DNA of 59,494 nt from Candidatus Woesearchaeota archaeon (lineage in GTDB: Archaea > Nanobdellota > Nanobdellia > Woesearchaeales > UBA9642), in the NCBI GenBank assembly GCA_016928115.1, contig JAFGLI010000006.1:1-59494 (forward strand), given 5' to 3'. The stretch's first letter is position 1. Each line of letters starts with the position of its first letter. A model generated the notes under the pieces. That model saw only the letters and a program-made list of their open reading frames with translations, was not told the origin of the DNA and searched no databases. Of the stretch, positions 1 to 59,494 are shown in pieces. The position numbers and the translations under genes are program-made.

Positions 1-551
1 AAATGTTTCCTGATTATGTTGATTTTATGTATATCTGCTTCTGAAACCAATAGTTGTTTGTTTATTTTCTGTATATTCTCAAGAGTTATATTTTCCTCCG
101 GATAAACCATCAAAGAAGAGCCTCCCCCGGAGATTAAGCATATTACAATATCCTTCTCAGTCATATTATATTTTTCTTTCAAAGATAATATCTCCTTTGT
201 TGAATCCATATTTTTTTGGTCTGGTATTGGATGGCTTGCCTTGTTTATTATTATCTTTTTTGTTTTATAAACAGAATTACAATTAACAATCCCTGCAGTT
301 ATATTCTCTGGTTTTATTATTCTCTCCAGTGATTCAGCCATTAAGCCAGAGGCTTTCCCTGCACCAATAACAAATATTCTTCCTTTTATTTCATATTCTT
401 TATTATTTATTATCAGAACATCATCATTAAACTTAACTGAATTTTTCATAATATTCTCAGGAAGAACCCTTTCAATACCCTTTTCAACTATATTTAATGC
501 CTTTTCCCTTAATTCATTAGTTGAAATCTCATCTCTGTTTTTTATAATCAT
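1..551 (-). CDS. gckA: glycerate 2-kinase (MOFRL/GckA family), N-terminal part, cut by window edge
   Basis: This reading frame is open to the window edge and is therefore missing from the ORF track. I translated it by eye from the ATG whose complement lies at 549-551. About 183 residues are visible. The family signature is clear: a nucleotide-binding-like stretch VIGAGKASGLMAESLE, then SHPIPDQKN, then LISGGGSSLM and ADIHKINIIRKH. These are typical of the DUF4147 N-terminal domain of glycerate 2-kinases, which phosphorylate glycerate to 2-phosphoglycerate. Enolase, which uses that product, is encoded in this window at 15.4 kb. The C-terminal MOFRL domain lies outside. The gene is divergent from the SRP RNA. 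Family assignment is confident; substrate is inferred from the family. Confidence 0.88.
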   Translation of the reverse strand, partial: MIIKNRDEISTNELREKALNIVEKGIERVLPENIMKNSVKFNDDVLIINNKEYEIKGRIFVIGAGKASGLMAESLERIIKPENITAGIVNCNSVYKTKKIIINKASHPIPDQKNMDSTKEILSLKEKYNMTEKDIVICLISGGGSSLMVYPEENITLENIQKINKQLLVSEADIHKINIIRKH

Positions 552-627
552 AATCTATAAAAGAAATACTATGGTTTATTTAAATAATTTTTCTTAAAAC
601 CGGAAAAACACAGGACAACTAATAGAA

Positions 628-638
628 ACTTTTTTAAG
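628..638 (+). promoter_or_regulatory. TATA-like promoter element for SRP RNA
   Basis: An ACTTTTTTAAG element sits about 25-27 bases before the inferred 5' end of the SRP RNA, the usual archaeal TATA distance. It is assigned by position and composition only. Confidence 0.5.
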
Positions 639-659
639 CTATTAAATATTCTCTTCTAA

Positions 660-922
660 TGCTAGCCTGGGTGATTGGTCCCCGCCTGTTACATCAAGTG
701 GACCTTATGGATGAGGCGAAGCCCGGGGGGCGGTGTTTTTTAGGAATCTGGTCCTTTAAGCATTGTCGAGCCTCTGTCCCTATTGATGGTAATGTTTGTG
801 AACCGGATCAGGCCTTGATCGGAGCAGTCCTAAGCTTTCATGATCATGCTTTGGGGGTCGCGGAGAGGAGATGTTTATGGGATTAAGCCAGAGTCTTTTG
901 AAATATCCACCTCCGGGCATGC
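660..922 (+). ncRNA. ffs: signal recognition particle 7S RNA
   Basis: A GC-rich island in an AT-rich background carries the SRP helix 8 signature: GTGAACCGGATCAGGCC followed by GGAGCAGTCCTAAGC, with the asymmetric loop that binds SRP54. The two ends pair to form helix 1: GCCTG/GGGTG near the start with CACC-TC-CGGGC near 908-918, extended by GC/GC beyond a small internal loop. This gives about 263 nt, somewhat shorter than the roughly 300 nt usual in archaea. A TATA-like element stands about 25 bases upstream. The two short ORFs in the track here (659..886 and 780..977) are not genes. The exact ends are uncertain by a few bases. Confidence 0.9.
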
Positions 923-942
923 ACTTTTCATATAAATATAAA

Positions 943-2115
943 ATGATATACTCATATTCTAGGATAAATACGTTCAAGAACTGCCCCTTTCAGTTTAAGC
1001 TAAGGTATATAGACAAAGAAAAGCCATTATGGGAGCATACAGCAGAGAGTATTCTGGGTAATATAGTCCATGAGGTGCTTGAAAAAATGTACTATGACTT
1101 CAAGCACGGAAAAATAAATTCATTAAAGGAAACATTACAATACTTTGAAAAAATATGGAAGAAATGCTGGTCTGAAAATAATATTAAGATAATAAAAAAT
1201 TACAGCAGAGCAGAATACAAAAGGCTGGCTGAAAGGCATTTAATCAATTATATACAGAAATTCAGCCCTTTAAGCCTTAGTGAAGAAGAGAAAAAAAGAC
1301 TAAAAATTCTCGATGTTGAAAAAAAGGTTTCCATTGCACTTAACGGATTCAACATGATAGGATTTATAGACAGGCTTGACTATGAAAACGGCCTGTATAT
1401 AATAAATGACTATAAGACGTCTATGACGCTGCCTTCAGAAGATGATATGAAAAAGGACTGGCAGCTTGCCCTTTACAGCATAGCAATAAAGAAAAAATTC
1501 TCAACAGATAAAATAAAGCTAAGGTGGTATTATATAAACTTTGACAAGGTTTTTGAATTAAAGCCTGATTTCAGTCATGCAGAAAAAATGGCTATTGAAG
1601 GCATACAGGCAATAGAAAAGGCTGAAGAGTTTGAGCCAAAGCCTTCTGCCTTATGCGACTGGTGTGCCTACCAGCACCTATGCCCTTTGAGAAAGCATTT
1701 ATTTATGCCTGAAAAAAAAGAAGAAGTTGAAGGGGAAAAGCTGGTCGAGGAATATGCAAATCTGAAAATAAAAGAAAAAAAAATAAAGGTAATGATTGAT
1801 GAAATGAAGGAGAAAATAATCAATTATGCTGAAGAGAATGATTTAGGAAGTGTTTACGGCAAAAACTATATAGCAAATGTGAAGATAAAAGAGGATATTG
1901 AATTCCCCTCTAAAAGCAGTGAAGAAAGAACAGATCTTATCAGATTACTGAAAAAAATGGGGAAATGGGACAATGTTGAGGACCTTGATGTTTATGCCCT
2001 GAAAAGCATAATACTGAACAAGAAATGGACTGATAATGAAATAGAAAGACTAGATAAATTCATAAAAGAGAAAAAGATAGGATGCATCTCATTAAGGAAA
2101 AGGGAAAATAAATAA
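943..2115 (+). CDS. PD-(D/E)XK nuclease with Cas4/AddB-like iron-sulfur cysteines
   Basis: The track ORF begins inside the SRP RNA. I place the start at the ATG at 943, giving MIYSYSRINTFKNCPFQF, because this family opens with SYSRxxxFxxCPxxF. Length is 390 residues. Visible motifs: N-terminal Cys in FKNCPF (~14), GNIVHEVLE, GFIDRLDYENG with the catalytic Asp, INDYKTS with the Lys, QLALYSIA, and a C-terminal CDWCAYQHLCP. One N-terminal plus three C-terminal cysteines is the 4Fe-4S arrangement of Cas4, AddB and RecB-like exonucleases. The last ~130 residues are helical and Lys/Glu-rich. No CRISPR array or cas gene is nearby, so a repair or recombination role is more likely. A TATA-like ATATAAATAT only ~10 bases before the ATG leaves the transcription start unclear. 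Confidence 0.82.
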   Translation: MIYSYSRINTFKNCPFQFKLRYIDKEKPLWEHTAESILGNIVHEVLEKMYYDFKHGKINSLKETLQYFEKIWKKCWSENNIKIIKNYSRAEYKRLAERHLINYIQKFSPLSLSEEEKKRLKILDVEKKVSIALNGFNMIGFIDRLDYENGLYIINDYKTSMTLPSEDDMKKDWQLALYSIAIKKKFSTDKIKLRWYYINFDKVFELKPDFSHAEKMAIEGIQAIEKAEEFEPKPSALCDWCAYQHLCPLRKHLFMPEKKEEVEGEKLVEEYANLKIKEKKIKVMIDEMKEKIINYAEENDLGSVYGKNYIANVKIKEDIEFPSKSSEERTDLIRLLKKMGKWDNVEDLDVYALKSIILNKKWTDNEIERLDKFIKEKKIGCISLRKRENK

Positions 2116-2124
2116 AAATATAAA

Positions 2125-2724
2125 ATGACAGATTATGATTTTAGGAATTTAATAAGAGATAGTTTTGACAGAGGAAAATGGGAAGCAAATCTGCATTCTA
2201 ATAAGGGTTTATTTCAAATAAGAGGCAATTCTTCAAATAAAATAGTCGGTCCAAAGATGGACAGTTCCGGAAATATAATAGGAGATTTAATGGCTTATGA
2301 AACAGCATATTTCTATAGCGTTGCAGACAGAGACCAAATCAGATTTTTTGAAATACTCCAGAAGGAAAACCCCCGGGCAGCAAAGGAATATTTATTGGTC
2401 ATTGCAGGAGGCTTAAGAAAATGGAGAGAGGATATAAAATGGCTGCAACTTGCTCTGAAATATTTACAGAAGAAAGAAAGAATGCTTGAAAAAGAAGAAA
2501 GATTAATTAAAGAAGACGAAGAATTAAACAGTTTCACCCAGAATATTCCTTCTGTTTTAAAAAGGCATTTCCCCCAATTATTTTTAGAACAGAACCTGCA
2601 TAATTTAGATTTTATAAGACTATTGGAAAAAATAGAATTAACTCTGAGAAAAGACAAAGAAGAAGAAAAACAATTAGAAAACTATCTTAATAAGAAAAGA
2701 GAGGAAATGCCTTTTCTGTTCTAA
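2125..2724 (+). CDS. hypothetical helical protein
   Basis: I do not recognise this 199-residue protein. It follows the nuclease by 9 bases on the same strand and is probably co-transcribed. The N-terminal ~60 residues look globular (WEANLHSNKGLFQIRG). Residues ~70-199 are strongly helical and charged, with a KKERMLEKEERLIKEDEEL coiled-coil segment and a Lys/Glu-rich tail. No membrane segment or metal-binding cysteine pattern is visible. Linkage to the nuclease suggests a DNA-related accessory role, but this is only context. Confidence 0.55.
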   Translation: MTDYDFRNLIRDSFDRGKWEANLHSNKGLFQIRGNSSNKIVGPKMDSSGNIIGDLMAYETAYFYSVADRDQIRFFEILQKENPRAAKEYLLVIAGGLRKWREDIKWLQLALKYLQKKERMLEKEERLIKEDEELNSFTQNIPSVLKRHFPQLFLEQNLHNLDFIRLLEKIELTLRKDKEEEKQLENYLNKKREEMPFLF

Positions 2725-2731
2725 AAAGAAG

Positions 2732-2971
2732 TCACTTTATTTTCCCTGCTTTCGTTTTGGATTTCTTTTTGCCTTTTTTGTTATTTTTTGAAAAAATATA
2801 TATGTATAATATTTCTAACAAACCTACTGTATTTACCAAAAGCAAAACAATAAACCATGCCAAATGAGAATTCCTTGCAGACTTCCATAAGGCAATTGCC
2901 TTCCATACACCTGACCAAATCATTACAAAAATTAAAATCATAAGATAACCCGCACTCATTCCATAAAGCAT
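2732..2971 (-). CDS. small two-TM membrane protein, DUF5652 family
   Basis: This 79-residue protein has two hydrophobic segments (about 8-28 and 36-60) joined by KSARNSHLAWFIVLLL, the pattern of DUF5652 proteins common in Patescibacteria and DPANN archaea. The C-terminus is a Lys-rich cytosolic tail (SKNNKKGKKKSKTKAGKIK). Its function is unknown. It converges tail-to-tail with the gene ending at 2724. I rely on the motif W-x-A-R-N/S-x-x-x-A-W-F and the membrane layout. Confidence 0.65.
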   Translation of the reverse strand: MLYGMSAGYLMILIFVMIWSGVWKAIALWKSARNSHLAWFIVLLLVNTVGLLEILYIYIFSKNNKKGKKKSKTKAGKIK

Positions 2972-3030
2972 ATTTTCACCTCATTTAAAATAAACTATTA
3001 GAAAATATAATTATTAGTTTATATAATTTT

Positions 3031-3666
3031 TTATTTTAATAATTTATTCTTAATCAAAAAATCTTTTACTGTTTCATAAATCAGCTTATGGCCTTCTGAA
3101 TTGGGATGTAATCCATCATATAATAATTTTTTATAGTCTTTTTTAACAAATATTTTGTAAATATCTATAAAATGAACATTGTTTTTTGCACATATTTCTT
3201 TTAAATTATTGTTGTATTCCTGTATATATTCATTTTTATATGAATTAAGGTCGTTGTATAATGTTGTCATGGACTCATCAACAAATGTATAATTGATAAA
3301 GATTATTTTTGAACTGAAATTTTTAGCAAGAGAAATTAATTTTTTTATATTTTTTTTAAATTGCTCGGGTTTTACCTGTAACCTATTCTCATTATGATAA
3401 AAATGGCTGTCATTTGTTCCTATGGCAAAGATTATTATGCATTCCTCATCTTCATTTATAATAGTTGAGGTTTCTTCTTCAAATCTGTTTAAGACATCAC
3501 CCGTATCCTCACCACCAACACTGAAATTAAAGACTTCATCGTATTCATCATTATCCTTGTTCATATTTCTTTTATGGATAAACTTCTTTAATCTTTCAAC
3601 CCAGCCGCCTTCTTCATCCCATGCACCATAAGCTATGCTGTCTCCAAAAACCAATATTCTTGTCAT
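3031..3666 (-). CDS. SGNH/GDSL-family hydrolase
   Basis: All expected blocks of the SGNH hydrolase fold are visible in 211 residues. Block I is VFGDSIAYG with nucleophile Ser10. Block II is SVGGED, giving the Gly of the oxyanion hole. Block III is IGTNDSHF, giving the Asn. Block V is DGLHPNSEGH with the Asp/His pair. There is no signal peptide, so it is probably cytosolic. The family contains esterases, acyl-CoA thioesterases and lysophospholipases; the substrate cannot be read from sequence. It starts 4 bases after the diphthine synthase stop and is likely the last gene of the minus-strand cluster that begins with L1. Confidence 0.85.
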   Translation of the reverse strand: MTRILVFGDSIAYGAWDEEGGWVERLKKFIHKRNMNKDNDEYDEVFNFSVGGEDTGDVLNRFEEETSTIINEDEECIIIFAIGTNDSHFYHNENRLQVKPEQFKKNIKKLISLAKNFSSKIIFINYTFVDESMTTLYNDLNSYKNEYIQEYNNNLKEICAKNNVHFIDIYKIFVKKDYKKLLYDGLHPNSEGHKLIYETVKDFLIKNKLLK

Positions 3667-3670
3667 AATA

Positions 3671-4429
3671 TCAAACCCAATTTTTCAAAGCTTCCTCTTC
3701 TATAAAATGCAATTCTCCCGGAACAATAATGCAGTGAGGAGGCTTTCCAAAGTCCTCTTTTAATAAGTCCTTAACTACAGAATATTTTATTTTTTTGTCT
3801 TTGCAGCCCAGTCTTGCACAGCCTATGACTTTTGTATCTCCATTGATTAATTTCTTACCCAATTCATTTTCTTTTTCCAATAATAGGTTTAAACCTTCTT
3901 TAACAGACATAAACTTATTGTCTTTAGACTTAATATCTAATAAGCATAATGTATGCAATCCATTTTTTTTATTCATCTTTATAACATCATAAGCAGTTTT
4001 TGGGTTGTAATTTTTTTCAGGAAAAACAATTGATGTTGTCTTGCCGAATTTATACAGCTCCAGACCAACAGAGCCGGCAACATTTATCACAGATGCATTA
4101 TGTATAAACCTGCATTCTATATTCTTTTCCTTGGCTCTAAGCCATAAGTCTGTATGTGTTGTAGCACCGAATATATCACCAACCACTAAAAAACTTACAT
4201 TTTTATCTTTAGCCTTATCTAAAATCTCATCTGCATTGTTCTCAACAAGATTCCTGTCTGCCCCAATAATTTTTTTGCCATAGAACTCCTCTAATTTTTC
4301 AACAGGAACCTGCAATAAAGATGTATAATTTTCCAGAAAAACATAATCACTTTTCTTAACTGCATATAAGCCCTTGACAGTAATGTCTTTTTCATCCTCT
4401 AAACCCAAACCTATAAAGTACAAAACCAT
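3671..4429 (-). CDS. dphB: diphthine synthase
   Basis: This 252-residue protein begins MVLYFIGLGLEDEKDITVKGL, the N-terminus of the tetrapyrrole-methylase-fold family to which DphB belongs. Further family stretches are VVGDIFGATTHTDLW, NASVINVAGSVGLELYKFGKT and the C-terminal PPHCIIVPGELHFIEEEAL. DphB trimethylates the modified histidine of elongation factor 2 in diphthamide synthesis. Length is slightly short for the family (about 255-285). It is 1 base from the coiled-coil gene and 4 from the SGNH gene, so the three are probably co-transcribed downstream of the L1-P0-P1 genes, consistent with a translation-linked operon. Confidence 0.93.
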   Translation of the reverse strand: MVLYFIGLGLEDEKDITVKGLYAVKKSDYVFLENYTSLLQVPVEKLEEFYGKKIIGADRNLVENNADEILDKAKDKNVSFLVVGDIFGATTHTDLWLRAKEKNIECRFIHNASVINVAGSVGLELYKFGKTTSIVFPEKNYNPKTAYDVIKMNKKNGLHTLCLLDIKSKDNKFMSVKEGLNLLLEKENELGKKLINGDTKVIGCARLGCKDKKIKYSVVKDLLKEDFGKPPHCIIVPGELHFIEEEALKNWV

Positions 4430-4430
4430 T

Positions 4431-5324
4431 TTATTTATCAGATTTTTTTTCAGACTCCTGCAGAACCAAGAGGTCCTGTGTTGTCAGTTTCTCTTTTTTC
4501 TTGATTTTTTCCCTGACTTCCTTGGTCCTTTCCTTCAGGGTCTTTTCCAGGTTATTGTCTTCTTTTAATTGTACATTGTTTTTTTCAAGAAGATCATTAA
4601 TCTCTTTCAGCTCCAGAAGCTTTTTGTTCAGTTCATTCTCAATCTTTTTTATTTCATCACTTGCATGGTCGATTTCTTTGTTTAATTCTTTTTCTTTTTC
4701 CTTCAGCTCATTTATGGCATCAGATGTTTTCATTAATTTTTCATGGGACTCCTGGCTCTTATCAGCCATTTTCTGGATTTCATTATGTATTGAATCAGCC
4801 CTTTCCCTGTATTTATCTATATCCACAGACAACTCAGAATTGCTCCTGCTTAATTCACTGATGCCTTTCAGCTTTTCAAGCTTATTTTTCATGACTTTTA
4901 TCTTCTTCATCAACTCTTTCTCCTGTTCAAAAGTCACTGCCCCTATCTCAATTTTATTATAGATGCCCTCAATCTGCTCTTTTATTTCTTCAGGGCTCTC
5001 TTTTATCCCCAGCTTATCAAGATTATTTTTCCTCTGCTTCTGTATTTCTTTTATGTCTTTTATCTTGTCTTTTATCTCCTGGTTCAGCTTTTTCCTTTCT
5101 TTCTTATTTTTCTTTATTGTATTGGTAATGTCATTTCTTTCTTTCTTGAACAAAGAAGCCTGTTTTATCTTATGTTTTATATCCTGGGATATTTTTCTTT
5201 TATCCCTTATCAGGCCTTTTTTTATATTGGACTGTTTATTCAGTTTATTCCTCAGGATATTTATTTCATCCTGGATTTTCCTTAACTCAGAAATCAATTC
5301 ATCTATTTTATTTTGTTCTAACAT
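4431..5324 (-). CDS. archaeal coiled-coil protein (COG1340-like)
   Basis: The 297 residues are almost entirely predicted coiled coil, rich in Lys, Glu and heptad-spaced Leu/Ile. The internal stretch IEIGAVTFEQEKELMKKIKVMKNKLEKL resembles the most conserved region of the COG1340 archaeal coiled-coil family. There is no ATPase domain and no membrane segment. Its molecular role is unknown. Placement between P1 and dphB suggests a translation- or ribosome-linked role, but this is context only. The mirrored plus-strand ORFs (4501, 4661, 4963) are shadows. Confidence 0.72.
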   Translation of the reverse strand: MLEQNKIDELISELRKIQDEINILRNKLNKQSNIKKGLIRDKRKISQDIKHKIKQASLFKKERNDITNTIKKNKKERKKLNQEIKDKIKDIKEIQKQRKNNLDKLGIKESPEEIKEQIEGIYNKIEIGAVTFEQEKELMKKIKVMKNKLEKLKGISELSRSNSELSVDIDKYRERADSIHNEIQKMADKSQESHEKLMKTSDAINELKEKEKELNKEIDHASDEIKKIENELNKKLLELKEINDLLEKNNVQLKEDNNLEKTLKERTKEVREKIKKKEKLTTQDLLVLQESEKKSDK

Positions 5325-5389
5325 TTGCGTGCCTTTTATATTTAATCCAATAAAAAAATATTAAAAAAATATTAAAAATTTAGTTATAT

Positions 5390-5716
5390 TTAACCGAACA
5401 GAGCTCCTAAACCTTCAGCAGACTCTTCTTCTGATTTCTTTTCTTCTTCTTTCTTTTTCTCTTCTTTCTTTTCTGTGCCTTCTGCCTTTGGTCCTTCTTC
5501 GCCGCCTGCACTTGATGCTGGTGCAGCTGCTGCAGGAACTGCTGCTGCCTCTTTCAAAGCCTTTTCAATATCCACTCCGTTCAAAGCACTGACCAGGGCC
5601 TTAACTTTTGCATCATCCACCTTAACAGATGCAGCCTGAAGCACTTTCTTAACTGAACCTTCATCTATCTTCTGTCCAGCCTTGTGTAGTAACATTGCAG
5701 CATATATATATTCCAT
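5390..5716 (-). CDS. rpl12: 50S ribosomal protein P1/L12
   Basis: The 108 residues follow the archaeal P1 plan. An N-terminal dimerisation helix bundle MEYIYAAMLLHKAGQKI leads to an Ala-rich hinge (AAAVPAAAAPASSAGGEE), a charged Lys/Glu stretch and the terminal EGLGALFG that recruits translation factors such as aEF2. It forms the ribosomal stalk with P0. It is separated from P0 by 26 bases and belongs to the L1-P0-P1 cluster. It appears to carry the only GLGALFG tail among the stalk genes here, because P0 ends differently. Confidence 0.96.
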   Translation of the reverse strand: MEYIYAAMLLHKAGQKIDEGSVKKVLQAASVKVDDAKVKALVSALNGVDIEKALKEAAAVPAAAAPASSAGGEEGPKAEGTEKKEEKKKEEEKKSEEESAEGLGALFG

Positions 5717-5742
5717 TTTACAACCTCCATAATAGTTTTTGA

Positions 5743-6807
5743 TTATAATTTATTTTTTTTGTCCTCTTTTTTCTCTGGTTTTTCTTCTTTGATTTCCTCA
5801 GTTTTATCTGTTTTAAATTCTTCTGGTTCTTTTTTCTCTTCTTTAATAATTTCTTTAGGCTGTTCATTAACTTCTTCTTTTTTATCTTCAGCTTTCTCTT
5901 CTTTATTTTCTTCTGGTTTCTTGGTTTCACTGGTTGTTTCTTCAGGAACTTCAATTTTCAAATCAAGCAGGGAATTCAGGTTCACTGCCTGTGCATTGGC
6001 CTTTGACAGGATAATTCCTGTGGTTTTATCCGTAAGTATATTCTCATTCAACGCAAGATTTAAGGCCTCTGCATGGGCTTTTTGAAGCAGTATGTTTATT
6101 GTAATATCAGCAGGATAATTTATGCTCAATGCAAGTTTGAATGAATCCATTGCAGATTTAATAATATTATTATAATATTCCTGCTCATCTATATCAAGTA
6201 TGTCTTTTTCAAGTATTTTCCCGTCATCCCATACAGCCTTCAGGTTTAAGCCTATCTCCATCGGCTTTAAATCAAGCCTTTTTAAGATTCCTGCAACCTT
6301 ATCATTAACCGTTTCTCCTTCTTTTACAACAAGGCAGTCTTCTTTTATAACTAATTTTCCTGCATCCACACCTGTTTGTATTCCTATAGACCCCAATTCT
6401 CCTATTATTGGACCTGGAGCGAAACTCGTTGGTCCTTTTGGGACAACAATGTTATTAACTGCTTCCTGCCCTGCTTTTATAGGGGCCTTGGTCTTATTCT
6501 TTTTTATTATGCTGTATAAGCTGAAAGGGTCTTCTTTAGAAAACAAAACAGCAGTCAATCCATCCATATAATCCTCAAGCTTTTCAAGGTTATCTTTGTT
6601 TGTTTTTTCAATTGCTATCTTCATCAGCCTTCTTTTAGTCATTTTTATCAGGACATTGTGCTCTCTTAATTTCGCTCTTATATCCTGAAACTGCCTGGCA
6701 GGAAGGTTTCTTAAATCCAGTATACCTATGATAGGATAACTATTAAACAAATCTATAAACTCCTTCACTTTGTCCTTCTTATATTCCTGGATTTTTGGCT
6801 CTGTCAT
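5743..6807 (-). CDS. rplP0: 50S ribosomal protein P0/L10, lacking the usual terminal stalk motif
   Basis: This 354-residue protein matches archaeal P0. It has the rRNA-binding N-terminal domain (SYPIIGILDLRNLPARQFQDIRAKL), then VVPKGPTSFAPGPI and IQTGVDAGKLVIKEDCLVVKEGE of the insertion domain, followed by helices that bind P1 dimers. From about residue 285 it becomes a long Glu/Lys-rich tail and stops at KKEDKKNKL. Archaeal P0 normally ends with the same GLxALFG-like peptide as P1; here it is absent and neither other frame nearby supplies it. It follows L1 by 7 bases. Confidence 0.95.
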   Translation of the reverse strand: MTEPKIQEYKKDKVKEFIDLFNSYPIIGILDLRNLPARQFQDIRAKLREHNVLIKMTKRRLMKIAIEKTNKDNLEKLEDYMDGLTAVLFSKEDPFSLYSIIKKNKTKAPIKAGQEAVNNIVVPKGPTSFAPGPIIGELGSIGIQTGVDAGKLVIKEDCLVVKEGETVNDKVAGILKRLDLKPMEIGLNLKAVWDDGKILEKDILDIDEQEYYNNIIKSAMDSFKLALSINYPADITINILLQKAHAEALNLALNENILTDKTTGIILSKANAQAVNLNSLLDLKIEVPEETTSETKKPEENKEEKAEDKKEEVNEQPKEIIKEEKKEPEEFKTDKTEEIKEEKPEKKEDKKNKL

Positions 6808-6814
6808 TTTATCA

Positions 6815-7468
6815 TCATATTAATTTTACGGGCTTGCTCATGGTAAACTTAAGCATAGCATTTTTTACATTGTTTTTTTCTTTTGGCAGGCTGTGGACTA
6901 TGGTGTTATAAGCGACTATTATATTATCAATTATATCATCATCTTTCATATCCTCCTTCCCGACCATAAGATGGACAACAGGATTTCTTTCCACTCTTAC
7001 AGCAAGGGTATGCTGTAGTTTATAGTATAATGCATCAAAATCAGTCTTGGGATTAATAACGCAGCCTATTTTAGGGTTAGGCATTTTATTCCTAGGCCCC
7101 AGAATCCTTCCGAAACTTGAAGCTACTTTAGCCATTATATTTGCCTGTGAAACAAAAAAATCATATTTTCCTGCTATTTTTTTAGCACTTCTCATATTTT
7201 CACTGTATTTATTGAATTCAGAAACCTCAATGACCTTATCAAAAACCTTTTTTGCCTTGCTGACAAGGTCCATATCGACAAAAGCGCAGACAGTCCTTTT
7301 TTTGCCTATAGTCTTATGTAAATTTATGAACAAATTGATCTTATGCTGTGGATTCTTAAAGTCTATATCCTGCAGATTTATAATTAATTCAACTGACTGC
7401 TTAAAGTTCCTTTTCTTGGAATCTTTTCTCAGCTTATCCAATACTTTTATGCATTTATTCTTGTCCAT
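6815..7468 (-). CDS. rpl1: 50S ribosomal protein L1
   Basis: Residues 1-217 match archaeal L1, the protein of the mobile L1 stalk of 23S rRNA near the E site. Landmarks are NLQDIDFKNPQHKINLFINLH, the hinge region FGRILGPRNKMPNPKIGCV and ERNPVVHLMVGKEDM. It is the first gene of the minus-strand L1-P0-P1 cluster. A GGAGGG ribosome-binding site lies just before the ATG, and the inferred mRNA leader of about 85 nt contains two small hairpins. L1 autoregulates its own mRNA in methanogens; whether it does so here is not shown by sequence alone. Confidence 0.95.
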   Translation of the reverse strand: MDKNKCIKVLDKLRKDSKKRNFKQSVELIINLQDIDFKNPQHKINLFINLHKTIGKKRTVCAFVDMDLVSKAKKVFDKVIEVSEFNKYSENMRSAKKIAGKYDFFVSQANIMAKVASSFGRILGPRNKMPNPKIGCVINPKTDFDALYYKLQHTLAVRVERNPVVHLMVGKEDMKDDDIIDNIIVAYNTIVHSLPKEKNNVKNAMLKFTMSKPVKLI

Positions 7469-7479
7469 TTTGAAAGGGC

Positions 7480-7588
7480 CCTCCTACAAGAAATGTAGTA
7501 TGTCCTGTGCTCGAGAAAAGCACATGAACACATCGGGCAAAATCTTTTAAAGATTCTTAATTAACGGAATTTTGAAGGATTTATAAAG
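7480..7588 (-). promoter_or_regulatory. L1 operon promoter and structured 5' leader
   Basis: Read on the minus strand, GTAACCTTTATAAAT (BRE plus TATA) lies near 7579-7592. This places transcription start near 7553 and gives a leader of about 85 nt, long for this genome. Two hairpins are visible: TGTGCT (7506-7511) with AGCACA (7519-7524), and CTACA (7484-7488) with TGTAG (7494-7498), the second directly before the GGAGG site. They could serve L1 feedback control as known in Methanococcus, but I could not identify a mimic of the 23S L1-binding site. Confidence 0.5.
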
Positions 7589-7701
7589 GTTACGGAAATG
7601 CAAGCATTTCCTAACTTAAAAAATCTCTGATTTTTGTAAGTTACGGAATTTTGCGGGCAAAATTACGAACTTAGAAAATGCCTACATTTTCGTAAGTTAG
7701 G
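7588..7701. repeat. array of overlapping palindromes upstream of the L1 promoter
   Basis: Four consecutive hairpin-forming palindromes share arms: GGAAATG/CATTTCC, AAAATC/GATTTT, GGAATTTTGC/GCAAAATT and GAAAATG/CATTTTC. They are joined by alternating TAACTTA and TAAGTTACG segments, so each linker can pair with its neighbour on either side. The array abuts the L1 promoter (AAGGTTACG continues into the TATA box). A two-unit version of the same design sits upstream of S19e at 13369-13430. Confidence 0.75.
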
Positions 7702-7761
7702 AATTATTTTATGTTTTCGTAAATTTTGGTTTATTTGAAAAAATAATGACAAAAGAAATAA

Positions 7762-7772
7762 AATTTATAAAC
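7762..7772 (+). promoter_or_regulatory. TATA box for tRNA-Ser
   Basis: AATTTATAAAC lies about 25-30 bases upstream of the first tRNA base, the normal archaeal spacing. Confidence 0.6.
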
Positions 7773-7795
7773 CAATAGCTTTTTTCAAAAATAGT

Positions 7796-7912
7796 GCCTA
7801 GGTCGCATAACCTGGTATTGCGCCAGCTTGGAAAGCTGGTCCCTCTGGGATTCCCGGAAACCTTTTAGGAAAATGTCTTAAGGGTTGGGAAATTCAAATC
7901 CGGGCCTAGGCG
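7796..7912 (+). tRNA. tRNA-Ser(GGA) with a non-canonical intron
   Basis: The cloverleaf folds completely once a 35-nt intron is removed. Acceptor GCCTAGG (7796-7802) pairs with CCTAGGC (7905-7911), with discriminator G. The D stem is GCA/TGC with an 11-nt loop containing GG. The anticodon stem is CCAGC/GCTGG with loop TTGGAAA, anticodon GGA at 7830-7832. The 13-nt variable arm (TCCC-TCT-GGGA-TT) has the class II stem expected of tRNA-Ser. The T stem is CCCGG (7853-7857) with CCGGG (7900-7904). The T loop TTCAAAT begins at 7893, so 7858-7892 must be spliced out. The mature exons total 82 nt. A T-run follows as terminator. Confidence 0.93.
7858..7892 (+). other. 35-nt tRNA intron at position 53/54 with bulge-helix-bulge
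   Basis: The cloverleaf requires joining ...CCCGG to TTCAAAT. The same junctions fall out independently from a bulge-helix-bulge reading. The central 4-bp helix is TCCC (7852-7855)/GGGA (7887-7890). The 5' bulge is GGA, cut after GG. The 3' bulge is AAT, cut after AA. The inner helix is AACC (7859-7862)/GGTT (7883-7886). The outer helix is weak, so this is a relaxed motif. EndA, the splicing enzyme, is encoded at 27.8 kb. Confidence 0.82.
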
Positions 7913-7923
7913 TTTTTCTTTAT
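7901..7923 (+). repeat. 23-bp direct repeat, copy 1 (tRNA 3' end plus T-run)
   Basis: The last bases of tRNA-Ser and its terminator (CGGGCCTAGGCGTTTTTC...) recur exactly at 7997-8019, 96 bp away. The repeat covers part of the T stem, the whole 3' acceptor strand and the T-rich trailer. The geometry resembles an attachment site or a small tandem duplication. Confidence 0.9.
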
Positions 7924-7996
7924 TTAAGGGCTTGACGAACGAAGTGAGGAAACCCTTGGTTTTAGTCAAGTTTTTAATGAAATGTCCAAAAACTTG
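7924..7996 (+). other. structured spacer between tRNA 3'-end repeats
   Basis: This 73-bp spacer contains interleaved complementary segments: AAGGG (7926-7930) with CCCTT (7953-7957), and CTTGAC (7931-7936) with GTCAAG (7965-7970), the arrangement of an H-type pseudoknot. An alternative pairing joins CAAGTTTTT (7967-7975) with AAAAACTTG (7987-7995). It could be a small RNA, a processing or termination element, or a scar. No ORF is present. Confidence 0.45.
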
Positions 7997-8019
7997 CGGG
8001 CCTAGGCGTTTTTCTTTAT
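7997..8019 (+). repeat. 23-bp direct repeat, copy 2
   Basis: This is an exact copy of 7901-7923. It carries only the acceptor 3' strand and trailer, with no T loop, so it is not a functional tRNA exon. Confidence 0.9.
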
Positions 8020-8079
8020 CAAAAATATAATGAATAATTCAGAAACAATCCTCAGAAAACAATACCAGAATTTTAGATA

Positions 8080-8580
8080 TTAATATTTATACATATTAAG
8101 ATAACCTTTTATTTTATCCTTTATGTCTTCATAATCACTCAGGGCCTTTCTTTCAAATTTTCTAGTGTATGACTTATATATAAACTTATCAAAAATAGTC
8201 CTAAGAAAATAATAAAGCGGCCTGTTCTGCAAAATATTTTCCCAATCTGTAACCAAAAACAAATCAAATATCATATCCACCTTTCCTTTATTGTAAATCT
8301 CTTTTATCCCGTCTCTCTCAACTTCAACATCTTTTATTTCACTGAAAATCATAAATATCCTTATCTCTATTTTAGCATAATCTGATATTAATTTAAATGG
8401 CCTTGCCTCAATAATAATTTGTTTTCCTGTATCATAATGCTCCTGATAATTCTTTAATTCCTGATGGTCATAGCCCATTTCATAGCACCATTTTTCTATA
8501 AGGTCATATAATTCCTTTACCTTGAAAAGACCTATATAGGACAGGCTTTCTCCTTCCACGATATTTTTTATTGCAGTCAT
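8080..8580 (-). CDS. hypothetical protein, paralogue family A member 1
   Basis: This 166-residue protein matches no family I can name. It shares a layout with the adjacent gene (8623-9159) and the gene at 52409. Common points are a start strand, a helix LYDLIEKWCYEMGYD, alternating strands (EARPFKLISDYAKIEIRIFMIFSEI), the segment GKVDMIFDLFLVTDWENIL, then LRTIFDKFIYKSYTRKFERKALSDYEDI and a C-terminal helix. The Asp-x(2,4)-W-E-x-I/H region is the best shared landmark. No membrane segment, signal or metal motif is seen. The TATA-like region between the two genes suggests separate transcription. Confidence 0.6.
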   Translation of the reverse strand: MTAIKNIVEGESLSYIGLFKVKELYDLIEKWCYEMGYDHQELKNYQEHYDTGKQIIIEARPFKLISDYAKIEIRIFMIFSEIKDVEVERDGIKEIYNKGKVDMIFDLFLVTDWENILQNRPLYYFLRTIFDKFIYKSYTRKFERKALSDYEDIKDKIKGYLNMYKY

Positions 8581-8622
8581 TATTATATTACATTTGATTA
8601 ATATAATATTTAGTTTATATAT

Positions 8623-9159
8623 TTAACCTATCTTTTGCCTGAATGCCTCTGACTCTGCATATAAATCAAGTATTTTTTTTAAATCATTTATAAACATAAC
8701 TGTCTCATAATGAACATAATCCGCGAATACACAATTAGTCATCCTGCCCTTAACAGTTCTCCTTAGAAAATATTTTAATTTCTGGGCAACGGCCCCGTGC
8801 TCCATTATATTATCATAATCCTCGACAACCCATGTATCAATAATAAATCTTATTCTTCCCTTATATATTGATTTATTGTTTTTTGTCTTGTCTTTTATAG
8901 GTATAAGCCCCCATCCTTTTATTGCAACAGATATCTGAAACATATAATATTCATCAATCTTTCTTTCTGCAGTTATAGCACATTCTAGTTTATTCGTACC
9001 CTCGACAGAATCAGGTTTATCTTTATATGTAGTTTCATGAATATCATAACGCTTATTTTTAAACCAGGCTTTTATAAAACCATATACTTCAGACCAATTA
9101 ACTACTCCCTTAATTTTTATTATTCTTGAAAAATTTGAAGGATATATGGCTTCTCCCAT
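8623..9159 (-). CDS. hypothetical protein, paralogue family A member 2
   Basis: Residues 1-178 follow the plan of the neighbour at 8080: VYGFIKAWFKNKRYDIHE, a strand-rich core (CAITAERKIDEYYMFQISVAIKGWG), GRIRFIIDTWVVEDYDNIMEHG, LKYFLRRTVKGRMTNCVFADYVHYET and a final helix. It is most likely an old duplication. The shared pattern G-x(2-3)-I-x-F-x(8,10)-D-x-W/D-x-I suggests a soluble alpha/beta domain. The function is unknown and no catalytic motif stands out. Confidence 0.6.
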   Translation of the reverse strand: MGEAIYPSNFSRIIKIKGVVNWSEVYGFIKAWFKNKRYDIHETTYKDKPDSVEGTNKLECAITAERKIDEYYMFQISVAIKGWGLIPIKDKTKNNKSIYKGRIRFIIDTWVVEDYDNIMEHGAVAQKLKYFLRRTVKGRMTNCVFADYVHYETVMFINDLKKILDLYAESEAFRQKIG

Positions 9160-9222
9160 ATATATTAAAAATGCCTGAGAAGTTATATAAAGTTTTTGTT
9201 TTTAATAGTTGTATACACAAAA

Positions 9223-11121
9223 CTATTTTATCCTTACAGCCTCAAGATTCCTTGGAGCCTGTGTCTCTATATGGAATTTCTTGTGTATGGAGCTTGCCAA
9301 ATCAAGGGTTTTTGAGTTTTCACCGTGGTTTATTACAACCTTTCTGGGCCTTGGATTGCATCTTTTTATGAAATTCATCAGCTCTATCCTGTCTGAATGT
9401 CCTGAAACCTGTATTGTCTCTACATCCATCTTTAACTGCAGCATTTCCTGTTTCTGCCCTTCCCTGAATGCTATCTCTCTTTCGCCTCTCTGGATTCTTC
9501 TTCCCATAGAGCCTTTTCCCTGATAACATGAAAAAATCAGCGTGTTTTTAGGATTATCTCCTAACTGTCTTATATATTCAACAGAAGGTCCCCCTACCAG
9601 CATACCGCTTGTGGCAAGAATTATGCATGGTCCCTCATTCTCAATAAGGTCTTTTCTCTCTTTCTGGCTTCCTATCCTTTTAATATTAGGCATTAAAAAA
9701 GGATTGTTGTCCTTGTTGAATATCTGCTCTCTTATACTTTTATTAAGGAATTTAGGATAAGCAGTATGTATTGCAGTTATGTCCCAGACAAGACCATCTA
9801 TGTAAATAGGAATCTCTTTTTTTATTTTATTGTTCCTTATAAGCTCCTCAATAGTCACAATAATCTCCTGGGCCCTTCCTGAACCAAGAACAGGCAATAA
9901 TACTTTGCCTTTTCTTTCAATAGTACTATTTATCAATTGTGCAAGCAACTCTTTCTCTTCCTCAGGAGAACTCATCTTGTCATTCCTTCCGCCGTAGGTT
10001 GCTTCAATCATAAGTGTTTCCAGCCTAGGGAACTTAGTGACTGCCGGGCTTAAAAGATGGGTTTTTCCGTATTTCAGGTCGCCAGTATAAAGAATATTGT
10101 GAAGCCCATTACCTACATGTAAATGAACCATGCTGCTCCCTAAAATATGACCTGCATTATATAATGTAATCCTCACATCGGGAGTTACATCTGTAACCTG
10201 GTCATAATCCAAGGTAATGGTGTGCTTAACCATTTCCTTAACCTCTTTTGAGGTATATATAGGGTCCTGTGCATTCCATTTCTGTATTTTTATAAAGTCT
10301 AATTGTAATAATGCCATAACATCCCTTGTTGGAGCAGTGCAGTAAACAGGCCCTTTGTAACCGAACTTGAACAAATAAGGAATCAAGCCCGTATGGTCCA
10401 TATGTGCATGTGAAACAATCACTGCATCAAGCTCATCTATCTTGAATTCAGGCGATTCTAGGTAAGGATACATCTCATCTTCTGAGGCTGCAACATCTAT
10501 GCCACAATCCAGTAATACTCTTGATTCAGGAGTCTGCAACAGTATAGCGGACCTTCCTACTTGTCTTGCTCCGCCCAGATAGGTAATCCTTATCCACTCC
10601 TCTTTTTTCTTTCTCAGCCAGCCGTTGTAAATCCTTTTTCCTGTGCTGTTCAGGAATTTTCTCCTGTAATCATTATTCTGGTAAAGAACATTCCTGATAT
10701 TGTCAATAATCTTTGATTTTATGGGAGGAGTTCTCTGTATTATAGGAACCCAGAATGTCTCTTCCTTTATTTTCTGCAGGTTTTCCCCTTCCTTGCCTAT
10801 TGCAATACCTGGTTTTTCAACCTCAAGGATAACATTTGAACGCTGTGGGTCAAATATCATATTTGAAATCTCTGCCTCATCAGAGATTATTTTTTTTATT
10901 ATCTTTTCTGCCTTTTCCTGGTCCATTGTGACCTCAGGGTCAGGCTTTAACTCAACCCTTTTTTTTATCTTATTGACTATCTCTTTTATCAGGCCACCGT
11001 CATCTAGGAAAAAGTCCTTGTCTTTTGTGTAAAGGACTATGTTTGCTCCCTCAAAACCGGCAGAGCTTATCTTGCCTGCAGGCAAATCATTCTTTATTTC
11101 CTCTATAATGTTAGACTCCAT
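9223..11121 (-). CDS. fttA: transcription termination factor FttA / aCPSF1 (beta-CASP RNase)
   Basis: The 632 residues show the full archaeal CPSF1 layout. Two KH-type domains occupy residues 1 to ~145, including EKPGIAIGKEGENLQKI. A metallo-beta-lactamase core follows with HAHMDHTGLIPYL, and then a beta-CASP domain. Later ligands and motifs are visible: NAGHILGSS, YTGDLKYG, MIEATYG, LATSGMLVGGPS, VSGHSDR and VINHGE. FttA is the archaeal 3'-end nuclease that terminates transcription at U-rich sites. Length matches the family (~630-640). It lies downstream of psmB on the same strand with its own upstream AT-rich region. The short ORFs across it are shadows. Confidence 0.96.
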   Translation of the reverse strand: MESNIIEEIKNDLPAGKISSAGFEGANIVLYTKDKDFFLDDGGLIKEIVNKIKKRVELKPDPEVTMDQEKAEKIIKKIISDEAEISNMIFDPQRSNVILEVEKPGIAIGKEGENLQKIKEETFWVPIIQRTPPIKSKIIDNIRNVLYQNNDYRRKFLNSTGKRIYNGWLRKKKEEWIRITYLGGARQVGRSAILLQTPESRVLLDCGIDVAASEDEMYPYLESPEFKIDELDAVIVSHAHMDHTGLIPYLFKFGYKGPVYCTAPTRDVMALLQLDFIKIQKWNAQDPIYTSKEVKEMVKHTITLDYDQVTDVTPDVRITLYNAGHILGSSMVHLHVGNGLHNILYTGDLKYGKTHLLSPAVTKFPRLETLMIEATYGGRNDKMSSPEEEKELLAQLINSTIERKGKVLLPVLGSGRAQEIIVTIEELIRNNKIKKEIPIYIDGLVWDITAIHTAYPKFLNKSIREQIFNKDNNPFLMPNIKRIGSQKERKDLIENEGPCIILATSGMLVGGPSVEYIRQLGDNPKNTLIFSCYQGKGSMGRRIQRGEREIAFREGQKQEMLQLKMDVETIQVSGHSDRIELMNFIKRCNPRPRKVVINHGENSKTLDLASSIHKKFHIETQAPRNLEAVRIK

Positions 11122-11204
11122 TTTTATCTACACACAAATTCAAAAAATATTATAATTTAAGATTTTTTTGAGATCAAATTTTTATAACAAAAGATTTAAT
11201 AAAA

Positions 11205-11840
11205 TTAATTATTATCCGGCTTTTTATTCTCAACAAGTCTTTGTATGCCGTCCTTGTTTATCAACACCATATCTATGCCGTTCCCTGAAGCACTGTCCCT
11301 CTTTAAAGCAGAATTAATAGCCTTCAATGCCATATCCTTAGCTTCAGTTTTTGACATGTTTTCTTTGTATTCAGACTCCAACAAACCGTAAACCATGGGG
11401 CTTCCTGAGCCTGAAGCAACAAAATCCTTTACTTCGTTCATGGAGCCGTCAGGGTAAATCTCATAAAGGTGATTCTCATATTTGTCATTGCCTGCAAAAA
11501 GAAAATGGCTTATGCCCGGAATCATGGACATTTTTCTTATGTTATAATAAACCATTCCTGCAAGAAGATTGGCTGCCTCTTTTGTAGTAAGCATTCTCCC
11601 CGACTTCAGGCTTTTAAGCTTTAATTCTCCCCTTAGACCTTTTACTAACATTTGGACATCAGAAACAGTTCCTGCAGTAGTCACTGCCATTTTATCATTT
11701 ATAGGTATGATCTTCTCTGCCTCTTTGCTGGCTATGAAATTTCCGGCTGTTGCTCTCTTATCTGCAGCAAGTATTATTCCTTCACTGCATTTGATTCCCA
11801 ATGTTGTAGTGCCTGTCTTCAGGCTGTTTTCGCTCATCAT
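11205..11840 (-). CDS. psmB: proteasome subunit beta
   Basis: This 211-residue precursor has a short propeptide ending TG before TTTLGIKC, so the catalytic Thr is about residue 11 after self-cleavage. LAADKRATAG supplies the Asp17-type residue and SKEAEKI the Lys33-type residue. SGSGSPMVYGLLE and KDMALKAINSALKRDSASGNGIDM are the standard C-terminal signatures. It forms the inner beta rings of the 20S proteasome. No alpha-subunit gene is visible in this window. Two adjacent Met codons start the frame; either could be used. Confidence 0.96.
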   Translation of the reverse strand: MMSENSLKTGTTTLGIKCSEGIILAADKRATAGNFIASKEAEKIIPINDKMAVTTAGTVSDVQMLVKGLRGELKLKSLKSGRMLTTKEAANLLAGMVYYNIRKMSMIPGISHFLFAGNDKYENHLYEIYPDGSMNEVKDFVASGSGSPMVYGLLESEYKENMSKTEAKDMALKAINSALKRDSASGNGIDMVLINKDGIQRLVENKKPDNN

Positions 11841-11952
11841 AACACCTTTTGTTTATTTTTATTTCTTCATTTAGATATTATTTAACTCTTAAAGAATTAT
11901 CTTTTCAATCTGTGAAATCGCTCTTTATTTATAAATGTTATTGTTTTTAGGA

Positions 11953-12438
11953 TTATTTTTTCTTTTTAGAGGATTTAGCTTTAGCTTTTTTATTTTCAGA
12001 TGATTTTTCAGTCTTTTTCTTTGTTTTGGCTTTTTTATCATCTTTTTGCTCTTTGTTTTCGGGTTTTTTTGGCTTGCTGTCTTTTTTCTTTGCTCCGCTT
12101 AATTTCTCCTTTATTTCCTCAATCTTTCCTTCAGGAGCCTTTTTCTTTTCCTCTGTCTCTAGGGATTTTCCCTCAAGGTTTACATAAGCTATGTTATCTT
12201 TTTTAATTACATCAACCCTGACATGGTGTGGCGGATTTTTAATGCCTTTTTTCCACAAATGGTCGTTTAATTCCTTTTTTATCTTTACATTATCTGTTTT
12301 CATATGCTTTTTTATAAATAATTTTAATGTTGAAACTGCTTTTTTTGTTCTTTTATATTTAGGAGTATTTATGAATCCCTTTCTTAAAGGAACATTATAA
12401 GTTCTTTTTATTTCTTTTTCATTGTCTTTAGAAGCCAT
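11953..12438 (-). CDS. rpl31e: 50S ribosomal protein L31e with Lys-rich extension
   Basis: The first ~85 residues are L31e (KRTYNVPLRKGFINTPKYKRTKKAVSTLK, then HLWKKGIKNPPHHVRVDV). The protein then runs on for about 75 residues of Lys/Glu/Pro-rich sequence ending in KSSKKKK, nearly doubling the usual 80-90 residue length. The same tail style occurs on S19e, S3, S4 and P0 in this window. It is co-directional with L39e (9 bases) and S19e, an order common in archaea. Confidence 0.93.
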   Translation of the reverse strand: MASKDNEKEIKRTYNVPLRKGFINTPKYKRTKKAVSTLKLFIKKHMKTDNVKIKKELNDHLWKKGIKNPPHHVRVDVIKKDNIAYVNLEGKSLETEEKKKAPEGKIEEIKEKLSGAKKKDSKPKKPENKEQKDDKKAKTKKKTEKSSENKKAKAKSSKKKK

Positions 12439-12447
12439 TTTATTAAC

Positions 12448-12618
12448 CTAATCTATGTTTGTCCTTCTCCAGGACCTTTTTACTCTTGTGTGCCTTGCGG
12501 GGTGAACCCTCCTGCCCTGGCCGTATTTTTTTGGTATGGTCCAGAAAGGGGCCCATTTTGTTCTCTTGTTTTCCTTTGCAAGCCTTTTCTTTTTCCCCAG
12601 TTTTTTGTATCTTGACAT
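12448..12618 (-). CDS. rpl39e: 50S ribosomal protein L39e
   Basis: This gene is too short for the ORF track (56 residues). I translated the minus strand from the ATG complement at 12616-12618: MSRYKKLGKKKRLAKENKR, then WAPFWTIPKKYGQ, RRVHPARHTRVKRSWRRTNID and stop. It is typical L39e, which lines the peptide exit tunnel. It sits 2 bases after the S19e stop and 9 before L31e, so the three form one operon. Confidence 0.96.
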   Translation of the reverse strand: MSRYKKLGKKKRLAKENKRTKWAPFWTIPKKYGQGRRVHPARHTRVKRSWRRTNID

Positions 12619-12620
12619 TT

Positions 12621-13334
12621 TTATTGTTTTTCAGTTTTTTGCTCTTTAATTGGTTCTTTTTTGATTTCTTCTGATTTAACTTCTTCGGCTGGTTTAGATT
12701 CTGTTTTCTTTTCTTCTAACTGTTCTTTTGTTTCCTCTTTTTTATCTGGTATTTCTGGCTTAATTTCTTTTTCTTCAGGCTTTTTCTCTTCTTTAATGCT
12801 CTCTTTGGGCTTTTCTTCTTCTTTTGGTTTTTCTTCTTTGGATTCTGATTGTTCTGCTGGTTTAGGTTTTTCTGTTTTTGTTTCTTCTTTCTTTTTTGGT
12901 TTTGTATCTTCTTTTTTGGTAATCTTCTTAGTAAATGAGCATTTATCAATCAATGACTGGCCCTGTGGAGTTAAAATCCTTCCTTTATGAGCCCCTTTCT
13001 TGCCTTGTTTAACCAAACCTGCTTTTTCAAGCTGCTGCAGTATGTCCCTGATTATCTTTCCTGAGCCCTTGACAAATTTATCTGGTTGATGTCCTCTGTT
13101 CTTTCTTGTTCCATATTTTGTTCTTAATTTTGAAACTCCTATAGGACCTAAAAAAGCGACATTTTTCAATACTGAAGCTGACCTCAGATACCACCAATCA
13201 TCATCCATTGGAGGCCTTTCTTTGCCGTGGCTTGTTTTTACAAATAAAGTCCATTCAGGCTGCTTTATTACACCTTTTAAAGCCTCAGCCAGATTTTCTA
13301 CCAATTCCATGGTTTTAATATCATACATAGCCAT
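12621..13334 (-). CDS. rps19e: 30S ribosomal protein S19e with long acidic/basic tail
   Basis: Residues 1-~137 match archaeal S19e: WTLFVKTSHGKERPPMDDDWWYLRSASVLK, GVSKLRTKYGTRKNRGHQPDKF and GRILTPQGQSLIDK. About 100 further residues are low-complexity Lys/Glu/Pro repeats, unlike the usual ~150-residue protein. A second in-frame Met at codon 3 could be the true start. The TATA-like element lies about 30 bases before the ATG, so the mRNA is probably near-leaderless. It leads the S19e-L39e-L31e operon. Confidence 0.93.
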   Translation of the reverse strand: MAMYDIKTMELVENLAEALKGVIKQPEWTLFVKTSHGKERPPMDDDWWYLRSASVLKNVAFLGPIGVSKLRTKYGTRKNRGHQPDKFVKGSGKIIRDILQQLEKAGLVKQGKKGAHKGRILTPQGQSLIDKCSFTKKITKKEDTKPKKKEETKTEKPKPAEQSESKEEKPKEEEKPKESIKEEKKPEEKEIKPEIPDKKEETKEQLEEKKTESKPAEEVKSEEIKKEPIKEQKTEKQ

Positions 13335-13354
13335 TTTATGTTCTCTGGAATTTT

Positions 13355-13430
13355 AAGGGGTTTAAAAAGGTTACGAAAATTCTTTAGAATTTTCTAACTT
13401 AGGAAATGTTTTCATTTTCGTAAATTATGG
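13355..13430. promoter_or_regulatory. S19e promoter fused to a two-unit palindrome array
   Basis: On the minus strand CGTAACCTTTTTAAACCCC (BRE and TATA-like) ends about 25-30 bases before the S19e start. Immediately upstream are two palindromes with shared linkers: GAAAATTC/GAATTTTC and GAAATG/CATTTTC, joined by CTAACTTA and bounded by GTTACG and CGTAAATTA. Architecture and linker sequences match the four-unit array upstream of L1. Confidence 0.65.
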
Positions 13431-13479
13431 TAATAAGCAAGAGAAAACAACAAAGATAAACAAACAAAAAATATTATTT

Positions 13480-13683
13480 TTATATTAACCTGTGTCTTAT
13501 GGTTGTAATAAAATATTCCTCTAATTCAACTTCTTTATCTGTAAATGCTTTGTATAATATCTCAGGCTTTCTTATATTATTTTTAAACATTATTTCACAT
13601 ACATCATCAGGAGATACAATAATATAATCATGAGAATCATTGCTTATATTAAATACATGTATGTTTTTTCCTATGGTTTTCAT
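13480..13683 (-). CDS. small hypothetical protein
   Basis: This 67-residue protein overlaps the preceding gene (13680-14222) by 4 bases in the ATGA style, so the two are translationally coupled. It has no recognisable family. It contains HDYIIVSPDDVCEIMF and a C-terminal ELEEYFITTIRHRLI helix. A two-gene coupled layout of a larger and a very small protein is common among toxin-antitoxin-type modules, but no motif supports that here. Confidence 0.5.
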   Translation of the reverse strand: MKTIGKNIHVFNISNDSHDYIIVSPDDVCEIMFKNNIRKPEILYKAFTDKEVELEEYFITTIRHRLI

Positions 13684-14222
13684 TTTAAATACCTTAAGTT
13701 TCTTATCAACCTAGTTGCAATTTCTTTTCCTTCATTATTCGAACTTGGGGTACTTGAAACAAGAATCTTCTCTTTTAAAGAATCGCCTACAATATAAACA
13801 TGTTTGCTTCTACCCTCCAAGTCCAAATCATACTTATTCAATATATCTCTCTGAGAAGAACTAAGATGGTGTGTCCCCCTATAATCTGCAAAAGCATTTT
13901 TTATTTCTCTTTTCTCTTCTTTAGATAATTCTTGTTTATTATTTGGATTATCAATACTAATAAGTTCCCATTCAGCTCTTTTTAATATATGATTAACATA
14001 AAGTATGTCCTCTGAATTTTTTTTATTTTGATAATCATTTACTAAATATTCTAAAAAAAACTTTTTCATATTCTCATCAAATCTTTCTCCTTTATTTTGA
14101 AGATTTCCATACTTAAAGTAAACCCCATCAGGTTCTACAAAAGCATAAAAAATTTCGGAACCATCCATAATTTTAAAAATTGTTTCGTTTTTCTCTTTTC
14201 TTTCTAAAAAAACTTGACACAT
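13680..14222 (-). CDS. hypothetical protein
   Basis: I do not recognise these 180 residues. The N-terminus looks like beta strands (KNETIFKIMDGSEIFYAFVEPDGVYFKYG), the middle is helical (FFLEYLVNDYQNKKNSEDILYVNHILKRAEWELI), and the C-terminus has KHVYIVGDSLKEKILVSS. It is transcribed divergently from the HTH-MNT gene across 144 AT-rich bases and is coupled to the small downstream ORF. Codon use is more AT-rich than in the r-protein genes, compatible with accessory status. Confidence 0.5.
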   Translation of the reverse strand: MCQVFLERKEKNETIFKIMDGSEIFYAFVEPDGVYFKYGNLQNKGERFDENMKKFFLEYLVNDYQNKKNSEDILYVNHILKRAEWELISIDNPNNKQELSKEEKREIKNAFADYRGTHHLSSSQRDILNKYDLDLEGRSKHVYIVGDSLKEKILVSSTPSSNNEGKEIATRLIRNLRYLK

Positions 14223-14347
14223 TTTTTCACCTTAATTATTATTTACTACCATATAGTAATACATATTTATAAATCTTTCGTTTTTATCGTCAATTTTTGG
14301 TAAAAAATAACAGTTTTTTAATTATAATAAAAAGATTTATAAATAAG

Positions 14348-14365
14348 TGTAAGTAATTATTTACA
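14348..14365. promoter_or_regulatory. 18-bp palindrome at the start of the HTH-MNT gene
   Basis: TGTAAGTAATTATTTACA has 8 of 9 complementary half-site pairs. It sits between the TATA box (GATTTATAAATAAG) and the ATG at 14367, covering the expected transcription start. The downstream protein has an N-terminal helix-turn-helix, so autoregulation is a natural inference. Confidence 0.55.
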
Positions 14366-14366
14366 G

Positions 14367-14900
14367 ATGGAAACTAATATAACCATATTAACCCCTTTTT
14401 TTGAGGATCCTGAAAGGAATTTTCATATAAGAGAACTTTCAAGGATAGTAAATATAAACCATACTACAGTAAGAAAATATCTCAAAGAATTTGTAAATAA
14501 AGGATTGTTAAAAACCCAGAAAAAAGGGATTTATGAAACATATGCTATTAATAAAAACAAAAAATTCCTAAATTTAAAGTTATTTTATAATCTAGAAAAG
14601 ATAAGAAAATCAGGAATAGTAGAAGATTTAGAAAAATATTTTGATTATCCTGTTATAGTACTCTTCGGCTCTTATGCTTTTGCTCAGGATAATAAAAAAA
14701 GTGATGTTGATATCTGCATAATTTCATCTTTTGAAAAGGAATTTGAAACTAAAAAATACGAAAAAACACTTAATAAAAAAGTTAGTTTACATATTTTTTC
14801 CGAAAAAACTTGGAAAAGATTAATAAATAAAAATCCAGAATTAGCCAATAATATCTCTAATGGGATTGTTTTATCCGGAGAATTTGAGGTTATGGGATGA
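14367..14900 (+). CDS. winged-helix plus MNT-type nucleotidyltransferase (MntA-like)
   Basis: Residues 1-~65 form a helix-turn-helix (HIRELSRIVNINHTTVRKYLKEFVNKGLL). Residues ~90-177 form a minimal nucleotidyltransferase domain with GSYAFAQDNKKSDVDICII, the GSxA...SDxD pattern carrying the two metal-binding Asp residues. Its stop overlaps the next ORF (a HEPN protein) by 4 bases. MNT-HEPN pairs are toxin-antitoxin modules in which the nucleotidyltransferase AMPylates and silences the HEPN RNase. Fusion of a DNA-binding domain to MNT fits self-regulation, and a palindrome lies just upstream. Confidence 0.85.
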   Translation: METNITILTPFFEDPERNFHIRELSRIVNINHTTVRKYLKEFVNKGLLKTQKKGIYETYAINKNKKFLNLKLFYNLEKIRKSGIVEDLEKYFDYPVIVLFGSYAFAQDNKKSDVDICIISSFEKEFETKKYEKTLNKKVSLHIFSEKTWKRLINKNPELANNISNGIVLSGEFEVMG

Positions 14901-15310
14901 ACTTTGGAAAAAGTACGGAAGAAGGGTATGCCAAAAAGGTTCCTGTTAATACTATTAGGGCAAAGAATTTGATAAAATCCTCAGAACAAACTATAAAGAC
15001 AGCAAAAAAGATAATTTTAACAGAAACAACATCTAAAACTGTAATAAGAGAGCTTTATGAAGGCTTAAGGGAATACTGTGAAGCCATAGGTTATATTAAA
15101 GGCTATAAATTTAATTCACATGAAGTGATTGTTTATTTTATTGAGGATATCTTAAAAGAGAAAAGCATTTCAATCAAGTTTGACAGATACAGGAAGATAA
15201 GAAATGGTATAAGTTATTATGGAAATAGTGTTAATATAAAGACTGTTGAAAAAGCCTTAAAAGAAATACCTATGATGATAAAAAAATTAACTGAACATAT
15301 AAAATACTAA
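14897..15310 (+). CDS. HEPN-domain protein (HepT-like), altered active-site motif
   Basis: The 137 residues are all-helical and include FDRYRKIRNGISYYG at the position of the HEPN RNase motif. HepT toxins use R-x4-H-x-Y; here the Arg is followed by NGIS and then Tyr-Tyr-Gly, so the His is replaced by Tyr. The gene overlaps the MNT gene by 4 bases. It is likely the HEPN half of an MNT-HEPN module. The altered motif may mean reduced or different activity, or a distinct archaeal subfamily. Confidence 0.8.
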   Translation: MNFGKSTEEGYAKKVPVNTIRAKNLIKSSEQTIKTAKKIILTETTSKTVIRELYEGLREYCEAIGYIKGYKFNSHEVIVYFIEDILKEKSISIKFDRYRKIRNGISYYGNSVNIKTVEKALKEIPMMIKKLTEHIKY

Positions 15311-15374
15311 AAACAAAAAATTTTATAAACATATTATTTTTTATCTGTAATCATAAAAAAGAGGTTACTGCATT

Positions 15375-16604
15375 ATGAAGATAAATGAGATGATTGCAAG
15401 GATGGTTCTTGATTCAAGAGGCAATCCGACTGTTGAATGTGAGATGCATAATTCTTATACTGGCGTCAGGGCTATTGTTCCTTCTGGAAAAAGTACGGGG
15501 AAGCATGAGGCAGTGGAATTAAGGGATAAAAAATCAAGTTTTAATGGCATGGGTGTTGAAAAAGCTGTTAAAAATATAAACAAAATCATAAAGAAAAATA
15601 TAATAAACAAAGACTGGGAGCAGGAAACACTTGATAATTTCCTTATTAAATTAGACAATACAGAAAACAAATCAAGACTGGGGGCAAATGCAATACTCGC
15701 AGTGAGCATGGCTTTTGCAAGATTAAATGCTATGTCAAAAAATGATGAATTGTTCTTTTATCTGCAGAAGATTACCGGAAACAAAAAGATTTCACTTCCC
15801 ATACCTTTTTGCAATGTAATCAACGGAGGGGTTCATGCAGGGAATGATCTGATGATGCAGGAATTCATGATTGTGCCGAAAGCAGGAAGTTTCAAGGAAA
15901 ACACAAGAATCATAAGCGAAACATACCATGAGCTTAAAAGAATAATAAGAAAAAAATACGGGAAAAACGCAGTGAATGTGGGGGATGAAGGAGGCTTTGC
16001 CCCACCCATAGAAACAGCTGAAGAAGCCCTGGACTTGCTTATGAAGGCAATAATTAACTCAAAACATAAATCACAGTTAAGAATAGCAATGGATTGTGCT
16101 GCATCTGATTTTTACAAAAAAGGAAAATATGAGATTGAGAAAAACAGCTATGTAAGTGCTGAAGAGCTGGGCAATTATTATATAAAACTAATCAAGAAAT
16201 ACCCTATTGTATCAATAGAAGACCCTTTTGCCGAGGATGATTTTGAAGCATGGAATAAATTCATGGAAAAAATAAATAAAAGAAACATACAAGTCGTGGG
16301 AGATGACTTATTAGTATCTAATAAAAAAAGGATTGAGGAAGCTGCTGAAAAAAAGCTCTGCAATGGATTATTATTAAAGCCTAACCAGATAGGGACTGTT
16401 ACAGAGGCTATTGAAGCAGCAAAGTCAGCAATGAAAAACAACTGGAATGTCATGGTTTCTCATAGAAGTGGAGAAACAGAAGACACTTTCATCTGCGACC
16501 TTGCTGTAGCCCTTAATTGCAAACAAATCAAGATAGGAGCTCCATGCAGGGGAGAAAGAACCTGTAAATTCAACAGGTTGTTGAGAATTGAAGAATTGAT
16601 TTAA
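15375..16604 (+). CDS. eno: enolase
   Basis: This 409-residue protein spans enolase end to end: MVLDSRGNPTVECEM, PSGKSTGKHEAVELRD, GVHAGNDLMMQEFMIVP, GDEGGFAPP, VSIEDPFAEDD, VVGDDLLVSNKKRI, LLKPNQIGTV and VMVSHRSGETEDTFI, covering the metal-binding Asp/Glu residues and catalytic Lys. It interconverts 2-phosphoglycerate and phosphoenolpyruvate. A TATA box (AATTTTATAAAC) and a GAGGT ribosome site precede it. The region normally reading GAPARSER is GAPCRGERTC here, a small variation. The glycerate kinase at the window start makes its substrate. Confidence 0.97.
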   Translation: MKINEMIARMVLDSRGNPTVECEMHNSYTGVRAIVPSGKSTGKHEAVELRDKKSSFNGMGVEKAVKNINKIIKKNIINKDWEQETLDNFLIKLDNTENKSRLGANAILAVSMAFARLNAMSKNDELFFYLQKITGNKKISLPIPFCNVINGGVHAGNDLMMQEFMIVPKAGSFKENTRIISETYHELKRIIRKKYGKNAVNVGDEGGFAPPIETAEEALDLLMKAIINSKHKSQLRIAMDCAASDFYKKGKYEIEKNSYVSAEELGNYYIKLIKKYPIVSIEDPFAEDDFEAWNKFMEKINKRNIQVVGDDLLVSNKKRIEEAAEKKLCNGLLLKPNQIGTVTEAIEAAKSAMKNNWNVMVSHRSGETEDTFICDLAVALNCKQIKIGAPCRGERTCKFNRLLRIEELI

Positions 16605-16673
16605 TTTTTTCTGAAAATCTTACGAAAAATTAGTGTATAGACTTATTTATAATGTTCTATTTTAAAATTTTAG

Positions 16674-17090
16674 ATGGTTAAAAGATTTTATTTAGACACT
16701 TCAATATGGATGGATATTTATGAGGACAGAATAGGTTATAAAAAAGAACATTTAGGTGATTTTGCTCTTAAATTATTTAGTTTTATAAAAGCAGAAAATC
16801 ATCGAATATTTATCAGTGATTTATTAATAAAAGAACTGGAAATGAACTACTCAATTGAAGAGATTAATGGAATGATAAATCCATATAAAGAAAACATACA
16901 GAGAATTATTAGTAAAAAAGAAGAAAGAAAAGAAGCAGAAATAATAGCAAAAAAAAGAAAGATTCCTAAAGGGGATGTATTACATGCAATTCTAGCAAGG
17001 AATAATAATTTAATATTAATAACCAGAGATAAACATTTTAAAAATCTGAATGATATTTGTCAACATCATAAACCAGAAGATATTGTTTAA
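16674..17090 (+). CDS. PIN-domain ribonuclease (VapC-like)
   Basis: The 138 residues begin MVKRFYLDTSIWMDIYEDR, with the first catalytic Asp at 8. They contain DLLIKELEMNY with the Glu, PKGDVLHAILARNN with the third acidic residue and TRDKHF with the fourth, a complete PIN active site. It is probably the toxin of a VapBC-type pair. Its 3' end overlaps by 4 bases the 3' end of a convergently oriented RHH gene, rather than the usual co-directional antitoxin-toxin order. A TATA-like TTATTTATAATG lies upstream. Confidence 0.82.
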   Translation: MVKRFYLDTSIWMDIYEDRIGYKKEHLGDFALKLFSFIKAENHRIFISDLLIKELEMNYSIEEINGMINPYKENIQRIISKKEERKEAEIIAKKRKIPKGDVLHAILARNNNLILITRDKHFKNLNDICQHHKPEDIV

Positions 17091-17344
17091 GGCCTTTTAT
17101 CAATAATGTCAAATGCTTTTTCTCTTATTTCTTCATATTCTTCCTCACTAGTTTTCTTATTAGAAGCTCCTTTTAATTTCTTTAAAGCTTTAAGCCAATC
17201 TGGCTCTTCAATATCCTCAACCTTTTCCCTTAAGGCATCCCTAATAAATTCTGTTCGATTCTGATAGTTCTTTTTTTCTACAACTTTATCTATATTTTTT
17301 AGAAAATTATTTTCTAATCTCAGAGTTATCAGTTTTGTTGTCAT
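17087..17344 (-). CDS. ribbon-helix-helix protein (VapB/CopG-like antitoxin)
   Basis: Residues 1-45 form a ribbon-helix-helix DNA-binding domain: TKLITLRLENNFLKNIDKVVEKKNYQNRTEFIRDALREKV. A charged helical tail follows (EEPDWLKALKKLKGA...), typical of antitoxins that bind their toxin through the C-terminus. It converges with the PIN gene with a 4-base overlap. A perfect 15-bp palindrome lies directly upstream of its ATG, consistent with autorepression. Confidence 0.8.
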   Translation of the reverse strand: MTTKLITLRLENNFLKNIDKVVEKKNYQNRTEFIRDALREKVEDIEEPDWLKALKKLKGASNKKTSEEEYEEIREKAFDIIDKRP

Positions 17345-17377
17345 ATATCTATTAGATATACATTAGATATATAAAGG
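17345..17377 (-). promoter_or_regulatory. operator/promoter of the RHH gene
   Basis: ATATCTA-T-TAGATAT (17345-17359) is a perfect palindrome touching the start codon. A further TTAGATATAT half-site follows at 17363-17372 and merges into the minus-strand TATA box CCTTTATATAT. The spacing implies a leaderless mRNA with the operator over the start. Confidence 0.6.
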
Positions 17378-17408
17378 TTTCTGTATTATAATTGTAAAAT
17401 TTACAGAA

Positions 17409-18089
17409 TTAACTTAAAATAATCAAATTTCTTGAAGATTTAGTCAAAACTTCATAACCCTTCTCATTCATATAAATATCATCTTCTATTCTTATACCAT
17501 ATTTATTTTCCCAGTATAAACCAGGCTCTATTGTGAATACCATCCCCGGCTTTAACCTCCCTTTCCCATAAAGAGTTATCTTTGGTTTTTGATGAACTTT
17601 CTTTCCCAAGCCATGCCCTAAAGAATGCTTTAAATGTTTTATATAATCAGGATCTTTTTTATTTAATAATTCCCTGAACTTTTTACATAAACTATCTATA
17701 TTCATATTTGGTTTTATTGCTTTTATTGTATTTTCATGAACTTCTTTTATATCATTATAGAGTTTTATGTGTTGTTGTTTTGGTTCTCCTATATAAAACA
17801 TCCTGGTCATATCAGAGCAGAATCCTTTATATATTACACCAAAATCAATCATCAGGAAACCTTTTTTTAATTCTGAATTGTATTTCATATAATGCGGATC
17901 TGCAGAACTTTCTTTTGAAGCAACAATTGGCTTAAATGCTTTTTTTACATTATGTTTTTTATATTGGTCTTCAAGAAATTTCACAATGTCTTTTTCAGTT
18001 TTGAATTGTTTGTTTTTTAGTTTTTTAATTAATTCAGAAAAAATTATATCAGTAAGTTCACATGCTTTTCTTGTTTTTTCAAGTTTCAT
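17409..18089 (-). CDS. M24 metallopeptidase (Xaa-Pro aminopeptidase-like, catalytic domain only)
   Basis: The pita-bread fold is recognisable in 226 residues. All five metal ligands are visible: Asp82 (IDFG), Asp93 (SDMTR), His159 (SLGHGLG), Glu188 (FTIEPG) and Glu202 (IRIEDD). The N-terminal creatinase-like domain of classical Xaa-Pro peptidases is missing, leaving only a short helical lead. Sequence around LGHGLGKKVHQKP and GLYWENKYGIRIEDD favours the Xaa-Pro branch over methionine aminopeptidase. The intact ligand set argues for activity. Confidence 0.85.
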   Translation of the reverse strand: MKLEKTRKACELTDIIFSELIKKLKNKQFKTEKDIVKFLEDQYKKHNVKKAFKPIVASKESSADPHYMKYNSELKKGFLMIDFGVIYKGFCSDMTRMFYIGEPKQQHIKLYNDIKEVHENTIKAIKPNMNIDSLCKKFRELLNKKDPDYIKHLKHSLGHGLGKKVHQKPKITLYGKGRLKPGMVFTIEPGLYWENKYGIRIEDDIYMNEKGYEVLTKSSRNLIILS

Positions 18090-18149
18090 TTTTTAAATTA
18101 ATAATAAAGTAAAATTTATATATTTATATATTTTTATTAAAAAATAAAA

Positions 18150-18875
18150 ATGGAAGATTTGGACGAAGTTATTAAAAAAGTGGAAGACCAACTATCCTCT
18201 TTCGATTATGGTTTTAAAAGATCCTTAGCCAGAAGTGCAAACAAAGAAAAAAACTCTTTTGAAATCAAAGGACTTGATGAAAGCGAAGAATTTGAATGTC
18301 TTTATTATAGTTTAAAAGGGAAAGAACTTTTGGAAAAAGAGGGAATCAAAACAGATGTTTATTCTGGAAAAGATGAATCTGATATTTGGGAAAATCATTG
18401 TTTCTTAAAAACAGAAGATGGAACAATAATAGATTTTTCACCTCATTACAAAACAATAGGTGCAAAACATAAAGAAGGTAAAAAAATAAGCGAAAAAGAA
18501 ATAGAACAATATGGTGTGTCCCATGAACTAGAACTAAATAATATGATTCCTTTACATCATGACTCTAAATCAAGAAGTTTTTTAAGAATAGGGTTGGGGT
18601 CTAAGGAAACCTATGGCTTCATAAGAGGTATTTTTAAATTGGTTTATATTGATATGTTTAAATATGATACAAATAAAGAAAAATATGTTAAAAAAGAAGA
18701 GATTACGTTGTTATACAAAGGGGGAAAAATAGACAAAACTAAAAAAACACTTAAAAATCTTATTGATAATGGAATATTAGAAATAGAAAGCGAAACTGAA
18801 AATACTAAAGAATTATTTGAAATAGAATCAACCATAGATGATTATGTTGTTAGATTTATTAAAAGGGTTCTTTAA
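18150..18875 (+). CDS. unknown protein, possible papain/transglutaminase-like fold
   Basis: No family is recognised over 241 residues. The middle reads FECLYYSLKGKELLEKEG, then WENHCFLKTEDGTIIDFSPHY. A Cys before a helix, then His in NHCF and Asp in IIDFSP, follows the Cys-His-Asp order of transglutaminase and papain-like enzymes. That is only a suggestion. The C-terminal ~90 residues form a separate charged helical part. It converges directly on guaA without a gap. High A/T content and a doublet of TATA-like repeats precede it. Confidence 0.5.
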   Translation: MEDLDEVIKKVEDQLSSFDYGFKRSLARSANKEKNSFEIKGLDESEEFECLYYSLKGKELLEKEGIKTDVYSGKDESDIWENHCFLKTEDGTIIDFSPHYKTIGAKHKEGKKISEKEIEQYGVSHELELNNMIPLHHDSKSRSFLRIGLGSKETYGFIRGIFKLVYIDMFKYDTNKEKYVKKEEITLLYKGGKIDKTKKTLKNLIDNGILEIESETENTKELFEIESTIDDYVVRFIKRVL

Positions 18876-20651
18876 TCATTCCCATTCTATTGTTGCAGGA
18901 GGTTTATTGGTTATATCATAAAAAACAGCATCTACTCCTTTTATTTTTAGCAATTCTTTAGATATTTTGTTTACTATGTTTTCAGGAATCCTGCTGAAGT
19001 TTGCAGTCATAGCTTCCTTGCTGTCAACCGGACGCAGAATAATGCTTTCTCCCCCATTAACAGAAACAGGAACAAGAACAACAGGCATCTGCCATATTTT
19101 ATTATATATCTTCTCCTCTTTTAATATCTTTTCAACAACAAAATCTGCTTTTTGAAGAAGGTTAACTCTTTCAGAATTTATTGTTTTTTTCAAAAGTTTA
19201 AAATCTCCTTCTTTTTTTCTTATTATTAGTAAAACCCTGTTTATATCAGAAACACTATTGGTCATTCTTGTTGACAATTTTTCCATATAATTCCAATTAA
19301 TTTCAGAGTCTATTACTGCAGGATGTTTATATACTCTGGAATCTCCCTGCACACCCACACTTTTTATTGGAAGAACATAAGATTTCTTAAAAATATCTTT
19401 AACCTTTTTTTCAGTTTCAGAAACATCTTCAGCTTTTTTGTTATTACACAAAATCCTGACAGCTAAACCAGGACCAGGAAATGGGTGTCTTTCGATTAAT
19501 TCTTCCGGAAGGCCCAGTTTTTTACCAATTAATCTTACTTCATCTTTATATAGTTGTGATAAAGGCTCAATAACCTTACCCTTATTAATAAGCTCCTGCA
19601 TCTTCAGAACCCTGTTATGATGGGTTTTTATTAAGTCAGCGTTTTTCGTACCTTTTGTTTCAATTGTATCTGGATATATTGTTCCTTGTGCGATGATCCA
19701 TTCATCCGAGGATAAAATTTTATCAGATTTATCAAATATACTATCAATAAACAAGTTTCCTATAATCTTTCGTTTTTTCTCAGGATCAACAACATTTTCC
19801 AAAGCCTTTAAGAAAGATTCAGATGCATCATATAATTCCAGATTATCAAATCCTTGTTTTTTTAATACTTCTTCAACATTTTTGCTTTCATTTAATCTCA
19901 TAAGCCCAGTATCAATATGCAAACCCAATACTTTATTTTTACCTAATGATTTATTTAGAAGGGTAAACAAAACTGTAGAATCAACTCCCCCGCTTACAAG
20001 AAGAAATACTTTTTTATCTTTTACTTTATCTTTTATATCAGACCTTATTTCCTTTAGATAATTATCCATATTCCATTCTTTTTTACAAGAGCAAATATCT
20101 CCTGCAAAGTTTTCAAGAATTTTCATCCCGTTGGGTGTGTGGGTTACTTCCGGGTGAAACTGTAAACCATATATCTTTTTTTCAGTGTTTTCTACAGCAG
20201 CTATTTTACAGTAATCTGAACTGGCAATTATATCAAATCCTTCTGGTAAATCTTCAACTAAATCCCCATGGCTCATCCAGACTGTTTCTTTTTTTCCTAA
20301 CCCTTTAAATAGCCTGCTTGGTTTTAATTTCACAAGCGCTTGACCATATTCTTTAATTGAACCTTTATTTACTTTACCATTGAGCATATAGGTTATTAAT
20401 TGGTGCCCATAACAAATACCAAGTAGGGGTATGTTTAGATTAAATATTTCTTTTGATATTTTCGGAGATTCTTGTTCATAAACACTTGAAGGCCCACCAG
20501 ATAGTATAATTCCTTTTATATCTTTATTTTTTAAATTAATAATCGGTTCATTATTTTGTACAATCTCTCCCAGAAAACCTAGTCTTCTTAATCTGTTTGC
20601 AATAAGGTGAGCATATTGGCCTCCAAAATCAATTACAATTATTTTATCCAT
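18876..20651 (-). CDS. guaA: GMP synthase, fused amidotransferase and synthetase
   Basis: A class I glutamine amidotransferase domain (residues 1-~195; GICYGHQL with catalytic Cys, LQFHPEVTHT with His and Glu) is fused to an ATP-pyrophosphatase domain (LLVSGGVDSTVLF) and the dimerisation domain (RHPFPGPGLAVRI ... RPVDSKEAMTA ... NKPPATIEWE). It converts XMP to GMP. Many Euryarchaeota split these halves into two genes; here they are fused as in bacteria. At 591 residues it is longer than the usual ~510-525, with extra sequence around 430-520 in the dimerisation region. All key motifs are intact. Confidence 0.96.
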   Translation of the reverse strand: MDKIIVIDFGGQYAHLIANRLRRLGFLGEIVQNNEPIINLKNKDIKGIILSGGPSSVYEQESPKISKEIFNLNIPLLGICYGHQLITYMLNGKVNKGSIKEYGQALVKLKPSRLFKGLGKKETVWMSHGDLVEDLPEGFDIIASSDYCKIAAVENTEKKIYGLQFHPEVTHTPNGMKILENFAGDICSCKKEWNMDNYLKEIRSDIKDKVKDKKVFLLVSGGVDSTVLFTLLNKSLGKNKVLGLHIDTGLMRLNESKNVEEVLKKQGFDNLELYDASESFLKALENVVDPEKKRKIIGNLFIDSIFDKSDKILSSDEWIIAQGTIYPDTIETKGTKNADLIKTHHNRVLKMQELINKGKVIEPLSQLYKDEVRLIGKKLGLPEELIERHPFPGPGLAVRILCNNKKAEDVSETEKKVKDIFKKSYVLPIKSVGVQGDSRVYKHPAVIDSEINWNYMEKLSTRMTNSVSDINRVLLIIRKKEGDFKLLKKTINSERVNLLQKADFVVEKILKEEKIYNKIWQMPVVLVPVSVNGGESIILRPVDSKEAMTANFSRIPENIVNKISKELLKIKGVDAVFYDITNKPPATIEWE

Positions 20652-20758
20652 AAAAATAGAATATTATATTGGTTTATAAAAATTTTCTTTAATATAAATT
20701 TATCGTAAATTAAAAATAAGTAAAATTTATGAATATATACTATTTTGTATAACATAAG

Positions 20759-20866
20759 ATGACTACTTATATCAAAAGGATTCATGAGGAATTAAGTGAA
20801 AAAGCAAAAGAAGCTCTAAAAAAAGCAAGGAAAACTCCTGAATCTAAATATATTGATTTAGAATGA
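20759..20866 (+). CDS. short antitoxin-like ORF (remnant TA module)
   Basis: This 35-codon ORF is too short for the track. It encodes a charged helix, MTTYIKRIHEELSEKAKEAL... ending KYIDLE, and its stop overlaps the ATG of the RelE-like ORF by 4 bases. That is the normal antitoxin-toxin order, but the protein is shorter than usual antitoxins and its partner is truncated. Confidence 0.5.
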   Translation: MTTYIKRIHEELSEKAKEALKKARKTPESKYIDLE

Positions 20867-20982
20867 GTTATAAAATAAAATTACATCCTAATGTTAATAA
20901 ATTTCTTAAAAAATGTAATAAGGATTTAGAAAAAAGAATAAAAAAGAAACTAAACTATCACATTAACTCCTTCTGTAACTAG
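20863..20982 (+). pseudogene. truncated RelE/ParE-type toxin
   Basis: The ORF starts MSYKIKLHPNVNKFLKKC, then DLEKRIKKKL, the N-terminal strand and helices of RelE toxins. Toxin-like sequence ends near 20955, where the frame runs into the antisense of the TldE 3' end and stops after 39 codons. The catalytic beta-sheet is missing, so it should be inactive. Insertion or deletion at the TldE end probably removed the remainder. Confidence 0.65.
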
Positions 20983-22206
20983 ACTTTTGGTATAGATTCC
21001 TTCCCTCTGCTCCTCTTTTCCTGCAAACCCGACTGACTTGTTCAATAAATCCGTTACAGAGCCTGAAATCATAAAATCAGTAACAGGGATTAGCTTATCT
21101 TTATCCTTCAGGTATGCTTTCTGAACATGAACAGAAAAATCCGTTGTTATGCTATCAGATGTATGCGCGCCCATTATAGTGTCTATTATAATGGCATTAT
21201 CAGGCTCTTTGATATTATCTCCTTTAATAATGACATTTGAGAAGTCTATGCCGAAAAGGGATGAATTTGACGTACTTTTTTTATTGTTATGCAGGGCTGT
21301 ATTGTAATCAAATATAACATTTTTAAGGATTCCTTTGCTTATCAAAACAGTTTTCATAGAGGGGGTTCCCTCATAGTCGCATTTTTCTGAATTTATCCCC
21401 CCTTTCAGGGAATTATCATCTATTATTGTTATGTTTTTATCCAGAATCTTTTTATTCATTTTCCCGGAAAACAGGGACTTGTTTTTCTCATAGTTATCTC
21501 CCCTTAAGTTAGGCAGGAAACCATAATTCAACAAAGATACCAAGGCTTTGGGCCTTATTATTACAACATCGGCTTTCTTATTTAATCCGGAAGCCTTCAA
21601 AAATTCCATTACTTTCCGGTTTACATTATCTGCTGTTTTTCCTGCATCAAAAAACTTATTGTCAAAATAATAATCCTCATAATCTGAAATACTGTCTGAT
21701 GAAGATGCCTCTATATTTACACCAAAATTCAAGCCTTCATCAGTAACATCAATATTGTTTGAGTTTATTAGCCTTATTTTGCTTTTATTCAGGATTAATG
21801 AGCCTGAATTCAGGATGACTTTCTTCTTATTGATTTTTTTTATTATTCTCTTCGAGATATTCACCATATCTTTTATATCCATATTCCTTAACTTTGCATC
21901 CTGCCCTGACTTAAATCTGTAAGAACGAGGCTTCGGCAGGCCGTAGAAATACTCCTTTTCAGGGCTGTTTTCAGCTGTTTTTATTGCATTATTTATAAGA
22001 TTATCATCCAGAACAGAGGAATATGAGCTTCCTTCCCGTTTACCAATATAAACCTTCAGAAAAAAGTCAGTTGAATTGCCGTGCCTGAAATTTTTTATAG
22101 ACTTGCCTTCAAAATTTAATTCACAGTTTTCATTAGTTACAGCATTCAGCTGGAAATGTCCTGTTTCCTTTTTCAGCTTTTTTATGTATTTTTCATATTT
22201 TTTCAT
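20950..22206 (-). CDS. pmbA: TldE/PmbA, inactive partner of the TldD/TldE protease
   Basis: The 418 residues match TldE/PmbA: EYFYGLPKPRSYRF, DYEDYYFDNKFFDAGKTADNV, YEGTPSMKTVLISKGILKNVIFDYNTALHNNKKSTSNS, IIIDTIMGAHTSDSITTDFSV and the C-terminal VTDFMISGSV. It lacks the HExxxH zinc motif of its partner, as usual. TldD and TldE form a heterodimeric metalloprotease acting on unfolded peptides. It overlaps the TldD stop by 4 bases, so the two are translationally coupled. Confidence 0.92.
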   Translation of the reverse strand: MKKYEKYIKKLKKETGHFQLNAVTNENCELNFEGKSIKNFRHGNSTDFFLKVYIGKREGSSYSSVLDDNLINNAIKTAENSPEKEYFYGLPKPRSYRFKSGQDAKLRNMDIKDMVNISKRIIKKINKKKVILNSGSLILNKSKIRLINSNNIDVTDEGLNFGVNIEASSSDSISDYEDYYFDNKFFDAGKTADNVNRKVMEFLKASGLNKKADVVIIRPKALVSLLNYGFLPNLRGDNYEKNKSLFSGKMNKKILDKNITIIDDNSLKGGINSEKCDYEGTPSMKTVLISKGILKNVIFDYNTALHNNKKSTSNSSLFGIDFSNVIIKGDNIKEPDNAIIIDTIMGAHTSDSITTDFSVHVQKAYLKDKDKLIPVTDFMISGSVTDLLNKSVGFAGKEEQREGIYTKSLVTEGVNVIV

Positions 22207-23573
22207 TCTGAGCCACCTACAAGGGCATCCTTCACCAGAACATAAGGATTCCTGCCGTTTACAGGAACCTGCTGTGCATTCTTGCCGCAGAAACCAGGAA
22301 AATCATACTCCCTCTTATCTGAAATCATAATTATATTCTTCAGCAGCTTGAATATATTTCCTGACAAAGAAACCCCTTTTACAGGCTTTCCCAGTTTCCC
22401 GTTTTTTATCAGGTAGCCGTACTGAGCGGAAAAATGGAATGTGCCTTGTGATGTATTAACCTGGCCGCCTTTTGTGCCGTTCAGCAGAACGCCTGATTTT
22501 ACATTTTTTATCAGCTCCTCTCTGGTGTTTTTTCCTTTTTTTATGAAAGTATTTGACATTCTCACCAAAGGCATATTATCTGTGAACTGGGCCCTTCCGT
22601 TGCCTGTTAGTTTCAATCCTGATTTTCCTGCTGTTTCCCTGCTTGCAAGGTAATTTTTAAGAACACCTTTTTCTATTAATAGAGTCTTTCCGGCAGGAAT
22701 GCCCTCATCATCATAAAAATAAGAGCCCCACTCATTACCTAAAGGAGAATCATAAACCGTAACTATATCAGAAGCAATTTTGGTATTTAATCTGTTTTTT
22801 AAGCAGGAATTGTTCTGCAAAACCAAATCAGATTCTGTTGCATGTCCCAGAGCCTCATGTATGAAAACACTTGCAAGCCTTGGGTCCATTATAACATCAA
22901 GCCTCCCTCCTTTTATGTTTTCAGCCTTGAAAAGGTCTTTTAATATCCTCAGTGAATCCCTGTACATAGCAGGATATTTTTTTGTTATCTCATAGCCCCC
23001 CATCATGCCTGTGCCGTGGGAATAGGATTCAGTCCTGGAGCCTTTTTTACCTACAATTACAGACCTTAAAGCAGTGAATGTCATGTCTTGTTTTATTAAT
23101 GAATTCTCAGAGTTCTCGAACAGATTTTCTATATTACTTTCCTCATACTGAAGCTGCATGCTTTTTACTACTTTGTTTGTTATCCTGCTGTTCCTGACCA
23201 CAAAATCTATCTTCTCCTTTAGAGGAATATTATTCGGGTCTGTTTTAAATGAGGATTTTTTATAATCATTAATTTTATGATGTTCTTTTATTTCGGTTTT
23301 CATTGAAGTTTCTTCTGAAAGCAACTTTGCTATTCTTATTGCTCTCTTAACAGTATTCCTTATATCATCATTTAGATTTCCGTATGCAAAACCAAAGGCA
23401 TTTTTATATAATACCCTTACACAATATCCCTCTTTTGTTCCCCGGCTTATTTTTTTAATATGATTATTCCAGCCCAGAATATTTGTGTTTTTTATTTTCT
23501 GAAACCTGAAATCCCAGTAATCTATCCCCTTTTCCTTCAATAAAAATTTATATGGTTTTATAGATATATTCAT
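22203..23573 (-). CDS. tldD: TldD metalloprotease
   Basis: This 456-residue protein contains FIHEALGHATESD, the HExxxH zinc site of TldD, plus PLGNEWGSYFYDDEGIPAGKTLLIEKGVL, YLASRETAGKSGL, TGNGRAQ and GTKGGQVNTSQGTFHFSAQYGYLI. The final zinc-ligand Cys region is in FPGFCGKNAQQVPV. It is the catalytic half of the TldD/TldE protease. The gene order TldD-TldE with 4-base overlap is conserved in many archaea. Confidence 0.94.
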   Translation of the reverse strand: MNISIKPYKFLLKEKGIDYWDFRFQKIKNTNILGWNNHIKKISRGTKEGYCVRVLYKNAFGFAYGNLNDDIRNTVKRAIRIAKLLSEETSMKTEIKEHHKINDYKKSSFKTDPNNIPLKEKIDFVVRNSRITNKVVKSMQLQYEESNIENLFENSENSLIKQDMTFTALRSVIVGKKGSRTESYSHGTGMMGGYEITKKYPAMYRDSLRILKDLFKAENIKGGRLDVIMDPRLASVFIHEALGHATESDLVLQNNSCLKNRLNTKIASDIVTVYDSPLGNEWGSYFYDDEGIPAGKTLLIEKGVLKNYLASRETAGKSGLKLTGNGRAQFTDNMPLVRMSNTFIKKGKNTREELIKNVKSGVLLNGTKGGQVNTSQGTFHFSAQYGYLIKNGKLGKPVKGVSLSGNIFKLLKNIIMISDKREYDFPGFCGKNAQQVPVNGRNPYVLVKDALVGGSE

Positions 23574-23626
23574 AACAACTAGAAGAATTCAGTTCATATA
23601 AAAAAGTTTTGAAAAAAAGAATAAAA

Positions 23627-24682
23627 TCAAAACCTGAAAATCTCACTAAGGTCAATTTTACTCTCAGCCATATCCTCTTTTCTTTTCATATATGGGTTGG
23701 CTTGAGGCTGCCTTGCTGGCTGTTGGGACATCTCCATATTATTTTTGCTATCTTCTTCAGAAGAATCTTCTTCATTGGTGTTATTATCTTCTGCACTGCC
23801 TCTTGTCTCTTCAGCCTTTTCCTCCTGAGACTCATCAGGTTCATCGTTTTCTTCCTGAGCCATATTTACTTCCTCTACCTCTGCCTGTTCTGGATGCGGT
23901 TCTTCTGTTTCTGCATTATTATTTTCCTCGTCAGCACCATCATCAGGCTCAGATATCTCTTCATCTTTTTCTTCTTCATCGCTGTTTTCATCGCTGCCGC
24001 TGTCTTCAGCAGAATTCTCATCTTCCGCAACATTACTGCCTTCTTCAGCAGCACTGCTTTCTGTTTCCTCATTCTCTTGTAGTTCAGGTTTCTCCTCAGG
24101 CATAATATCGCCCAGGGTTTTTCCTTCTGCCTCTTCTGCCAAATGCAGTGAAGAGTGTACTTCAGGAGAAAAATCCTCATTCTCTTTTTGCCCGGAAATC
24201 AGCTCATTCTCTTTTTTTTCAATCATCTTCTCTTCCACAGCCTCTTCCATACTTGGAGGCTCTTCTATATTATCAGCAGTAAGATTATTTTCTTCAGCAT
24301 TTTGTTCTTCTTCAGGCTCTGTTTTTTCAACAACCTCATCATTCTGTAAATCCTCATTCTCATCAGGAGCATCACCCATTTCCTTGTTTTCAGTGTGAAT
24401 CTCAATACTGTGGGGCTCTTGTGAATTATTTATATCTTCCTCGAATTCTTTTCTCACCGTTTCCCTTGCAGCAGCCTCCATATTCTGGTCCATTTCAAGA
24501 GTTCTTTTTTCCTTTTTCCAGCCTCCTTCCATTCTCTTGAAATCATTCATAACCTTTTCACCGGTTCCCAGTATTTCAAGAGCCTTTTGCCTGGCTAAAC
24601 TGTCTGAACATGCAAAACCTGTGTTTTTCAAAGATTCAGCTAATCTCTGCGCCTCAGGACTTAAATCCCCTGTATTTATCAT
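23627..24682 (-). CDS. Glu-rich low-complexity protein
   Basis: Residues 1-~85 contain an ordered-looking N-terminus (LSPEAQRLAESLKNTGFACSDSLARQKALEILG) of a helical type, then EAAARETVRKEFEEDI. From about 90 to 325 it is extremely Glu/Asp/Asn-rich with no hydrophobic core, surely disordered. It ends in a short basic segment (YMKRKEDMAESKIDLSEIFRF) that looks like a binding motif. It shares its strand with tldD. The function is unknown; the acidic tail may bind a basic partner. Overlapping plus-strand ORFs are shadows of the repeated GAA/GAG codons. Confidence 0.65.
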   Translation of the reverse strand: MINTGDLSPEAQRLAESLKNTGFACSDSLARQKALEILGTGEKVMNDFKRMEGGWKKEKRTLEMDQNMEAAARETVRKEFEEDINNSQEPHSIEIHTENKEMGDAPDENEDLQNDEVVEKTEPEEEQNAEENNLTADNIEEPPSMEEAVEEKMIEKKENELISGQKENEDFSPEVHSSLHLAEEAEGKTLGDIMPEEKPELQENEETESSAAEEGSNVAEDENSAEDSGSDENSDEEEKDEEISEPDDGADEENNNAETEEPHPEQAEVEEVNMAQEENDEPDESQEEKAEETRGSAEDNNTNEEDSSEEDSKNNMEMSQQPARQPQANPYMKRKEDMAESKIDLSEIFRF

Positions 24683-24801
24683 TATACATCACCTTCCATT
24701 TGTTTTAAGTTATATTAATATATAAAAGCGTATACTAATATATTTTAGTACATTAAATGTTATTTAAAGTTTTCGTTTTTACAGAATATAAATCAGAGAT
24801 A

Positions 24802-25827
24802 TTACATAACCTTAAAATCAACACAGACTCTGTAGACATAAGGTGCATAATCCCCGCATTTTTCTGTATGGAGAATTTTGCATTTCTTGTTTTCTTTTTT
24901 ACAGATTTTCTTTATTTTTTTATGTATTTCCTTAAACTCTTTTTCAGTTCCGAAATCATAGAAATGTATCACTGTTCCTTTTTTAGATGCATTTAATGCT
25001 GTATCCAGAAAATCCTTACCTGTTTTAGGCAAAGGCATTAAAATCCTGTCAAACTTCATATTTAATTTAGGGACAACCTCTTTTACATCTCCTAAAAATA
25101 GTTTTATGTTTTTTGATTTGTTCAGTCTTATATTCTCAATTCCGTATTTATGCGCAGCGGGATTCAGCTCAACCCCATATATTTCTTTTGCTTCTGTGTT
25201 TTTGGAAATTACTAAAGGATAAGGCGCACAGCCTGAGAACATTACCAATACAGTTTCACCTTTTTTAATCATATTAGCTATTCTTTCTCTTTCGTGAGAC
25301 AATCTTACTGAGAAATAAACCTTTTCAACATCCAGTTTTATCCTCACATTGTTTTCCCTGTATATTGTTTCTTTAGTTTTTTTCCCTGCAATATATTTCA
25401 TATTCTGGGTTCTGAATTCCCCTGAATGAATGTCTGCTTTCTTAAGGACTGTTTTTATCTTAGGGTTTATTTCCAATAATGTTTTTCCTATTATTTTTTC
25501 TTTTTTTTCTAATCCCTCAGGGATTTCCATTACAGCTATATCTCCTATAATATCATAGCTGTTAGGAGCTTCTTTAAGCTCATTTTCAGATAGTTTCCCT
25601 TTCAAAGCCTCTTTCAGGTTAGAAATGATTTTGTTTTGCTTTTCAAGTTTCTTTTCAGTAAACCATATATCTTCTTTTGCTCTTATTATATGAAACCTTT
25701 TTTTTATAGGAAGAAAAATAAAGCCTTTTTCTTTTTTGATTTTATAATCCTTATTATATAAACTATTCTTGACGAGATAATCTTTCCATTTTTCCGCTTT
25801 TCCCAGAGGGACTTTTAATGCTAGCAT
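24802..25827 (-). CDS. trm5: tRNA (guanine37-N1)-methyltransferase Trm5
   Basis: The 341 residues fit archaeal Trm5. A small N-terminal D1 domain precedes a domain with NSYDIIGDIAVMEIP and HSGEFRTQNMKYIAG. The Rossmann-like methyltransferase core has DVEKVYFSVRLSHERERI, VLVMFSGCAPYPLVISK (FxGxGPF-like SAM loop, with Ala in place of the second Gly), GVELNPAAHKYGIENIRLN and LMPLPKTGKDFL in place of the usual NxPP-type motif. It makes m1G37, which prevents frameshifting. It follows FEN1 by 4 bases. Confidence 0.9.
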   Translation of the reverse strand: MLALKVPLGKAEKWKDYLVKNSLYNKDYKIKKEKGFIFLPIKKRFHIIRAKEDIWFTEKKLEKQNKIISNLKEALKGKLSENELKEAPNSYDIIGDIAVMEIPEGLEKKEKIIGKTLLEINPKIKTVLKKADIHSGEFRTQNMKYIAGKKTKETIYRENNVRIKLDVEKVYFSVRLSHERERIANMIKKGETVLVMFSGCAPYPLVISKNTEAKEIYGVELNPAAHKYGIENIRLNKSKNIKLFLGDVKEVVPKLNMKFDRILMPLPKTGKDFLDTALNASKKGTVIHFYDFGTEKEFKEIHKKIKKICKKENKKCKILHTEKCGDYAPYVYRVCVDFKVM

Positions 25828-25831
25828 TTTT

Positions 25832-26860
25832 TCAGAAAAACTTATTGAGTGACTCTTCTTTGGGCTTGTTTTTTTGCAGATCTTTTAATCTCTTCCTGAT
25901 TCTCTCTTCTGAGAAATCATGTTTTTTTACCATTAAGTCTACGACTGCCTCTTCATCAATGCCTTTAAATTCGATATTATAATCAACAACAACACCCATA
26001 TTTTTTATAAGGCCAAAGATTTTTTCCCAGCCGAAATCAAAATCCCAATTATCTTTTATTTCATTGAAAATACCATCAAAATCTTTTCCTTTGTCTTTTA
26101 TTAATTTAAGGGCTTTTTTAGGCCCGATTCCTTTTATGCCCCCTCGATTATAATCTGTGCCCATCAGTATTCCCATAAATATCAACTGGTCCTGGTCAAT
26201 CCCCATCTTGTTGAGGTTCTTATCCAGAGAAATAAGCTCGGGCTGTATTGTCTCATACACTAATTTATTAGATTGTTTTCTTTTTTTGGTTATTGTAAGG
26301 TTCTTTATTATTTTTGGAGCTCCAAACATTAAGGAATCAGCATCCTGGCTTAACACTGCATAAGCATCTCCTTTTTTCACCATATATGCTGCCTGCGCCT
26401 CACCTTCTGAAGGAGCCTGAACAACAGGAAATCCTAGGGCTGTTATTAATTCTTTAGAACTTTTTATAATATCATTAGTTATTATGGATGTTCTCGAGGC
26501 ATATTTTTTCATTCTTTCCATGTCCTTTTCTTTTTTAGCCTCTTCATATTTCTTTTTGGCATCTATTTTTATTTCTTTTCTGTGCTCCCTTTCCTTGTTT
26601 TTCAGTTCAGGTGCTTTGCCGTCAAAAACAAAAACAAACTTTATGTCATTCTCCATTAGTTTTGTGAATCGATTGAATAATCCTGATAAATGGCTTGTTA
26701 TATTATTGTGCGAATCCATGAGCAAAGAGCCGTCTCTCTGCCTTATGGTTGTCAGGAACATATAAATCTGGTTAAATGTATCTACGACCAGAACCTTATC
26801 CCTTAAGCTTTCAAGATTTAAAGCTGTTGTTTCCATCAGCTCAGTTATCCTGCTCCCCAT
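25832..26860 (-). CDS. fen: flap endonuclease 1
   Basis: This 342-residue protein is archaeal FEN1. The N-region has VVDTFNQIYMFLTTIRQRDGSLLMDSHNNITSHLSGLF. FVFDGKAPELK carries a catalytic Asp. QAPSEGEAQAAYMVKKGDAYAVLSQDADSLMFG carries the Glu/Asp cluster. MGTDYNRGGIKGIGPKKAL is the helix-hairpin-helix motif. It removes 5' flaps in Okazaki fragment maturation and repair. The C-terminal PIP-box-like tail (LNKFF) is present. It sits between a wHTH/nuclease-like gene (1 base upstream) and trm5. Confidence 0.96.
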   Translation of the reverse strand: MGSRITELMETTALNLESLRDKVLVVDTFNQIYMFLTTIRQRDGSLLMDSHNNITSHLSGLFNRFTKLMENDIKFVFVFDGKAPELKNKEREHRKEIKIDAKKKYEEAKKEKDMERMKKYASRTSIITNDIIKSSKELITALGFPVVQAPSEGEAQAAYMVKKGDAYAVLSQDADSLMFGAPKIIKNLTITKKRKQSNKLVYETIQPELISLDKNLNKMGIDQDQLIFMGILMGTDYNRGGIKGIGPKKALKLIKDKGKDFDGIFNEIKDNWDFDFGWEKIFGLIKNMGVVVDYNIEFKGIDEEAVVDLMVKKHDFSEERIRKRLKDLQKNKPKEESLNKFF

Positions 26861-26861
26861 T

Positions 26862-27737
26862 TTAGATATTCTCCCTTATGATTATTCCTTTTAGCTCATT
26901 CTCAGCCATTTCCTTTGCCTTTTTCGTTATCTTTCCTGTTGTAAGGAACAAAACAGGCAGTTTCTTGGTCTGTCCTTTTATATAGACGCTTGACAGGTCA
27001 CCGTCATTGCAGCTCTTCTTCTTTTTTGCCTTACAGTAATATTTAATCCTGCCCAGACCTGAAGGCACATTTACAATAAAATCAATCTCTGTCTTTCTTA
27101 TTATTTCCTTTTCAATAACCTCTATGTTCTTTTTTCCAAAGAAATCTATTATTGTGTTCATGAACTCAGACTGTGTTTTTTCAGGCTTTTTCTTCTTTTC
27201 CTCTTTTTGTTCTTTTTTTGTTTCCTCAGGAACTACTTTGACTATTTTCTCCTGTGTTTCCTTTTTCTCAGGCTTTTTCTCTCTAATTTCTTTCATATAC
27301 CTATCCTGAATTATTCTCTTTGCATCTTCATTTGAAAGCTTGTAATACTTCCAGAATATCTCTTTTTCATCTGTTAGCTGAACCTCAAGAGGTTTTGCAA
27401 AATCTTTTATTTCTCTTAAACTTGCCCTTACCTGTGGAGGATATTCTCTATCTCTTATTATTCCTTTAGTTTTTATTAATTCATAGCTGTTTTTATGAAT
27501 GGTTTTTAAATATTTAGACAAATCATCAAGCCTGAATTCCTGCTCAGGTGTATAGTAAAACGGGCTTCCTCCTAATTTTAATTTAGTTACTCTTATTTTT
27601 CCCTCTTTTTGCAGGTCATTTAATATGGCTCCTATCAGAAAAGTGTCCCCGCCCACTGCCTTTGTTATTCTTGCAGGTATGGTTGGGCCTGTCTGCTGGA
27701 CTATTCTTAAAACATCTTCTTGGGGAATATTTTTCAT
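26862..27737 (-). CDS. winged-helix protein with restriction-endonuclease-like C-terminal domain
   Basis: Residues ~5-60 form a winged helix (IPARITKAVGGDTFLIGAILNDLQKEGKIRVTKLKLGG). A middle helical linker is Lys/Glu-rich (~160-195). Residues ~195-291 contain FMNTIIDFFGKKNIEVIEKEIIRKTEIDFIVNVPSG...RIKYYCKAKKKK, reminiscent of the E...D...E/CxK layout of PD-(D/E)XK folds, with Cys where an acidic residue is usual. Catalytic activity is therefore doubtful. It is 1 base upstream of FEN1, suggesting a DNA-repair role or FEN1 partner. Confidence 0.65.
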   Translation of the reverse strand: MKNIPQEDVLRIVQQTGPTIPARITKAVGGDTFLIGAILNDLQKEGKIRVTKLKLGGSPFYYTPEQEFRLDDLSKYLKTIHKNSYELIKTKGIIRDREYPPQVRASLREIKDFAKPLEVQLTDEKEIFWKYYKLSNEDAKRIIQDRYMKEIREKKPEKKETQEKIVKVVPEETKKEQKEEKKKKPEKTQSEFMNTIIDFFGKKNIEVIEKEIIRKTEIDFIVNVPSGLGRIKYYCKAKKKKSCNDGDLSSVYIKGQTKKLPVLFLTTGKITKKAKEMAENELKGIIIRENI

Positions 27738-27823
27738 ATTAGTTCTAAAAATGGCTGAATGTTTATATAATTTATTATTTGTTTTGTATAATTAATACTT
27801 ACATTGTAAGTATAAGAACAAGA

Positions 27824-28492
27824 TTATAAACGCATCCATCTTATTTCATAATAAGTAACATCAGCTTCATCATCCACTATTCCTATTAATAATTTCTTTC
27901 TTGTTGAGTGTGCAACCCTGTTTTTTGCAGCAAACTCATGCCATGTTAATGTGGAGCCTTCACTTACAGGATAAACTATCCATTTGGCATGCTCTTCTCC
28001 TGGTTTAATGCCTCTGTCATATACTCTAAAATCAGCTCCGAATTTAAGGGCTGTTTTTACAATATAGCCTCTGTTTCTTATATCTTTAAAGACACAGTAT
28101 CGGGTCCAGAAATTAGGCTCAGCTTTTTTTGCTTTTTTAAGAAAAGTTTCAAACCTTATTTTTCTATTATTTGTACTCACAATATTCAGCTTGCCTTTTT
28201 CCATTAGATATAGTCCTTCAAGCAGAGACAACTGCAATTTGCCATTATCAAGTATCTTACCGAACCTGTTTTTGTTGTAGAAGTTTTTTGCCTCATCAGA
28301 ATCATCTGTGACTATTTTTTCTTTTATGAAAACTGCTCTAACCTTGTTTTTTTGTGATTTTGCCCTGACTTCCTTTACTTCTAATTTTTCAGGGATTTTT
28401 TCAACTAAATCATCAAGTTCTGTGGCTTTAGAAACTTTTTTTTTCTTTTTAGTGGATGTTGATTTTTTAGTTTTGGATAATTTTTTTGTCAT
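27824..28492 (-). CDS. endA: tRNA-splicing endonuclease EndA
   Basis: The 222-residue protein has an extra ~60-residue Lys-rich N-terminus before the usual fold. LQLSLLEGLYLMEKGKLNI belongs to the N-terminal domain. FKDIRNRGYIVKTALKFGADFRVYDRG gives the catalytic Tyr. EHAKWIVYPV gives the His and HSTRKKLLIGIVD gives the Lys. This single-unit length fits the homomeric alpha class. The tRNA-Ser at 7.8 kb has an intron at an unusual site, so this enzyme must accept a non-canonical, relaxed bulge-helix-bulge, or another factor assists. Confidence 0.95.
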   Translation of the reverse strand: MTKKLSKTKKSTSTKKKKKVSKATELDDLVEKIPEKLEVKEVRAKSQKNKVRAVFIKEKIVTDDSDEAKNFYNKNRFGKILDNGKLQLSLLEGLYLMEKGKLNIVSTNNRKIRFETFLKKAKKAEPNFWTRYCVFKDIRNRGYIVKTALKFGADFRVYDRGIKPGEEHAKWIVYPVSEGSTLTWHEFAAKNRVAHSTRKKLLIGIVDDEADVTYYEIRWMRL

Positions 28493-28549
28493 ATATCCTA
28501 AGAAGAAATATGCTATTTATATAATTTATGATTTAGAATAGAGAATAGG

Positions 28550-29437
28550 CTATATATAATTCTCAATAAGCTTTGACCTTCTGACCATATCATCATAGAA
28601 ATCATGGTACAGACTGACCATATCCTCGCTCTGTATAACTGCGCCTGTTGTAACCCCCAGATGTATCAATGAAAGCATGACTTTGTTTTCTATAATAAAA
28701 ATCTGCATAGGGACATATTCCTCTATAACATAGATTTTCATGCCATATTTTTTTATTTTCCTTTTAAGGTCGTTTATTATTTTTTTAAGGAAATCATTTC
28801 CTAATTGTGATTTTATTATATTCAGATTAAAATCCAGAGCGCTTTTCTCTATAATTGCACTAAAATGTTTCCCCTTTTCATATGCATCCCTGTGCGCCTT
28901 ATATATAAGAAAAGTCATTTCATGTGTTGTATGTGCAAGAGTTTGCCTGTTTTTTTCTATTGCCTCCCTTACCTTCCTGAATTCAACACTATTTGAAGGA
29001 TAAACAGGAAAAGGTATAGAGCCGTGCCTGACAACAGTCCTTATTTTTCTGCATTCAGCAAGCAGCTGTATCTGCTTAAAAGTAAAGTCATCACCGTTAT
29101 GGATTATTTCTATGTTCTCTATGGATTCCTTTTTCTGCATATAATCAAGAATCTTTTTTTCTTTTTCAACAAGGTCATCGAACTTATATTTCATAAAGTT
29201 AGTTATGTTTTCCTGGGGGTTTGTCATTGTGTATAAAGCAGGCCTCTGAGAGGTTTTTTCAATAAGGCCCCAGGATAATAATTCATTGAGAAAAGAATAA
29301 ATTCTGCCCATCGGAATATTTGTCAGTTTGGAAATATCGTGTGCAGATAAACTTTTATTATAGAGTTGTTCAAGTATAAGCAAATACCTGAACTTAAGGC
29401 TGAATTCAGTTCCAAGCTCTTTTATTATTTCATTCAT
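28550..29437 (-). CDS. TrmB-like transcriptional regulator
   Basis: The track starts 16 codons early. I choose MNEIIKELGTEFSLKFRY at 29437, because the earlier Met lies within the promoter. Residues 15-75 form a winged helix (LSAHDISKLTNIPMGRIYSFLNELLSWGLIEKTSQRPALY) as in TrmB regulators. Residues ~120-290 form an effector-type domain with IEIIHNGDDFTFKQIQLLAECRKIRTVVRHGSIPFPV. The ligand is unknown; TrmB relatives often sense sugars. It is divergent from the unknown gene at 29565, with a perfect palindrome between. Confidence 0.75.
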   Translation of the reverse strand: MNEIIKELGTEFSLKFRYLLILEQLYNKSLSAHDISKLTNIPMGRIYSFLNELLSWGLIEKTSQRPALYTMTNPQENITNFMKYKFDDLVEKEKKILDYMQKKESIENIEIIHNGDDFTFKQIQLLAECRKIRTVVRHGSIPFPVYPSNSVEFRKVREAIEKNRQTLAHTTHEMTFLIYKAHRDAYEKGKHFSAIIEKSALDFNLNIIKSQLGNDFLKKIINDLKRKIKKYGMKIYVIEEYVPMQIFIIENKVMLSLIHLGVTTGAVIQSEDMVSLYHDFYDDMVRRSKLIENYI

Positions 29438-29481
29438 ATATATATTAAATAAATAATATTTATAAATTTTGTGAATTAAAC

Positions 29482-29501
29482 ACAAAAAAACATTTTTTTG
29501 T
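29482..29501. promoter_or_regulatory. perfect 9-2-9 palindrome in the divergent promoter
   Basis: ACAAAAAAA-CA-TTTTTTTGT lies between the TrmB-like gene and the gene at 29565. It sits upstream of the minus-strand TATA (near 29455-29465) and of the plus-strand TATA (ATATATATAAATAG near 29507-29520). It is well placed as an operator controlling both. Confidence 0.55.
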
Positions 29502-29564
29502 AGGAAATATATATAAATAGAAAAAATGTATATGTTTAGTTTTGTAACTATTTTTGTGTAGAAA

Positions 29565-30227
29565 ATGAAAAGAAAAAAACTTTTGGATACAATTGATCAA
29601 ATATATTTTAAAAAAAGAAAAAACAAAGAATTAATCAGAACAGATATAAGAAATTCTGACCTTAATTGTTATCTTAACTGTGAAAAAATCTTACCTCACA
29701 ATATTGCATTTGAATTAATAGACTTTATAATGGAATCAGAGCCAATTGAAAGTAAAGAAAAATTAGAAAAATTAGTTAATTCATATAATAAGATGAACAG
29801 CATAATCACAGAATGGGAAAACCAGGATAAATATTCTATGTTATTGAACAGAAAAGTATTGGAAGAAAATAAATCATCTCCAGTAAGCTTTTTTTACAGG
29901 GAAAAGGTATCATATAGTAATGAAAAAAAGGCTGACATATATTTTGCATTTGTAGAAACTGAAAGATTTGATTCAGAAAAGGATAATTTTGATATATCTA
30001 TGTTGGTTGATCCTGAAGATATTGAAAGCGAGATACTTTTATGCAAAGGACATACTTACGAGAGAAGAAATAGGGTATTGGCTATAGGAAGCAATATTAT
30101 AAAATACCTGCAGAAAAATGCAGAAGATATACTTAAGGAAAAACCAGAATCCTTCCTTGAAATAAGTTTTGCAAATGTTCTTAAAAAATTATATCCCGAT
30201 AATGATAATTTACCAAAAACATTATAA
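29565..30227 (+). CDS. hypothetical protein
   Basis: I do not recognise these 220 residues. The sequence is soluble and mixed alpha/beta: an early NCYLNCEKILPHNIAFELIDFIMES, a central YSNEKKADIYFAFVETERFDSEKDNFDISMLVDPEDIE, and KGHTYERRNRVLAIGSNIIKYL. It is divergent from the TrmB-like gene and is a likely regulatory target of it. Its AT-rich codons resemble the accessory genes of this window. RNase Z begins 26 bases downstream. Confidence 0.5.
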   Translation: MKRKKLLDTIDQIYFKKRKNKELIRTDIRNSDLNCYLNCEKILPHNIAFELIDFIMESEPIESKEKLEKLVNSYNKMNSIITEWENQDKYSMLLNRKVLEENKSSPVSFFYREKVSYSNEKKADIYFAFVETERFDSEKDNFDISMLVDPEDIESEILLCKGHTYERRNRVLAIGSNIIKYLQKNAEDILKEKPESFLEISFANVLKKLYPDNDNLPKTL

Positions 30228-30253
30228 ATCAATTTGTTTTCTTTAATTTTAGA

Positions 30254-31159
30254 ATGAAAATAACCTTTTTAGGGACTTCTTCAATGGTTCCGACAAAAGA
30301 CAGGAATGTTCAGGCAATTTTTCTTAGATACAAGGCTGAAGGCATTTTAATAGACTGCGGGGAAGGAACACAGAGGCAGATGAATATAGCAGGGATAAAC
30401 AGAAATAAGGTTAATAAAGTTCTGATAAGCCACTGGCACGGAGACCATGTTTCAGGGCTGATTGGATTAATTCAGACCCTGGGAAATAACATGGAGGAAA
30501 AGCCCGTATTGCAGGTATATGGACCTAAAGGAACAAAGGAAAGAATGCATCACATGTTAAAAACAGTTGTATTTGACAATAACAGGGTTGAATTAAAAAT
30601 ACATGAACTAAACCCAAAAAACATTAAAAAGTTTTTTGAGAATGATAACTATTATATTGAATGCGCTTATCTTAACCATTCTGTTCCTTGCTTAGGATAT
30701 AATTTTATTGAAAAGGACAGGCTGAGAATAGATGTAAAAAAGGCCAAAAAAATAGGCCTGAAACAAGGGCCTTTGATGGGAAAGCTGCAAAAGGGAAAAA
30801 CAGTAGAGTTTAAGGGCAAAAAAATAAAGCCTGAAGATGTAACTTATAATGTAAAAGGAAAGAAGATAACTTTTATTTTAGATACCCTACCATGCACAAA
30901 TGCAGTAAAATTAGCAAAGGATGCTGATTTAATGATATGTGAAAGTGTTTATCATTCTTCATTAAAGGAAAAATCTCATGTTTACAAACACATGACTGCA
31001 CAGGATGCTGCATTGATTGCAAACAAGGCAAATGCCAAGAAACTTATTTTAACCCATTTCAGCCAAAGGTATAAAGAAATCAATGAAGTTCTAAAAGATG
31101 CAAAAGATGTTTTCAATAATACTGAAGCTGCTTTTGATTTTAAGAATGTTAAGGTTTAA
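30254..31159 (+). CDS. rnz: ribonuclease Z
   Basis: This is a 301-residue short-form RNase Z: MKITFLGTSSMVPTKDRNVQAIFLRY, DCGEGTQRQM, the zinc motif SHWHGDHVSGLIGLI (HxHxDH), LNHSVPCLGYNF, ILDTLPCTNAVKLA, ICESVYHSSL and LTHFSQRYKE. It trims tRNA 3' trailers, so it acts on transcripts such as the tRNA-Ser here. The exosite arm region (~155-180, GPLMGKLQKGKTVEF) is present. Length is typical. Confidence 0.96.
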   Translation: MKITFLGTSSMVPTKDRNVQAIFLRYKAEGILIDCGEGTQRQMNIAGINRNKVNKVLISHWHGDHVSGLIGLIQTLGNNMEEKPVLQVYGPKGTKERMHHMLKTVVFDNNRVELKIHELNPKNIKKFFENDNYYIECAYLNHSVPCLGYNFIEKDRLRIDVKKAKKIGLKQGPLMGKLQKGKTVEFKGKKIKPEDVTYNVKGKKITFILDTLPCTNAVKLAKDADLMICESVYHSSLKEKSHVYKHMTAQDAALIANKANAKKLILTHFSQRYKEINEVLKDAKDVFNNTEAAFDFKNVKV

Positions 31160-31184
31160 TAATGTTCTTCTCTTCATCTTTTCA

Positions 31185-31199
31185 GTAACCTTTATAAAC
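31185..31199 (+). promoter_or_regulatory. BRE/TATA promoter of the leuA leader
   Basis: GTAACCTTTATAAAC matches the BRE-TATA of the minus-strand L1 promoter for 14 bases. It predicts transcription start near 31220, about five bases before the leader ORF. Confidence 0.6.
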
Positions 31200-31224
31200 A
31201 AAAACACCTTTCTCTCTAAATAAT

Positions 31225-31293
31225 ATGGCTAACAAAAGAAGTTCATCAAATTCTGAATTTATTTTGTTAGTTCTGAGTCTGTTACTGTTATAA
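31225..31293 (+). CDS. Leu-rich leader peptide upstream of leuA
   Basis: A 22-codon ORF begins near the predicted transcription start and encodes MANKRSSSNSEFILLVLSLLLL. Seven of its last nine codons are Leu (TTG, TTA, CTG), and the stop abuts a hairpin. Leucine-rich leader peptides before leucine-biosynthesis genes are the hallmark of ribosome-mediated attenuation in bacteria. A chance or small membrane peptide is the alternative. It is not in the ORF track because of length. Confidence 0.65.
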   Translation: MANKRSSSNSEFILLVLSLLLL

Positions 31294-31367
31294 GGCCCTT
31301 GATCAGAATATTCTTTCAAAGGGTCTGGAAATGAACATTGTCTAAATAAGATTCTAAAGAATATTCT
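31294..31367 (+). promoter_or_regulatory. mutually exclusive RNA hairpins between leader ORF and leuA
   Basis: Hairpin 1 pairs GGCCCTTGA (31294-31302) with TCAAAGGGTC (31316-31325). Its loop and flank AGAATATTCTTT (31305-31316) are perfectly complementary over 12 bases to AAAGAATATTCT (31356-31367), an alternative hairpin 2. A ribosome stalled on the Leu codons would cover the left arm of hairpin 1 and favour hairpin 2. No classical U-run terminator directly follows hairpin 1. Confidence 0.55.
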
Positions 31368-31401
31368 GCCAAGAAATGAAATAAAATGGAGGAAAGATAA
31401 A

Positions 31402-33033
31402 ATGTTTTTAAAAAAACCTAAGAGCAACAGAGTTAAGATATTTGACACAACTTTAAGGGATGGAGAACAATCGCCCGGAGCAAGCATGACGCTTGAGGAA
31501 AAACTGGCAATAACGGATTATTTGGTAAAAATAAATGTTGATGTAATTGAAGCTGGGTTTCCTATATCATCTGAAGACGACAAAAAGGCTGTGGCTGAAA
31601 TTGCCAGGATTGTCCCTAAACATATTGAAGTTGCTGCATTAGCCAGAGTAAAGAAGGATGAAAAAGGCAGATTTCCGGATATTGATGCGGCTTATGATGC
31701 ATTGAAAGAATGCAAAAACCCAAGGCTTCATGTTTTTATAGGGACTTCTCCGCAGCATATTGAAGCTAAGTTTCCTGACCTTGGCTTAAAAGGAGTTGTT
31801 GAACTTGCAAAAGAAGGAATAAGATATGCAAAGAAATTATTTGGAAAAGATATTAAAATAGAATTTTCACCGGAAGATTTAGCAAGAACGCCTGATAAAG
31901 ACAGGAATTATGTTATAAAACAGATAGCAAAAGAGGGCGTTGATGTAATAAACTGCCCGGACACAACAGGATATGATGTCCCCCACAAATATGCAAAGAA
32001 AATAAGGTCTTCATACAGAATGGCAAATGGTTTTTTCAGAAGGTTTTTTGGCGGAAAAGAAACAGCAATAAGTGTGCACTGCCATAATGACTTAGGCATG
32101 GCAACTGCAAACTCCCTGGAAGCTGTTGCTTTGGGCAATGCAAGACAGATTGAATGCTCTATTTTAGGATTGGGTGAAAGGGGTGGAATGGCTGCTCTTG
32201 AACAGGTAGTCATGGCTATGAGAGTAAGAAAAGATATATTTGGTGAAGACGCTGTCCCTGATATAAAAACAAGATATTTCTTTGACGCCAGCAGAGAATT
32301 ATTGAATATAATAGATAATGATATGATAAGAGCCCCTGTTGTCGGAGATACATCATTTGCCCATGAAGCAGGAATACATCAACACGGGGAAATTAAAGGA
32401 AAAGAGAACAATATCCAAAGTGTCTATGAAATCATGAACCCAAGAGATGTAGGCTGGAAAGGAAACAAGTTTGTTCTTGGAAAGCACTCAGGATGGCATG
32501 CTGTTGAATTTAAACTAAATTCATTAGGTTATTCTCCGGATTCTATAAATGAGAATGAAGCTAAAGAAATCAGCAGGGAAGTGAAAAAACTTGCTGACCA
32601 GAAGAAGTATGTTTATGATAGTAACATTGATGATATTATGATTGCTAAAGGCAAAGCCCCTCATATAAACAAATATGAAGTGGTGCAGTGGATATCAAAA
32701 GACAGAAAGGATGGAACTCCTGTTGTAAGAATCAAGATTGAAGGCGATAGAAAATGGTATAAAGGAAAAGGAGACGGCCTTGTGGATGCTGCAATTAATG
32801 CAATTAATGAAGCAACAGGCATAAAAAACAAAGAGCTTGTTTATTACAGGTCAAGAAACATGGGAACAGGCTCAGATGCTGTGGGCAAAGTTATGATAGG
32901 AGTGAAAGACTCAAACGGAAATGATTCATATCATAATGGTGTTGCAACAGGAACAGACCTTTTTGAAGTCTCAATCAGGGCTTATACCAATGCATTAAAC
33001 AGGATGAGAATGTATCATGCACTAAAGAAATAA
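31402..33033 (+). CDS. leuA: 2-isopropylmalate synthase
   Basis: This 543-residue protein begins its TIM barrel with KIFDTTLRDGEQSPGASM and continues with VHCHNDLGMATANSLEAV, GLGERGGMAALEQVVMAM and FAHEAGIHQHGEIKGKENNIQSVYEIMNPRDVGWKG. Residues ~430-543 form the C-terminal LeuA regulatory domain (VRIKIEGDRKWYKGKGDGLVDAAINAI), where leucine feedback acts. It condenses acetyl-CoA with 2-oxoisovalerate. Citramalate or homocitrate synthase are alternatives in this family. A GGAGG ribosome site (31388-31392) precedes the ATG. No other leucine-pathway gene is in the window. Confidence 0.9.
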   Translation: MFLKKPKSNRVKIFDTTLRDGEQSPGASMTLEEKLAITDYLVKINVDVIEAGFPISSEDDKKAVAEIARIVPKHIEVAALARVKKDEKGRFPDIDAAYDALKECKNPRLHVFIGTSPQHIEAKFPDLGLKGVVELAKEGIRYAKKLFGKDIKIEFSPEDLARTPDKDRNYVIKQIAKEGVDVINCPDTTGYDVPHKYAKKIRSSYRMANGFFRRFFGGKETAISVHCHNDLGMATANSLEAVALGNARQIECSILGLGERGGMAALEQVVMAMRVRKDIFGEDAVPDIKTRYFFDASRELLNIIDNDMIRAPVVGDTSFAHEAGIHQHGEIKGKENNIQSVYEIMNPRDVGWKGNKFVLGKHSGWHAVEFKLNSLGYSPDSINENEAKEISREVKKLADQKKYVYDSNIDDIMIAKGKAPHINKYEVVQWISKDRKDGTPVVRIKIEGDRKWYKGKGDGLVDAAINAINEATGIKNKELVYYRSRNMGTGSDAVGKVMIGVKDSNGNDSYHNGVATGTDLFEVSIRAYTNALNRMRMYHALKK

Positions 33034-33121
33034 TTTTTAGTTTATTTTATTTTTTGTCTTAATTTTAAAGTAGATAAAAATAAAAAAATTTATAAGTATG
33101 TTCTCGATTCTGTTTTATAAT

Positions 33122-33799
33122 ATGAGACCTAGTAAGATAATAAAAACAACTTTAGGTGCTATTGTTTTAGGATTGACTTTTGCCGGATGCAACAGCAAGG
33201 CCATAAAGCAAAATGAAGAAAAAGGATTTATAAAACTTGAAGAAGGATTAATAAAACACAATGAGAATGAGAAAAAATCAGAAATTCATTCTTATGAAGA
33301 AGAAATAAAATATATTCTTAATCTGAAGAAAATTGAAATCTGGAAAGAAAATTGTGAAGACTATATGGGACTTCACAGATTGATTAAAGAAAGAAGAAAT
33401 CCTCTGGAAATAATATCCAAAATAAGATATATTAATGGTAAATATTGTATAGATATTGTTAATAAGCATAAAAAAGTATGTTCTGAAACATTTGATAAAG
33501 GGAGAACTGAAATGCATAATCAGATAATTGAGGGAATTGGCCTTAATTCCATTGTAAATTCTGTTTTTAGTGAAGGCCTTGCCGGAATGATTTTAAAAGG
33601 AGAATATGGAAAAGCCGAAAATATGATAGAAACTGGGTTGTCAAGAAGTAGGGATATGAATCGTGAATTTGTGAATTCTATATTAATGAACTATCCTGAA
33701 ACAATGCCTGATTCCATTCCAGAAAAAATAAAAGAAACATTTAAAGAAGAATCAGATAAAATCGGAAAATTTCTGGCAGTAGAAGGATATACTTTCTGA
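33122..33799 (+). CDS. predicted lipoprotein, tandem paralogue 1
   Basis: The track start at 33098 is too close to the TATA box (AAATTTATAAG near 33088). The ATG at 33122 gives MRPSKIIKTTLGAIVLGLTFAGC, a lipoprotein signal with lipobox TFAGC. The mature ~200 residues are helical (EIWKENCEDYMGLHRLIKE ... CSETFDKG ... NREFVNSILMNYPETMPDSIPEKIKETF). The next gene is a clear paralogue. It is likely anchored outside the cell membrane; function unknown. Confidence 0.7.
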   Translation: MRPSKIIKTTLGAIVLGLTFAGCNSKAIKQNEEKGFIKLEEGLIKHNENEKKSEIHSYEEEIKYILNLKKIEIWKENCEDYMGLHRLIKERRNPLEIISKIRYINGKYCIDIVNKHKKVCSETFDKGRTEMHNQIIEGIGLNSIVNSVFSEGLAGMILKGEYGKAENMIETGLSRSRDMNREFVNSILMNYPETMPDSIPEKIKETFKEESDKIGKFLAVEGYTF

Positions 33800-33813
33800 T
33801 AAAAAAGAAGAAG

Positions 33814-34464
33814 ATGGGACTTACTAATATAATAAAAACAAGTTTAACCACAATTATTCTAGGATTGGCTTTTAGTGGATGTAAATGTGATGCACCAAAA
33901 TGGACTGAAAAATTAGCAAAATCTCACCATAGTACTGAGAAAAAATTAATCTTTTCTTCTGAAAAAGAGATGATAAATGAAATAAATAGGGTAGCAGTTG
34001 AAATCTGGACAGAAACTTGCGAGGACTATGTTGAGCTTCATGATTTGATTAAGTATGAAAGACCTGCTTATGAAATAGAATGGAAACTGGATCAGATTAA
34101 ATGGGAATACTCTTTAAAAGCATCTGAAGAATACAAAGAAGTATGTTCTGAAGCCCGCAAAAATGGCAAACCTGAAATAGCTGATTCAATATCTAAAGTA
34201 ATAGAACGTAATTCCAATATAAATTCTAATTTTTGTTGTTTTCTTAATACCCTTATCCAGTTAGGAGCATACACCATAGCAGAAGATTTTTTAGAGGATA
34301 AGCTGATGGAAACCAAGTATGTAATGCGCGAATTTGTTGACTCAACATTAGTAAAATACAAAGAACAATTACCAGACTCCCTTTCAGAAGAGATAAAAAG
34401 AACATATGAGAAAGGTTCAGAAAAAATTAACTTAATTTTGATAAGAGAGGGACATTTAATATAA
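33814..34464 (+). CDS. predicted lipoprotein, tandem paralogue 2
   Basis: The 216 residues start MGLTNIIKTSLTTIILGLAFSGC with lipobox AFSGC. Shared features with paralogue 1 are EIWTETCEDYVELHDLIK, a conserved second Cys (EVCSEARKNGK), MREFVDSTLVKY and LPDSLSEEIKRTYEKGSEKI. The two genes are 14 bases apart and came from a tandem duplication followed by strong divergence. The paired Cys in ETCEDY and EVCSEA may form a disulfide. Function unknown. Confidence 0.7.
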   Translation: MGLTNIIKTSLTTIILGLAFSGCKCDAPKWTEKLAKSHHSTEKKLIFSSEKEMINEINRVAVEIWTETCEDYVELHDLIKYERPAYEIEWKLDQIKWEYSLKASEEYKEVCSEARKNGKPEIADSISKVIERNSNINSNFCCFLNTLIQLGAYTIAEDFLEDKLMETKYVMREFVDSTLVKYKEQLPDSLSEEIKRTYEKGSEKINLILIREGHLI

Positions 34465-34499
34465 AAAAATAGATTTTTCTTTTAAGAATATTTTTTCCT

Positions 34500-34904
34500 T
34501 CAAACCCCAATCAACTCTTCAAAACTCAATCCCAATAATTTAGCCTTTTCATATTCAAAGACAAAACTCTTGTCTGTTTCCTTTAGGTCTTCTAATGTTA
34601 AGAAAATCCAGTCTTTATTCTTATTGTCCTTGTTGGTGAACTTTACAGCCACCCACGGCTCAACTCCGAAGATATTTGCGAACTGCCTGAGTTCATTTAC
34701 CTCTTTTCTCGTTAAATACTTATTATTGGACTTTGTAGTCTTGCATTCAATCGCTATTTTTTTAATATTATTTCCTGCCAGAATATCCGGAGAGGGATAT
34801 TTCATACTTCCGGAACCTGCTATCCTTACAGCCATCCACCCGTTATTATTAAACTTATGGACTAATTCTCTTTCTGCATCAATACCTTTTGACTTTCTCG
34901 ACAT
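34500..34904 (-). CDS. hjc: Holliday junction resolvase Hjc
   Basis: The 134 residues match archaeal Hjc: KGIDAERELVHKFNNNGWMAVRIAGSGS, SPDILAGNNIKKIAIECKTTKS (catalytic D...ExK) and PWVAVKF. It resolves four-way junctions in recombination. Its 5' end overlaps the upstream RecB-like nuclease gene by 43 bases, so the two nucleases are tightly coupled. Confidence 0.94.
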   Translation of the reverse strand: MSRKSKGIDAERELVHKFNNNGWMAVRIAGSGSMKYPSPDILAGNNIKKIAIECKTTKSNNKYLTRKEVNELRQFANIFGVEPWVAVKFTNKDNKNKDWIFLTLEDLKETDKSFVFEYEKAKLLGLSFEELIGV

Positions 34905-35581
34905 TTTCTAAAACTTTTGTTTTTGGAAATGCTCAGGAACCTTTGTTCCCGACATTTTTTTATTGCCTTATCCAGAAACTCCATCCTGGGGTTGAAAATA
35001 AATGCATTATGCCTGTCAAAATACCCGCACCTGAATTTATTTAATTCCATCTGAGTTCTTTTGGCAAGCATCAAAGCATAGAAATAAACCTGTGTTGAGG
35101 CATATTTCTCCCTGTGGGCATTAGGCTTGTAGTCCCATATCTCTATCTTATCATCATTCACTCTTAATAAATCAATATGGCCTGACAAAACCTCGTCCGT
35201 ATTAAATATATTCTCAAAATTATTCATCTCCACAGGCTTTATCCATATAGGAACCTCAACACCTATTGTATTTTTATCATGCTGAAGCATAAAAACCTGG
35301 ACATTGCTGTGGGCTGTCTGGTAATTATTCCATTTCAGGCCTTTCTCTGCCCATTTACATATATCATGAGTCCTCAATGATTTTGCCCTTATCCCTAAAT
35401 CCAGTTTTAACTTGCTTGACCTCGGCCCTTTATTGAAATGCTCATCCGGGCAGTCATCAAATATATTTTCAAGATAATCCTTTAGTTCAGAAAAACCATT
35501 CTCGCATAATTTATTTGTTTTCGCAGAATGTATCCTGTAATGGTAAAACCACCCGTGGGCAAAAGATTTGTGTTTTATCAT
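34862..35581 (-). CDS. RecB/Cas4-like PD-(D/E)XK nuclease domain protein
   Basis: The 239 residues carry the PD-(D/E)XK core: VLSGHIDLLRVNDDKIEIWDYKPNAHREKYASTQVYFYALMLAKRT, with Asp in GHIDLL, the Asp-x-Lys in DYKP and a QxxxY helix. The N-terminal half is helical with HDICKWAEKGLKWNN. It lacks the four-Cys iron-sulfur signature of Cas4. Overlap with hjc suggests joint action on recombination or repair intermediates. No CRISPR locus is near. Confidence 0.8.
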   Translation of the reverse strand: MIKHKSFAHGWFYHYRIHSAKTNKLCENGFSELKDYLENIFDDCPDEHFNKGPRSSKLKLDLGIRAKSLRTHDICKWAEKGLKWNNYQTAHSNVQVFMLQHDKNTIGVEVPIWIKPVEMNNFENIFNTDEVLSGHIDLLRVNDDKIEIWDYKPNAHREKYASTQVYFYALMLAKRTQMELNKFRCGYFDRHNAFIFNPRMEFLDKAIKKCREQRFLSISKNKSFRKCRESQKVLMQKEN

Positions 35582-35648
35582 ATTTTTATTTTTGTTTTCT
35601 TGTTATATAAATTTTTCGTTGAAGAATTCAATCTTAAAATATATTTGA

Positions 35649-35951
35649 TTAACTAAGATTATTCCTGCTCTCATTAATATTCTCTATACAGCTTTTTTTA
35701 AACTCCTGATCAAAAGAACATTGAAAATTTCTGACTTTACAATCTCTGTTACATGCATATTCAGGAAGCCATTCACATGTAGTTGTTACATCACCAAAAA
35801 TATTCTTAGCTGAACAAATTTGACCTGAACATCCGCTAGTGTGACACTGAAAATCAAAAAATGCAATATTAAAAATAGGTAAAACAATTATTATAATAAC
35901 CAATATTAAAATTACAATACCAACAATTAAAATAATATTTTTTTTGTTCAT
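35649..35951 (-). CDS. membrane-anchored eight-cysteine-cluster protein
   Basis: The track start is probably too early; MNKKNIILIVGIVILILVIII at 35951 gives a single N-terminal membrane anchor. The ~75-residue outside domain has CHTSGCSGQICSAKN, TTCEWLPEYACNRDCKVRNFQC and KKSC, the GCSGQxC...TTCEWxPEYAC pattern of eight-cysteine-cluster proteins. Disulfide pairs are likely. Function unknown. A minus-strand TATA-like sequence (ATTTATATAT) lies about 20-30 bases upstream of this start. Confidence 0.72.
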   Translation of the reverse strand: MNKKNIILIVGIVILILVIIIIVLPIFNIAFFDFQCHTSGCSGQICSAKNIFGDVTTTCEWLPEYACNRDCKVRNFQCSFDQEFKKSCIENINESRNNLS

Positions 35952-36019
35952 ATTATTTTTACTTTTGAAAATATATAAATCTTTGTATTCTCTAATCAAA
36001 AAATCAAAACTCTTTACGG

Positions 36020-36058
36020 GTGACTACAAAAATAGAAAAATATTTAAATGTGGTCACC
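36020..36058. repeat. left composite inverted repeat of the Fic unit
   Basis: The outer part GTGACTACAA and inner part ATGTGGTCACC are exact reverse complements of the corresponding parts of the right repeat (36969-37008). Each end also carries its own GGTGAC/GTCACC inverted pair about 28 bp apart. The Fic start codon is 12 bp inside the left repeat. Confidence 0.8.
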
Positions 36059-36069
36059 TTATATATATT

Positions 36070-36981
36070 ATGTTCATAGAAAAAAGAAAAACCAGAACAG
36101 GTATTAAATATTATTTGGCTCATTCTTATAGAGATAAAGATAAGATAAAGAAAATAAGAAAATACTTAGGTAGAAATCTCTCTAAAAAAGAATTAATTAA
36201 AAAAAGAAAAGAAGCAGAAAAAGAGATTAAGAAAAAAATAAAAGAGATTAGAACTGAAGTATTTAATTTTTCCCTTAAGCCAGAAGAAATAAAAAAACTC
36301 AATAAACTCTCTGAAGTCGAAATATATCACTTAGATAAAAAAGACTGGAAGAGATTTACAGAAGATTTTGTTTATAACACAAATGCTATTGAAGGCTCCA
36401 CGGTCAATCTAAATGAAGTAAAAACCATACTCCAAAAGAAACCAAAAATAAAAAACAGTGAAGAAAAAGAAACTCTGAATGTTGCTGAAGCAATAAAATT
36501 TATTAAAAATACAAATAAAACTTTGTCTTTATATCTTATAAAAGAAATTCATAAAATTTGTTTTAAAGGCTCTAAACCATTTGCAGGAGAATTTAGAGAT
36601 AAAGAAGTAGTAATTAGAAATTCAAAAGGAGAAATAATCCATCACAGTGTTTCTTCAGATAACATAGAAGGGTATATGAAAGAAATTATTGAATGGTATA
36701 AAGAGAATAAAAATAATTTTAACCCAATAGTCTTAGCTTCAATTATCCATAATCAATTTGAGCATATTCATCCTTTTGAAGATGGAAATGGCCGAGTTGG
36801 AAGACTTTTATTGAATTTTGTTCTATTGAGGAATAATTATCCCCCAATTAATATTTATCTAGAAGATAGAAAAGAATATTATGATTGTTTAAAGCAATAT
36901 TCTGATAAACAAAAAATTAAACCAACTGTTAAATTTTTAATAAAACAATACAAAAAAACATTAGATAAGGTGACCACATAA
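36070..36981 (+). CDS. Fic-domain AMPylase
   Basis: The track start is far upstream; the ATG at 36070 gives MFIEKRKTRTGIKYYLAHSYRD and 303 residues. The Fic catalytic loop is intact: HIHPFEDGNGRVGRLL (HxFxDGNGRxxR). The N-terminal inhibitory motif (S/T)xxxE is visible in YNTNAIEGST, so activity is likely self-restrained. Fic proteins transfer AMP or similar groups to Thr/Tyr. The last codons (KVTT) lie inside the right inverted repeat. Very AT-rich codons and bracketing repeats suggest an acquired unit. Confidence 0.9.
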   Translation: MFIEKRKTRTGIKYYLAHSYRDKDKIKKIRKYLGRNLSKKELIKKRKEAEKEIKKKIKEIRTEVFNFSLKPEEIKKLNKLSEVEIYHLDKKDWKRFTEDFVYNTNAIEGSTVNLNEVKTILQKKPKIKNSEEKETLNVAEAIKFIKNTNKTLSLYLIKEIHKICFKGSKPFAGEFRDKEVVIRNSKGEIIHHSVSSDNIEGYMKEIIEWYKENKNNFNPIVLASIIHNQFEHIHPFEDGNGRVGRLLLNFVLLRNNYPPINIYLEDRKEYYDCLKQYSDKQKIKPTVKFLIKQYKKTLDKVTT

Positions 36982-37008
36982 AAATAAATAGTTAATAATT
37001 GTAGTCAC
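36969..37008. repeat. right composite inverted repeat of the Fic unit
   Basis: GGTGACCACAT and TTGTAGTCAC are exact reverse complements of the left-end blocks, with a diverged AT-rich middle. It overlaps the Fic 3' end. I see no target-site duplication. Confidence 0.8.
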
Positions 37009-37041
37009 TTTTTTAAAAATACATATTATTTTATATTTTAA

Positions 37042-39234
37042 TCAAGCAAGAATATCCTCAATATTGGAATCCTTGGTAAAAAGGAATGTCCTTTTTATAT
37101 TTCTTGTAGTTCTTGTATACTCCCTTAATTTCCTTAGGTCCTTAACAGGAATTATATGTATATCACCTTCAGGAGACTCTTTTATGCTTTTCCTTAAGCT
37201 ATTGTTTGTTTTTATCTCTATCTTTGTTTCTTTTGGGAACCTTGATTCATACACTAATTTTTCTATATGGTATTTTGCCTTATCACCCTTTCTTTTCGTG
37301 GATATTACCCATATGTTTATAGTGCCTTTCCAGTTCATATACAGCTTAAGGGCAGTGAGCATGGCAAGGTCAAAGTCCCTTTTTTCATATACCATTTTAT
37401 GTATTAAGTCATCAGTCAGCCATATATGGATATCTTTCTGTGACCCAAGGCCCAGTTCCTCATTCTTGTCAAAAAACATAAGACCGACATCAACTTCCTG
37501 AATAGTATTGTATATTTTCTCAAGTTCTTTTTTTGTAAAATTGTCAGGGCCTGCAGGTATTAATAATATGTTGGGGTGGAAAAACTGGCCTTCTATTGTC
37601 TCAAGGGCAATGCATATTCCCTCCATGTAATTTTCCGAGGAAACATGGGCATATGAGCTGAATATTCCCTGCTGGCTGAATTTCTTTACAAGTTCAGGCA
37701 TTTCCTTAAGCTCCTTTTTCTTCTTTTTTTCATCTAATTTCTCCTTATCTACTGTCAAATCCTCTTCAAGCTCCATTCCTAAAACAGATATTATGCCGTT
37801 GGGATAAATAATTGACTTTATAAGAGGATATGTCCCAAGTATTTTCTCTGATGTTGTTGCAGGAAGCAGTATGCTCGGCTTCCATATATGCTTCTTTGAC
37901 TCATCTAAAAAAGTTACTTCTTTTGCAGCCCATTCAGACAGGGCAGAAAACAAGCCTGACCTTACAAATCCTTTTTTTATATGAAGATGCCTCTTTACTA
38001 AAGCAAGATAAGTAATGAAAAGTGCCATTAATGCTATAGTTCCAGCCATGACATTAAGCGAAAACATTATGATTGTAGAGCCAAAAACACCATACAATGG
38101 TATTATCCTCGGCACCTTGAATGTCGGCCTGTAACTCGGCAGGTTTAAAGACTGCTCTATAAATACTACAAGATTAATCATGATATAAGTAATCAGAAAA
38201 AACATAGTTATGACGGGAGCAACTGTATTAATAGAGCCTACAAGCAGTATGGGTAGTATTATAATTGATGAAAAGAAAACAGCATTTCTTGGCTCTCCTT
38301 TGTCGGTTTTCCTTGCAAGTGTTTTTGAAGGAATTATCCTGTTCTCAGCAAGCGCCTGTAATACTCTTGTTGAAGCAATCCATGTTGTTAAAGCACTTGA
38401 AAATGTGGCTGCTAAAATACCAAATAATACCAGGGAGGGAACTGAAGAATAAAACAGAATTGCCAAATTATTATTCACTAATTCAGAAGGGTCTGCCACC
38501 TGGCCAAACCAGAGGATAATTATCAGATATATAACTGTGGTCACAGCGAGAGCAGACAACACCCCTTTTGGAATCTGTTTTTTGGGGTCAGTTAATTCTC
38601 CTGAAAGCCCTATTCCGGCCATTAATCCTGTAGCTGCAGGAAAAAACAGGGCAAACAAAGGCCAGAAGTTAGTCTTCATAGCCTGAATATTAAAAAAAGG
38701 AACTATTGCCCCATGGCTCCACCAGCTTCCGCCTGAAAGAACTGAAACCAAAGAGACCAGTATTAAAAGAAAAACCAGGAACTGGGCCCTTATGGCAAAG
38801 GATGTGCTTATGAATGTTGTAAGGAAAATAATAATAAAAAGGGCCAATAGAACATATATTCTCGGATGCATAGGAAAGATAACGCGCCATGTTTCAATAA
38901 AACCAAATAAATAAATACCCACTGAAAACACCTGCGCCAGAAACAAAGGTATGCCCACACTGCCCCCTATTTCTATACCTAATGTTGTTGATAATATAGA
39001 GAAAGCGCCTCCGCCGCCCATTTTTATGTTAGTCGTAATAGAACTTAATGATAAGCCTGTGGCAAATGTTATGGAAACAGCCAATAATAAAACTGCAATG
39101 CTGCCCACTATCCCTATAGAGCCAACTATGTAGCCAAGCCTTAAGAAAAGAATCACACCTATGATGCTGAGAAAGGTGGGGATAAAAACCCCCCTGAAAG
39201 AGCCGAATGTCCTTGAGCCTGTTGTGGGATACAT
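37042..39234 (-). CDS. APC-superfamily permease, cation-chloride-cotransporter-like
   Basis: The 730 residues begin FRGVFIPTFLSIIGVILFLRLGYIVGSIG, the first membrane segment characteristic of SLC12-like transporters. About 11-12 hydrophobic segments follow up to residue ~420, including GGGGAFSILSTTLGIEIGGSVGIPLFLAQV and FFPAATGLMAGIGLSGELTDPKKQIPKG. A soluble C-terminal domain of ~300 residues completes the cotransporter layout (GICIALETIEGQFFHPNILLIPAG, FDLAMLTALKLYMNWKGTINIWVIS). Amino acids or ions with chloride are possible substrates. Confidence 0.85.
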   Translation of the reverse strand: MYPTTGSRTFGSFRGVFIPTFLSIIGVILFLRLGYIVGSIGIVGSIAVLLLAVSITFATGLSLSSITTNIKMGGGGAFSILSTTLGIEIGGSVGIPLFLAQVFSVGIYLFGFIETWRVIFPMHPRIYVLLALFIIIFLTTFISTSFAIRAQFLVFLLILVSLVSVLSGGSWWSHGAIVPFFNIQAMKTNFWPLFALFFPAATGLMAGIGLSGELTDPKKQIPKGVLSALAVTTVIYLIIILWFGQVADPSELVNNNLAILFYSSVPSLVLFGILAATFSSALTTWIASTRVLQALAENRIIPSKTLARKTDKGEPRNAVFFSSIIILPILLVGSINTVAPVITMFFLITYIMINLVVFIEQSLNLPSYRPTFKVPRIIPLYGVFGSTIIMFSLNVMAGTIALMALFITYLALVKRHLHIKKGFVRSGLFSALSEWAAKEVTFLDESKKHIWKPSILLPATTSEKILGTYPLIKSIIYPNGIISVLGMELEEDLTVDKEKLDEKKKKKELKEMPELVKKFSQQGIFSSYAHVSSENYMEGICIALETIEGQFFHPNILLIPAGPDNFTKKELEKIYNTIQEVDVGLMFFDKNEELGLGSQKDIHIWLTDDLIHKMVYEKRDFDLAMLTALKLYMNWKGTINIWVISTKRKGDKAKYHIEKLVYESRFPKETKIEIKTNNSLRKSIKESPEGDIHIIPVKDLRKLREYTRTTRNIKRTFLFTKDSNIEDILA

Positions 39235-39335
39235 TAAAAACCTCTTTTTAATTTAACTATAGAAATAATTAAAACCTTAATATAAATATTTTTTGTTAAT
39301 AAGAGTACAAATATATTATTCCAATAATGTCTGCT

Positions 39336-39515
39336 TTAGTTTTTTGCCTGAATCTTCCTAAAAAAATTAATAAAAAACAGAACACTTGCAATTGAAACAA
39401 TTATGCCTCCATTTATATCTCCTCTATTAAAATAATGAAAGGTAGCAAATAGAAAAGCAATAGCTGAAACTAACCCTGGGTAAGGCCCAAAAAACCAAGA
39501 TTGTTTCTTTTTCAT
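39336..39515 (-). CDS. small two-TM membrane protein
   Basis: This 59-codon ORF is just under the track limit. It reads MKKKQSWFFGPYPGLVSAIAFLF, then FHYFNRGDINGGIIVSIASVLFFINFFRKI. Two hydrophobic helices with charged ends give a plausible membrane hairpin. A minus-strand TATA (GTTTATATT) lies about 30 bases upstream of the ATG. No family is recognised. Confidence 0.55.
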   Translation of the reverse strand: MKKKQSWFFGPYPGLVSAIAFLFATFHYFNRGDINGGIIVSIASVLFFINFFRKIQAKN

Positions 39516-39659
39516 ATACTTACATTAATTATTGAATAATATAAACATTTCGATAAGGCAGAATAAAATTGAATATAATTGTTATTATGTGTTTTTCTAC
39601 AAGAAAAATGCCGAAGCGAAGCATAAATACAGTATGAAGCAGGAGACGGTTTTAACTGA

Positions 39660-40028
39660 TTAAATAAAACTCATATAAATAAGCCATGCGCCAAGTAGAA
39701 TTAAGAAGATGGCACTAAGCCATTGTTTCTTTTTGAATCTCTGCGCTTGCTTATGTATAATCCCGGGAAAGCCTATTTTTGAAATACCTTTAAGTAAAGT
39801 TGACCAACCTAAAATAGTAATTACTACTTCCCAGCTTACAACCCAGACATTATGCAAAATTATGGTGACCAGTCCCATCAAGAAAGTAATATAACCGGTA
39901 GATATAACAAATGCTTTATCGTCAGTCATCTCTATAGTCCTACCTAATTGTTTTGTTATGATGAACAAAGAACCAAAAACAATAAAGAAACTGCCCCAAA
40001 GCCTTGCGAAAAAAATTGTGAGTTCCAT
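39660..40028 (-). CDS. hypothetical four-TM membrane protein
   Basis: The 122 residues contain about four hydrophobic segments (8-25, 42-60, 65-78 and 103-120), with WGSFFIVFGSLFIITKQLGRTIEM and GWSTLLKGISKIGFPG as linkers. The organisation resembles small integral membrane proteins of unknown role common in Patescibacteria and DPANN archaea. No catalytic motif is present. It is transcribed alone, divergently from the TA pair. Confidence 0.6.
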   Translation of the reverse strand: MELTIFFARLWGSFFIVFGSLFIITKQLGRTIEMTDDKAFVISTGYITFLMGLVTIILHNVWVVSWEVVITILGWSTLLKGISKIGFPGIIHKQAQRFKKKQWLSAIFLILLGAWLIYMSFI

Positions 40029-40161
40029 AGTTTTTATTTAATGATTAAAGTATATAATGTTTTCGGTTAAAAAGGCTTAGAGTAATATTGCACTTAATTC
40101 CTGTCATATTTATTTTTAGAGCTGAACTAAATCCATTGAACTGAGAAAAACGAAAGCTTTA

Positions 40162-40199
40162 TATAATATTTTATAATATTTTATTATAAATTATAATAA
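40162..40199. promoter_or_regulatory. operator-like repeats of the TA module
   Basis: Two direct copies of TATAATATTT (40162-40181) run into a perfect 19-bp palindrome TTATTATAA-A-TTATAATAA (40181-40199). This lies just upstream of the antitoxin gene and overlaps its promoter, as expected for TA autorepression. Confidence 0.55.
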
Positions 40200-40218
40200 A
40201 TAATAAGGTGAATATAAA

Positions 40219-40461
40219 ATGGTACAAGCTATTGTGAACTTAGGAGAACGTGAAGATAGATTATTGACTATAGTTAAAGGTAAGTTTGGATTGAAAAATA
40301 AATCTGAAGCTGTTAATTTTGTAATAGATCAATATGGTGATGAACTTCTTGAACCTGAACTTAGACCTGAGTATAAAGAAGAATTATTAAAAATAGACAA
40401 AGGAAAATTCAAAAGGTTTAATAGTATTAATGATTTAAGAAAGGAAATAGAAAATGTATAG
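40219..40461 (+). CDS. antitoxin, RHH/DUF2683-like
   Basis: The 80 residues start MVQAIVNLGEREDRLLTIVKGKFGLKNKSEAVNFVIDQYGDELL, a ribbon-helix-helix-type domain resembling DUF2683 antitoxins. A charged tail (YKEELLKIDKGKFKRFNSINDLRKEIENV) should wrap the toxin. Its stop overlaps the toxin start by 8 bases. The strong palindrome upstream fits autoregulation. Confidence 0.8.
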   Translation: MVQAIVNLGEREDRLLTIVKGKFGLKNKSEAVNFVIDQYGDELLEPELRPEYKEELLKIDKGKFKRFNSINDLRKEIENV

Positions 40462-40735
40462 TTGGAAAAGAAGTGAAAAGTTAATCAAAATTCTAAAGAA
40501 GTTGTTTAAGAAAGATAAGAGAAGATATGAAACTACGCTTAATAAGATTAATGAAATTATCAGCAGTGAGAACCCAAATCGATATAAAAATTTGTGTTAT
40601 GATCTTAAAGAATTTAAGGGAGTTCATATCGATTCTCATTTTGTTCTCACCTTCAAAGTAGATGAAAATAATAAAATAATTAAATTTGAAGATCTACAGC
40701 ATCATGATGTGATCTACAGAAGGAAAAAGAAATAA
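40454..40735 (+). CDS. RelE/ParE-type toxin
   Basis: The 93 residues follow the RelE plan: YSWKRSEKLIKILKKLFKKDKRRYETTLNKINEII, NPNRYKNLCYDLKEFKGVHIDSHFVLTFKVDENN, and EDLQHHDVIYRRKKK. The HxDSHFVLTF and QHHDVIY segments are typical of archaeal RelE toxins that cut mRNA on the ribosome. It overlaps the antitoxin gene by 8 bases. Unlike the remnant at 20.86 kb, this module looks complete. Confidence 0.85.
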   Translation: MYSWKRSEKLIKILKKLFKKDKRRYETTLNKINEIISSENPNRYKNLCYDLKEFKGVHIDSHFVLTFKVDENNKIIKFEDLQHHDVIYRRKKK

Positions 40736-40816
40736 TTATTTTTCTCGTATTGATTAATAAACTTTTTCACTCTAATATATATACTTTTTTAAACTCAAAG
40801 GCTTTCTTTATTGAAA

Positions 40817-41521
40817 ATGGCAATAAATCCATCAAGAGAAGAATGGAAAACTTATAAAAATGTTTTTTCAAAGTTTAGTATAAGGCTTTTAGATAAATTA
40901 ATCTCTGAAGATGTTTTCAAAGGTTTGGAATCACCAATAAACATAGGAAAAGAAGCCAACATATTCACAGCATTAACAAAAAAAAATAAAAGGGTTGTAG
41001 TTAAAATTTATAGATTAGAAAGCTGTAATTTTAATAAGATGTATGAGTATATTGTTCAGGACACGCGTTATTCAAATATAAAAAAGAATAAGAGAAACAT
41101 AGTTTTTAAATGGACACAAAGGGAATATAAAAACCTGATGAAAGCAAGGGAAGTGATTAAAGTTCCCACCCCGCTGGCAGTAAAGGAGAATATTCTGGTT
41201 ATGGAATTCATCGGCACTAAAGAGCCGGCGCCTATGCTGAAAGATAAAGAGCCAAAAAATCCTGAAAAGTTTTTTAATGACATAATTGAAAATATGAGAA
41301 AATTATATAAAACAGGGATTATTCACGGGGACCTGTCCAAATTTAATATCCTGAACCATAATGAAAAGCCTGTGTTCATTGATTTTTCACAGGCAACATT
41401 AAAGGAATCATTCAATGCAGAGTATTTGCTGAAAAGAGATATTAAAAATGTGAGTGGTTATTTTTCAGGGTTTTTCGAGATAAATGAGGAAAATATACTA
41501 AAAAAGATAAAAGGCTCATAA
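40817..41521 (+). CDS. rio1: RIO1-type serine kinase
   Basis: The track begins at TTG 40811; ATG at 40817 (MAINPSREEWKTYKNVF) is preferred. Of ~234 residues, GKEANIFTAL is the phosphate loop, VVVKIYR carries the ATP Lys, IIHGDLSKFNIL is the catalytic loop and VFIDFSQAT replaces DFG. RIO1 acts in 40S/30S subunit maturation. It precedes the Dim2-like KH gene by 33 bases, a conserved archaeal pairing. Confidence 0.93.
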   Translation: MAINPSREEWKTYKNVFSKFSIRLLDKLISEDVFKGLESPINIGKEANIFTALTKKNKRVVVKIYRLESCNFNKMYEYIVQDTRYSNIKKNKRNIVFKWTQREYKNLMKAREVIKVPTPLAVKENILVMEFIGTKEPAPMLKDKEPKNPEKFFNDIIENMRKLYKTGIIHGDLSKFNILNHNEKPVFIDFSQATLKESFNAEYLLKRDIKNVSGYFSGFFEINEENILKKIKGS

Positions 41522-41554
41522 AAATTTAAAAACAATGCTCTTTTTCATAATAAA

Positions 41555-42094
41555 ATGGAATATGAATACATACTGAAAATACCTAAAGGAAGGATTGCTG
41601 TGCTAATAGGTAAGGAGGGGGAAATAAAGAAAGAAATAGAGTCAAACACAGATACAAGAATGGATATAGACTCAAAAAATGGTGAAGTAAAGGTAATGGG
41701 AGAAGACCCTTTAAAACTATATATAACAAGAAAGATAATAAAAGCCATAAGCAGGGGCTTTAATCCAAAAACAGCACAATTGCTCCTGAAGCCAGATTAC
41801 ATATTAAGGATTATCTCGCTGGATGAGTTCATAAAAAATAAAAACCACAGGAAACGGCTCAAAGGAAGGGTTATAGGAAAAGAAGGCAAGGCAAGGAAAA
41901 CAATTGAAGAACTGACTGACTGCAATATGTGTGTATATGGAAAAACCATTTCAATTATAGGCTTTGTCGAGGATGTTGAGACAGCCGCAAGGGCAGTTAT
42001 ACTTTTATTGGAAGGAAGCCCGCATTCAAATATATTCAGGTTTCTTGAGAAAAAAAAGAAAGACAAGATCGGTGAAAGGCTTAAAAGAGAATAG
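41555..42094 (+). CDS. KH-domain ribosome biogenesis protein (Dim2/Pno1-like)
   Basis: The 179 residues hold two KH domains. The first has KIPKGRIAVLIGKEGEIKKEIE. The second has KGRVIGKEGKARKTIEELTDCNMCVYGKTISIIG, followed by AARAVILLLEGSPHSNIFRFLEKKK, the Pno1 ending. In eukaryotes Dim2/Pno1 guides maturation of the 18S 3' end; archaeal Dim2 is linked with RIO1 and Nob1. Co-transcription with rio1 supports a role in small-subunit maturation. Confidence 0.92.
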   Translation: MEYEYILKIPKGRIAVLIGKEGEIKKEIESNTDTRMDIDSKNGEVKVMGEDPLKLYITRKIIKAISRGFNPKTAQLLLKPDYILRIISLDEFIKNKNHRKRLKGRVIGKEGKARKTIEELTDCNMCVYGKTISIIGFVEDVETAARAVILLLEGSPHSNIFRFLEKKKKDKIGERLKRE

Positions 42095-42151
42095 GATATT
42101 AACCCAAACATTTATAAACCCTTAGATTTCACAGAAATATATTAAGAAAAT

Positions 42152-42202
42152 ATGAGTGAGAGAGCACTGGTAACAACATATACTTTTCGCTTTTTCTATT
42201 AA
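42152..42202 (+). other. 17-codon ORF in the helicase leader
   Basis: A short ORF (MSERALVTTYTFRFFY) follows a TATA box (ACATTTATAAACCC near 42107) by the expected distance and ends before a second TATA (TTATATAAATAAA near 42210) that serves the helicase directly. Its last eight codons are mostly Tyr, Thr and Phe. It may be a leader peptide or a chance ORF. Confidence 0.3.
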
Positions 42203-42240
42203 ATCATATTATATAAATAAATATTGTGAGGTAATTAAAT

Positions 42241-43536
42241 ATGAATACATTTGAAAATCTTAATTTAAGCGAACAACTAAAAGAATCAATTAACAGATTA
42301 GGTTTTACAGAACCTACACAAATCCAAAGAGAGTCTATCCCTTTAATATTAAAAGGTAAAGATGTTATAGGAGAATCTGCCACAGGCAGTGGTAAAACAC
42401 TGGCTTTTGGTGCAGGAATTATTAAAAATTGTAATCCTGATGGAGGAATTCAGGCAATTGTTTTAGTGCCAACAAGAGAACTGGCTGAACAAGTAAAAGA
42501 TGAAATGATTAAAATTTCTTATAACAAACCAATTAAAATTCTGGCAGTTTATGGCGGGGTTTCCATTAATCCGCAAATTGAAAAGTTAAGGAAAACCGAG
42601 GTTGTTATTGCAACTCCCGGCAGATTACTGGATCATCTAAACAGGCATACTATCAACACCTCTAAAGTAAAAATTATGGTATTGGATGAAGCTGACAGGA
42701 TGGTTGAAATGGGCTTTATTGAAGATGTTGAGCGAATTATTAAATCGTGCCCTAAGGACAGGCAAACATTGGTATTTTCAGCAACCATATACGGGCCTAC
42801 AAAAAGAATTGCACAAAAATACATGAAAAACCCTGAAACAATAGAAGCTACAAAGATGGTTGACCCGTCTAAACTAAAACAAACATATTATGATGTTCCC
42901 CCGAAATTAAAAAAAGAATTATTGGTCCACTTATTAAAAAAAGAAGATTCTGATTTGGTTATGGTCTTCTGCAACACCAGAAGAATAACAGATATAGTCG
43001 ACAGGGTTCTTAAAGCTAACGGCATTAAATCAGCTACGATTCACGGAGGGTTAAATCAGTCAAAAAGATTAAAAACAATTGAGCTGTTCCATAAAGGCAA
43101 ATTTAGGGTTTTAGTCTGCACAGATGTTGCTGCCCGGGGATTACATATAGAGGGAGTAACACATATCTATAATTTTGACATACCTAAAGAACCTGGGGAT
43201 TATGTGCATAGGATCGGCAGGACGGCAAGAGCAGGCAAGAAAGGCCTAGTTATTAATATTCTATCCTCTAATGATTATAAACTCTTTTCCAGATTAAAGA
43301 TGGCTTATGGGGAATTTGATATTCAGAAAGAAGAGAGGCCTTATCTAACTCCTATAACAAAAAGTGAAAAGAATTATTCAAGAGGAAAAGGTAATTTTAG
43401 AAAAGGTTATCGAAGAAAAAACACCAACAAATATGGAAGATCATCTTCAAGAAATAATACTAATAGACATGGAAAATCTTCTTCAAAAAATCCAAGATTC
43501 AAATCCCGAAGAAACTTTAAAAGGAAATATAATTAA
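42241..43536 (+). CDS. DEAD-box RNA helicase
   Basis: The 431-residue protein has all superfamily 2 motifs: Q motif region FTEPTQIQRESIP, SATGSGKT, PTRELAEQ, TPGRLLDH, VLDEADRM, SAT, CTDVAARGLHI and HRIGRTARAG. The last ~45 residues are Arg/Lys/Asn/Ser-rich (RGKGNFRKGYRRKNTNKYGR), a disordered RNA-binding tail. A GAGGT site precedes the ATG. It follows rio1-dim2 and may serve rRNA or mRNA remodelling. Confidence 0.94.
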   Translation: MNTFENLNLSEQLKESINRLGFTEPTQIQRESIPLILKGKDVIGESATGSGKTLAFGAGIIKNCNPDGGIQAIVLVPTRELAEQVKDEMIKISYNKPIKILAVYGGVSINPQIEKLRKTEVVIATPGRLLDHLNRHTINTSKVKIMVLDEADRMVEMGFIEDVERIIKSCPKDRQTLVFSATIYGPTKRIAQKYMKNPETIEATKMVDPSKLKQTYYDVPPKLKKELLVHLLKKEDSDLVMVFCNTRRITDIVDRVLKANGIKSATIHGGLNQSKRLKTIELFHKGKFRVLVCTDVAARGLHIEGVTHIYNFDIPKEPGDYVHRIGRTARAGKKGLVINILSSNDYKLFSRLKMAYGEFDIQKEERPYLTPITKSEKNYSRGKGNFRKGYRRKNTNKYGRSSSRNNTNRHGKSSSKNPRFKSRRNFKRKYN

Positions 43537-43556
43537 TTTGTTTAGATATTTTTCTT

Positions 43557-43753
43557 GAGGGAGTTTAATTGTTGTTATATTTCCTGTAAGGCTGAATTTT
43601 AGTGCAACGTTCCGAAGGGAAATTTCAGAGTTAAGTTTTCACGATAATAAATAACGACCGCAGAAGACTATATCATGAAAATCAGAGATTTTCAGGATGC
43701 CAAAAATGTTCCATTTTTGAGCATGTCCGTTAGGACTGAGGGGGAGTTCGATT
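43557..43753. repeat. hairpin-rich block bracketed by GAGGG..AGTT repeats
   Basis: GAGGGAGTTTAATT (43557-43570) and GAGGGGGAGTTCGATT (43738-43753) are imperfect direct repeats around a non-coding block. Inside are TGAAAATC/GATTTTCA (43676-43683/43687-43694) and CAAAAATG/CATTTTTG (43701-43708/43712-43719), the second closed by GGATGC/GCATGTCC. The segment CATTTTTGAGCAT recurs at 52271. No ORF is present. Confidence 0.65.
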
Positions 43754-43767
43754 AAATATAAAATTAA

Positions 43768-44016
43768 TCACTTTCTTTTCTTATTTTTAAGAAATCGTCT
43801 AATTAAATATACAGGAGATATTATGATTAATGAAACAAAAAATGAAATTATAATGGGTACTATCATTTCTAATCCCTGCCAGTTTCCCCACATACCCACA
43901 TTAATTGATCCTTTGTAAAATATACCTAAGAATATAAAAAACCATAATAATATTATTAAAATTATATCTAAACGATTGTATGCTTTTTTTAGATATGTTT
44001 TTATTTCATTTAACAT
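43768..44016 (-). CDS. small two-TM membrane protein
   Basis: The track start at 44025 lies upstream of the predicted transcription start; the ATG at 44016 (MLNEIKTYLKKAYNRLD) fits a near-leaderless mRNA. The ~82 residues have two membrane segments (about 17-34 and 50-72) and a basic tail (RRFLKNKKRK). It lies between inverted copies of GGGGGAGTTC (43742-43749 and 44080-44090), inside a repeat-rich stretch, so it may be cargo of that region. Function unknown. Confidence 0.55.
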   Translation of the reverse strand: MLNEIKTYLKKAYNRLDIILIILLWFFIFLGIFYKGSINVGMWGNWQGLEMIVPIIISFFVSLIIISPVYLIRRFLKNKKRK

Positions 44017-44037
44017 TTTAAACATTTAGTATTCATT

Positions 44038-44050
44038 GATTATAAATTTT
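44038..44050. promoter_or_regulatory. near-symmetric TATA box
   Basis: GATTATAAATTTT can serve as TATA in both directions: leftwards for the membrane ORF at 44016, and rightwards for a transcript starting near 44070-44080, at the first base of the structured region that follows. Confidence 0.45.
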
Positions 44051-44079
44051 TTGGTAAAAATGGAATAAATTAAACATTT

Positions 44080-44354
44080 GAACTCCCCCCCTTTGCTTCT
44101 TCCATAAAAATCAAGATTTTTAGGGTCCCAGAAATCTTTGATTTCTGAAGATAACGAAGGCACCTATCTAAAAGATTCGAGGTTTGCCGACGGAGGAGAC
44201 AGTAAGAAAATTTTGGCTAATCGGTGTTATATGACCGACCCATACGAAGTATGGGGAGGGTAAGTCGCGAACATTAAAATTTCTTTTTGTAATTTTAACC
44301 ATAAGGTTGTGAGCGATTTCATATAACAATCTATATGCGAAAAAGGGGGAATTC
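44080..44354 (+). ncRNA. candidate structured RNA of unknown class beside xerA
   Basis: About 275 non-coding bases are closed by GAACTCCCCCC...TTTGC at the 5' side and GCGAAAAAGGGGGAATTC at the 3' side. Inside, by eye: AAAAATC/GATTTTT, CAGAAATC/GATTTCTG, CCGA/TCGG, CGGT/ACCG, CCCATAC/GTATGGG (44239-44245/44249-44255), TAAAATT/AATTTTA, AACC/GGTT, and a long-range 9-bp GTTATATGA/TCATATAAC (44226-44234/44319-44327). The TATA box upstream has correct spacing and GGGGTTTTT follows the 3' end. It lacks the RNase P landmarks I looked for. The strand is chosen from promoter position only. Confidence 0.55.
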
Positions 44355-44538
44355 GGGGTTTTTAGGGCTTTAGATGTTGGAATTTCATTATTTGATGTAG
44401 AAAAACTGTCTTTTTTAAACAGTGATGAAAATAAATATTATGGAATCTTGAAGATTTTTGATTGTTTTGCATCTTTAACAGAGATTTTTCGATTTTTTTG
44501 GGATTAGGTTTTTTAAGGAGTAGAATAAATATACATTA
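44355..44538. other. AT-rich gap before xerA
   Basis: A T-run (GGGGTTTTTAGGG) follows the structured block. The remaining ~170 bases hold an AT-rich stretch with an open frame lacking a start codon and a promoter-like region just before xerA. I see no further feature. Confidence 0.5.
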
Positions 44539-45351
44539 ATGGCAGTTGATGTAATTTATAATATGAAGAGGGAAATGCTTAGGAGAAAGCTATCGCCAAA
44601 AACAGTAAAGACATATCTTCAGTATGTTAAGTTATTTCTTTTAGCTAATAAAGATAAGGCTCCAAAAGAGTTCTCAAAAAAAGATGTTCGTGAATTTCTT
44701 TATAAGATGGAAGAGAAAAATGTTTCGGGAAGCACGCTTAATGTTGCACATAATGCACTAAGATTTATGATGATTGATGTATTGCATAAAGCGTGCTATC
44801 TAAAGATTCGCTATGCTAAAACACCTGTCCGAAAACCAGAATATTTAACAAAAAAAGAAATTAAAAAGATTTTAAATGTAATTACCAATAAAAAACACAA
44901 ACTCCTTGTTTCTCTGATGTACGGAGCAGGCCTTAGAGTAGGAGAAGTGACAAGATTAAAAGTATCTGATTTTTCATTTGAAGAAAATATTGGTTGGGTG
45001 AGAGCTGGAAAGGGGAACAAAGACAGGCCTTTTATTATTCCTCAAAAAATCAAAGAAGAAATAAAAAAACTATGTGAACAAGAAAGAACATGGCTTTTTC
45101 CGGGAAGAAAAGGGGCACTGACTATTAAATCAGTACAGGTAATGGTTGAAAAAGCCGGAAAGAAAGCAAAAATCAAAAAACACATTCATCCACACATGTT
45201 CAGGCACTCGTTTACAACACATTTGCTCGAATCTGGGATAGATGTAACATCAGTACAAAGTCTTTTAGGGCATATTAGACCAGAAACAACTCTTGGATAT
45301 TCACATACATTAAGACCGAAAATGATAGCGATAAAAAGCCCCCTAGACTAG
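44539..45351 (+). CDS. xerA: tyrosine recombinase XerA-like
   Basis: The 270 residues have an N-terminal SAM-like core-binding domain (MKREMLRRKLSPKTVKTYLQYVKLFL) and a catalytic domain. Catalytic residues are visible: Arg in GAGLRVGEVTRL, Lys in AGKGNKDRPFI, HxxR in HPHMFRHSFTTHLL, His in LLGHIRPETT and the nucleophile Tyr in LGYSHT. Length and motifs fit archaeal XerA, which resolves chromosome dimers at dif. The ~1 kb of repeats and structured sequence upstream also allows an integrase-type role. Confidence 0.9.
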   Translation: MAVDVIYNMKREMLRRKLSPKTVKTYLQYVKLFLLANKDKAPKEFSKKDVREFLYKMEEKNVSGSTLNVAHNALRFMMIDVLHKACYLKIRYAKTPVRKPEYLTKKEIKKILNVITNKKHKLLVSLMYGAGLRVGEVTRLKVSDFSFEENIGWVRAGKGNKDRPFIIPQKIKEEIKKLCEQERTWLFPGRKGALTIKSVQVMVEKAGKKAKIKKHIHPHMFRHSFTTHLLESGIDVTSVQSLLGHIRPETTLGYSHTLRPKMIAIKSPLD

Positions 45352-45447
45352 TTTTTCTTTCTATTTGGTTTATTAATAAAGCTTATTAATAAAGCTATAT
45401 ATATAGAAAAGTTTATTAATCTCTTATTTTTTAGGAAATGGTTGAAA

Positions 45448-47151
45448 ATGGCAGATAATCGGGTTCATGCAAAAGAGCTGGCAAAACACCAGAGGGAGAT
45501 AAGCGTTGCTGAGTTCTTTGAGAAAAACAGGCATCTTCTTGGATTTGATAATCCTAAAAAGGCTTTACTGACAACAATAAAAGAGGCAGTTGATAATGCT
45601 TTGGATGCATGCGAGGAGGCAAGGATACTGCCTGAGGTAAATGTTGAAGTAATTGACATGGGAAACAGCCGGTTCAGGGTTATTGTCGAGGACAACGGTC
45701 CGGGAATCATAAGAAGCCAGATACCCAAGATTTTCGCAAAATTACTCTATGGCTCCAAGTTTCACAGGTTATCCCAGAGCAGGGGGCAGCAGGGAATAGG
45801 GATTTCTGCCTCTGTAATGTATTCCCAGCTTACAACAGGAAAAGCAGTTAAAATTATGAGCAAAACAGACTCAAATGGTGAAGCCCACTACTATGAATTA
45901 AAGATAGACACAAAGAAGAACAAGCCTGAGATAATCGTGGATGAAACAAGGCCATGGGAAAACAAAGAGCACGGGACAAGGATAGAACTAGACCTGGAAG
46001 CAGAATACAAGAAAGGCTCCACAAGCATAGATGAATACTTAAAGGAAACAGGAATAATAAATCCTCATGTCACGCTCATATATGTGAATCCTGAATCAAA
46101 GCAGATAATTTTTCCAAGGGCAGTTGAAGAGCTTCCAAAAGAGCCAAAAGAAATCAAGCCCCACCCATACGGTGTTGAACTGGGGGCATTGATGAAGATG
46201 ATGAAGTTCTCGGAATACAAGAACTTAAATAAATTCTTAAAAAATGAATTCTCTAAAGTCGGCTCAGAAACTGTAAAAAAAATATGTGAAGAAGCCCTTA
46301 TAGACCCTTCTGAAAGATTAAAAAACATAAGAAGGGAAGAGGCTGAAAAACTAATACAGGCTATTAAAAAAACCAAAATAATAGCTCCCTCAACAGACTG
46401 CTTAAGCCCAATAGGCGAAGAGCCACTGGAAAAGGGATTGAGAAAAGGCATAAATGCTGAATTCTATTGTTCTGTAAGCCGAAGTCCTAATGTTTACAGG
46501 GGAAACCCTTTCCAGATAGAAGTGGCACTGGCTTATGGCGGAGAGCTGGAAAAAGAAGGAAAAGCAGAGATAATGAGATTCGCAAACAAAGTCCCCTTGC
46601 TTTACCAGAAAAGCGCATGTGCCATAACCAAGGCTGTGAAAGAGGTAAAATGGAGAAGCTACAGGTTAAAGCAATCAAATAATTCCATACCTGACGGCCC
46701 ATTAACTATTATTGTCCATATGGCTTCTGTATGGGTTCCGTTCACTTCAGAATCAAAAGAGGCTATTGCCCATTATCCGCAGATAATTGACGAAATTAAG
46801 CTTGCACTGCAGGAAGCAGGAAGAAAACTAAAGGTTTACCTTTCAAAAAAACAAAGAATAGGAAAAGAAATCAAGAAAAGAAGTTTGATAGAAAAATACA
46901 TGCCCCATGTTGCAGAAGCACTGCAGGATATACTGGGATTGAGTGATACAGAAAAAAAGCAGCTCATAGATGACCTAAAGATTGTGCTGGAAAAAGACAG
47001 GGGAAAAATCGATGATATTGAATTTGACAAAGATAAAAATGCTGATTACAGCGACACATGGGCTCTTAATAAAGAGAATGAAGAAGAAAATGAAAACAAG
47101 GATGAAGATGAATACAATGATGAAGAAGAAAATGAAAACAAGATGGAATAA
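45448..47151 (+). CDS. top6B: DNA topoisomerase VI subunit B
   Basis: The track starts at TTG 45442; ATG 45448 (MADNRVHAKELAKHQREISVAEFFEKNRH) is preferred. The GHKL ATPase domain shows KEAVDNALDACEEA, VEDNGPGI and SRGQQGIGISASVMYSQLTTGK. A helix-two-turn-helix insert and transducer domain follow (VHMASVWVPFTSESKEAIA). The C-terminal ~45 residues are extremely acidic (NEEENENKDEDEYNDEEENENK). It powers strand passage by subunit A, encoded 2 bases downstream. Confidence 0.96.
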   Translation: MADNRVHAKELAKHQREISVAEFFEKNRHLLGFDNPKKALLTTIKEAVDNALDACEEARILPEVNVEVIDMGNSRFRVIVEDNGPGIIRSQIPKIFAKLLYGSKFHRLSQSRGQQGIGISASVMYSQLTTGKAVKIMSKTDSNGEAHYYELKIDTKKNKPEIIVDETRPWENKEHGTRIELDLEAEYKKGSTSIDEYLKETGIINPHVTLIYVNPESKQIIFPRAVEELPKEPKEIKPHPYGVELGALMKMMKFSEYKNLNKFLKNEFSKVGSETVKKICEEALIDPSERLKNIRREEAEKLIQAIKKTKIIAPSTDCLSPIGEEPLEKGLRKGINAEFYCSVSRSPNVYRGNPFQIEVALAYGGELEKEGKAEIMRFANKVPLLYQKSACAITKAVKEVKWRSYRLKQSNNSIPDGPLTIIVHMASVWVPFTSESKEAIAHYPQIIDEIKLALQEAGRKLKVYLSKKQRIGKEIKKRSLIEKYMPHVAEALQDILGLSDTEKKQLIDDLKIVLEKDRGKIDDIEFDKDKNADYSDTWALNKENEEENENKDEDEYNDEEENENKME

Positions 47152-47153
47152 AA

Positions 47154-48236
47154 ATGAACGATGTAAAAAATGAGATAAAGGACATTGTAAAAAGGGTTTA
47201 TGATAAAATCAAAGTCAGGAAAAAGCCAAGCCTTGAAATGCCTATAAGGTCATTATCTAATGTAAGATATGACCAAGATGAAGGGTTTTTCATGCTAAAA
47301 GGCAGTAAAAAGAAAAGGACCTTGACTGCAAATACAGTAAAGACCTTTGCCCAGACTCTGAAAATGATGGACCTTTCAAACAATCTAATCAAGGATGATG
47401 ACATGGCCACTAAAAGAGAGGCTTATTATGTAAGCAAGAACTGGGACGAGGCAAGATTCAATGAGCAAAGCGAATCTGATACTGTGATGGATGATGTCGA
47501 AGCCATGCTCATGGTCAACAGGGAGCAGATGGGCTTTGTGCCTGAAGAAAAAGGAGGAGATATAGCAGGTTCTTTAATAGTCATAGACCAGGACCCTGAA
47601 ACAGGAAAAGAAATAAAAATAGACTGCACTAAATTCGGCTCAGGGGCTTATTCTGTTCCAAGCAGTGTAGAACATCTTAAATTTGAAACAAAGGCTGATT
47701 TTATATTAGCCATAGAAACAGCAGGTATGTTTCAAAGGCTGGTGAAACATAAATACTGGAAAAAAGCCAACTGTATTTTAATCAGTTTGGGTGGTGTTCC
47801 AACAAGGGCAACAAGAAGGTTTATCCGTAGGCTGAGTGATGAAAAAAAGCTGAAAGTTTATGTTTTTACAGACGGAGACCCTTATGGGTGGCTTAACATC
47901 TACAGGACTTTGAAAGTAGGCTCGGGAAATGCAGCCCACATAAATGAATATTTCTGCGTCCCCAATGCAACCCTTATCGGGATTACCCCGCAGGATATTG
48001 AGGATTATAAATTACCAACACATCCTTTAAAAGATATAGACATAAAAAGAATCAAAGACGGCTTAAAGAATGATCCTTTTGTAAAAGAGCACAGGGAATG
48101 GCAGAAAGCCCTGAAGCAGGCTAAAGAAATGAAGAAAAGGGCTGAGCAGCAGGCTCTTGCAAAATGGGGATTAAATTATGTTATTTCTGATTATCTTCCT
48201 AAGAAATTAAAGAATAAAGATTCATGGCTGCCTTGA
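47154..48236 (+). CDS. top6A: DNA topoisomerase VI subunit A
   Basis: The 360 residues match Top6A/Spo11. TKREAYYVSKNWDEARFNEQSESD carries the DNA-cleaving Tyr in the winged-helix domain. The Toprim domain has AIETAGMFQRLV and VYVFTDGDPYGWLNIYRTLKVGSG with the metal-binding Asp pair. The C-terminal part reads KNDPFVKEHREWQKALKQAKEMKKRAEQQALAKWGLNYV. Length is typical. Gene order B-A matches archaeal operons. Confidence 0.97.
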   Translation: MNDVKNEIKDIVKRVYDKIKVRKKPSLEMPIRSLSNVRYDQDEGFFMLKGSKKKRTLTANTVKTFAQTLKMMDLSNNLIKDDDMATKREAYYVSKNWDEARFNEQSESDTVMDDVEAMLMVNREQMGFVPEEKGGDIAGSLIVIDQDPETGKEIKIDCTKFGSGAYSVPSSVEHLKFETKADFILAIETAGMFQRLVKHKYWKKANCILISLGGVPTRATRRFIRRLSDEKKLKVYVFTDGDPYGWLNIYRTLKVGSGNAAHINEYFCVPNATLIGITPQDIEDYKLPTHPLKDIDIKRIKDGLKNDPFVKEHREWQKALKQAKEMKKRAEQQALAKWGLNYVISDYLPKKLKNKDSWLP

Positions 48237-48284
48237 TTTCTATAAATAATAAATACTACTTATACTATTGATAATTAATTATTC

Positions 48285-49484
48285 TTATTTTATAACCTTT
48301 AATTCAACATCAGGCCTTACGGTTTCCTTGTAGCCCACACCACAAGCCTTCATTAGATAATCATTTATAACTTCACAGCTGTTTTTGTAATTGCTGTCCC
48401 ATTTTTCTTGTGTTTTCTTAATAAATTTATCAGGGTTTATTCCCAAACGCTCTGCCTCTAATGTTAATCTCTGTTTAGTTGGCCCATATGCTTTCAAAGG
48501 ACCTATGTGTATTTTCAGGGAAAAATTCTTTATCTTTTTGTCCATATCAGTAAGATATTTTTTCAATGTCTCCGGATTAGGATTATAAGCCTGAGGATAT
48601 ATATCAAGCCCTGCATTTAATATTTTTCTCAGAGAATATTCCTGGTCTTCGAGTGTGGTCAAAGCTTGGACATTGTCCTGTACGTTCTGCTCATCACACC
48701 CTTTCAAAGCAGTTAATACCTTTATTTCAAACCGGGATAATTTCTCAAGGATATTTTTCTCATAAATGCCTTCTTTTTCAAATTTGTCTACCACTATTCC
48801 TGTTGAAAGGTTTGTGTCTAACTGGCCTACAAAATCAAGTCCTTTTTTATCAATCTTTCTCCATAATTCAAGAAGGTAATCCAGCGCTATCATCGGCTCT
48901 CCGCCTGAAAACCTCAAAACCCTTATGTCCATATCGGTGTCTGCTTGTTCTTTGTATATTTCTTTTACTCTTTCTCTGTTGGCTATGGCGCTTTCAATAT
49001 AATCTCCTATACTTAAATAAGCCTTTCCTGTGCAGGGTTTGCCGTCATTGCTTTTATTGTCAACATAACAATACCAGCATCCTCCTGTAGCATTTCCGTC
49101 ATGAAAATTACATCCTGCCACCTGGATAATCTGGGGGGGATTATAATCCAGAATATTCTTCATTTTAAACCTTTTTGTGTGCTTATACCATAAAGGGAAA
49201 TCAAACTCATGTTTTTTAACAAAATCCTCTATTTCTTTGTCTGTTTTTTCAGAAACATCAAAAAAATCTCTTTTATATTTTTTACGTGCTAGGGGGTCTG
49301 CCTCTTTAACATTGAACTTAAACCTGAAAACATGCTCCCCTGTATTTATATTGGGCATTACATCAATGACCTTTGAAGTATCTTTTCCCTGTAATGTGCC
49401 TGAATAATCAACAACAAGAATCTTATCATTTTTTACCACTGTTTTTCTTAACTCTAAAGCCCTTTTTATCGGATCTACTTTCAT
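48285..49484 (-). CDS. radical SAM protein with expanded cysteine spacing
   Basis: The 399 residues contain a radical SAM core: QVAGCNFHDGNATGGCWYC, RVLRFSGGEPMIALDYLLELWRKI and VGQLDTNLSTG. The iron-sulfur Cys spacing reads Cx10Cx2C instead of the canonical Cx3Cx2C. The GGEP SAM-binding motif is clear. The ~110-residue N-terminal extension (DYSGTLQGKDTSKVIDVMPNINTGEHVFRF) is unusual. Substrate unknown. It is isolated, convergent with top6A. Confidence 0.85.
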   Translation of the reverse strand: MKVDPIKRALELRKTVVKNDKILVVDYSGTLQGKDTSKVIDVMPNINTGEHVFRFKFNVKEADPLARKKYKRDFFDVSEKTDKEIEDFVKKHEFDFPLWYKHTKRFKMKNILDYNPPQIIQVAGCNFHDGNATGGCWYCYVDNKSNDGKPCTGKAYLSIGDYIESAIANRERVKEIYKEQADTDMDIRVLRFSGGEPMIALDYLLELWRKIDKKGLDFVGQLDTNLSTGIVVDKFEKEGIYEKNILEKLSRFEIKVLTALKGCDEQNVQDNVQALTTLEDQEYSLRKILNAGLDIYPQAYNPNPETLKKYLTDMDKKIKNFSLKIHIGPLKAYGPTKQRLTLEAERLGINPDKFIKKTQEKWDSNYKNSCEVINDYLMKACGVGYKETVRPDVELKVIK

Positions 49485-49707
49485 AACAACACCCCCGAAA
49501 AAAACCCGCCCCCTCTTTTCAGAAATAATGAATTTAATTATTGTAAATACAAATAATATAAAAATCTTTGTTTTTTGTTTTTAAAAAAAGGAAATGAGAA
49601 AAAACCACAATATTTATTAATTTGTTCTCTTATTAGTATTTATAGCGGGGTTTATTTATTATTAATCATAGGTTATTGATAATATAAGTTTTGTTGTTGG
49701 GGGTAAA

Positions 49708-50502
49708 ATGGCAAAGATAATCTTTTTAGGAACAAGCGGAGACTCTATAGTTACAGGAAAACAATTAAGGGCTTCAGGAGGAATTATTTTTAATTACAAT
49801 AATATGCAGTTTCACATAGACCCTGGTCCGGGGGCTCTGGTAAGGGCGCAGCAATATGGAATAAATATAAGAGAAACTACTGCAATACTCGCAAGCCATA
49901 ACCACACAAACCATGCTTCTTCTGTAAATGCCTTAATCAGCGGAATGACTTTGAACGGAATGGACAAGAAAGGAATTCTGATAGCCAATAAGGGAATAAC
50001 TGAAGGGAAAAACAGCTTTGTCACAGAATACAACCAGACTTTACTGGAAAGGGTAATAAATATGGACGGGGTTGCAAAAGTAGGGATAAATAATATTGAT
50101 ATTGTCAAGACGCCTGTAATAAACCATGCAGGCAACGGCTTTAAGATTACAACGCCTGAGTTTATCTTATCATATACTTCAGATACTGAAAACGGCGTTG
50201 AGCTGAAAAAGGCGCATGAAGACTCAAACATCATAATAATCAACTGCAAGCACCCTTCAGGCGTATCCCAGGAAGGACATATGAATGTGGATGATGTCAT
50301 TGATTTCCTGAAAGCAACAAAGCCCAGCCTTGGAATAATAACCCATTTCGGAATAAAAATGATACAAAAGAATCCCCTTGATGAAACAAGGATTATACAA
50401 AGAGAATCAAAAGTCCAGATAATAGCAGCCAAGGACGGCATGGAGATAAACCCCAAGGATTATTCTGCTTCTTTAAAACAAAAGAAACTCAAGAGTTATT
50501 AG
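49708..50502 (+). CDS. metallo-beta-lactamase-fold protein with HxHxNH
   Basis: The 264 residues follow the MBL fold: IIFLGTSGDSIVTGKQLRASGGIIFNY, FHIDPGPGALVRAQQYGI, ASHNHTNHASSVNALI, VINHAGNGFKI, SYTSDTENG, NCKHPS and IITHFGIK. The zinc motif HNHTNH has Asn in place of the usual Asp of HxHxDH. Other ligands (His in NHAGNG, Asp in SDTE, His in THFG) appear present. Function is unknown; nuclease or lactonase-like hydrolase are options. A GGGGG-containing leader precedes it. Confidence 0.82.
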   Translation: MAKIIFLGTSGDSIVTGKQLRASGGIIFNYNNMQFHIDPGPGALVRAQQYGINIRETTAILASHNHTNHASSVNALISGMTLNGMDKKGILIANKGITEGKNSFVTEYNQTLLERVINMDGVAKVGINNIDIVKTPVINHAGNGFKITTPEFILSYTSDTENGVELKKAHEDSNIIIINCKHPSGVSQEGHMNVDDVIDFLKATKPSLGIITHFGIKMIQKNPLDETRIIQRESKVQIIAAKDGMEINPKDYSASLKQKKLKSY

Positions 50503-50531
50503 TTTTTTAATCCAGATAAAAAATTAATTCT

Positions 50532-51176
50532 TTAAAATCCCAGAATTTCTTTCAAGTCATATAAGGAATAAATCTTAACTGAGGGATTTACATTAGAAAA
50601 TTTGTATTTATTATCTTCCCTTATTAAAAGAACATCAAGCACATCTGCATTTTTTGCAGCTTCCACATCTTCCTTAGCATTTCCCACATACATGGCTTTG
50701 GATTTATCCACACCCAGTATATTCAGGCAGGATTCCAATCCATGAGGATGGGGCTTTGGCTTTATCCCGTTTGAAGCCTGCGCAATTATTATGCCATCAA
50801 AATCACCTTCCCCCAGCATACCAATCTCAAGGGAGGCTATATTATTTTCTGCAGCAGTAACTATTCCTGTTTTGTATTTTTTTTTCCTTAATTCTTCTAT
50901 AAAAACAATATCACTATATGGTTTTGTAAATTTTTCTCTTATATTCGGAGTATCATATTCCCTGAATTTGTCCCAGAATAATTTACTGTCTACTCTGAAT
51001 TTTTCACGTATCATCTCATCCCTGTTGGACTCAAACCAACACATATCAATGTCTTCATCTTTTGGATTGGTGATTCCAAATTCACGTAATGTCTCTCTAA
51101 ATGCATAATGAATATGACTCATATTAGTATGCACAAGCGTCCCGTCCAGATCAAAGATTACTGCTTCATATTTCAT
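50532..51176 (-). CDS. HAD-superfamily hydrolase (phosphoglycolate phosphatase-like)
   Basis: The 214 residues show motif I DLDGTLVHTNM, motif II TGIVTAAENN, motif III GIKPKPHPHGL and motif IV YVGNAKEDVEAAKNADV, where Asn stands in place of the usual Asp. A helical cap (residues ~20-85) lies between I and II, class I. Small-molecule phosphatase activity is expected; substrate unknown. It is convergent with the MBL gene. Confidence 0.88.
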   Translation of the reverse strand: MKYEAVIFDLDGTLVHTNMSHIHYAFRETLREFGITNPKDEDIDMCWFESNRDEMIREKFRVDSKLFWDKFREYDTPNIREKFTKPYSDIVFIEELRKKKYKTGIVTAAENNIASLEIGMLGEGDFDGIIIAQASNGIKPKPHPHGLESCLNILGVDKSKAMYVGNAKEDVEAAKNADVLDVLLIREDNKYKFSNVNPSVKIYSLYDLKEILGF

Positions 51177-51232
51177 AATTTAAAGAATTAATAATAAATA
51201 TAAAAATATTTCGGAGTTAAATATATATTAAT

Positions 51233-52177
51233 TTACAGCAAAAAAACAATAAAATAACCTACCAAACAACCTAATGTGACAAAGGGCATTGCAGGGTAAT
51301 AATGCTTCTTTTTTGAATAAAGAAATAATAAGAACAAAGCCAGGGTTGTAGTAAAAGTTATTATTGAGGTCTGTAAAAAGGCTGCACCTTTAGTCAGACC
51401 ATTCATTATCAGGCTCTCCATCACTGCCCCGGAGAATATCAAAGGGAATGCAATATCCCCCCCGCCAAGGATTGCAATATTTGCTTTTGTTTTTATGGTT
51501 TTTTCTGCTTTATCTTCTCTCAAGACAGCTTTTGTTTTGGATTTTAATTTTCCTATTTTGCCTTTTGAATAAGGTATCATCAGTCCGGGAAATATGCTGT
51601 TTTCAAACTGAAACTTAGCCATTTTTACCATATGTTTTGATTTCCATACTGCAAACATATCATAAACAGAAATAACTAAAAGAAGGACAAAAGCCCAGAA
51701 AACACTGAACAAAGGGACTATCAGAACAGCAATCCCTGAATATATGAGAACCTCGGTTATATTGTGCAGAAGAACACTGCTGAACCTTGAAATCTTCAGG
51801 AAAGCCAGCACTAATGCTGTTCCCCAGATTACGTATTTGTTCTTAAACAAAACACCCAATGATATTGATAGTGTAAGAAAAACTGCAAGGAAAAACCACC
51901 CTCTCCAAACCATTGTCTTGTTAAACCTTATAATCATAAGTATCAATAATGTTCCTATTGCAACAGCCCCCAATATATAAAGCAGTGAGGAATATCCCTC
52001 AACATTGGGTCTATCGCCTATTGCTGTTTCATCGTGCCTGACAACTATTATTGTTTTATTATCAGGAGTAATCTCCTCGCCTATTTCAGCATCCCTGCTT
52101 ATAAGAAATAATCCTGTGACCTGGGAAGCAACAAACAAAAAAAGCAGGAGTAATGTTATTCTAAGGTTATGTTTCAT
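51233..52177 (-). CDS. presenilin-like intramembrane aspartyl protease (A22)
   Basis: The track start overlaps the TATA box (AATTTATAAATAACC). I choose MKHNLRITLLLLFLFVASQVTGLF at 52177, giving ~314 residues. About nine membrane helices are visible. The catalytic Asp pair is in SVYDMFAVWKSKHMV (YD) and ILGGGDIAFPLIFSGAVM (GxGD). A soluble loop separates them, as in archaeal presenilin homologues. It cleaves membrane-spanning peptides such as signal-peptide remnants. Confidence 0.93.
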   Translation of the reverse strand: MKHNLRITLLLLFLFVASQVTGLFLISRDAEIGEEITPDNKTIIVVRHDETAIGDRPNVEGYSSLLYILGAVAIGTLLILMIIRFNKTMVWRGWFFLAVFLTLSISLGVLFKNKYVIWGTALVLAFLKISRFSSVLLHNITEVLIYSGIAVLIVPLFSVFWAFVLLLVISVYDMFAVWKSKHMVKMAKFQFENSIFPGLMIPYSKGKIGKLKSKTKAVLREDKAEKTIKTKANIAILGGGDIAFPLIFSGAVMESLIMNGLTKGAAFLQTSIITFTTTLALFLLFLYSKKKHYYPAMPFVTLGCLVGYFIVFLL

Positions 52178-52231
52178 TGATAGTTTATTTATGTGGTTAT
52201 TTATAAATTTTGTTTTGGTCATTTAATGTTC

Positions 52232-52395
52232 TCTAAAAACACGAAAACATTTATACATGTAAAAATGAAACATTTTTGAGCATAAATATTTTCTAAAAAC
52301 ACGAAAACATTTATACATGTAAAAATCAGGAAAAAAGATTTTTGAGCATAAATATTTTCTAAAAACACGAAAACATTTATATATATTAAAAATTA
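52232..52395 (+). repeat. three tandem promoter-plus-hairpin units
   Basis: The unit TCTAAAAACACGAAAACATTTATA begins at 52232, 52292 and 52358 (periods 60 and 66). Each unit has a TATA-like ACATTTATA. The first two continue into a hairpin: AAAAATGaaaCATTTTT or AAAAATC...GATTTTT, each followed by GAGCATAAATATT. The third leads directly to the gene at 52409 at proper promoter distance. The first is close to the divergent protease gene. Confidence 0.85.
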
Positions 52396-52408
52396 GATTA
52401 TAATTAAA

Positions 52409-53077
52409 ATGGCAGGACCTTACAGGGATTTGACAAGCAAGGAGATTCATGTCACAGAATATGAGATAGAGAATGAATCTTTTTTTCATCTTAAAAGCCT
52501 TTACAGAATGATATATAACTGGCTTATAGAGGAAAACTACCGTGACCCAAAAGACGGCGGAACCAAGTTTGAAAGGGTTTTTATGAAAAAAGTAAGCCCC
52601 ACAGGAAATGAAGAAATACATTGGTGGTGGAGAGCACAAAAAACTCCTGAAGGAGCAAACAAAGACTACTGGGCTTATTTGTTTAAGATACGCTGTCAAT
52701 TAATTGACCATAAAAAAGTGAAGCAAAAGATAAAAGGAAGAAATTATAAAATGGATACAGGCTCTTTCACAATATATTTCAATTCATATCTTATTCTTGA
52801 CAAAAACAAAGAATGGGAAAAACATTCCTTTTTAAAACACCTTGATAACATTTACCGTACAAGAATCATAAGAAAAAAAATACTTTATCACGTAAATGAA
52901 GTCTACAGGGAAAGCTACAGGCTGAACAATGCAATAAGAAAATTCTTTGAGATGCAGACTCCGTTTGAGGTTCCAAGGACATTCACTCCTGAAAGAGGAT
53001 ATGCATATGAAGAAGGACCTAATACATTACCTGAAAGCAAAGGCCCCGGAAAGGAATTCTTTGAAGCAAATAAATAG
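52409..53077 (+). CDS. hypothetical protein, paralogue family A member 3
   Basis: The 222 residues share the layout of the two proteins at 8.1-9.2 kb: a helix FHLKSLYRMIYNWLIEENYRD, strand-rich IHWWWRAQKTPEG...YWAYLFKIRCQLID, the GSFTIYFNSYLILDKNKEWEKH segment and YRTRIIRKKILYHVNEVYRESYRLNNAI. It has an added ~35-residue C-terminus rich in Pro/Glu/Gly. Function unknown. Expression is probably controlled by the triplicated repeats directly upstream. Confidence 0.65.
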   Translation: MAGPYRDLTSKEIHVTEYEIENESFFHLKSLYRMIYNWLIEENYRDPKDGGTKFERVFMKKVSPTGNEEIHWWWRAQKTPEGANKDYWAYLFKIRCQLIDHKKVKQKIKGRNYKMDTGSFTIYFNSYLILDKNKEWEKHSFLKHLDNIYRTRIIRKKILYHVNEVYRESYRLNNAIRKFFEMQTPFEVPRTFTPERGYAYEEGPNTLPESKGPGKEFFEANK

Positions 53078-53097
53078 ACTTAAATATTAATCAATTC

Positions 53098-53970
53098 TTA
53101 CTTATTTTTCACATTAAACCCTATCTGCTTTATTTCCTCTTTTGCCCTCTCGCATAATTCAACAGCTATGAGATAAGGCTCCCTCACCCTCACATTGGTG
53201 TTGTTCATTATCACTTCTATAATCTTGCTGTTTCCGTATTTATCCCTTTTCAATGATTTTAATTTATCCATTTCCCCTCTCTCAAAAATCTCTTCCTCTG
53301 ATTTCTGGAGTTTCAAAAGCCTTATATACACCTGCATAAGCTGGTTTAAGAGCAATGCAGAATCCACATATTTATGTTTCCCTGGATGAAGAGTCTCCAT
53401 AATATCCCCGAACCAGGAGCTTTTTATTTTTATTTTATCCCTTATCTTATTATTTCCACCATGTGCCTTGTCATATACCTGCCCGATTGCCTTGTTTACA
53501 GGCATGACATTGGTTTTTATGCCATTAATATACTTTTCAATTTTTTGCTGCTGTTCTTTGATATCCTTCCTGACAATTACCTCCTTGGGGTGTATTTTTT
53601 CATCAAGAATAACATATATTATTAATGTATAAAGAGCGATAATGCCTAAATTCAGGAAAACAATAACAAGGTTATCCATATCCATTAAAAAATTAATTTC
53701 TCTTGTCAGGGAATAAAACAAAACAAGCAGCAATAAAGGAATGGCCCAGAGGGCTTTCTTCATCTTCGGGTCGCCTTTATACAAAAAAACAAAAAGCACT
53801 ACTGTAAGAACTGATGGAAAGAAAGCTGCTATAACATAAAATATCTCAGTATTTGTATGTGCAGCAATAGTAAAAACAAAAAAAAGAACTAAAAATAAAT
53901 AAATAACAGAAGTTCTGTCAAAAATTTTCTTGATGAATCCTTTGTTTATAATCAAATCTTCTTCTTCCAT
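53098..53970 (-). CDS. membrane protein with soluble C-terminal domain
   Basis: The 290 residues contain four hydrophobic segments (about 21-37, 44-62, 72-88 and 98-122). A cytosolic domain of ~165 residues follows (KYINGIKTNVMPVNKAIGQVYDKAHGGNNKIRDKIKIKSSWFGDIMETLHPGKHKY), mostly helical. I do not recognise the family. It converges with the gene at 52409. Confidence 0.6.
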   Translation of the reverse strand: MEEEDLIINKGFIKKIFDRTSVIYLFLVLFFVFTIAAHTNTEIFYVIAAFFPSVLTVVLFVFLYKGDPKMKKALWAIPLLLLVLFYSLTREINFLMDMDNLVIVFLNLGIIALYTLIIYVILDEKIHPKEVIVRKDIKEQQQKIEKYINGIKTNVMPVNKAIGQVYDKAHGGNNKIRDKIKIKSSWFGDIMETLHPGKHKYVDSALLLNQLMQVYIRLLKLQKSEEEIFERGEMDKLKSLKRDKYGNSKIIEVIMNNTNVRVREPYLIAVELCERAKEEIKQIGFNVKNK

Positions 53971-54050
53971 CTTTTATAAATACATAAAAAATTAATAATA
54001 AACTATAAAAATGTTTTGCTGTTTTTTATTTTCAAGGTAAAAACCATAAG

Positions 54051-54060
54051 TTTTATAAAT
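54051..54060 (+). promoter_or_regulatory. TATA box of the S13 operon
   Basis: TTTTATAAAT predicts a start near 54080, leaving a leader of roughly 70-75 bases before the S13 ATG. Confidence 0.55.
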
Positions 54061-54080
54061 AGATAATTATTCCTCTGAAA

Positions 54081-54138
54081 AAACCCGAGTGAGAAGCGAT
54101 TATAGGGTTTCAGATATGCTTCTTTTTAATAAGGGTTT
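54081..54138 (+). promoter_or_regulatory. possible pseudoknot/hairpin switch in the S13 leader
   Basis: AAACCC (54081-54086) can pair with GGGTTT at 54105-54110, while AGAAGC (54092-54097) pairs with GCTTCT (54118-54123). The two helices interleave as an H-type pseudoknot. A second GGGTTT at 54133-54138 can instead take AAACCC, giving a nested hairpin. The element ends 15 bases before the ATG. Confidence 0.5.
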
Positions 54139-54153
54139 TAATATGATGTAAAA

Positions 54154-54642
54154 ATGGCTGAAGATAATAAAATACATAGAAAAACAAAAGAAGGAAAAGG
54201 ATTCAAGCATTTAGTTAGAATAGGGGATACTGATTTAGACGGAAGTAAATATATAATCGAAGCACTGAGAAAAATAAAAGGAATCAACATGAGTTTCTCA
54301 AATGCCTTATGTAAGATTACTGATATAGACTCAAATAAAAAAGCAGGGGAGCTTTCTGATGAAGAAATTAAAAAAATAGATGATGCAGTCAAAAACCCTA
54401 TAAAATATAATCTGCCTAGATGGCTTTATAACAGGAGAAAAGACTACAAAACAGGCAGTGATATGCATATAATAAAAGGAAAGCTTGATTTTGTAAAGGA
54501 TGAAGACATACAGAGAATGAAGAAGATAAAAAGCTACAAGGGACTAAGGCACCAATGGGGGCTTACTGTAAGGGGGCAAAGAACAAGATCTAATTTCAGG
54601 AAAAGCAAAGCCAAAGGCTCAGGATTTAAAAGAAAAAAATAA
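54154..54642 (+). CDS. rps13: 30S ribosomal protein S13
   Basis: The 162 residues match archaeal S13: FKHLVRIGDTDLDGSKYIIEALRKIKGINMSFSNALCKI, LPRWLYNRRKDYKTGSDMHIIKGKL and SYKGLRHQWGLTVRGQRTRSNFR. It binds the head of the small subunit at bridges to the large one. It opens the S13-S4-S3-S11-RpoD cluster. Its leader contains a possible switch, and a hairpin cluster separates it from S4. Confidence 0.97.
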   Translation: MAEDNKIHRKTKEGKGFKHLVRIGDTDLDGSKYIIEALRKIKGINMSFSNALCKITDIDSNKKAGELSDEEIKKIDDAVKNPIKYNLPRWLYNRRKDYKTGSDMHIIKGKLDFVKDEDIQRMKKIKSYKGLRHQWGLTVRGQRTRSNFRKSKAKGSGFKRKK

Positions 54643-54663
54643 AATAAATTATGTGATTCACTA

Positions 54664-54757
54664 TGGGACAAGTAAAAATTACACAAATCCAAAAAAAGAT
54701 TTGTGAAGTATGGAAGAAAAACTTCCAACTTTCAAAAAAAGAAATTTTTGAGTCCCA
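54664..54757 (+). promoter_or_regulatory. three-hairpin element between S13 and S4
   Basis: TGGGAC (54664-54669) pairs with GTCCCA (54752-54757) and encloses three hairpins: CACAAATC/GATTTGTG, TGGAAG/CTTCCA and TCAAAAA/TTTTTGA. The folded unit sits 20 bases before the S4 ATG, with a GAGGT ribosome site outside it. Confidence 0.6.
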
Positions 54758-54776
54758 GTATTTTAAGAGGTAAAAA

Positions 54777-55397
54777 ATGGGAGACCCAAAAAAAATCAGG
54801 AAAAAATACACAACCCCATCACACCCATGGCAGAGGTCTAATCTGGAGAATGAAGCCAGGCTTGTAAAAGAATACGGACTGATAAGAAAAAAAGAAGTAT
54901 GGAAAGTTAATTCCCTGCTTAAGAAAATCAAGGCAGAAGTCAAAGAAATCGCTGCTTCTGAAGGAGAAAAGGCAGAGAAAGACAAAAACCTGCTACTCAA
55001 AAAACTTAAAAGCTGGGGACTGTTAAAGCCTGAACAGGGAATTGATGATGTGCTTGTTCTCGAAACAAAGGATTTAATGGAAAGACGTTTACAGACACTG
55101 GTTTTCAAAAAAGGAATGTCCAAATCAATAGACCAAGCAAGACAATTCATAGTCCACGGCCATATTAAAGTCGGGGACAAAAAAATGAATACTCCGTCAT
55201 ACATGGTAAAAACAGGGGAAGAAGACCTGATTGGATTTATTGGAAGATCATCACTATCAGACCCTGAGCATCCTGAAAGAGTTTCAAAGAAAGAGAAAAA
55301 ACTAATTAAAGAGGAGCCAAAGGCAGAAGAAAAATCAACTGAAGAAAATAAAGACGAAAAAACTGAAGATAAAAAACAAGAGAGCAATGAAAAATGA
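54777..55397 (+). CDS. rps4: 30S ribosomal protein S4
   Basis: The 206 residues match archaeal S4: PKKIRKKYTTPSHPWQRSNLENEARLVKEYGLIRKKEVW, an S4-type RNA-binding domain (ERRLQTLVFKKGMSKSIDQARQFIVHGHIKVGDKKMNTPSYMV) and a ~35-residue Lys/Glu tail. S4 starts 30S assembly; in bacteria it represses the S13 operon by binding a pseudoknot. It overlaps the S3 start by 4 bases. Confidence 0.97.
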   Translation: MGDPKKIRKKYTTPSHPWQRSNLENEARLVKEYGLIRKKEVWKVNSLLKKIKAEVKEIAASEGEKAEKDKNLLLKKLKSWGLLKPEQGIDDVLVLETKDLMERRLQTLVFKKGMSKSIDQARQFIVHGHIKVGDKKMNTPSYMVKTGEEDLIGFIGRSSLSDPEHPERVSKKEKKLIKEEPKAEEKSTEENKDEKTEDKKQESNEK

Positions 55398-56254
55398 TAG
55401 AAAGGGATTTTGTAAAACAAAAAATAAAGGAATTTGAAATCAAGGAATATATACAGAGCAATCTGTCAAATGTAGGCTTAAGGAATGTTGAGATGAAAAG
55501 AACCCCTCTGGGAATCAAGCTGGTTATAAGCGCATCAAAACCTGGATTGGTTGTAGGCAAAAAAGGCTCAAACATCAACAAGCTTACAGAAGACCTAAAA
55601 GTCAAATTTGAGCTTGAAAATCCACAGATTGAACTTGAGGAAGTTGAAAAGCCCTATTCATACGCAACAATTGTTGCTGAAGAAATAGTTAATTCACTGG
55701 AAAGATTCGGGTCAAACAATTTCAAGAGTATAGGATATAATGTAATGGAAAAAGTCATGAGGGAAGGAGATGCCCTGGGAGTTGAGATACTTATCTCAGG
55801 AAAAGTTCCAAGTGCAAGAGCAAGAGTCTGGAGATTTTACAAAGGATACCTGAAAAAATGCGGAAATATCGCATACAGGGAAGTGGATAAGTCATTCCAG
55901 GTTGCAAAACTGAAAACAGGCACCATAGGCATAAAAGTGAGCATAATGAAAAAAGAAACCAAACTGCCTGATGATATCATACTAAAAAAAGAAGATATGG
56001 AAACAGAATTCTCTGAAGTTGAAAAAGATAAAGAATTAGAAGAAAAAAAGGAACAAATAGAAAAAGATGAAATAAAAGAAGATAAAAAACCTGAAGAAAA
56101 GACTGAAAAAGAGAAAAAGAAAACTAAAAAGAAAAAAGACAGCAAGACAAAAAAAGCTGGGAAAAAAGATGATGAAAAAGCCAAAACAAAGAAAAAGACT
56201 GAAAAATCATCTGAAAAGAAAAAAACAACAAAGAAGAAAGGTAATAAAAAATGA
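55394..56254 (+). CDS. rps3: 30S ribosomal protein S3, displaced from its usual operon
   Basis: Of 286 residues, the first ~205 are archaeal S3. The KH domain is visible in [24 protein letters not shown], and the C-domain in [29 protein letters not shown] and [13 protein letters not shown] ~80-residue Lys/Glu tail follows. In most archaea S3 lies in the S19-L22-S3-L29 cluster; here it is inserted between S4 and S11 with 4-base overlaps on both sides. Confidence 0.95.
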
Positions 56255-56649
56255 GCAAGGAAAAAACAAGATGGGGGATTTGTCATATTTACTCTTCATA
56301 CAATAACACAATAATCCATATTACAGATATTACAGGAACAGAAACAATCGCAAAATGCTCAGGAGGGCAGGTTGTAAAGAGCGACAGGCTGGAATCAAGC
56401 ACAACAGCTGCAATGACTTCAGCAAAAATAGCAGGGGAAGAAGCAAAGCAGAAAGGCATTGATGCAATAAATATAAAAATAAAAGCCCCGGGAGGGCACA
56501 ACGGTCCAATGAGTGTGGGTGCCGGAGCACAGGCAGCAATAAGGGCACTGTCAAGAATAGGGCTGAGGATTGGCTTTATAGAAGAAGTAACACCATACCC
56601 CCATGATTCATGCAGGAAAAAAGGCGGAAGAAGGGGCAGAAGAGTATAA
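56251..56649 (+). CDS. rps11: 30S ribosomal protein S11
   Basis: The 132 residues match archaeal S11: [69 protein letters not shown] and [22 protein letters not shown]. It lies on the platform near the mRNA exit. It starts within the S3 stop codon region (4-base overlap). Confidence 0.97.
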
Positions 56650-56675
56650 TCATTAAAACAGCTGAGGGAATAAAA

Positions 56676-57476
56676 ATGGCTAAACCAAAAATAGAGCTTT
56701 TGAACAAAAGCAAAAAACCTGAAAAGATGAGTTTTTTGATATCTGATGTGCCTATAGAATACATCAACAGTTTAAGAAGGTACATTATGAAAGAGGTTCC
56801 TGTCATGGCTATAGAGGATGTTGAGATAATCAATAACAGCTCCATAATTTATAATGAGGTTCTGGCACACAGGCTGGGACTTGTAGTATTGTCAACTGAT
56901 TTGAAAACATATAACATGAAAAACGAATGCAAATGCAAGGGCAAAGGCTGTGCAGGATGTGAAGTGAAAATGAGCCTCAAGGAAAAGGAGCCCGGCTATG
57001 TATATGCATCACAGATAAAATCAAAAGACCCTAAAATAAAGCCTGTTTACGGAAAAACACCCATAGCAAAACTGAAAAAAGGGCAGAAAATAGAGCTTGT
57101 GGCCACAGCTGTTCTGGGTAAGGGAAAAGAACACTCAAAATGGAATCCCGGGCTGGTTTATTATAACCAGATGGTCTCAATAGATATAAAAAACAAGGAC
57201 AAAATAAGTAAGGAAAAGGCTGAATATATGGTAAAACATTTTCCTGAAGTATTTAGTCTTAAAAACAACAAAATAGAGCTATTGAAAAAAGAATGGAATG
57301 ACAGCATATTATATTGTGATTTTGCAAATGACCCCAATATTGAAATCAAGAGGCTTGACAAATACGTATTTACTGTTGAGCCTTTCGGGCAGTTAAAGGC
57401 AGGGGAAATGATTGAAAAAGCCCTTGATATTTTTGACTCACATCTTGATGAGTTTGAAAAGAAAATAAACAAATAA
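56676..57476 (+). CDS. rpoD: DNA-directed RNA polymerase subunit D
   Basis: The track start lies inside S11; ATG 56676 (MAKPKIELLNKSKKPEKMSFLIS) has a GAGGGAA site before it. The ~266 residues follow the alpha-like fold (YINSLRRYIMKEVPVMAIEDVEIINNSSIIYNEVLAHRLGL). The inserted domain holds ECKCKGKGCAGCEV, four cysteines suited to an Fe-S cluster as in several archaeal RpoD. It pairs with RpoL to nucleate polymerase assembly. Confidence 0.96.
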   Translation: MAKPKIELLNKSKKPEKMSFLISDVPIEYINSLRRYIMKEVPVMAIEDVEIINNSSIIYNEVLAHRLGLVVLSTDLKTYNMKNECKCKGKGCAGCEVKMSLKEKEPGYVYASQIKSKDPKIKPVYGKTPIAKLKKGQKIELVATAVLGKGKEHSKWNPGLVYYNQMVSIDIKNKDKISKEKAEYMVKHFPEVFSLKNNKIELLKKEWNDSILYCDFANDPNIEIKRLDKYVFTVEPFGQLKAGEMIEKALDIFDSHLDEFEKKINK

Positions 57477-57477
57477 A

Positions 57478-57834
57478 ATGACTTTGGAAAACAAAAACCG
57501 GATACTGAATGAACTGATTGAAAAACTCAAGAAGCTTTCAATAGATAAAGATGCAAAGCTATGGAAAAGAATAGCTTCTGACCTGGAAAAAAGCACAAGA
57601 AACAGGAGAGTTGTAAACCTGTCAAAGATTAACAGGTACAGTAAGGAGGGCATTACTGTTGTTGTGCCCGGCAAGGTTCTGGCAGGCGGAAACCTTGAGC
57701 ATCCTGTGAATGTTGTTGCATATAATTTTTCAAAAAAGGCATTTGATGAGATAAACAAAAAAGGCTCAGCCATAACACTGAATAATTTCATAGAAAAAAA
57801 TCCAAATACCAAGAATATAAAAATAATAGGCTGA
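57478..57834 (+). CDS. rpl18e: 50S ribosomal protein L18e
   Basis: The 118 residues match L18e: NKNRILNELIEKLKKLSIDKDAKLWKRIASDLEKSTRNRRVVNLSKINRYSKEG, VVVPGKVLAGGNLEHPVNVVAYNFSKKAFDEI. It begins 1 base after rpoD. The order RpoD-L18e-L13-S9-RpoN is the standard archaeal arrangement. Confidence 0.96.
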   Translation: MTLENKNRILNELIEKLKKLSIDKDAKLWKRIASDLEKSTRNRRVVNLSKINRYSKEGITVVVPGKVLAGGNLEHPVNVVAYNFSKKAFDEINKKGSAITLNNFIEKNPNTKNIKIIG

Positions 57835-57838
57835 TAAA

Positions 57839-58273
57839 ATGGCAGAAAATGAACTGATTATAAACGGGGAAGGCATGGTGGCAGGAAGGCTTGCAGCCAT
57901 TGCAGCAAAAAAAGCCCTGCTCGGCTTTGATGTAAATATAATCAACAGCGAAAAAGCACTGATAGTTGGCAATAAAAAAGAGATTATAAAAAAGTACAAG
58001 ATAAAAGAAGACAGGGGGATACCCTCAAAAGGACCGTTTCTGCCAAAGAGGCCTGACAGGTTTTTAAGAAAGATAATCAGAGGAATGCTTCCTTATAAAA
58101 AATCCCGGGGAAGAAATGCTTATAAACAAGTAAAATGCTTTATAGGAATGCCCGAGGAATTCAAAGACAAAAAAATAACAGAATATGATAATGCTCATAT
58201 AAAAAAATCAAAGCACACTGAATTTATAACAATAAAAGAGATACTAAAAAATCTGGGAAGTGATTTTGAATGA
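57839..58273 (+). CDS. rpl13: 50S ribosomal protein L13
   Basis: The 144 residues match archaeal L13: [89 protein letters not shown] (first residues differ slightly). It binds domain II/VI of 23S rRNA. Its stop overlaps the S9 start by 4 bases. Confidence 0.96.
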   Translation: [144 protein letters not shown]

Positions 58274-58665
58274 AAATAATAAACAGCTCAGGAAAAAGAA
58301 AAACCGCTATTGCAAGAGCAACGCTTAAGGAAGGAAACGGAAAAGTGAATGTAAATAATGAGATGCTTGAGAATATAGAGCCAAGCATATCAAGAATGAA
58401 AATAAAAGAGCCTTTAATACTTGCAGGCGAGACAGCCAAAAAACTAGATATTGATGTTGATGTGAAAGGCGGGGGGTACAATGCGCAGGCAGAGGCTGCA
58501 AGAGTTGCAATTTCAAGAGCATTGATAAAATATGATTCAAAACTGGAGAGGATTTTCCTTGACTACAACAGGAGCCTTCTGGTTTCAGATGTAAGGAGAA
58601 AGGAATGTGCCAAGCCTAATTCAAGAGGAAGGGCAAGAGCCAAAAGGCAAAAGAGTTACCGTTAA
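58270..58665 (+). CDS. rps9: 30S ribosomal protein S9
   Basis: The 131 residues match S9: SSGKRKTAIARATLKEGNGKVNVNN, VKGGGYNAQAEAARVAISRALIKYD and the basic end RRKECAKPNSRGRARAKRQKSYR, which reaches the P-site tRNA anticodon. The ending SYR matches the conserved KRYR/KSYR terminus. Confidence 0.97.
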   Translation: MKIINSSGKRKTAIARATLKEGNGKVNVNNEMLENIEPSISRMKIKEPLILAGETAKKLDIDVDVKGGGYNAQAEAARVAISRALIKYDSKLERIFLDYNRSLLVSDVRRKECAKPNSRGRARAKRQKSYR

Positions 58666-58684
58666 ATATTGCGGGGTGCAAAAG

Positions 58685-58747
58685 ATGATAACAATAAAAA
58701 ATATTAATTTTTTAAGTCACCATTTTTTCAACGGGGTGAAAAAATGA
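58685..58747 (+). other. 20-codon leader ORF coupled to rpoN
   Basis: Duplicated start regions (CGGGGTGcAAAAgATGATAA and CGGGGTGaAAAAaATGATAA) stand 59 bases apart. The first begins a 20-codon ORF, MITIKNINFLSHHFFNGVKK, whose TGA overlaps the rpoN ATG. It may couple rpoN translation or be a by-product of duplication. Confidence 0.35.
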
Positions 58748-58941
58748 TAATACCTATAAGATGTTTTTCATGCGGAAAGCCCATAGCCCATTTATGGGAG
58801 GAATTCCTTGAAAGGACCCAGAAAGGGGAAAACAAAAAGGACGTACTGGATGATTTAGGCCTGGAAAGATACTGCTGCAGGGCATTATTCCTTGGGCATG
58901 TTGACCTTATAGACACAGCCGGTGAGTTTAAAAAATTTTAA
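58744..58941 (+). CDS. rpoN: DNA-directed RNA polymerase subunit N
   Basis: The 65 residues are RpoN: MIIPIRCFSCGKPIAHLWEEF, with CFSC as the first zinc pair and RYCCRALFLGHVDLID as the second. It belongs to the core polymerase with RpoD, L and P. A GGGGTG site precedes the ATG. It is 2 bases from the following unknown gene. Confidence 0.97.
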   Translation: MIIPIRCFSCGKPIAHLWEEFLERTQKGENKKDVLDDLGLERYCCRALFLGHVDLIDTAGEFKKF

Positions 58942-58943
58942 AA

Positions 58944-59483
58944 ATGCCTGGAAAAAAGACTTTTAAAGAAAATAAAATCAAAGACATATTATCTACAATT
59001 GAATCAGATTCTAAATTCAGGGATTTTAAAAAGAAAAATCCTGGTTATTATTTAGCGCATTTGTTCTATATGGAAAAATCTGAGAATGAAAAGAATGAGC
59101 CATGGCAGGCAGGCTACTACGATAAGAAAAAAGACAAAATGGTTGTCTTTAGTTTAAAGGAAAATAATAAAATTGAAAAGGAGCCTGAATCAGAGATTTT
59201 TAAAAAAGACAAAAAAGCAGTTAATAAGCTTGAGCTGAAAAAAATAAAAATAGATTTTGAGGAAGCCAAAAACATAAACAATGAGTTTGTTAAAAGCAAA
59301 TACAATGGTGAGCCAATCAAGGACAGAATATATATAATACAGAAGCTTGAAAAACACATATGGAACATAACCAATGTAAGCCGTTTCTTTAATATTATTA
59401 ATGTGAAGATAGACGCACAGAAAGGAAAGGTAATTAAAAGCAGCAAAGACTCTTTAATGGGTCTGGGCAGGGTTATGGAATAA
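58944..59483 (+). CDS. hypothetical protein, possible PepSY-like domain
   Basis: The 179 residues are not recognised with certainty. The layout NEPWQAGYYDKKKDKMVVFSLKEN and then KHIWNITNVSRFFNIINVKIDAQKGKVIKSS resembles PepSY/cystatin-like domains, where a W-x-I strand precedes I-D-A-x-x-G-x-V. No signal peptide is seen, so it is cytosolic. It follows rpoN by 2 bases and is probably the last gene of this transcript within the window. Confidence 0.55.
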   Translation: MPGKKTFKENKIKDILSTIESDSKFRDFKKKNPGYYLAHLFYMEKSENEKNEPWQAGYYDKKKDKMVVFSLKENNKIEKEPESEIFKKDKKAVNKLELKKIKIDFEEAKNINNEFVKSKYNGEPIKDRIYIIQKLEKHIWNITNVSRFFNIINVKIDAQKGKVIKSSKDSLMGLGRVME

Positions 59484-59494
59484 TCCGAATAACT

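Follow-up and report, generated by a model that had tools for sequence, protein, structure and literature searches.

Organization of the locus

The window analysed here is a stretch of 59,494 nucleotides which constitutes contig C13 of the draft genome (773,797 bases, 91.5% complete) of a DPANN archaeon, Candidatus Woesearchaeota archaeon. On the plus strand it encodes a tyrosine recombinase of 270 aa (44539-45351), preceded by a region (44080-44354) that was free of open reading frames of at least 60 aa, the sole frame being one of 53 aa on the minus strand. A first-pass annotation had read this region as a candidate structured RNA of ~275 nt. The local hairpins and the 9-bp helix on which it drew are real: the strands of the helix, GTTATATGA (44226-44234) and TCATATAAC (44319-44327), were both found and showed perfect complementarity, and the region folded as RNA with a z-score of -4.0, better than 200 out of 200 dinucleotide shuffles. 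A TATA box and a T-run were also found as strings. The strings of the proposed outer closing stem, GAACTCCCCCC (44080-44090) and GGGGGAATTC (44345-44354), do pair with one mismatch, but the stem lacks conservation. In G047 and G012, the closest relatives, the same site lies beside the recombinase gene with different flanks and the outer stem is missing, so that it was rejected as the closing helix of one RNA.

Screening against Rfam left the region without a known RNA family. No covariance model matched there, so every Rfam family, those of RNase P and SRP included, was rejected as its identity. The RNase P RNA model (RF00373) found the genome's copy elsewhere (G000:C23:8815-9131, 157.7 bits), and the only match of archaeal SRP RNA (RF01857) in the window was at 655-928 (106.4 bits).

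Recombination sites and cassettes in the window

In a DNA search of related genomes the two halves of the region found their homologues separately, in genomes of other families that differed from one half to the other. Positions 44153-44220 were 87% identical to a sequence on contig C30 of G055, with the homology stopping exactly at a TAA (44220), while positions 44218-44265 matched G041 and G009. In G087 the homologue of 44153-44220 was joined to an attI-like site. What had been taken for one RNA gene is thus a composite of two cassette pieces and two recombination sites. The first piece is the 3' end of a cassette A (44153-44220, plus strand). At the breakpoint lies a short dif-like junction, S2 (44211-44236, plus strand; TTTTGGCTAA-TCGGTG-TTATATGACC). 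The second piece is cassette B (44227-44326, plus strand), which is 100 bp long, contains no ORF and has complementary ends, an architecture that was also found in ORF-less cassettes of G041, G009, G083 and G157.

The 9-bp helix is the pair of ends of cassette B and is here called P1 (44226-44327, plus strand). It covaries in homologues, where GTTAGGTGA pairs with TCACCTAAC, GTTAAGTCG with CGACTTAAC, and further combinations occur. Near the cassette start a conserved hairpin, CCCATACGAAGTATGGG (44239-44255, plus strand), is followed by GGAGGG. Copies of this hairpin were present in G041 (two), G009 and G161, where the 26 bases around it differ at no more than 3 positions, and its arms CCCATA/CCCCTA compensate between copies. 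As a search that tolerated 3 mismatches recovered the hairpin from just 4 of 193 genomes, it is no family marker by itself. Further inside, a helix P2 (44265-44316, plus strand) is formed by TCGC (44265-44268) and GCGA (44313-44316); it is short here and reaches 9-12 bp in relatives. The interior of ORF-less cassettes showed no conservation between genomes.

The left boundary of cassette A and the site S1 proposed for it (43559-43584, plus strand; GGGAGTTTAA-TTGTTG-TTATATTTCC), which was recognised by its arm-spacer-arm pattern only, are tentative because the ends of cassette A are not complementary. Cassette A might carry as cargo an ORF of 85 aa (43768-44025, minus strand) for a probable small membrane protein, which showed no Pfam match. 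The interval between S1 and S2 also holds a dispersed double-hairpin repeat (44103-44147, plus strand), similar copies of which occur at unrelated loci in many relatives and account for many of the other matches in the DNA search. This repeat, of the form xAAAATC..GATTTTxAGGxxxCCAGAAATC..GATTTCTG, was seen in the window at 43674-43725 as well as at 44103-44147 and at loci L005, L007, L008 and L010; within the order it lies in many intergenic regions, near cassettes and elsewhere. A different motif, (A/T)xTGCAACG(A/T)T(G)CCG(A/T)AGGxxAAA, was observed near cassette starts in several genomes (window 43600-43618; L003, L006, L037, L073) and may represent a second type of end module.

The window contains a second, isolated cassette (39585-40097, plus strand). 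Its ends carry the same motifs, with ACAGTATGAAGCAG at 39629-39642 and GAGTAATATTGCACTTAA at 40080-40097, and it is flanked by site-like sequences at 39569-39594 and 40088-40113. It shared 86% DNA identity over 471 nt with a cassette of G050, and the homology breaks exactly at the terminal TAA. On the 5' side the homology begins at the AGTATGA motif, the first ~45 bp being different. Its cargo, a 122-aa ORF for a probable membrane protein (39660-40028, minus strand), was 91.8% identical to the G050 counterpart, and TopoVI-B of that genome was 61% identical to the TopoVI-B of the window. The match to G050 is good evidence for movement of such cassettes as units. Close by, positions 40219-40735 of the window encode an antitoxin-like protein (DUF2683, below cut-off) and a partner gene, both homologous to a gene pair that travels in cassettes of the G041 array described below.

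The attI-like site upstream of the recombinase gene

The second recombination site of the region is attI-like (TTTCATATAA-CAATCT-ATATGCGAAA; 44317-44342, plus strand), lies ~200 bp upstream of the recombinase gene and overlaps the end of cassette B. Its leave-one-out motif score was 27.7 bits, compared with a maximum of 12.8 bits in 600 shuffled upstream sequences. Among the 30 genes examined from the recombinase clade described below, 18 (that of the window and 17 others) had this motif at a distance of 177-274 bp, with the consensus TTG.ATATAA-C..T.T-ATAT.CGAA. and leave-one-out scores of 10-33 bits against the same shuffled maximum. No attI-like site was found for the other 12 genes in the original set of sites; G125 and G172 had further candidates, and in some others an operon lies between site and gene. 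The same motif exceeded the shuffled maximum in 2 of 16 canonical XerA genes (22.9 and 13.4 bits), which would fit an origin of the docking site from dif. Both S2 and the attI-like site have the arm-6 bp-arm layout of XerA/dif sites.

In pairwise comparisons of relatives, the sequences to the integrase side of the TAA were 63-88% identical. Across the TAA, on the cassette side, 7 of 8 comparable pairs were at shuffled background, the exception being G129/G083, and in two other pairs one of the contigs starts only 3 or 5 nt to the left of the TAA. Contig starts within 2.5 kb upstream were more frequent for plus-strand clade genes (15 of 26) than for canonical genes (11 of 47; p = 0.005). This excess would be expected of a repetitive or variable upstream side, although in draft assemblies it is weak evidence alone.

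Other features were observed upstream of these and related genes. In G004, G055 and G183 (L048, L090, L092) an apparent toxin-antitoxin-like pair directly precedes the recombinase gene, in the case of G004 separating it from a docking-site-like sequence. A direct repeat, CACTGGACA(CA)CTGGACA, was found upstream of the recombinase genes at eight loci (L046, L047, L049, L050, L052, L053, L069, L071). It mostly precedes the gene by about 50-160 bp, often with a TATA-like box immediately downstream of the repeat, and looks like an operator. It was absent at the genes of G000, G047, G012 and G009 and present at genes of G035 and G019 outside the clade. The latter two recombinases had been considered to be of the same type because of this shared promoter repeat, and were rejected since the tree places both elsewhere. 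Near-perfect dif-like palindromes, e.g. TTCGCATAA-TCAACA-TTATGCGAA, were seen ~75 bp upstream of canonical xerA in G016 and G030 (L055, L067).

Phylogeny and distribution of the recombinase

The recombinase showed a Pfam Phage_integrase match of 129.7 bits. With the NCBIfam equivalog XerA_Arch (NF040815) it scored 196.9 bits, below the cut-off of 220, while its G041 homologue reached 225.3 bits. A profile search of 193 genomes of the order recovered 46 genes with at least 341 bits and none other above 296 bits; genes of this clade were present in 46 of the 193 genomes, and 24 of these genomes had at least one further XerA-type match. The clade was supported with 99/99 in one tree and 99 in a second, as sister to archaeal XerA. 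IntI sequences formed a separate clade (SH-aLRT 100) outside of which the window recombinase and its relatives fell. The IntI-specific additional domain was absent in all 30 clade members checked. Accordingly, the distance between the GKGxKDR and RHS motifs was 41-64 aa in 30 of 30 members, compared with 101-104 aa in IntI, and IntI4 (2a3v) aligned to the recombinase in two pieces around a gap. We conclude that the enzyme most likely evolved from the ordinary chromosome-resolving XerA and not from the known integron integrase. The tyrosine recombinase beside the region, named XerA in the first-pass annotation, is thus not the housekeeping XerA; it belongs to a separate, horizontally moving clade.

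Compared with its counterparts in G012 and G047, two genomes from other families, the window recombinase was 80-81% identical, whereas TopoVI-B of these genomes, encoded on other contigs, was 59-60% identical to that of the window. The recombinase gene thus appears to move between lineages. Six named DPANN sequences were also observed inside the clade, one of them from an Aenigmatarchaeota MAG (L193), which suggests that the clade may have spread beyond the order. Among the matches listed from viral contigs and plasmids there were only distant tyrosine recombinases, at most ~36% identical.

Cassette arrays and end structure in related genomes

The G041 homologue of the window region is one of eight cassettes that lie end to end over 5.5 kb, up to a recombinase gene of the same clade. 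These cassettes start with TTAxxxxx (one with TTG) and end with the complement of their start, and the junctions between them form hairpins of 113-166 nt. The array therefore combines at least two cassettes, attC-type sites and complementary ends; the window holds one resolved cassette and part of another. Cargo in G041 included a DUF2683 antitoxin-like protein with its partner, a deaminase and a sugar epimerase/reductase, and one cassette of 141 bp had no ORF.

In many cassettes the 5' end follows the order P1, hairpin, often AGTATGACGCA, then P2, and the 3' end the order P2', then GAGTAATATT or TT, then P1'. P2 was made of different sequences in each of 22 curated cassettes. The ends of these 22 cassettes paired with their own partner at 4.55 of 5 variable positions compared with 2.03 when swapped, and 0 of 10,000 permutations were as high, a result that is inflated by the fact that part of the set was found via complementary ends. 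Arm pairs were counted on curated ends since MAFFT misaligned the short arms. The 3' pattern GAGTAATATT-N5-TAA occurred about 107 times in the 193 genomes, compared with about 30 occurrences of the N6 spacing, whose chance-level matches served as control, and about 27 of the reversed pattern. Among 36 GAGTAATATT-N5-TAA ends taken without selection for complementarity, 9 had an exact 8-nt complement upstream, while swapped ends gave a mean of 2.3 and a maximum of 6 in 200 shuffles. Automated searches for generic end pairs did not find cassettes clearly above noise in this AT-rich DNA, and TAAYN6TATAT was present in the window's own genome at a chance-level count.

A possible recombination platform and alternative explanations

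From this organization we consider it very probable that the XerA-derived recombinase runs an integron-like system and that the region is its platform for recombination; most likely, the region consists of the docking site plus a gene-less cassette of a gene-capture system in this DPANN archaeon. The proposed cassette integrase would take up small DNA cassettes and release them again at dif-like sites, which consist of two arms around a spacer of 5-6 bp, sometimes replaced by a long hairpin. The complementarity of the cassette ends is explained by excision as a circle, where both ends meet as the arms of a single site, and the recombinase would join this arm-spacer-arm site of the circle to the docking site (44317-44342). 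Cassette B would have docked there in this way, and together with S2 and the end of the next cassette would make up the apparent structured RNA. Neither P2 nor the end hairpins are needed for a double-stranded dif reaction, which points to a site folded as single strand or to a structure acting in a transcript. P2 and the hairpin suggest, by analogy to bacterial attC, that the site might also fold as a single strand. While the anatomy, the conserved position of the docking site, the covarying ends, the exact breakpoints of homology, the horizontal spread and the separate ancestry of the enzyme were read from the sequences, its part in the reaction and the importance of a single-stranded fold are inferred. 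The ORF-less cassette B may be transcribed. The earlier suggestion of an integration target, or element-borne structured sequence, of a tyrosine recombinase hence pointed in the right direction, though not to one stable RNA gene.

The region could alternatively belong to an ordinary cluster of integron-type attC sites served by IntI in trans, with the XerA-like gene as a bystander. Most known archaeal integrons are indeed clusters without IntI (PMC9668308), and the long junction hairpins of G041 resemble attC in layout. However, the recombinase forms a clade of its own with the motif at comparable distances upstream, relatives share sequence only on the recombinase side of the crossover, and the short 6-bp junctions are dif-like and not attC-like; we regard service by IntI as improbable. 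One stable RNA gene of ~275 nt, be it a diverged RNase P, SRP or a new family, would account for the fold, the local hairpins and the lack of an ORF. Yet RNase P and SRP RNAs are encoded elsewhere, and the separate homologies of the two halves, the unconserved outer stem and above all the homology breakpoints already contradict such a gene, which makes it highly implausible.

More room has to be given, at the level of a serious minority possibility, to an explanation in which the platform stands and the ORF-less cassettes carry a small structured RNA or a promoter, their selected function being expression. The conservation of P2 and the hairpin exceeds the requirements of a double-stranded site, and gene-less cassettes of bacteria can show promoter activity (PMC6557892, PMC11014356). 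This kind of cargo is difficult to reconcile with the unconserved interiors of these cassettes, and since the same end structure surrounds protein-coding cassettes, it marks cassette ends and not one RNA. On balance we also favour, with less assurance than the platform itself, the view that integron-like capture had a second origin, from the archaeal XerA/dif system in DPANN archaea, and that the plain dif-like and hairpin attC-like junctions still present in the arrays represent possible steps from dif to attC.

Comparison with known systems

Archaeal integrons with IntI, together with clusters lacking it, were described in 2022, Nanoarchaeota included (Ghaly et al. 2022, PMC9668308). A search of the open-access literature, with subscription papers and preprints outside its scope, yielded no description of a XerA-type cassette integrase or of the end motif found here. 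Archaeal integrons are known mostly as arrays without a recognisable integrase. If our interpretation is correct, a XerA-derived recombinase beside its docking site would be the missing enzyme for one large group of them, and cassette capture would have evolved more than once. The sites would then offer a natural series from dif-like to attC-like and a test bed for the origin of integrons, and the system would account for the exchange of toxin-antitoxin and other small genes among archaea with small genomes.

Like integrons with their IntI, attI and attC, the system has a recombinase gene beside a docking site and small cassettes in tandem whose ends unite as one site in the circle; some arrays have hairpin junctions, some cassettes lack an ORF, and the distribution is patchy. 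In contrast to integrons, the enzyme is of the XerA type, some junctions are plain dif-like with a spacer of 5-6 bp, and the cassette ends have the extra helix P2 and the conserved motifs AGTATGACGCA and GAGTAATATT. An integron-like way of working is a well-supported proposal, but the system does not belong to the classical integrons, since its enzyme lacks the stretch specific to IntI and falls outside the IntI clade. With XerA/dif of P. abyssi, where dif is ATTGGATATAA-TCGGCC-TTATATCTAAA (PMC2958812), it shares a related enzyme and the arm-6 bp-arm sites. S2 and this dif both have the spacer start TCGG and the arm TTATAT, and the attI-like site resembles dif as well. There, however, dif is single and located near the replication terminus, whereas the present system has multiple sites, cassettes that are mobile and a recombinase gene that spreads horizontally. 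The dif modules of Acinetobacter plasmids (pdif, PMC6449649) are likewise mobile gene modules between Xer-type sites; they depend on the XerC/XerD of the host, while the archaeal arrays have a dedicated recombinase gene and docking site next to them and structured cassette ends.
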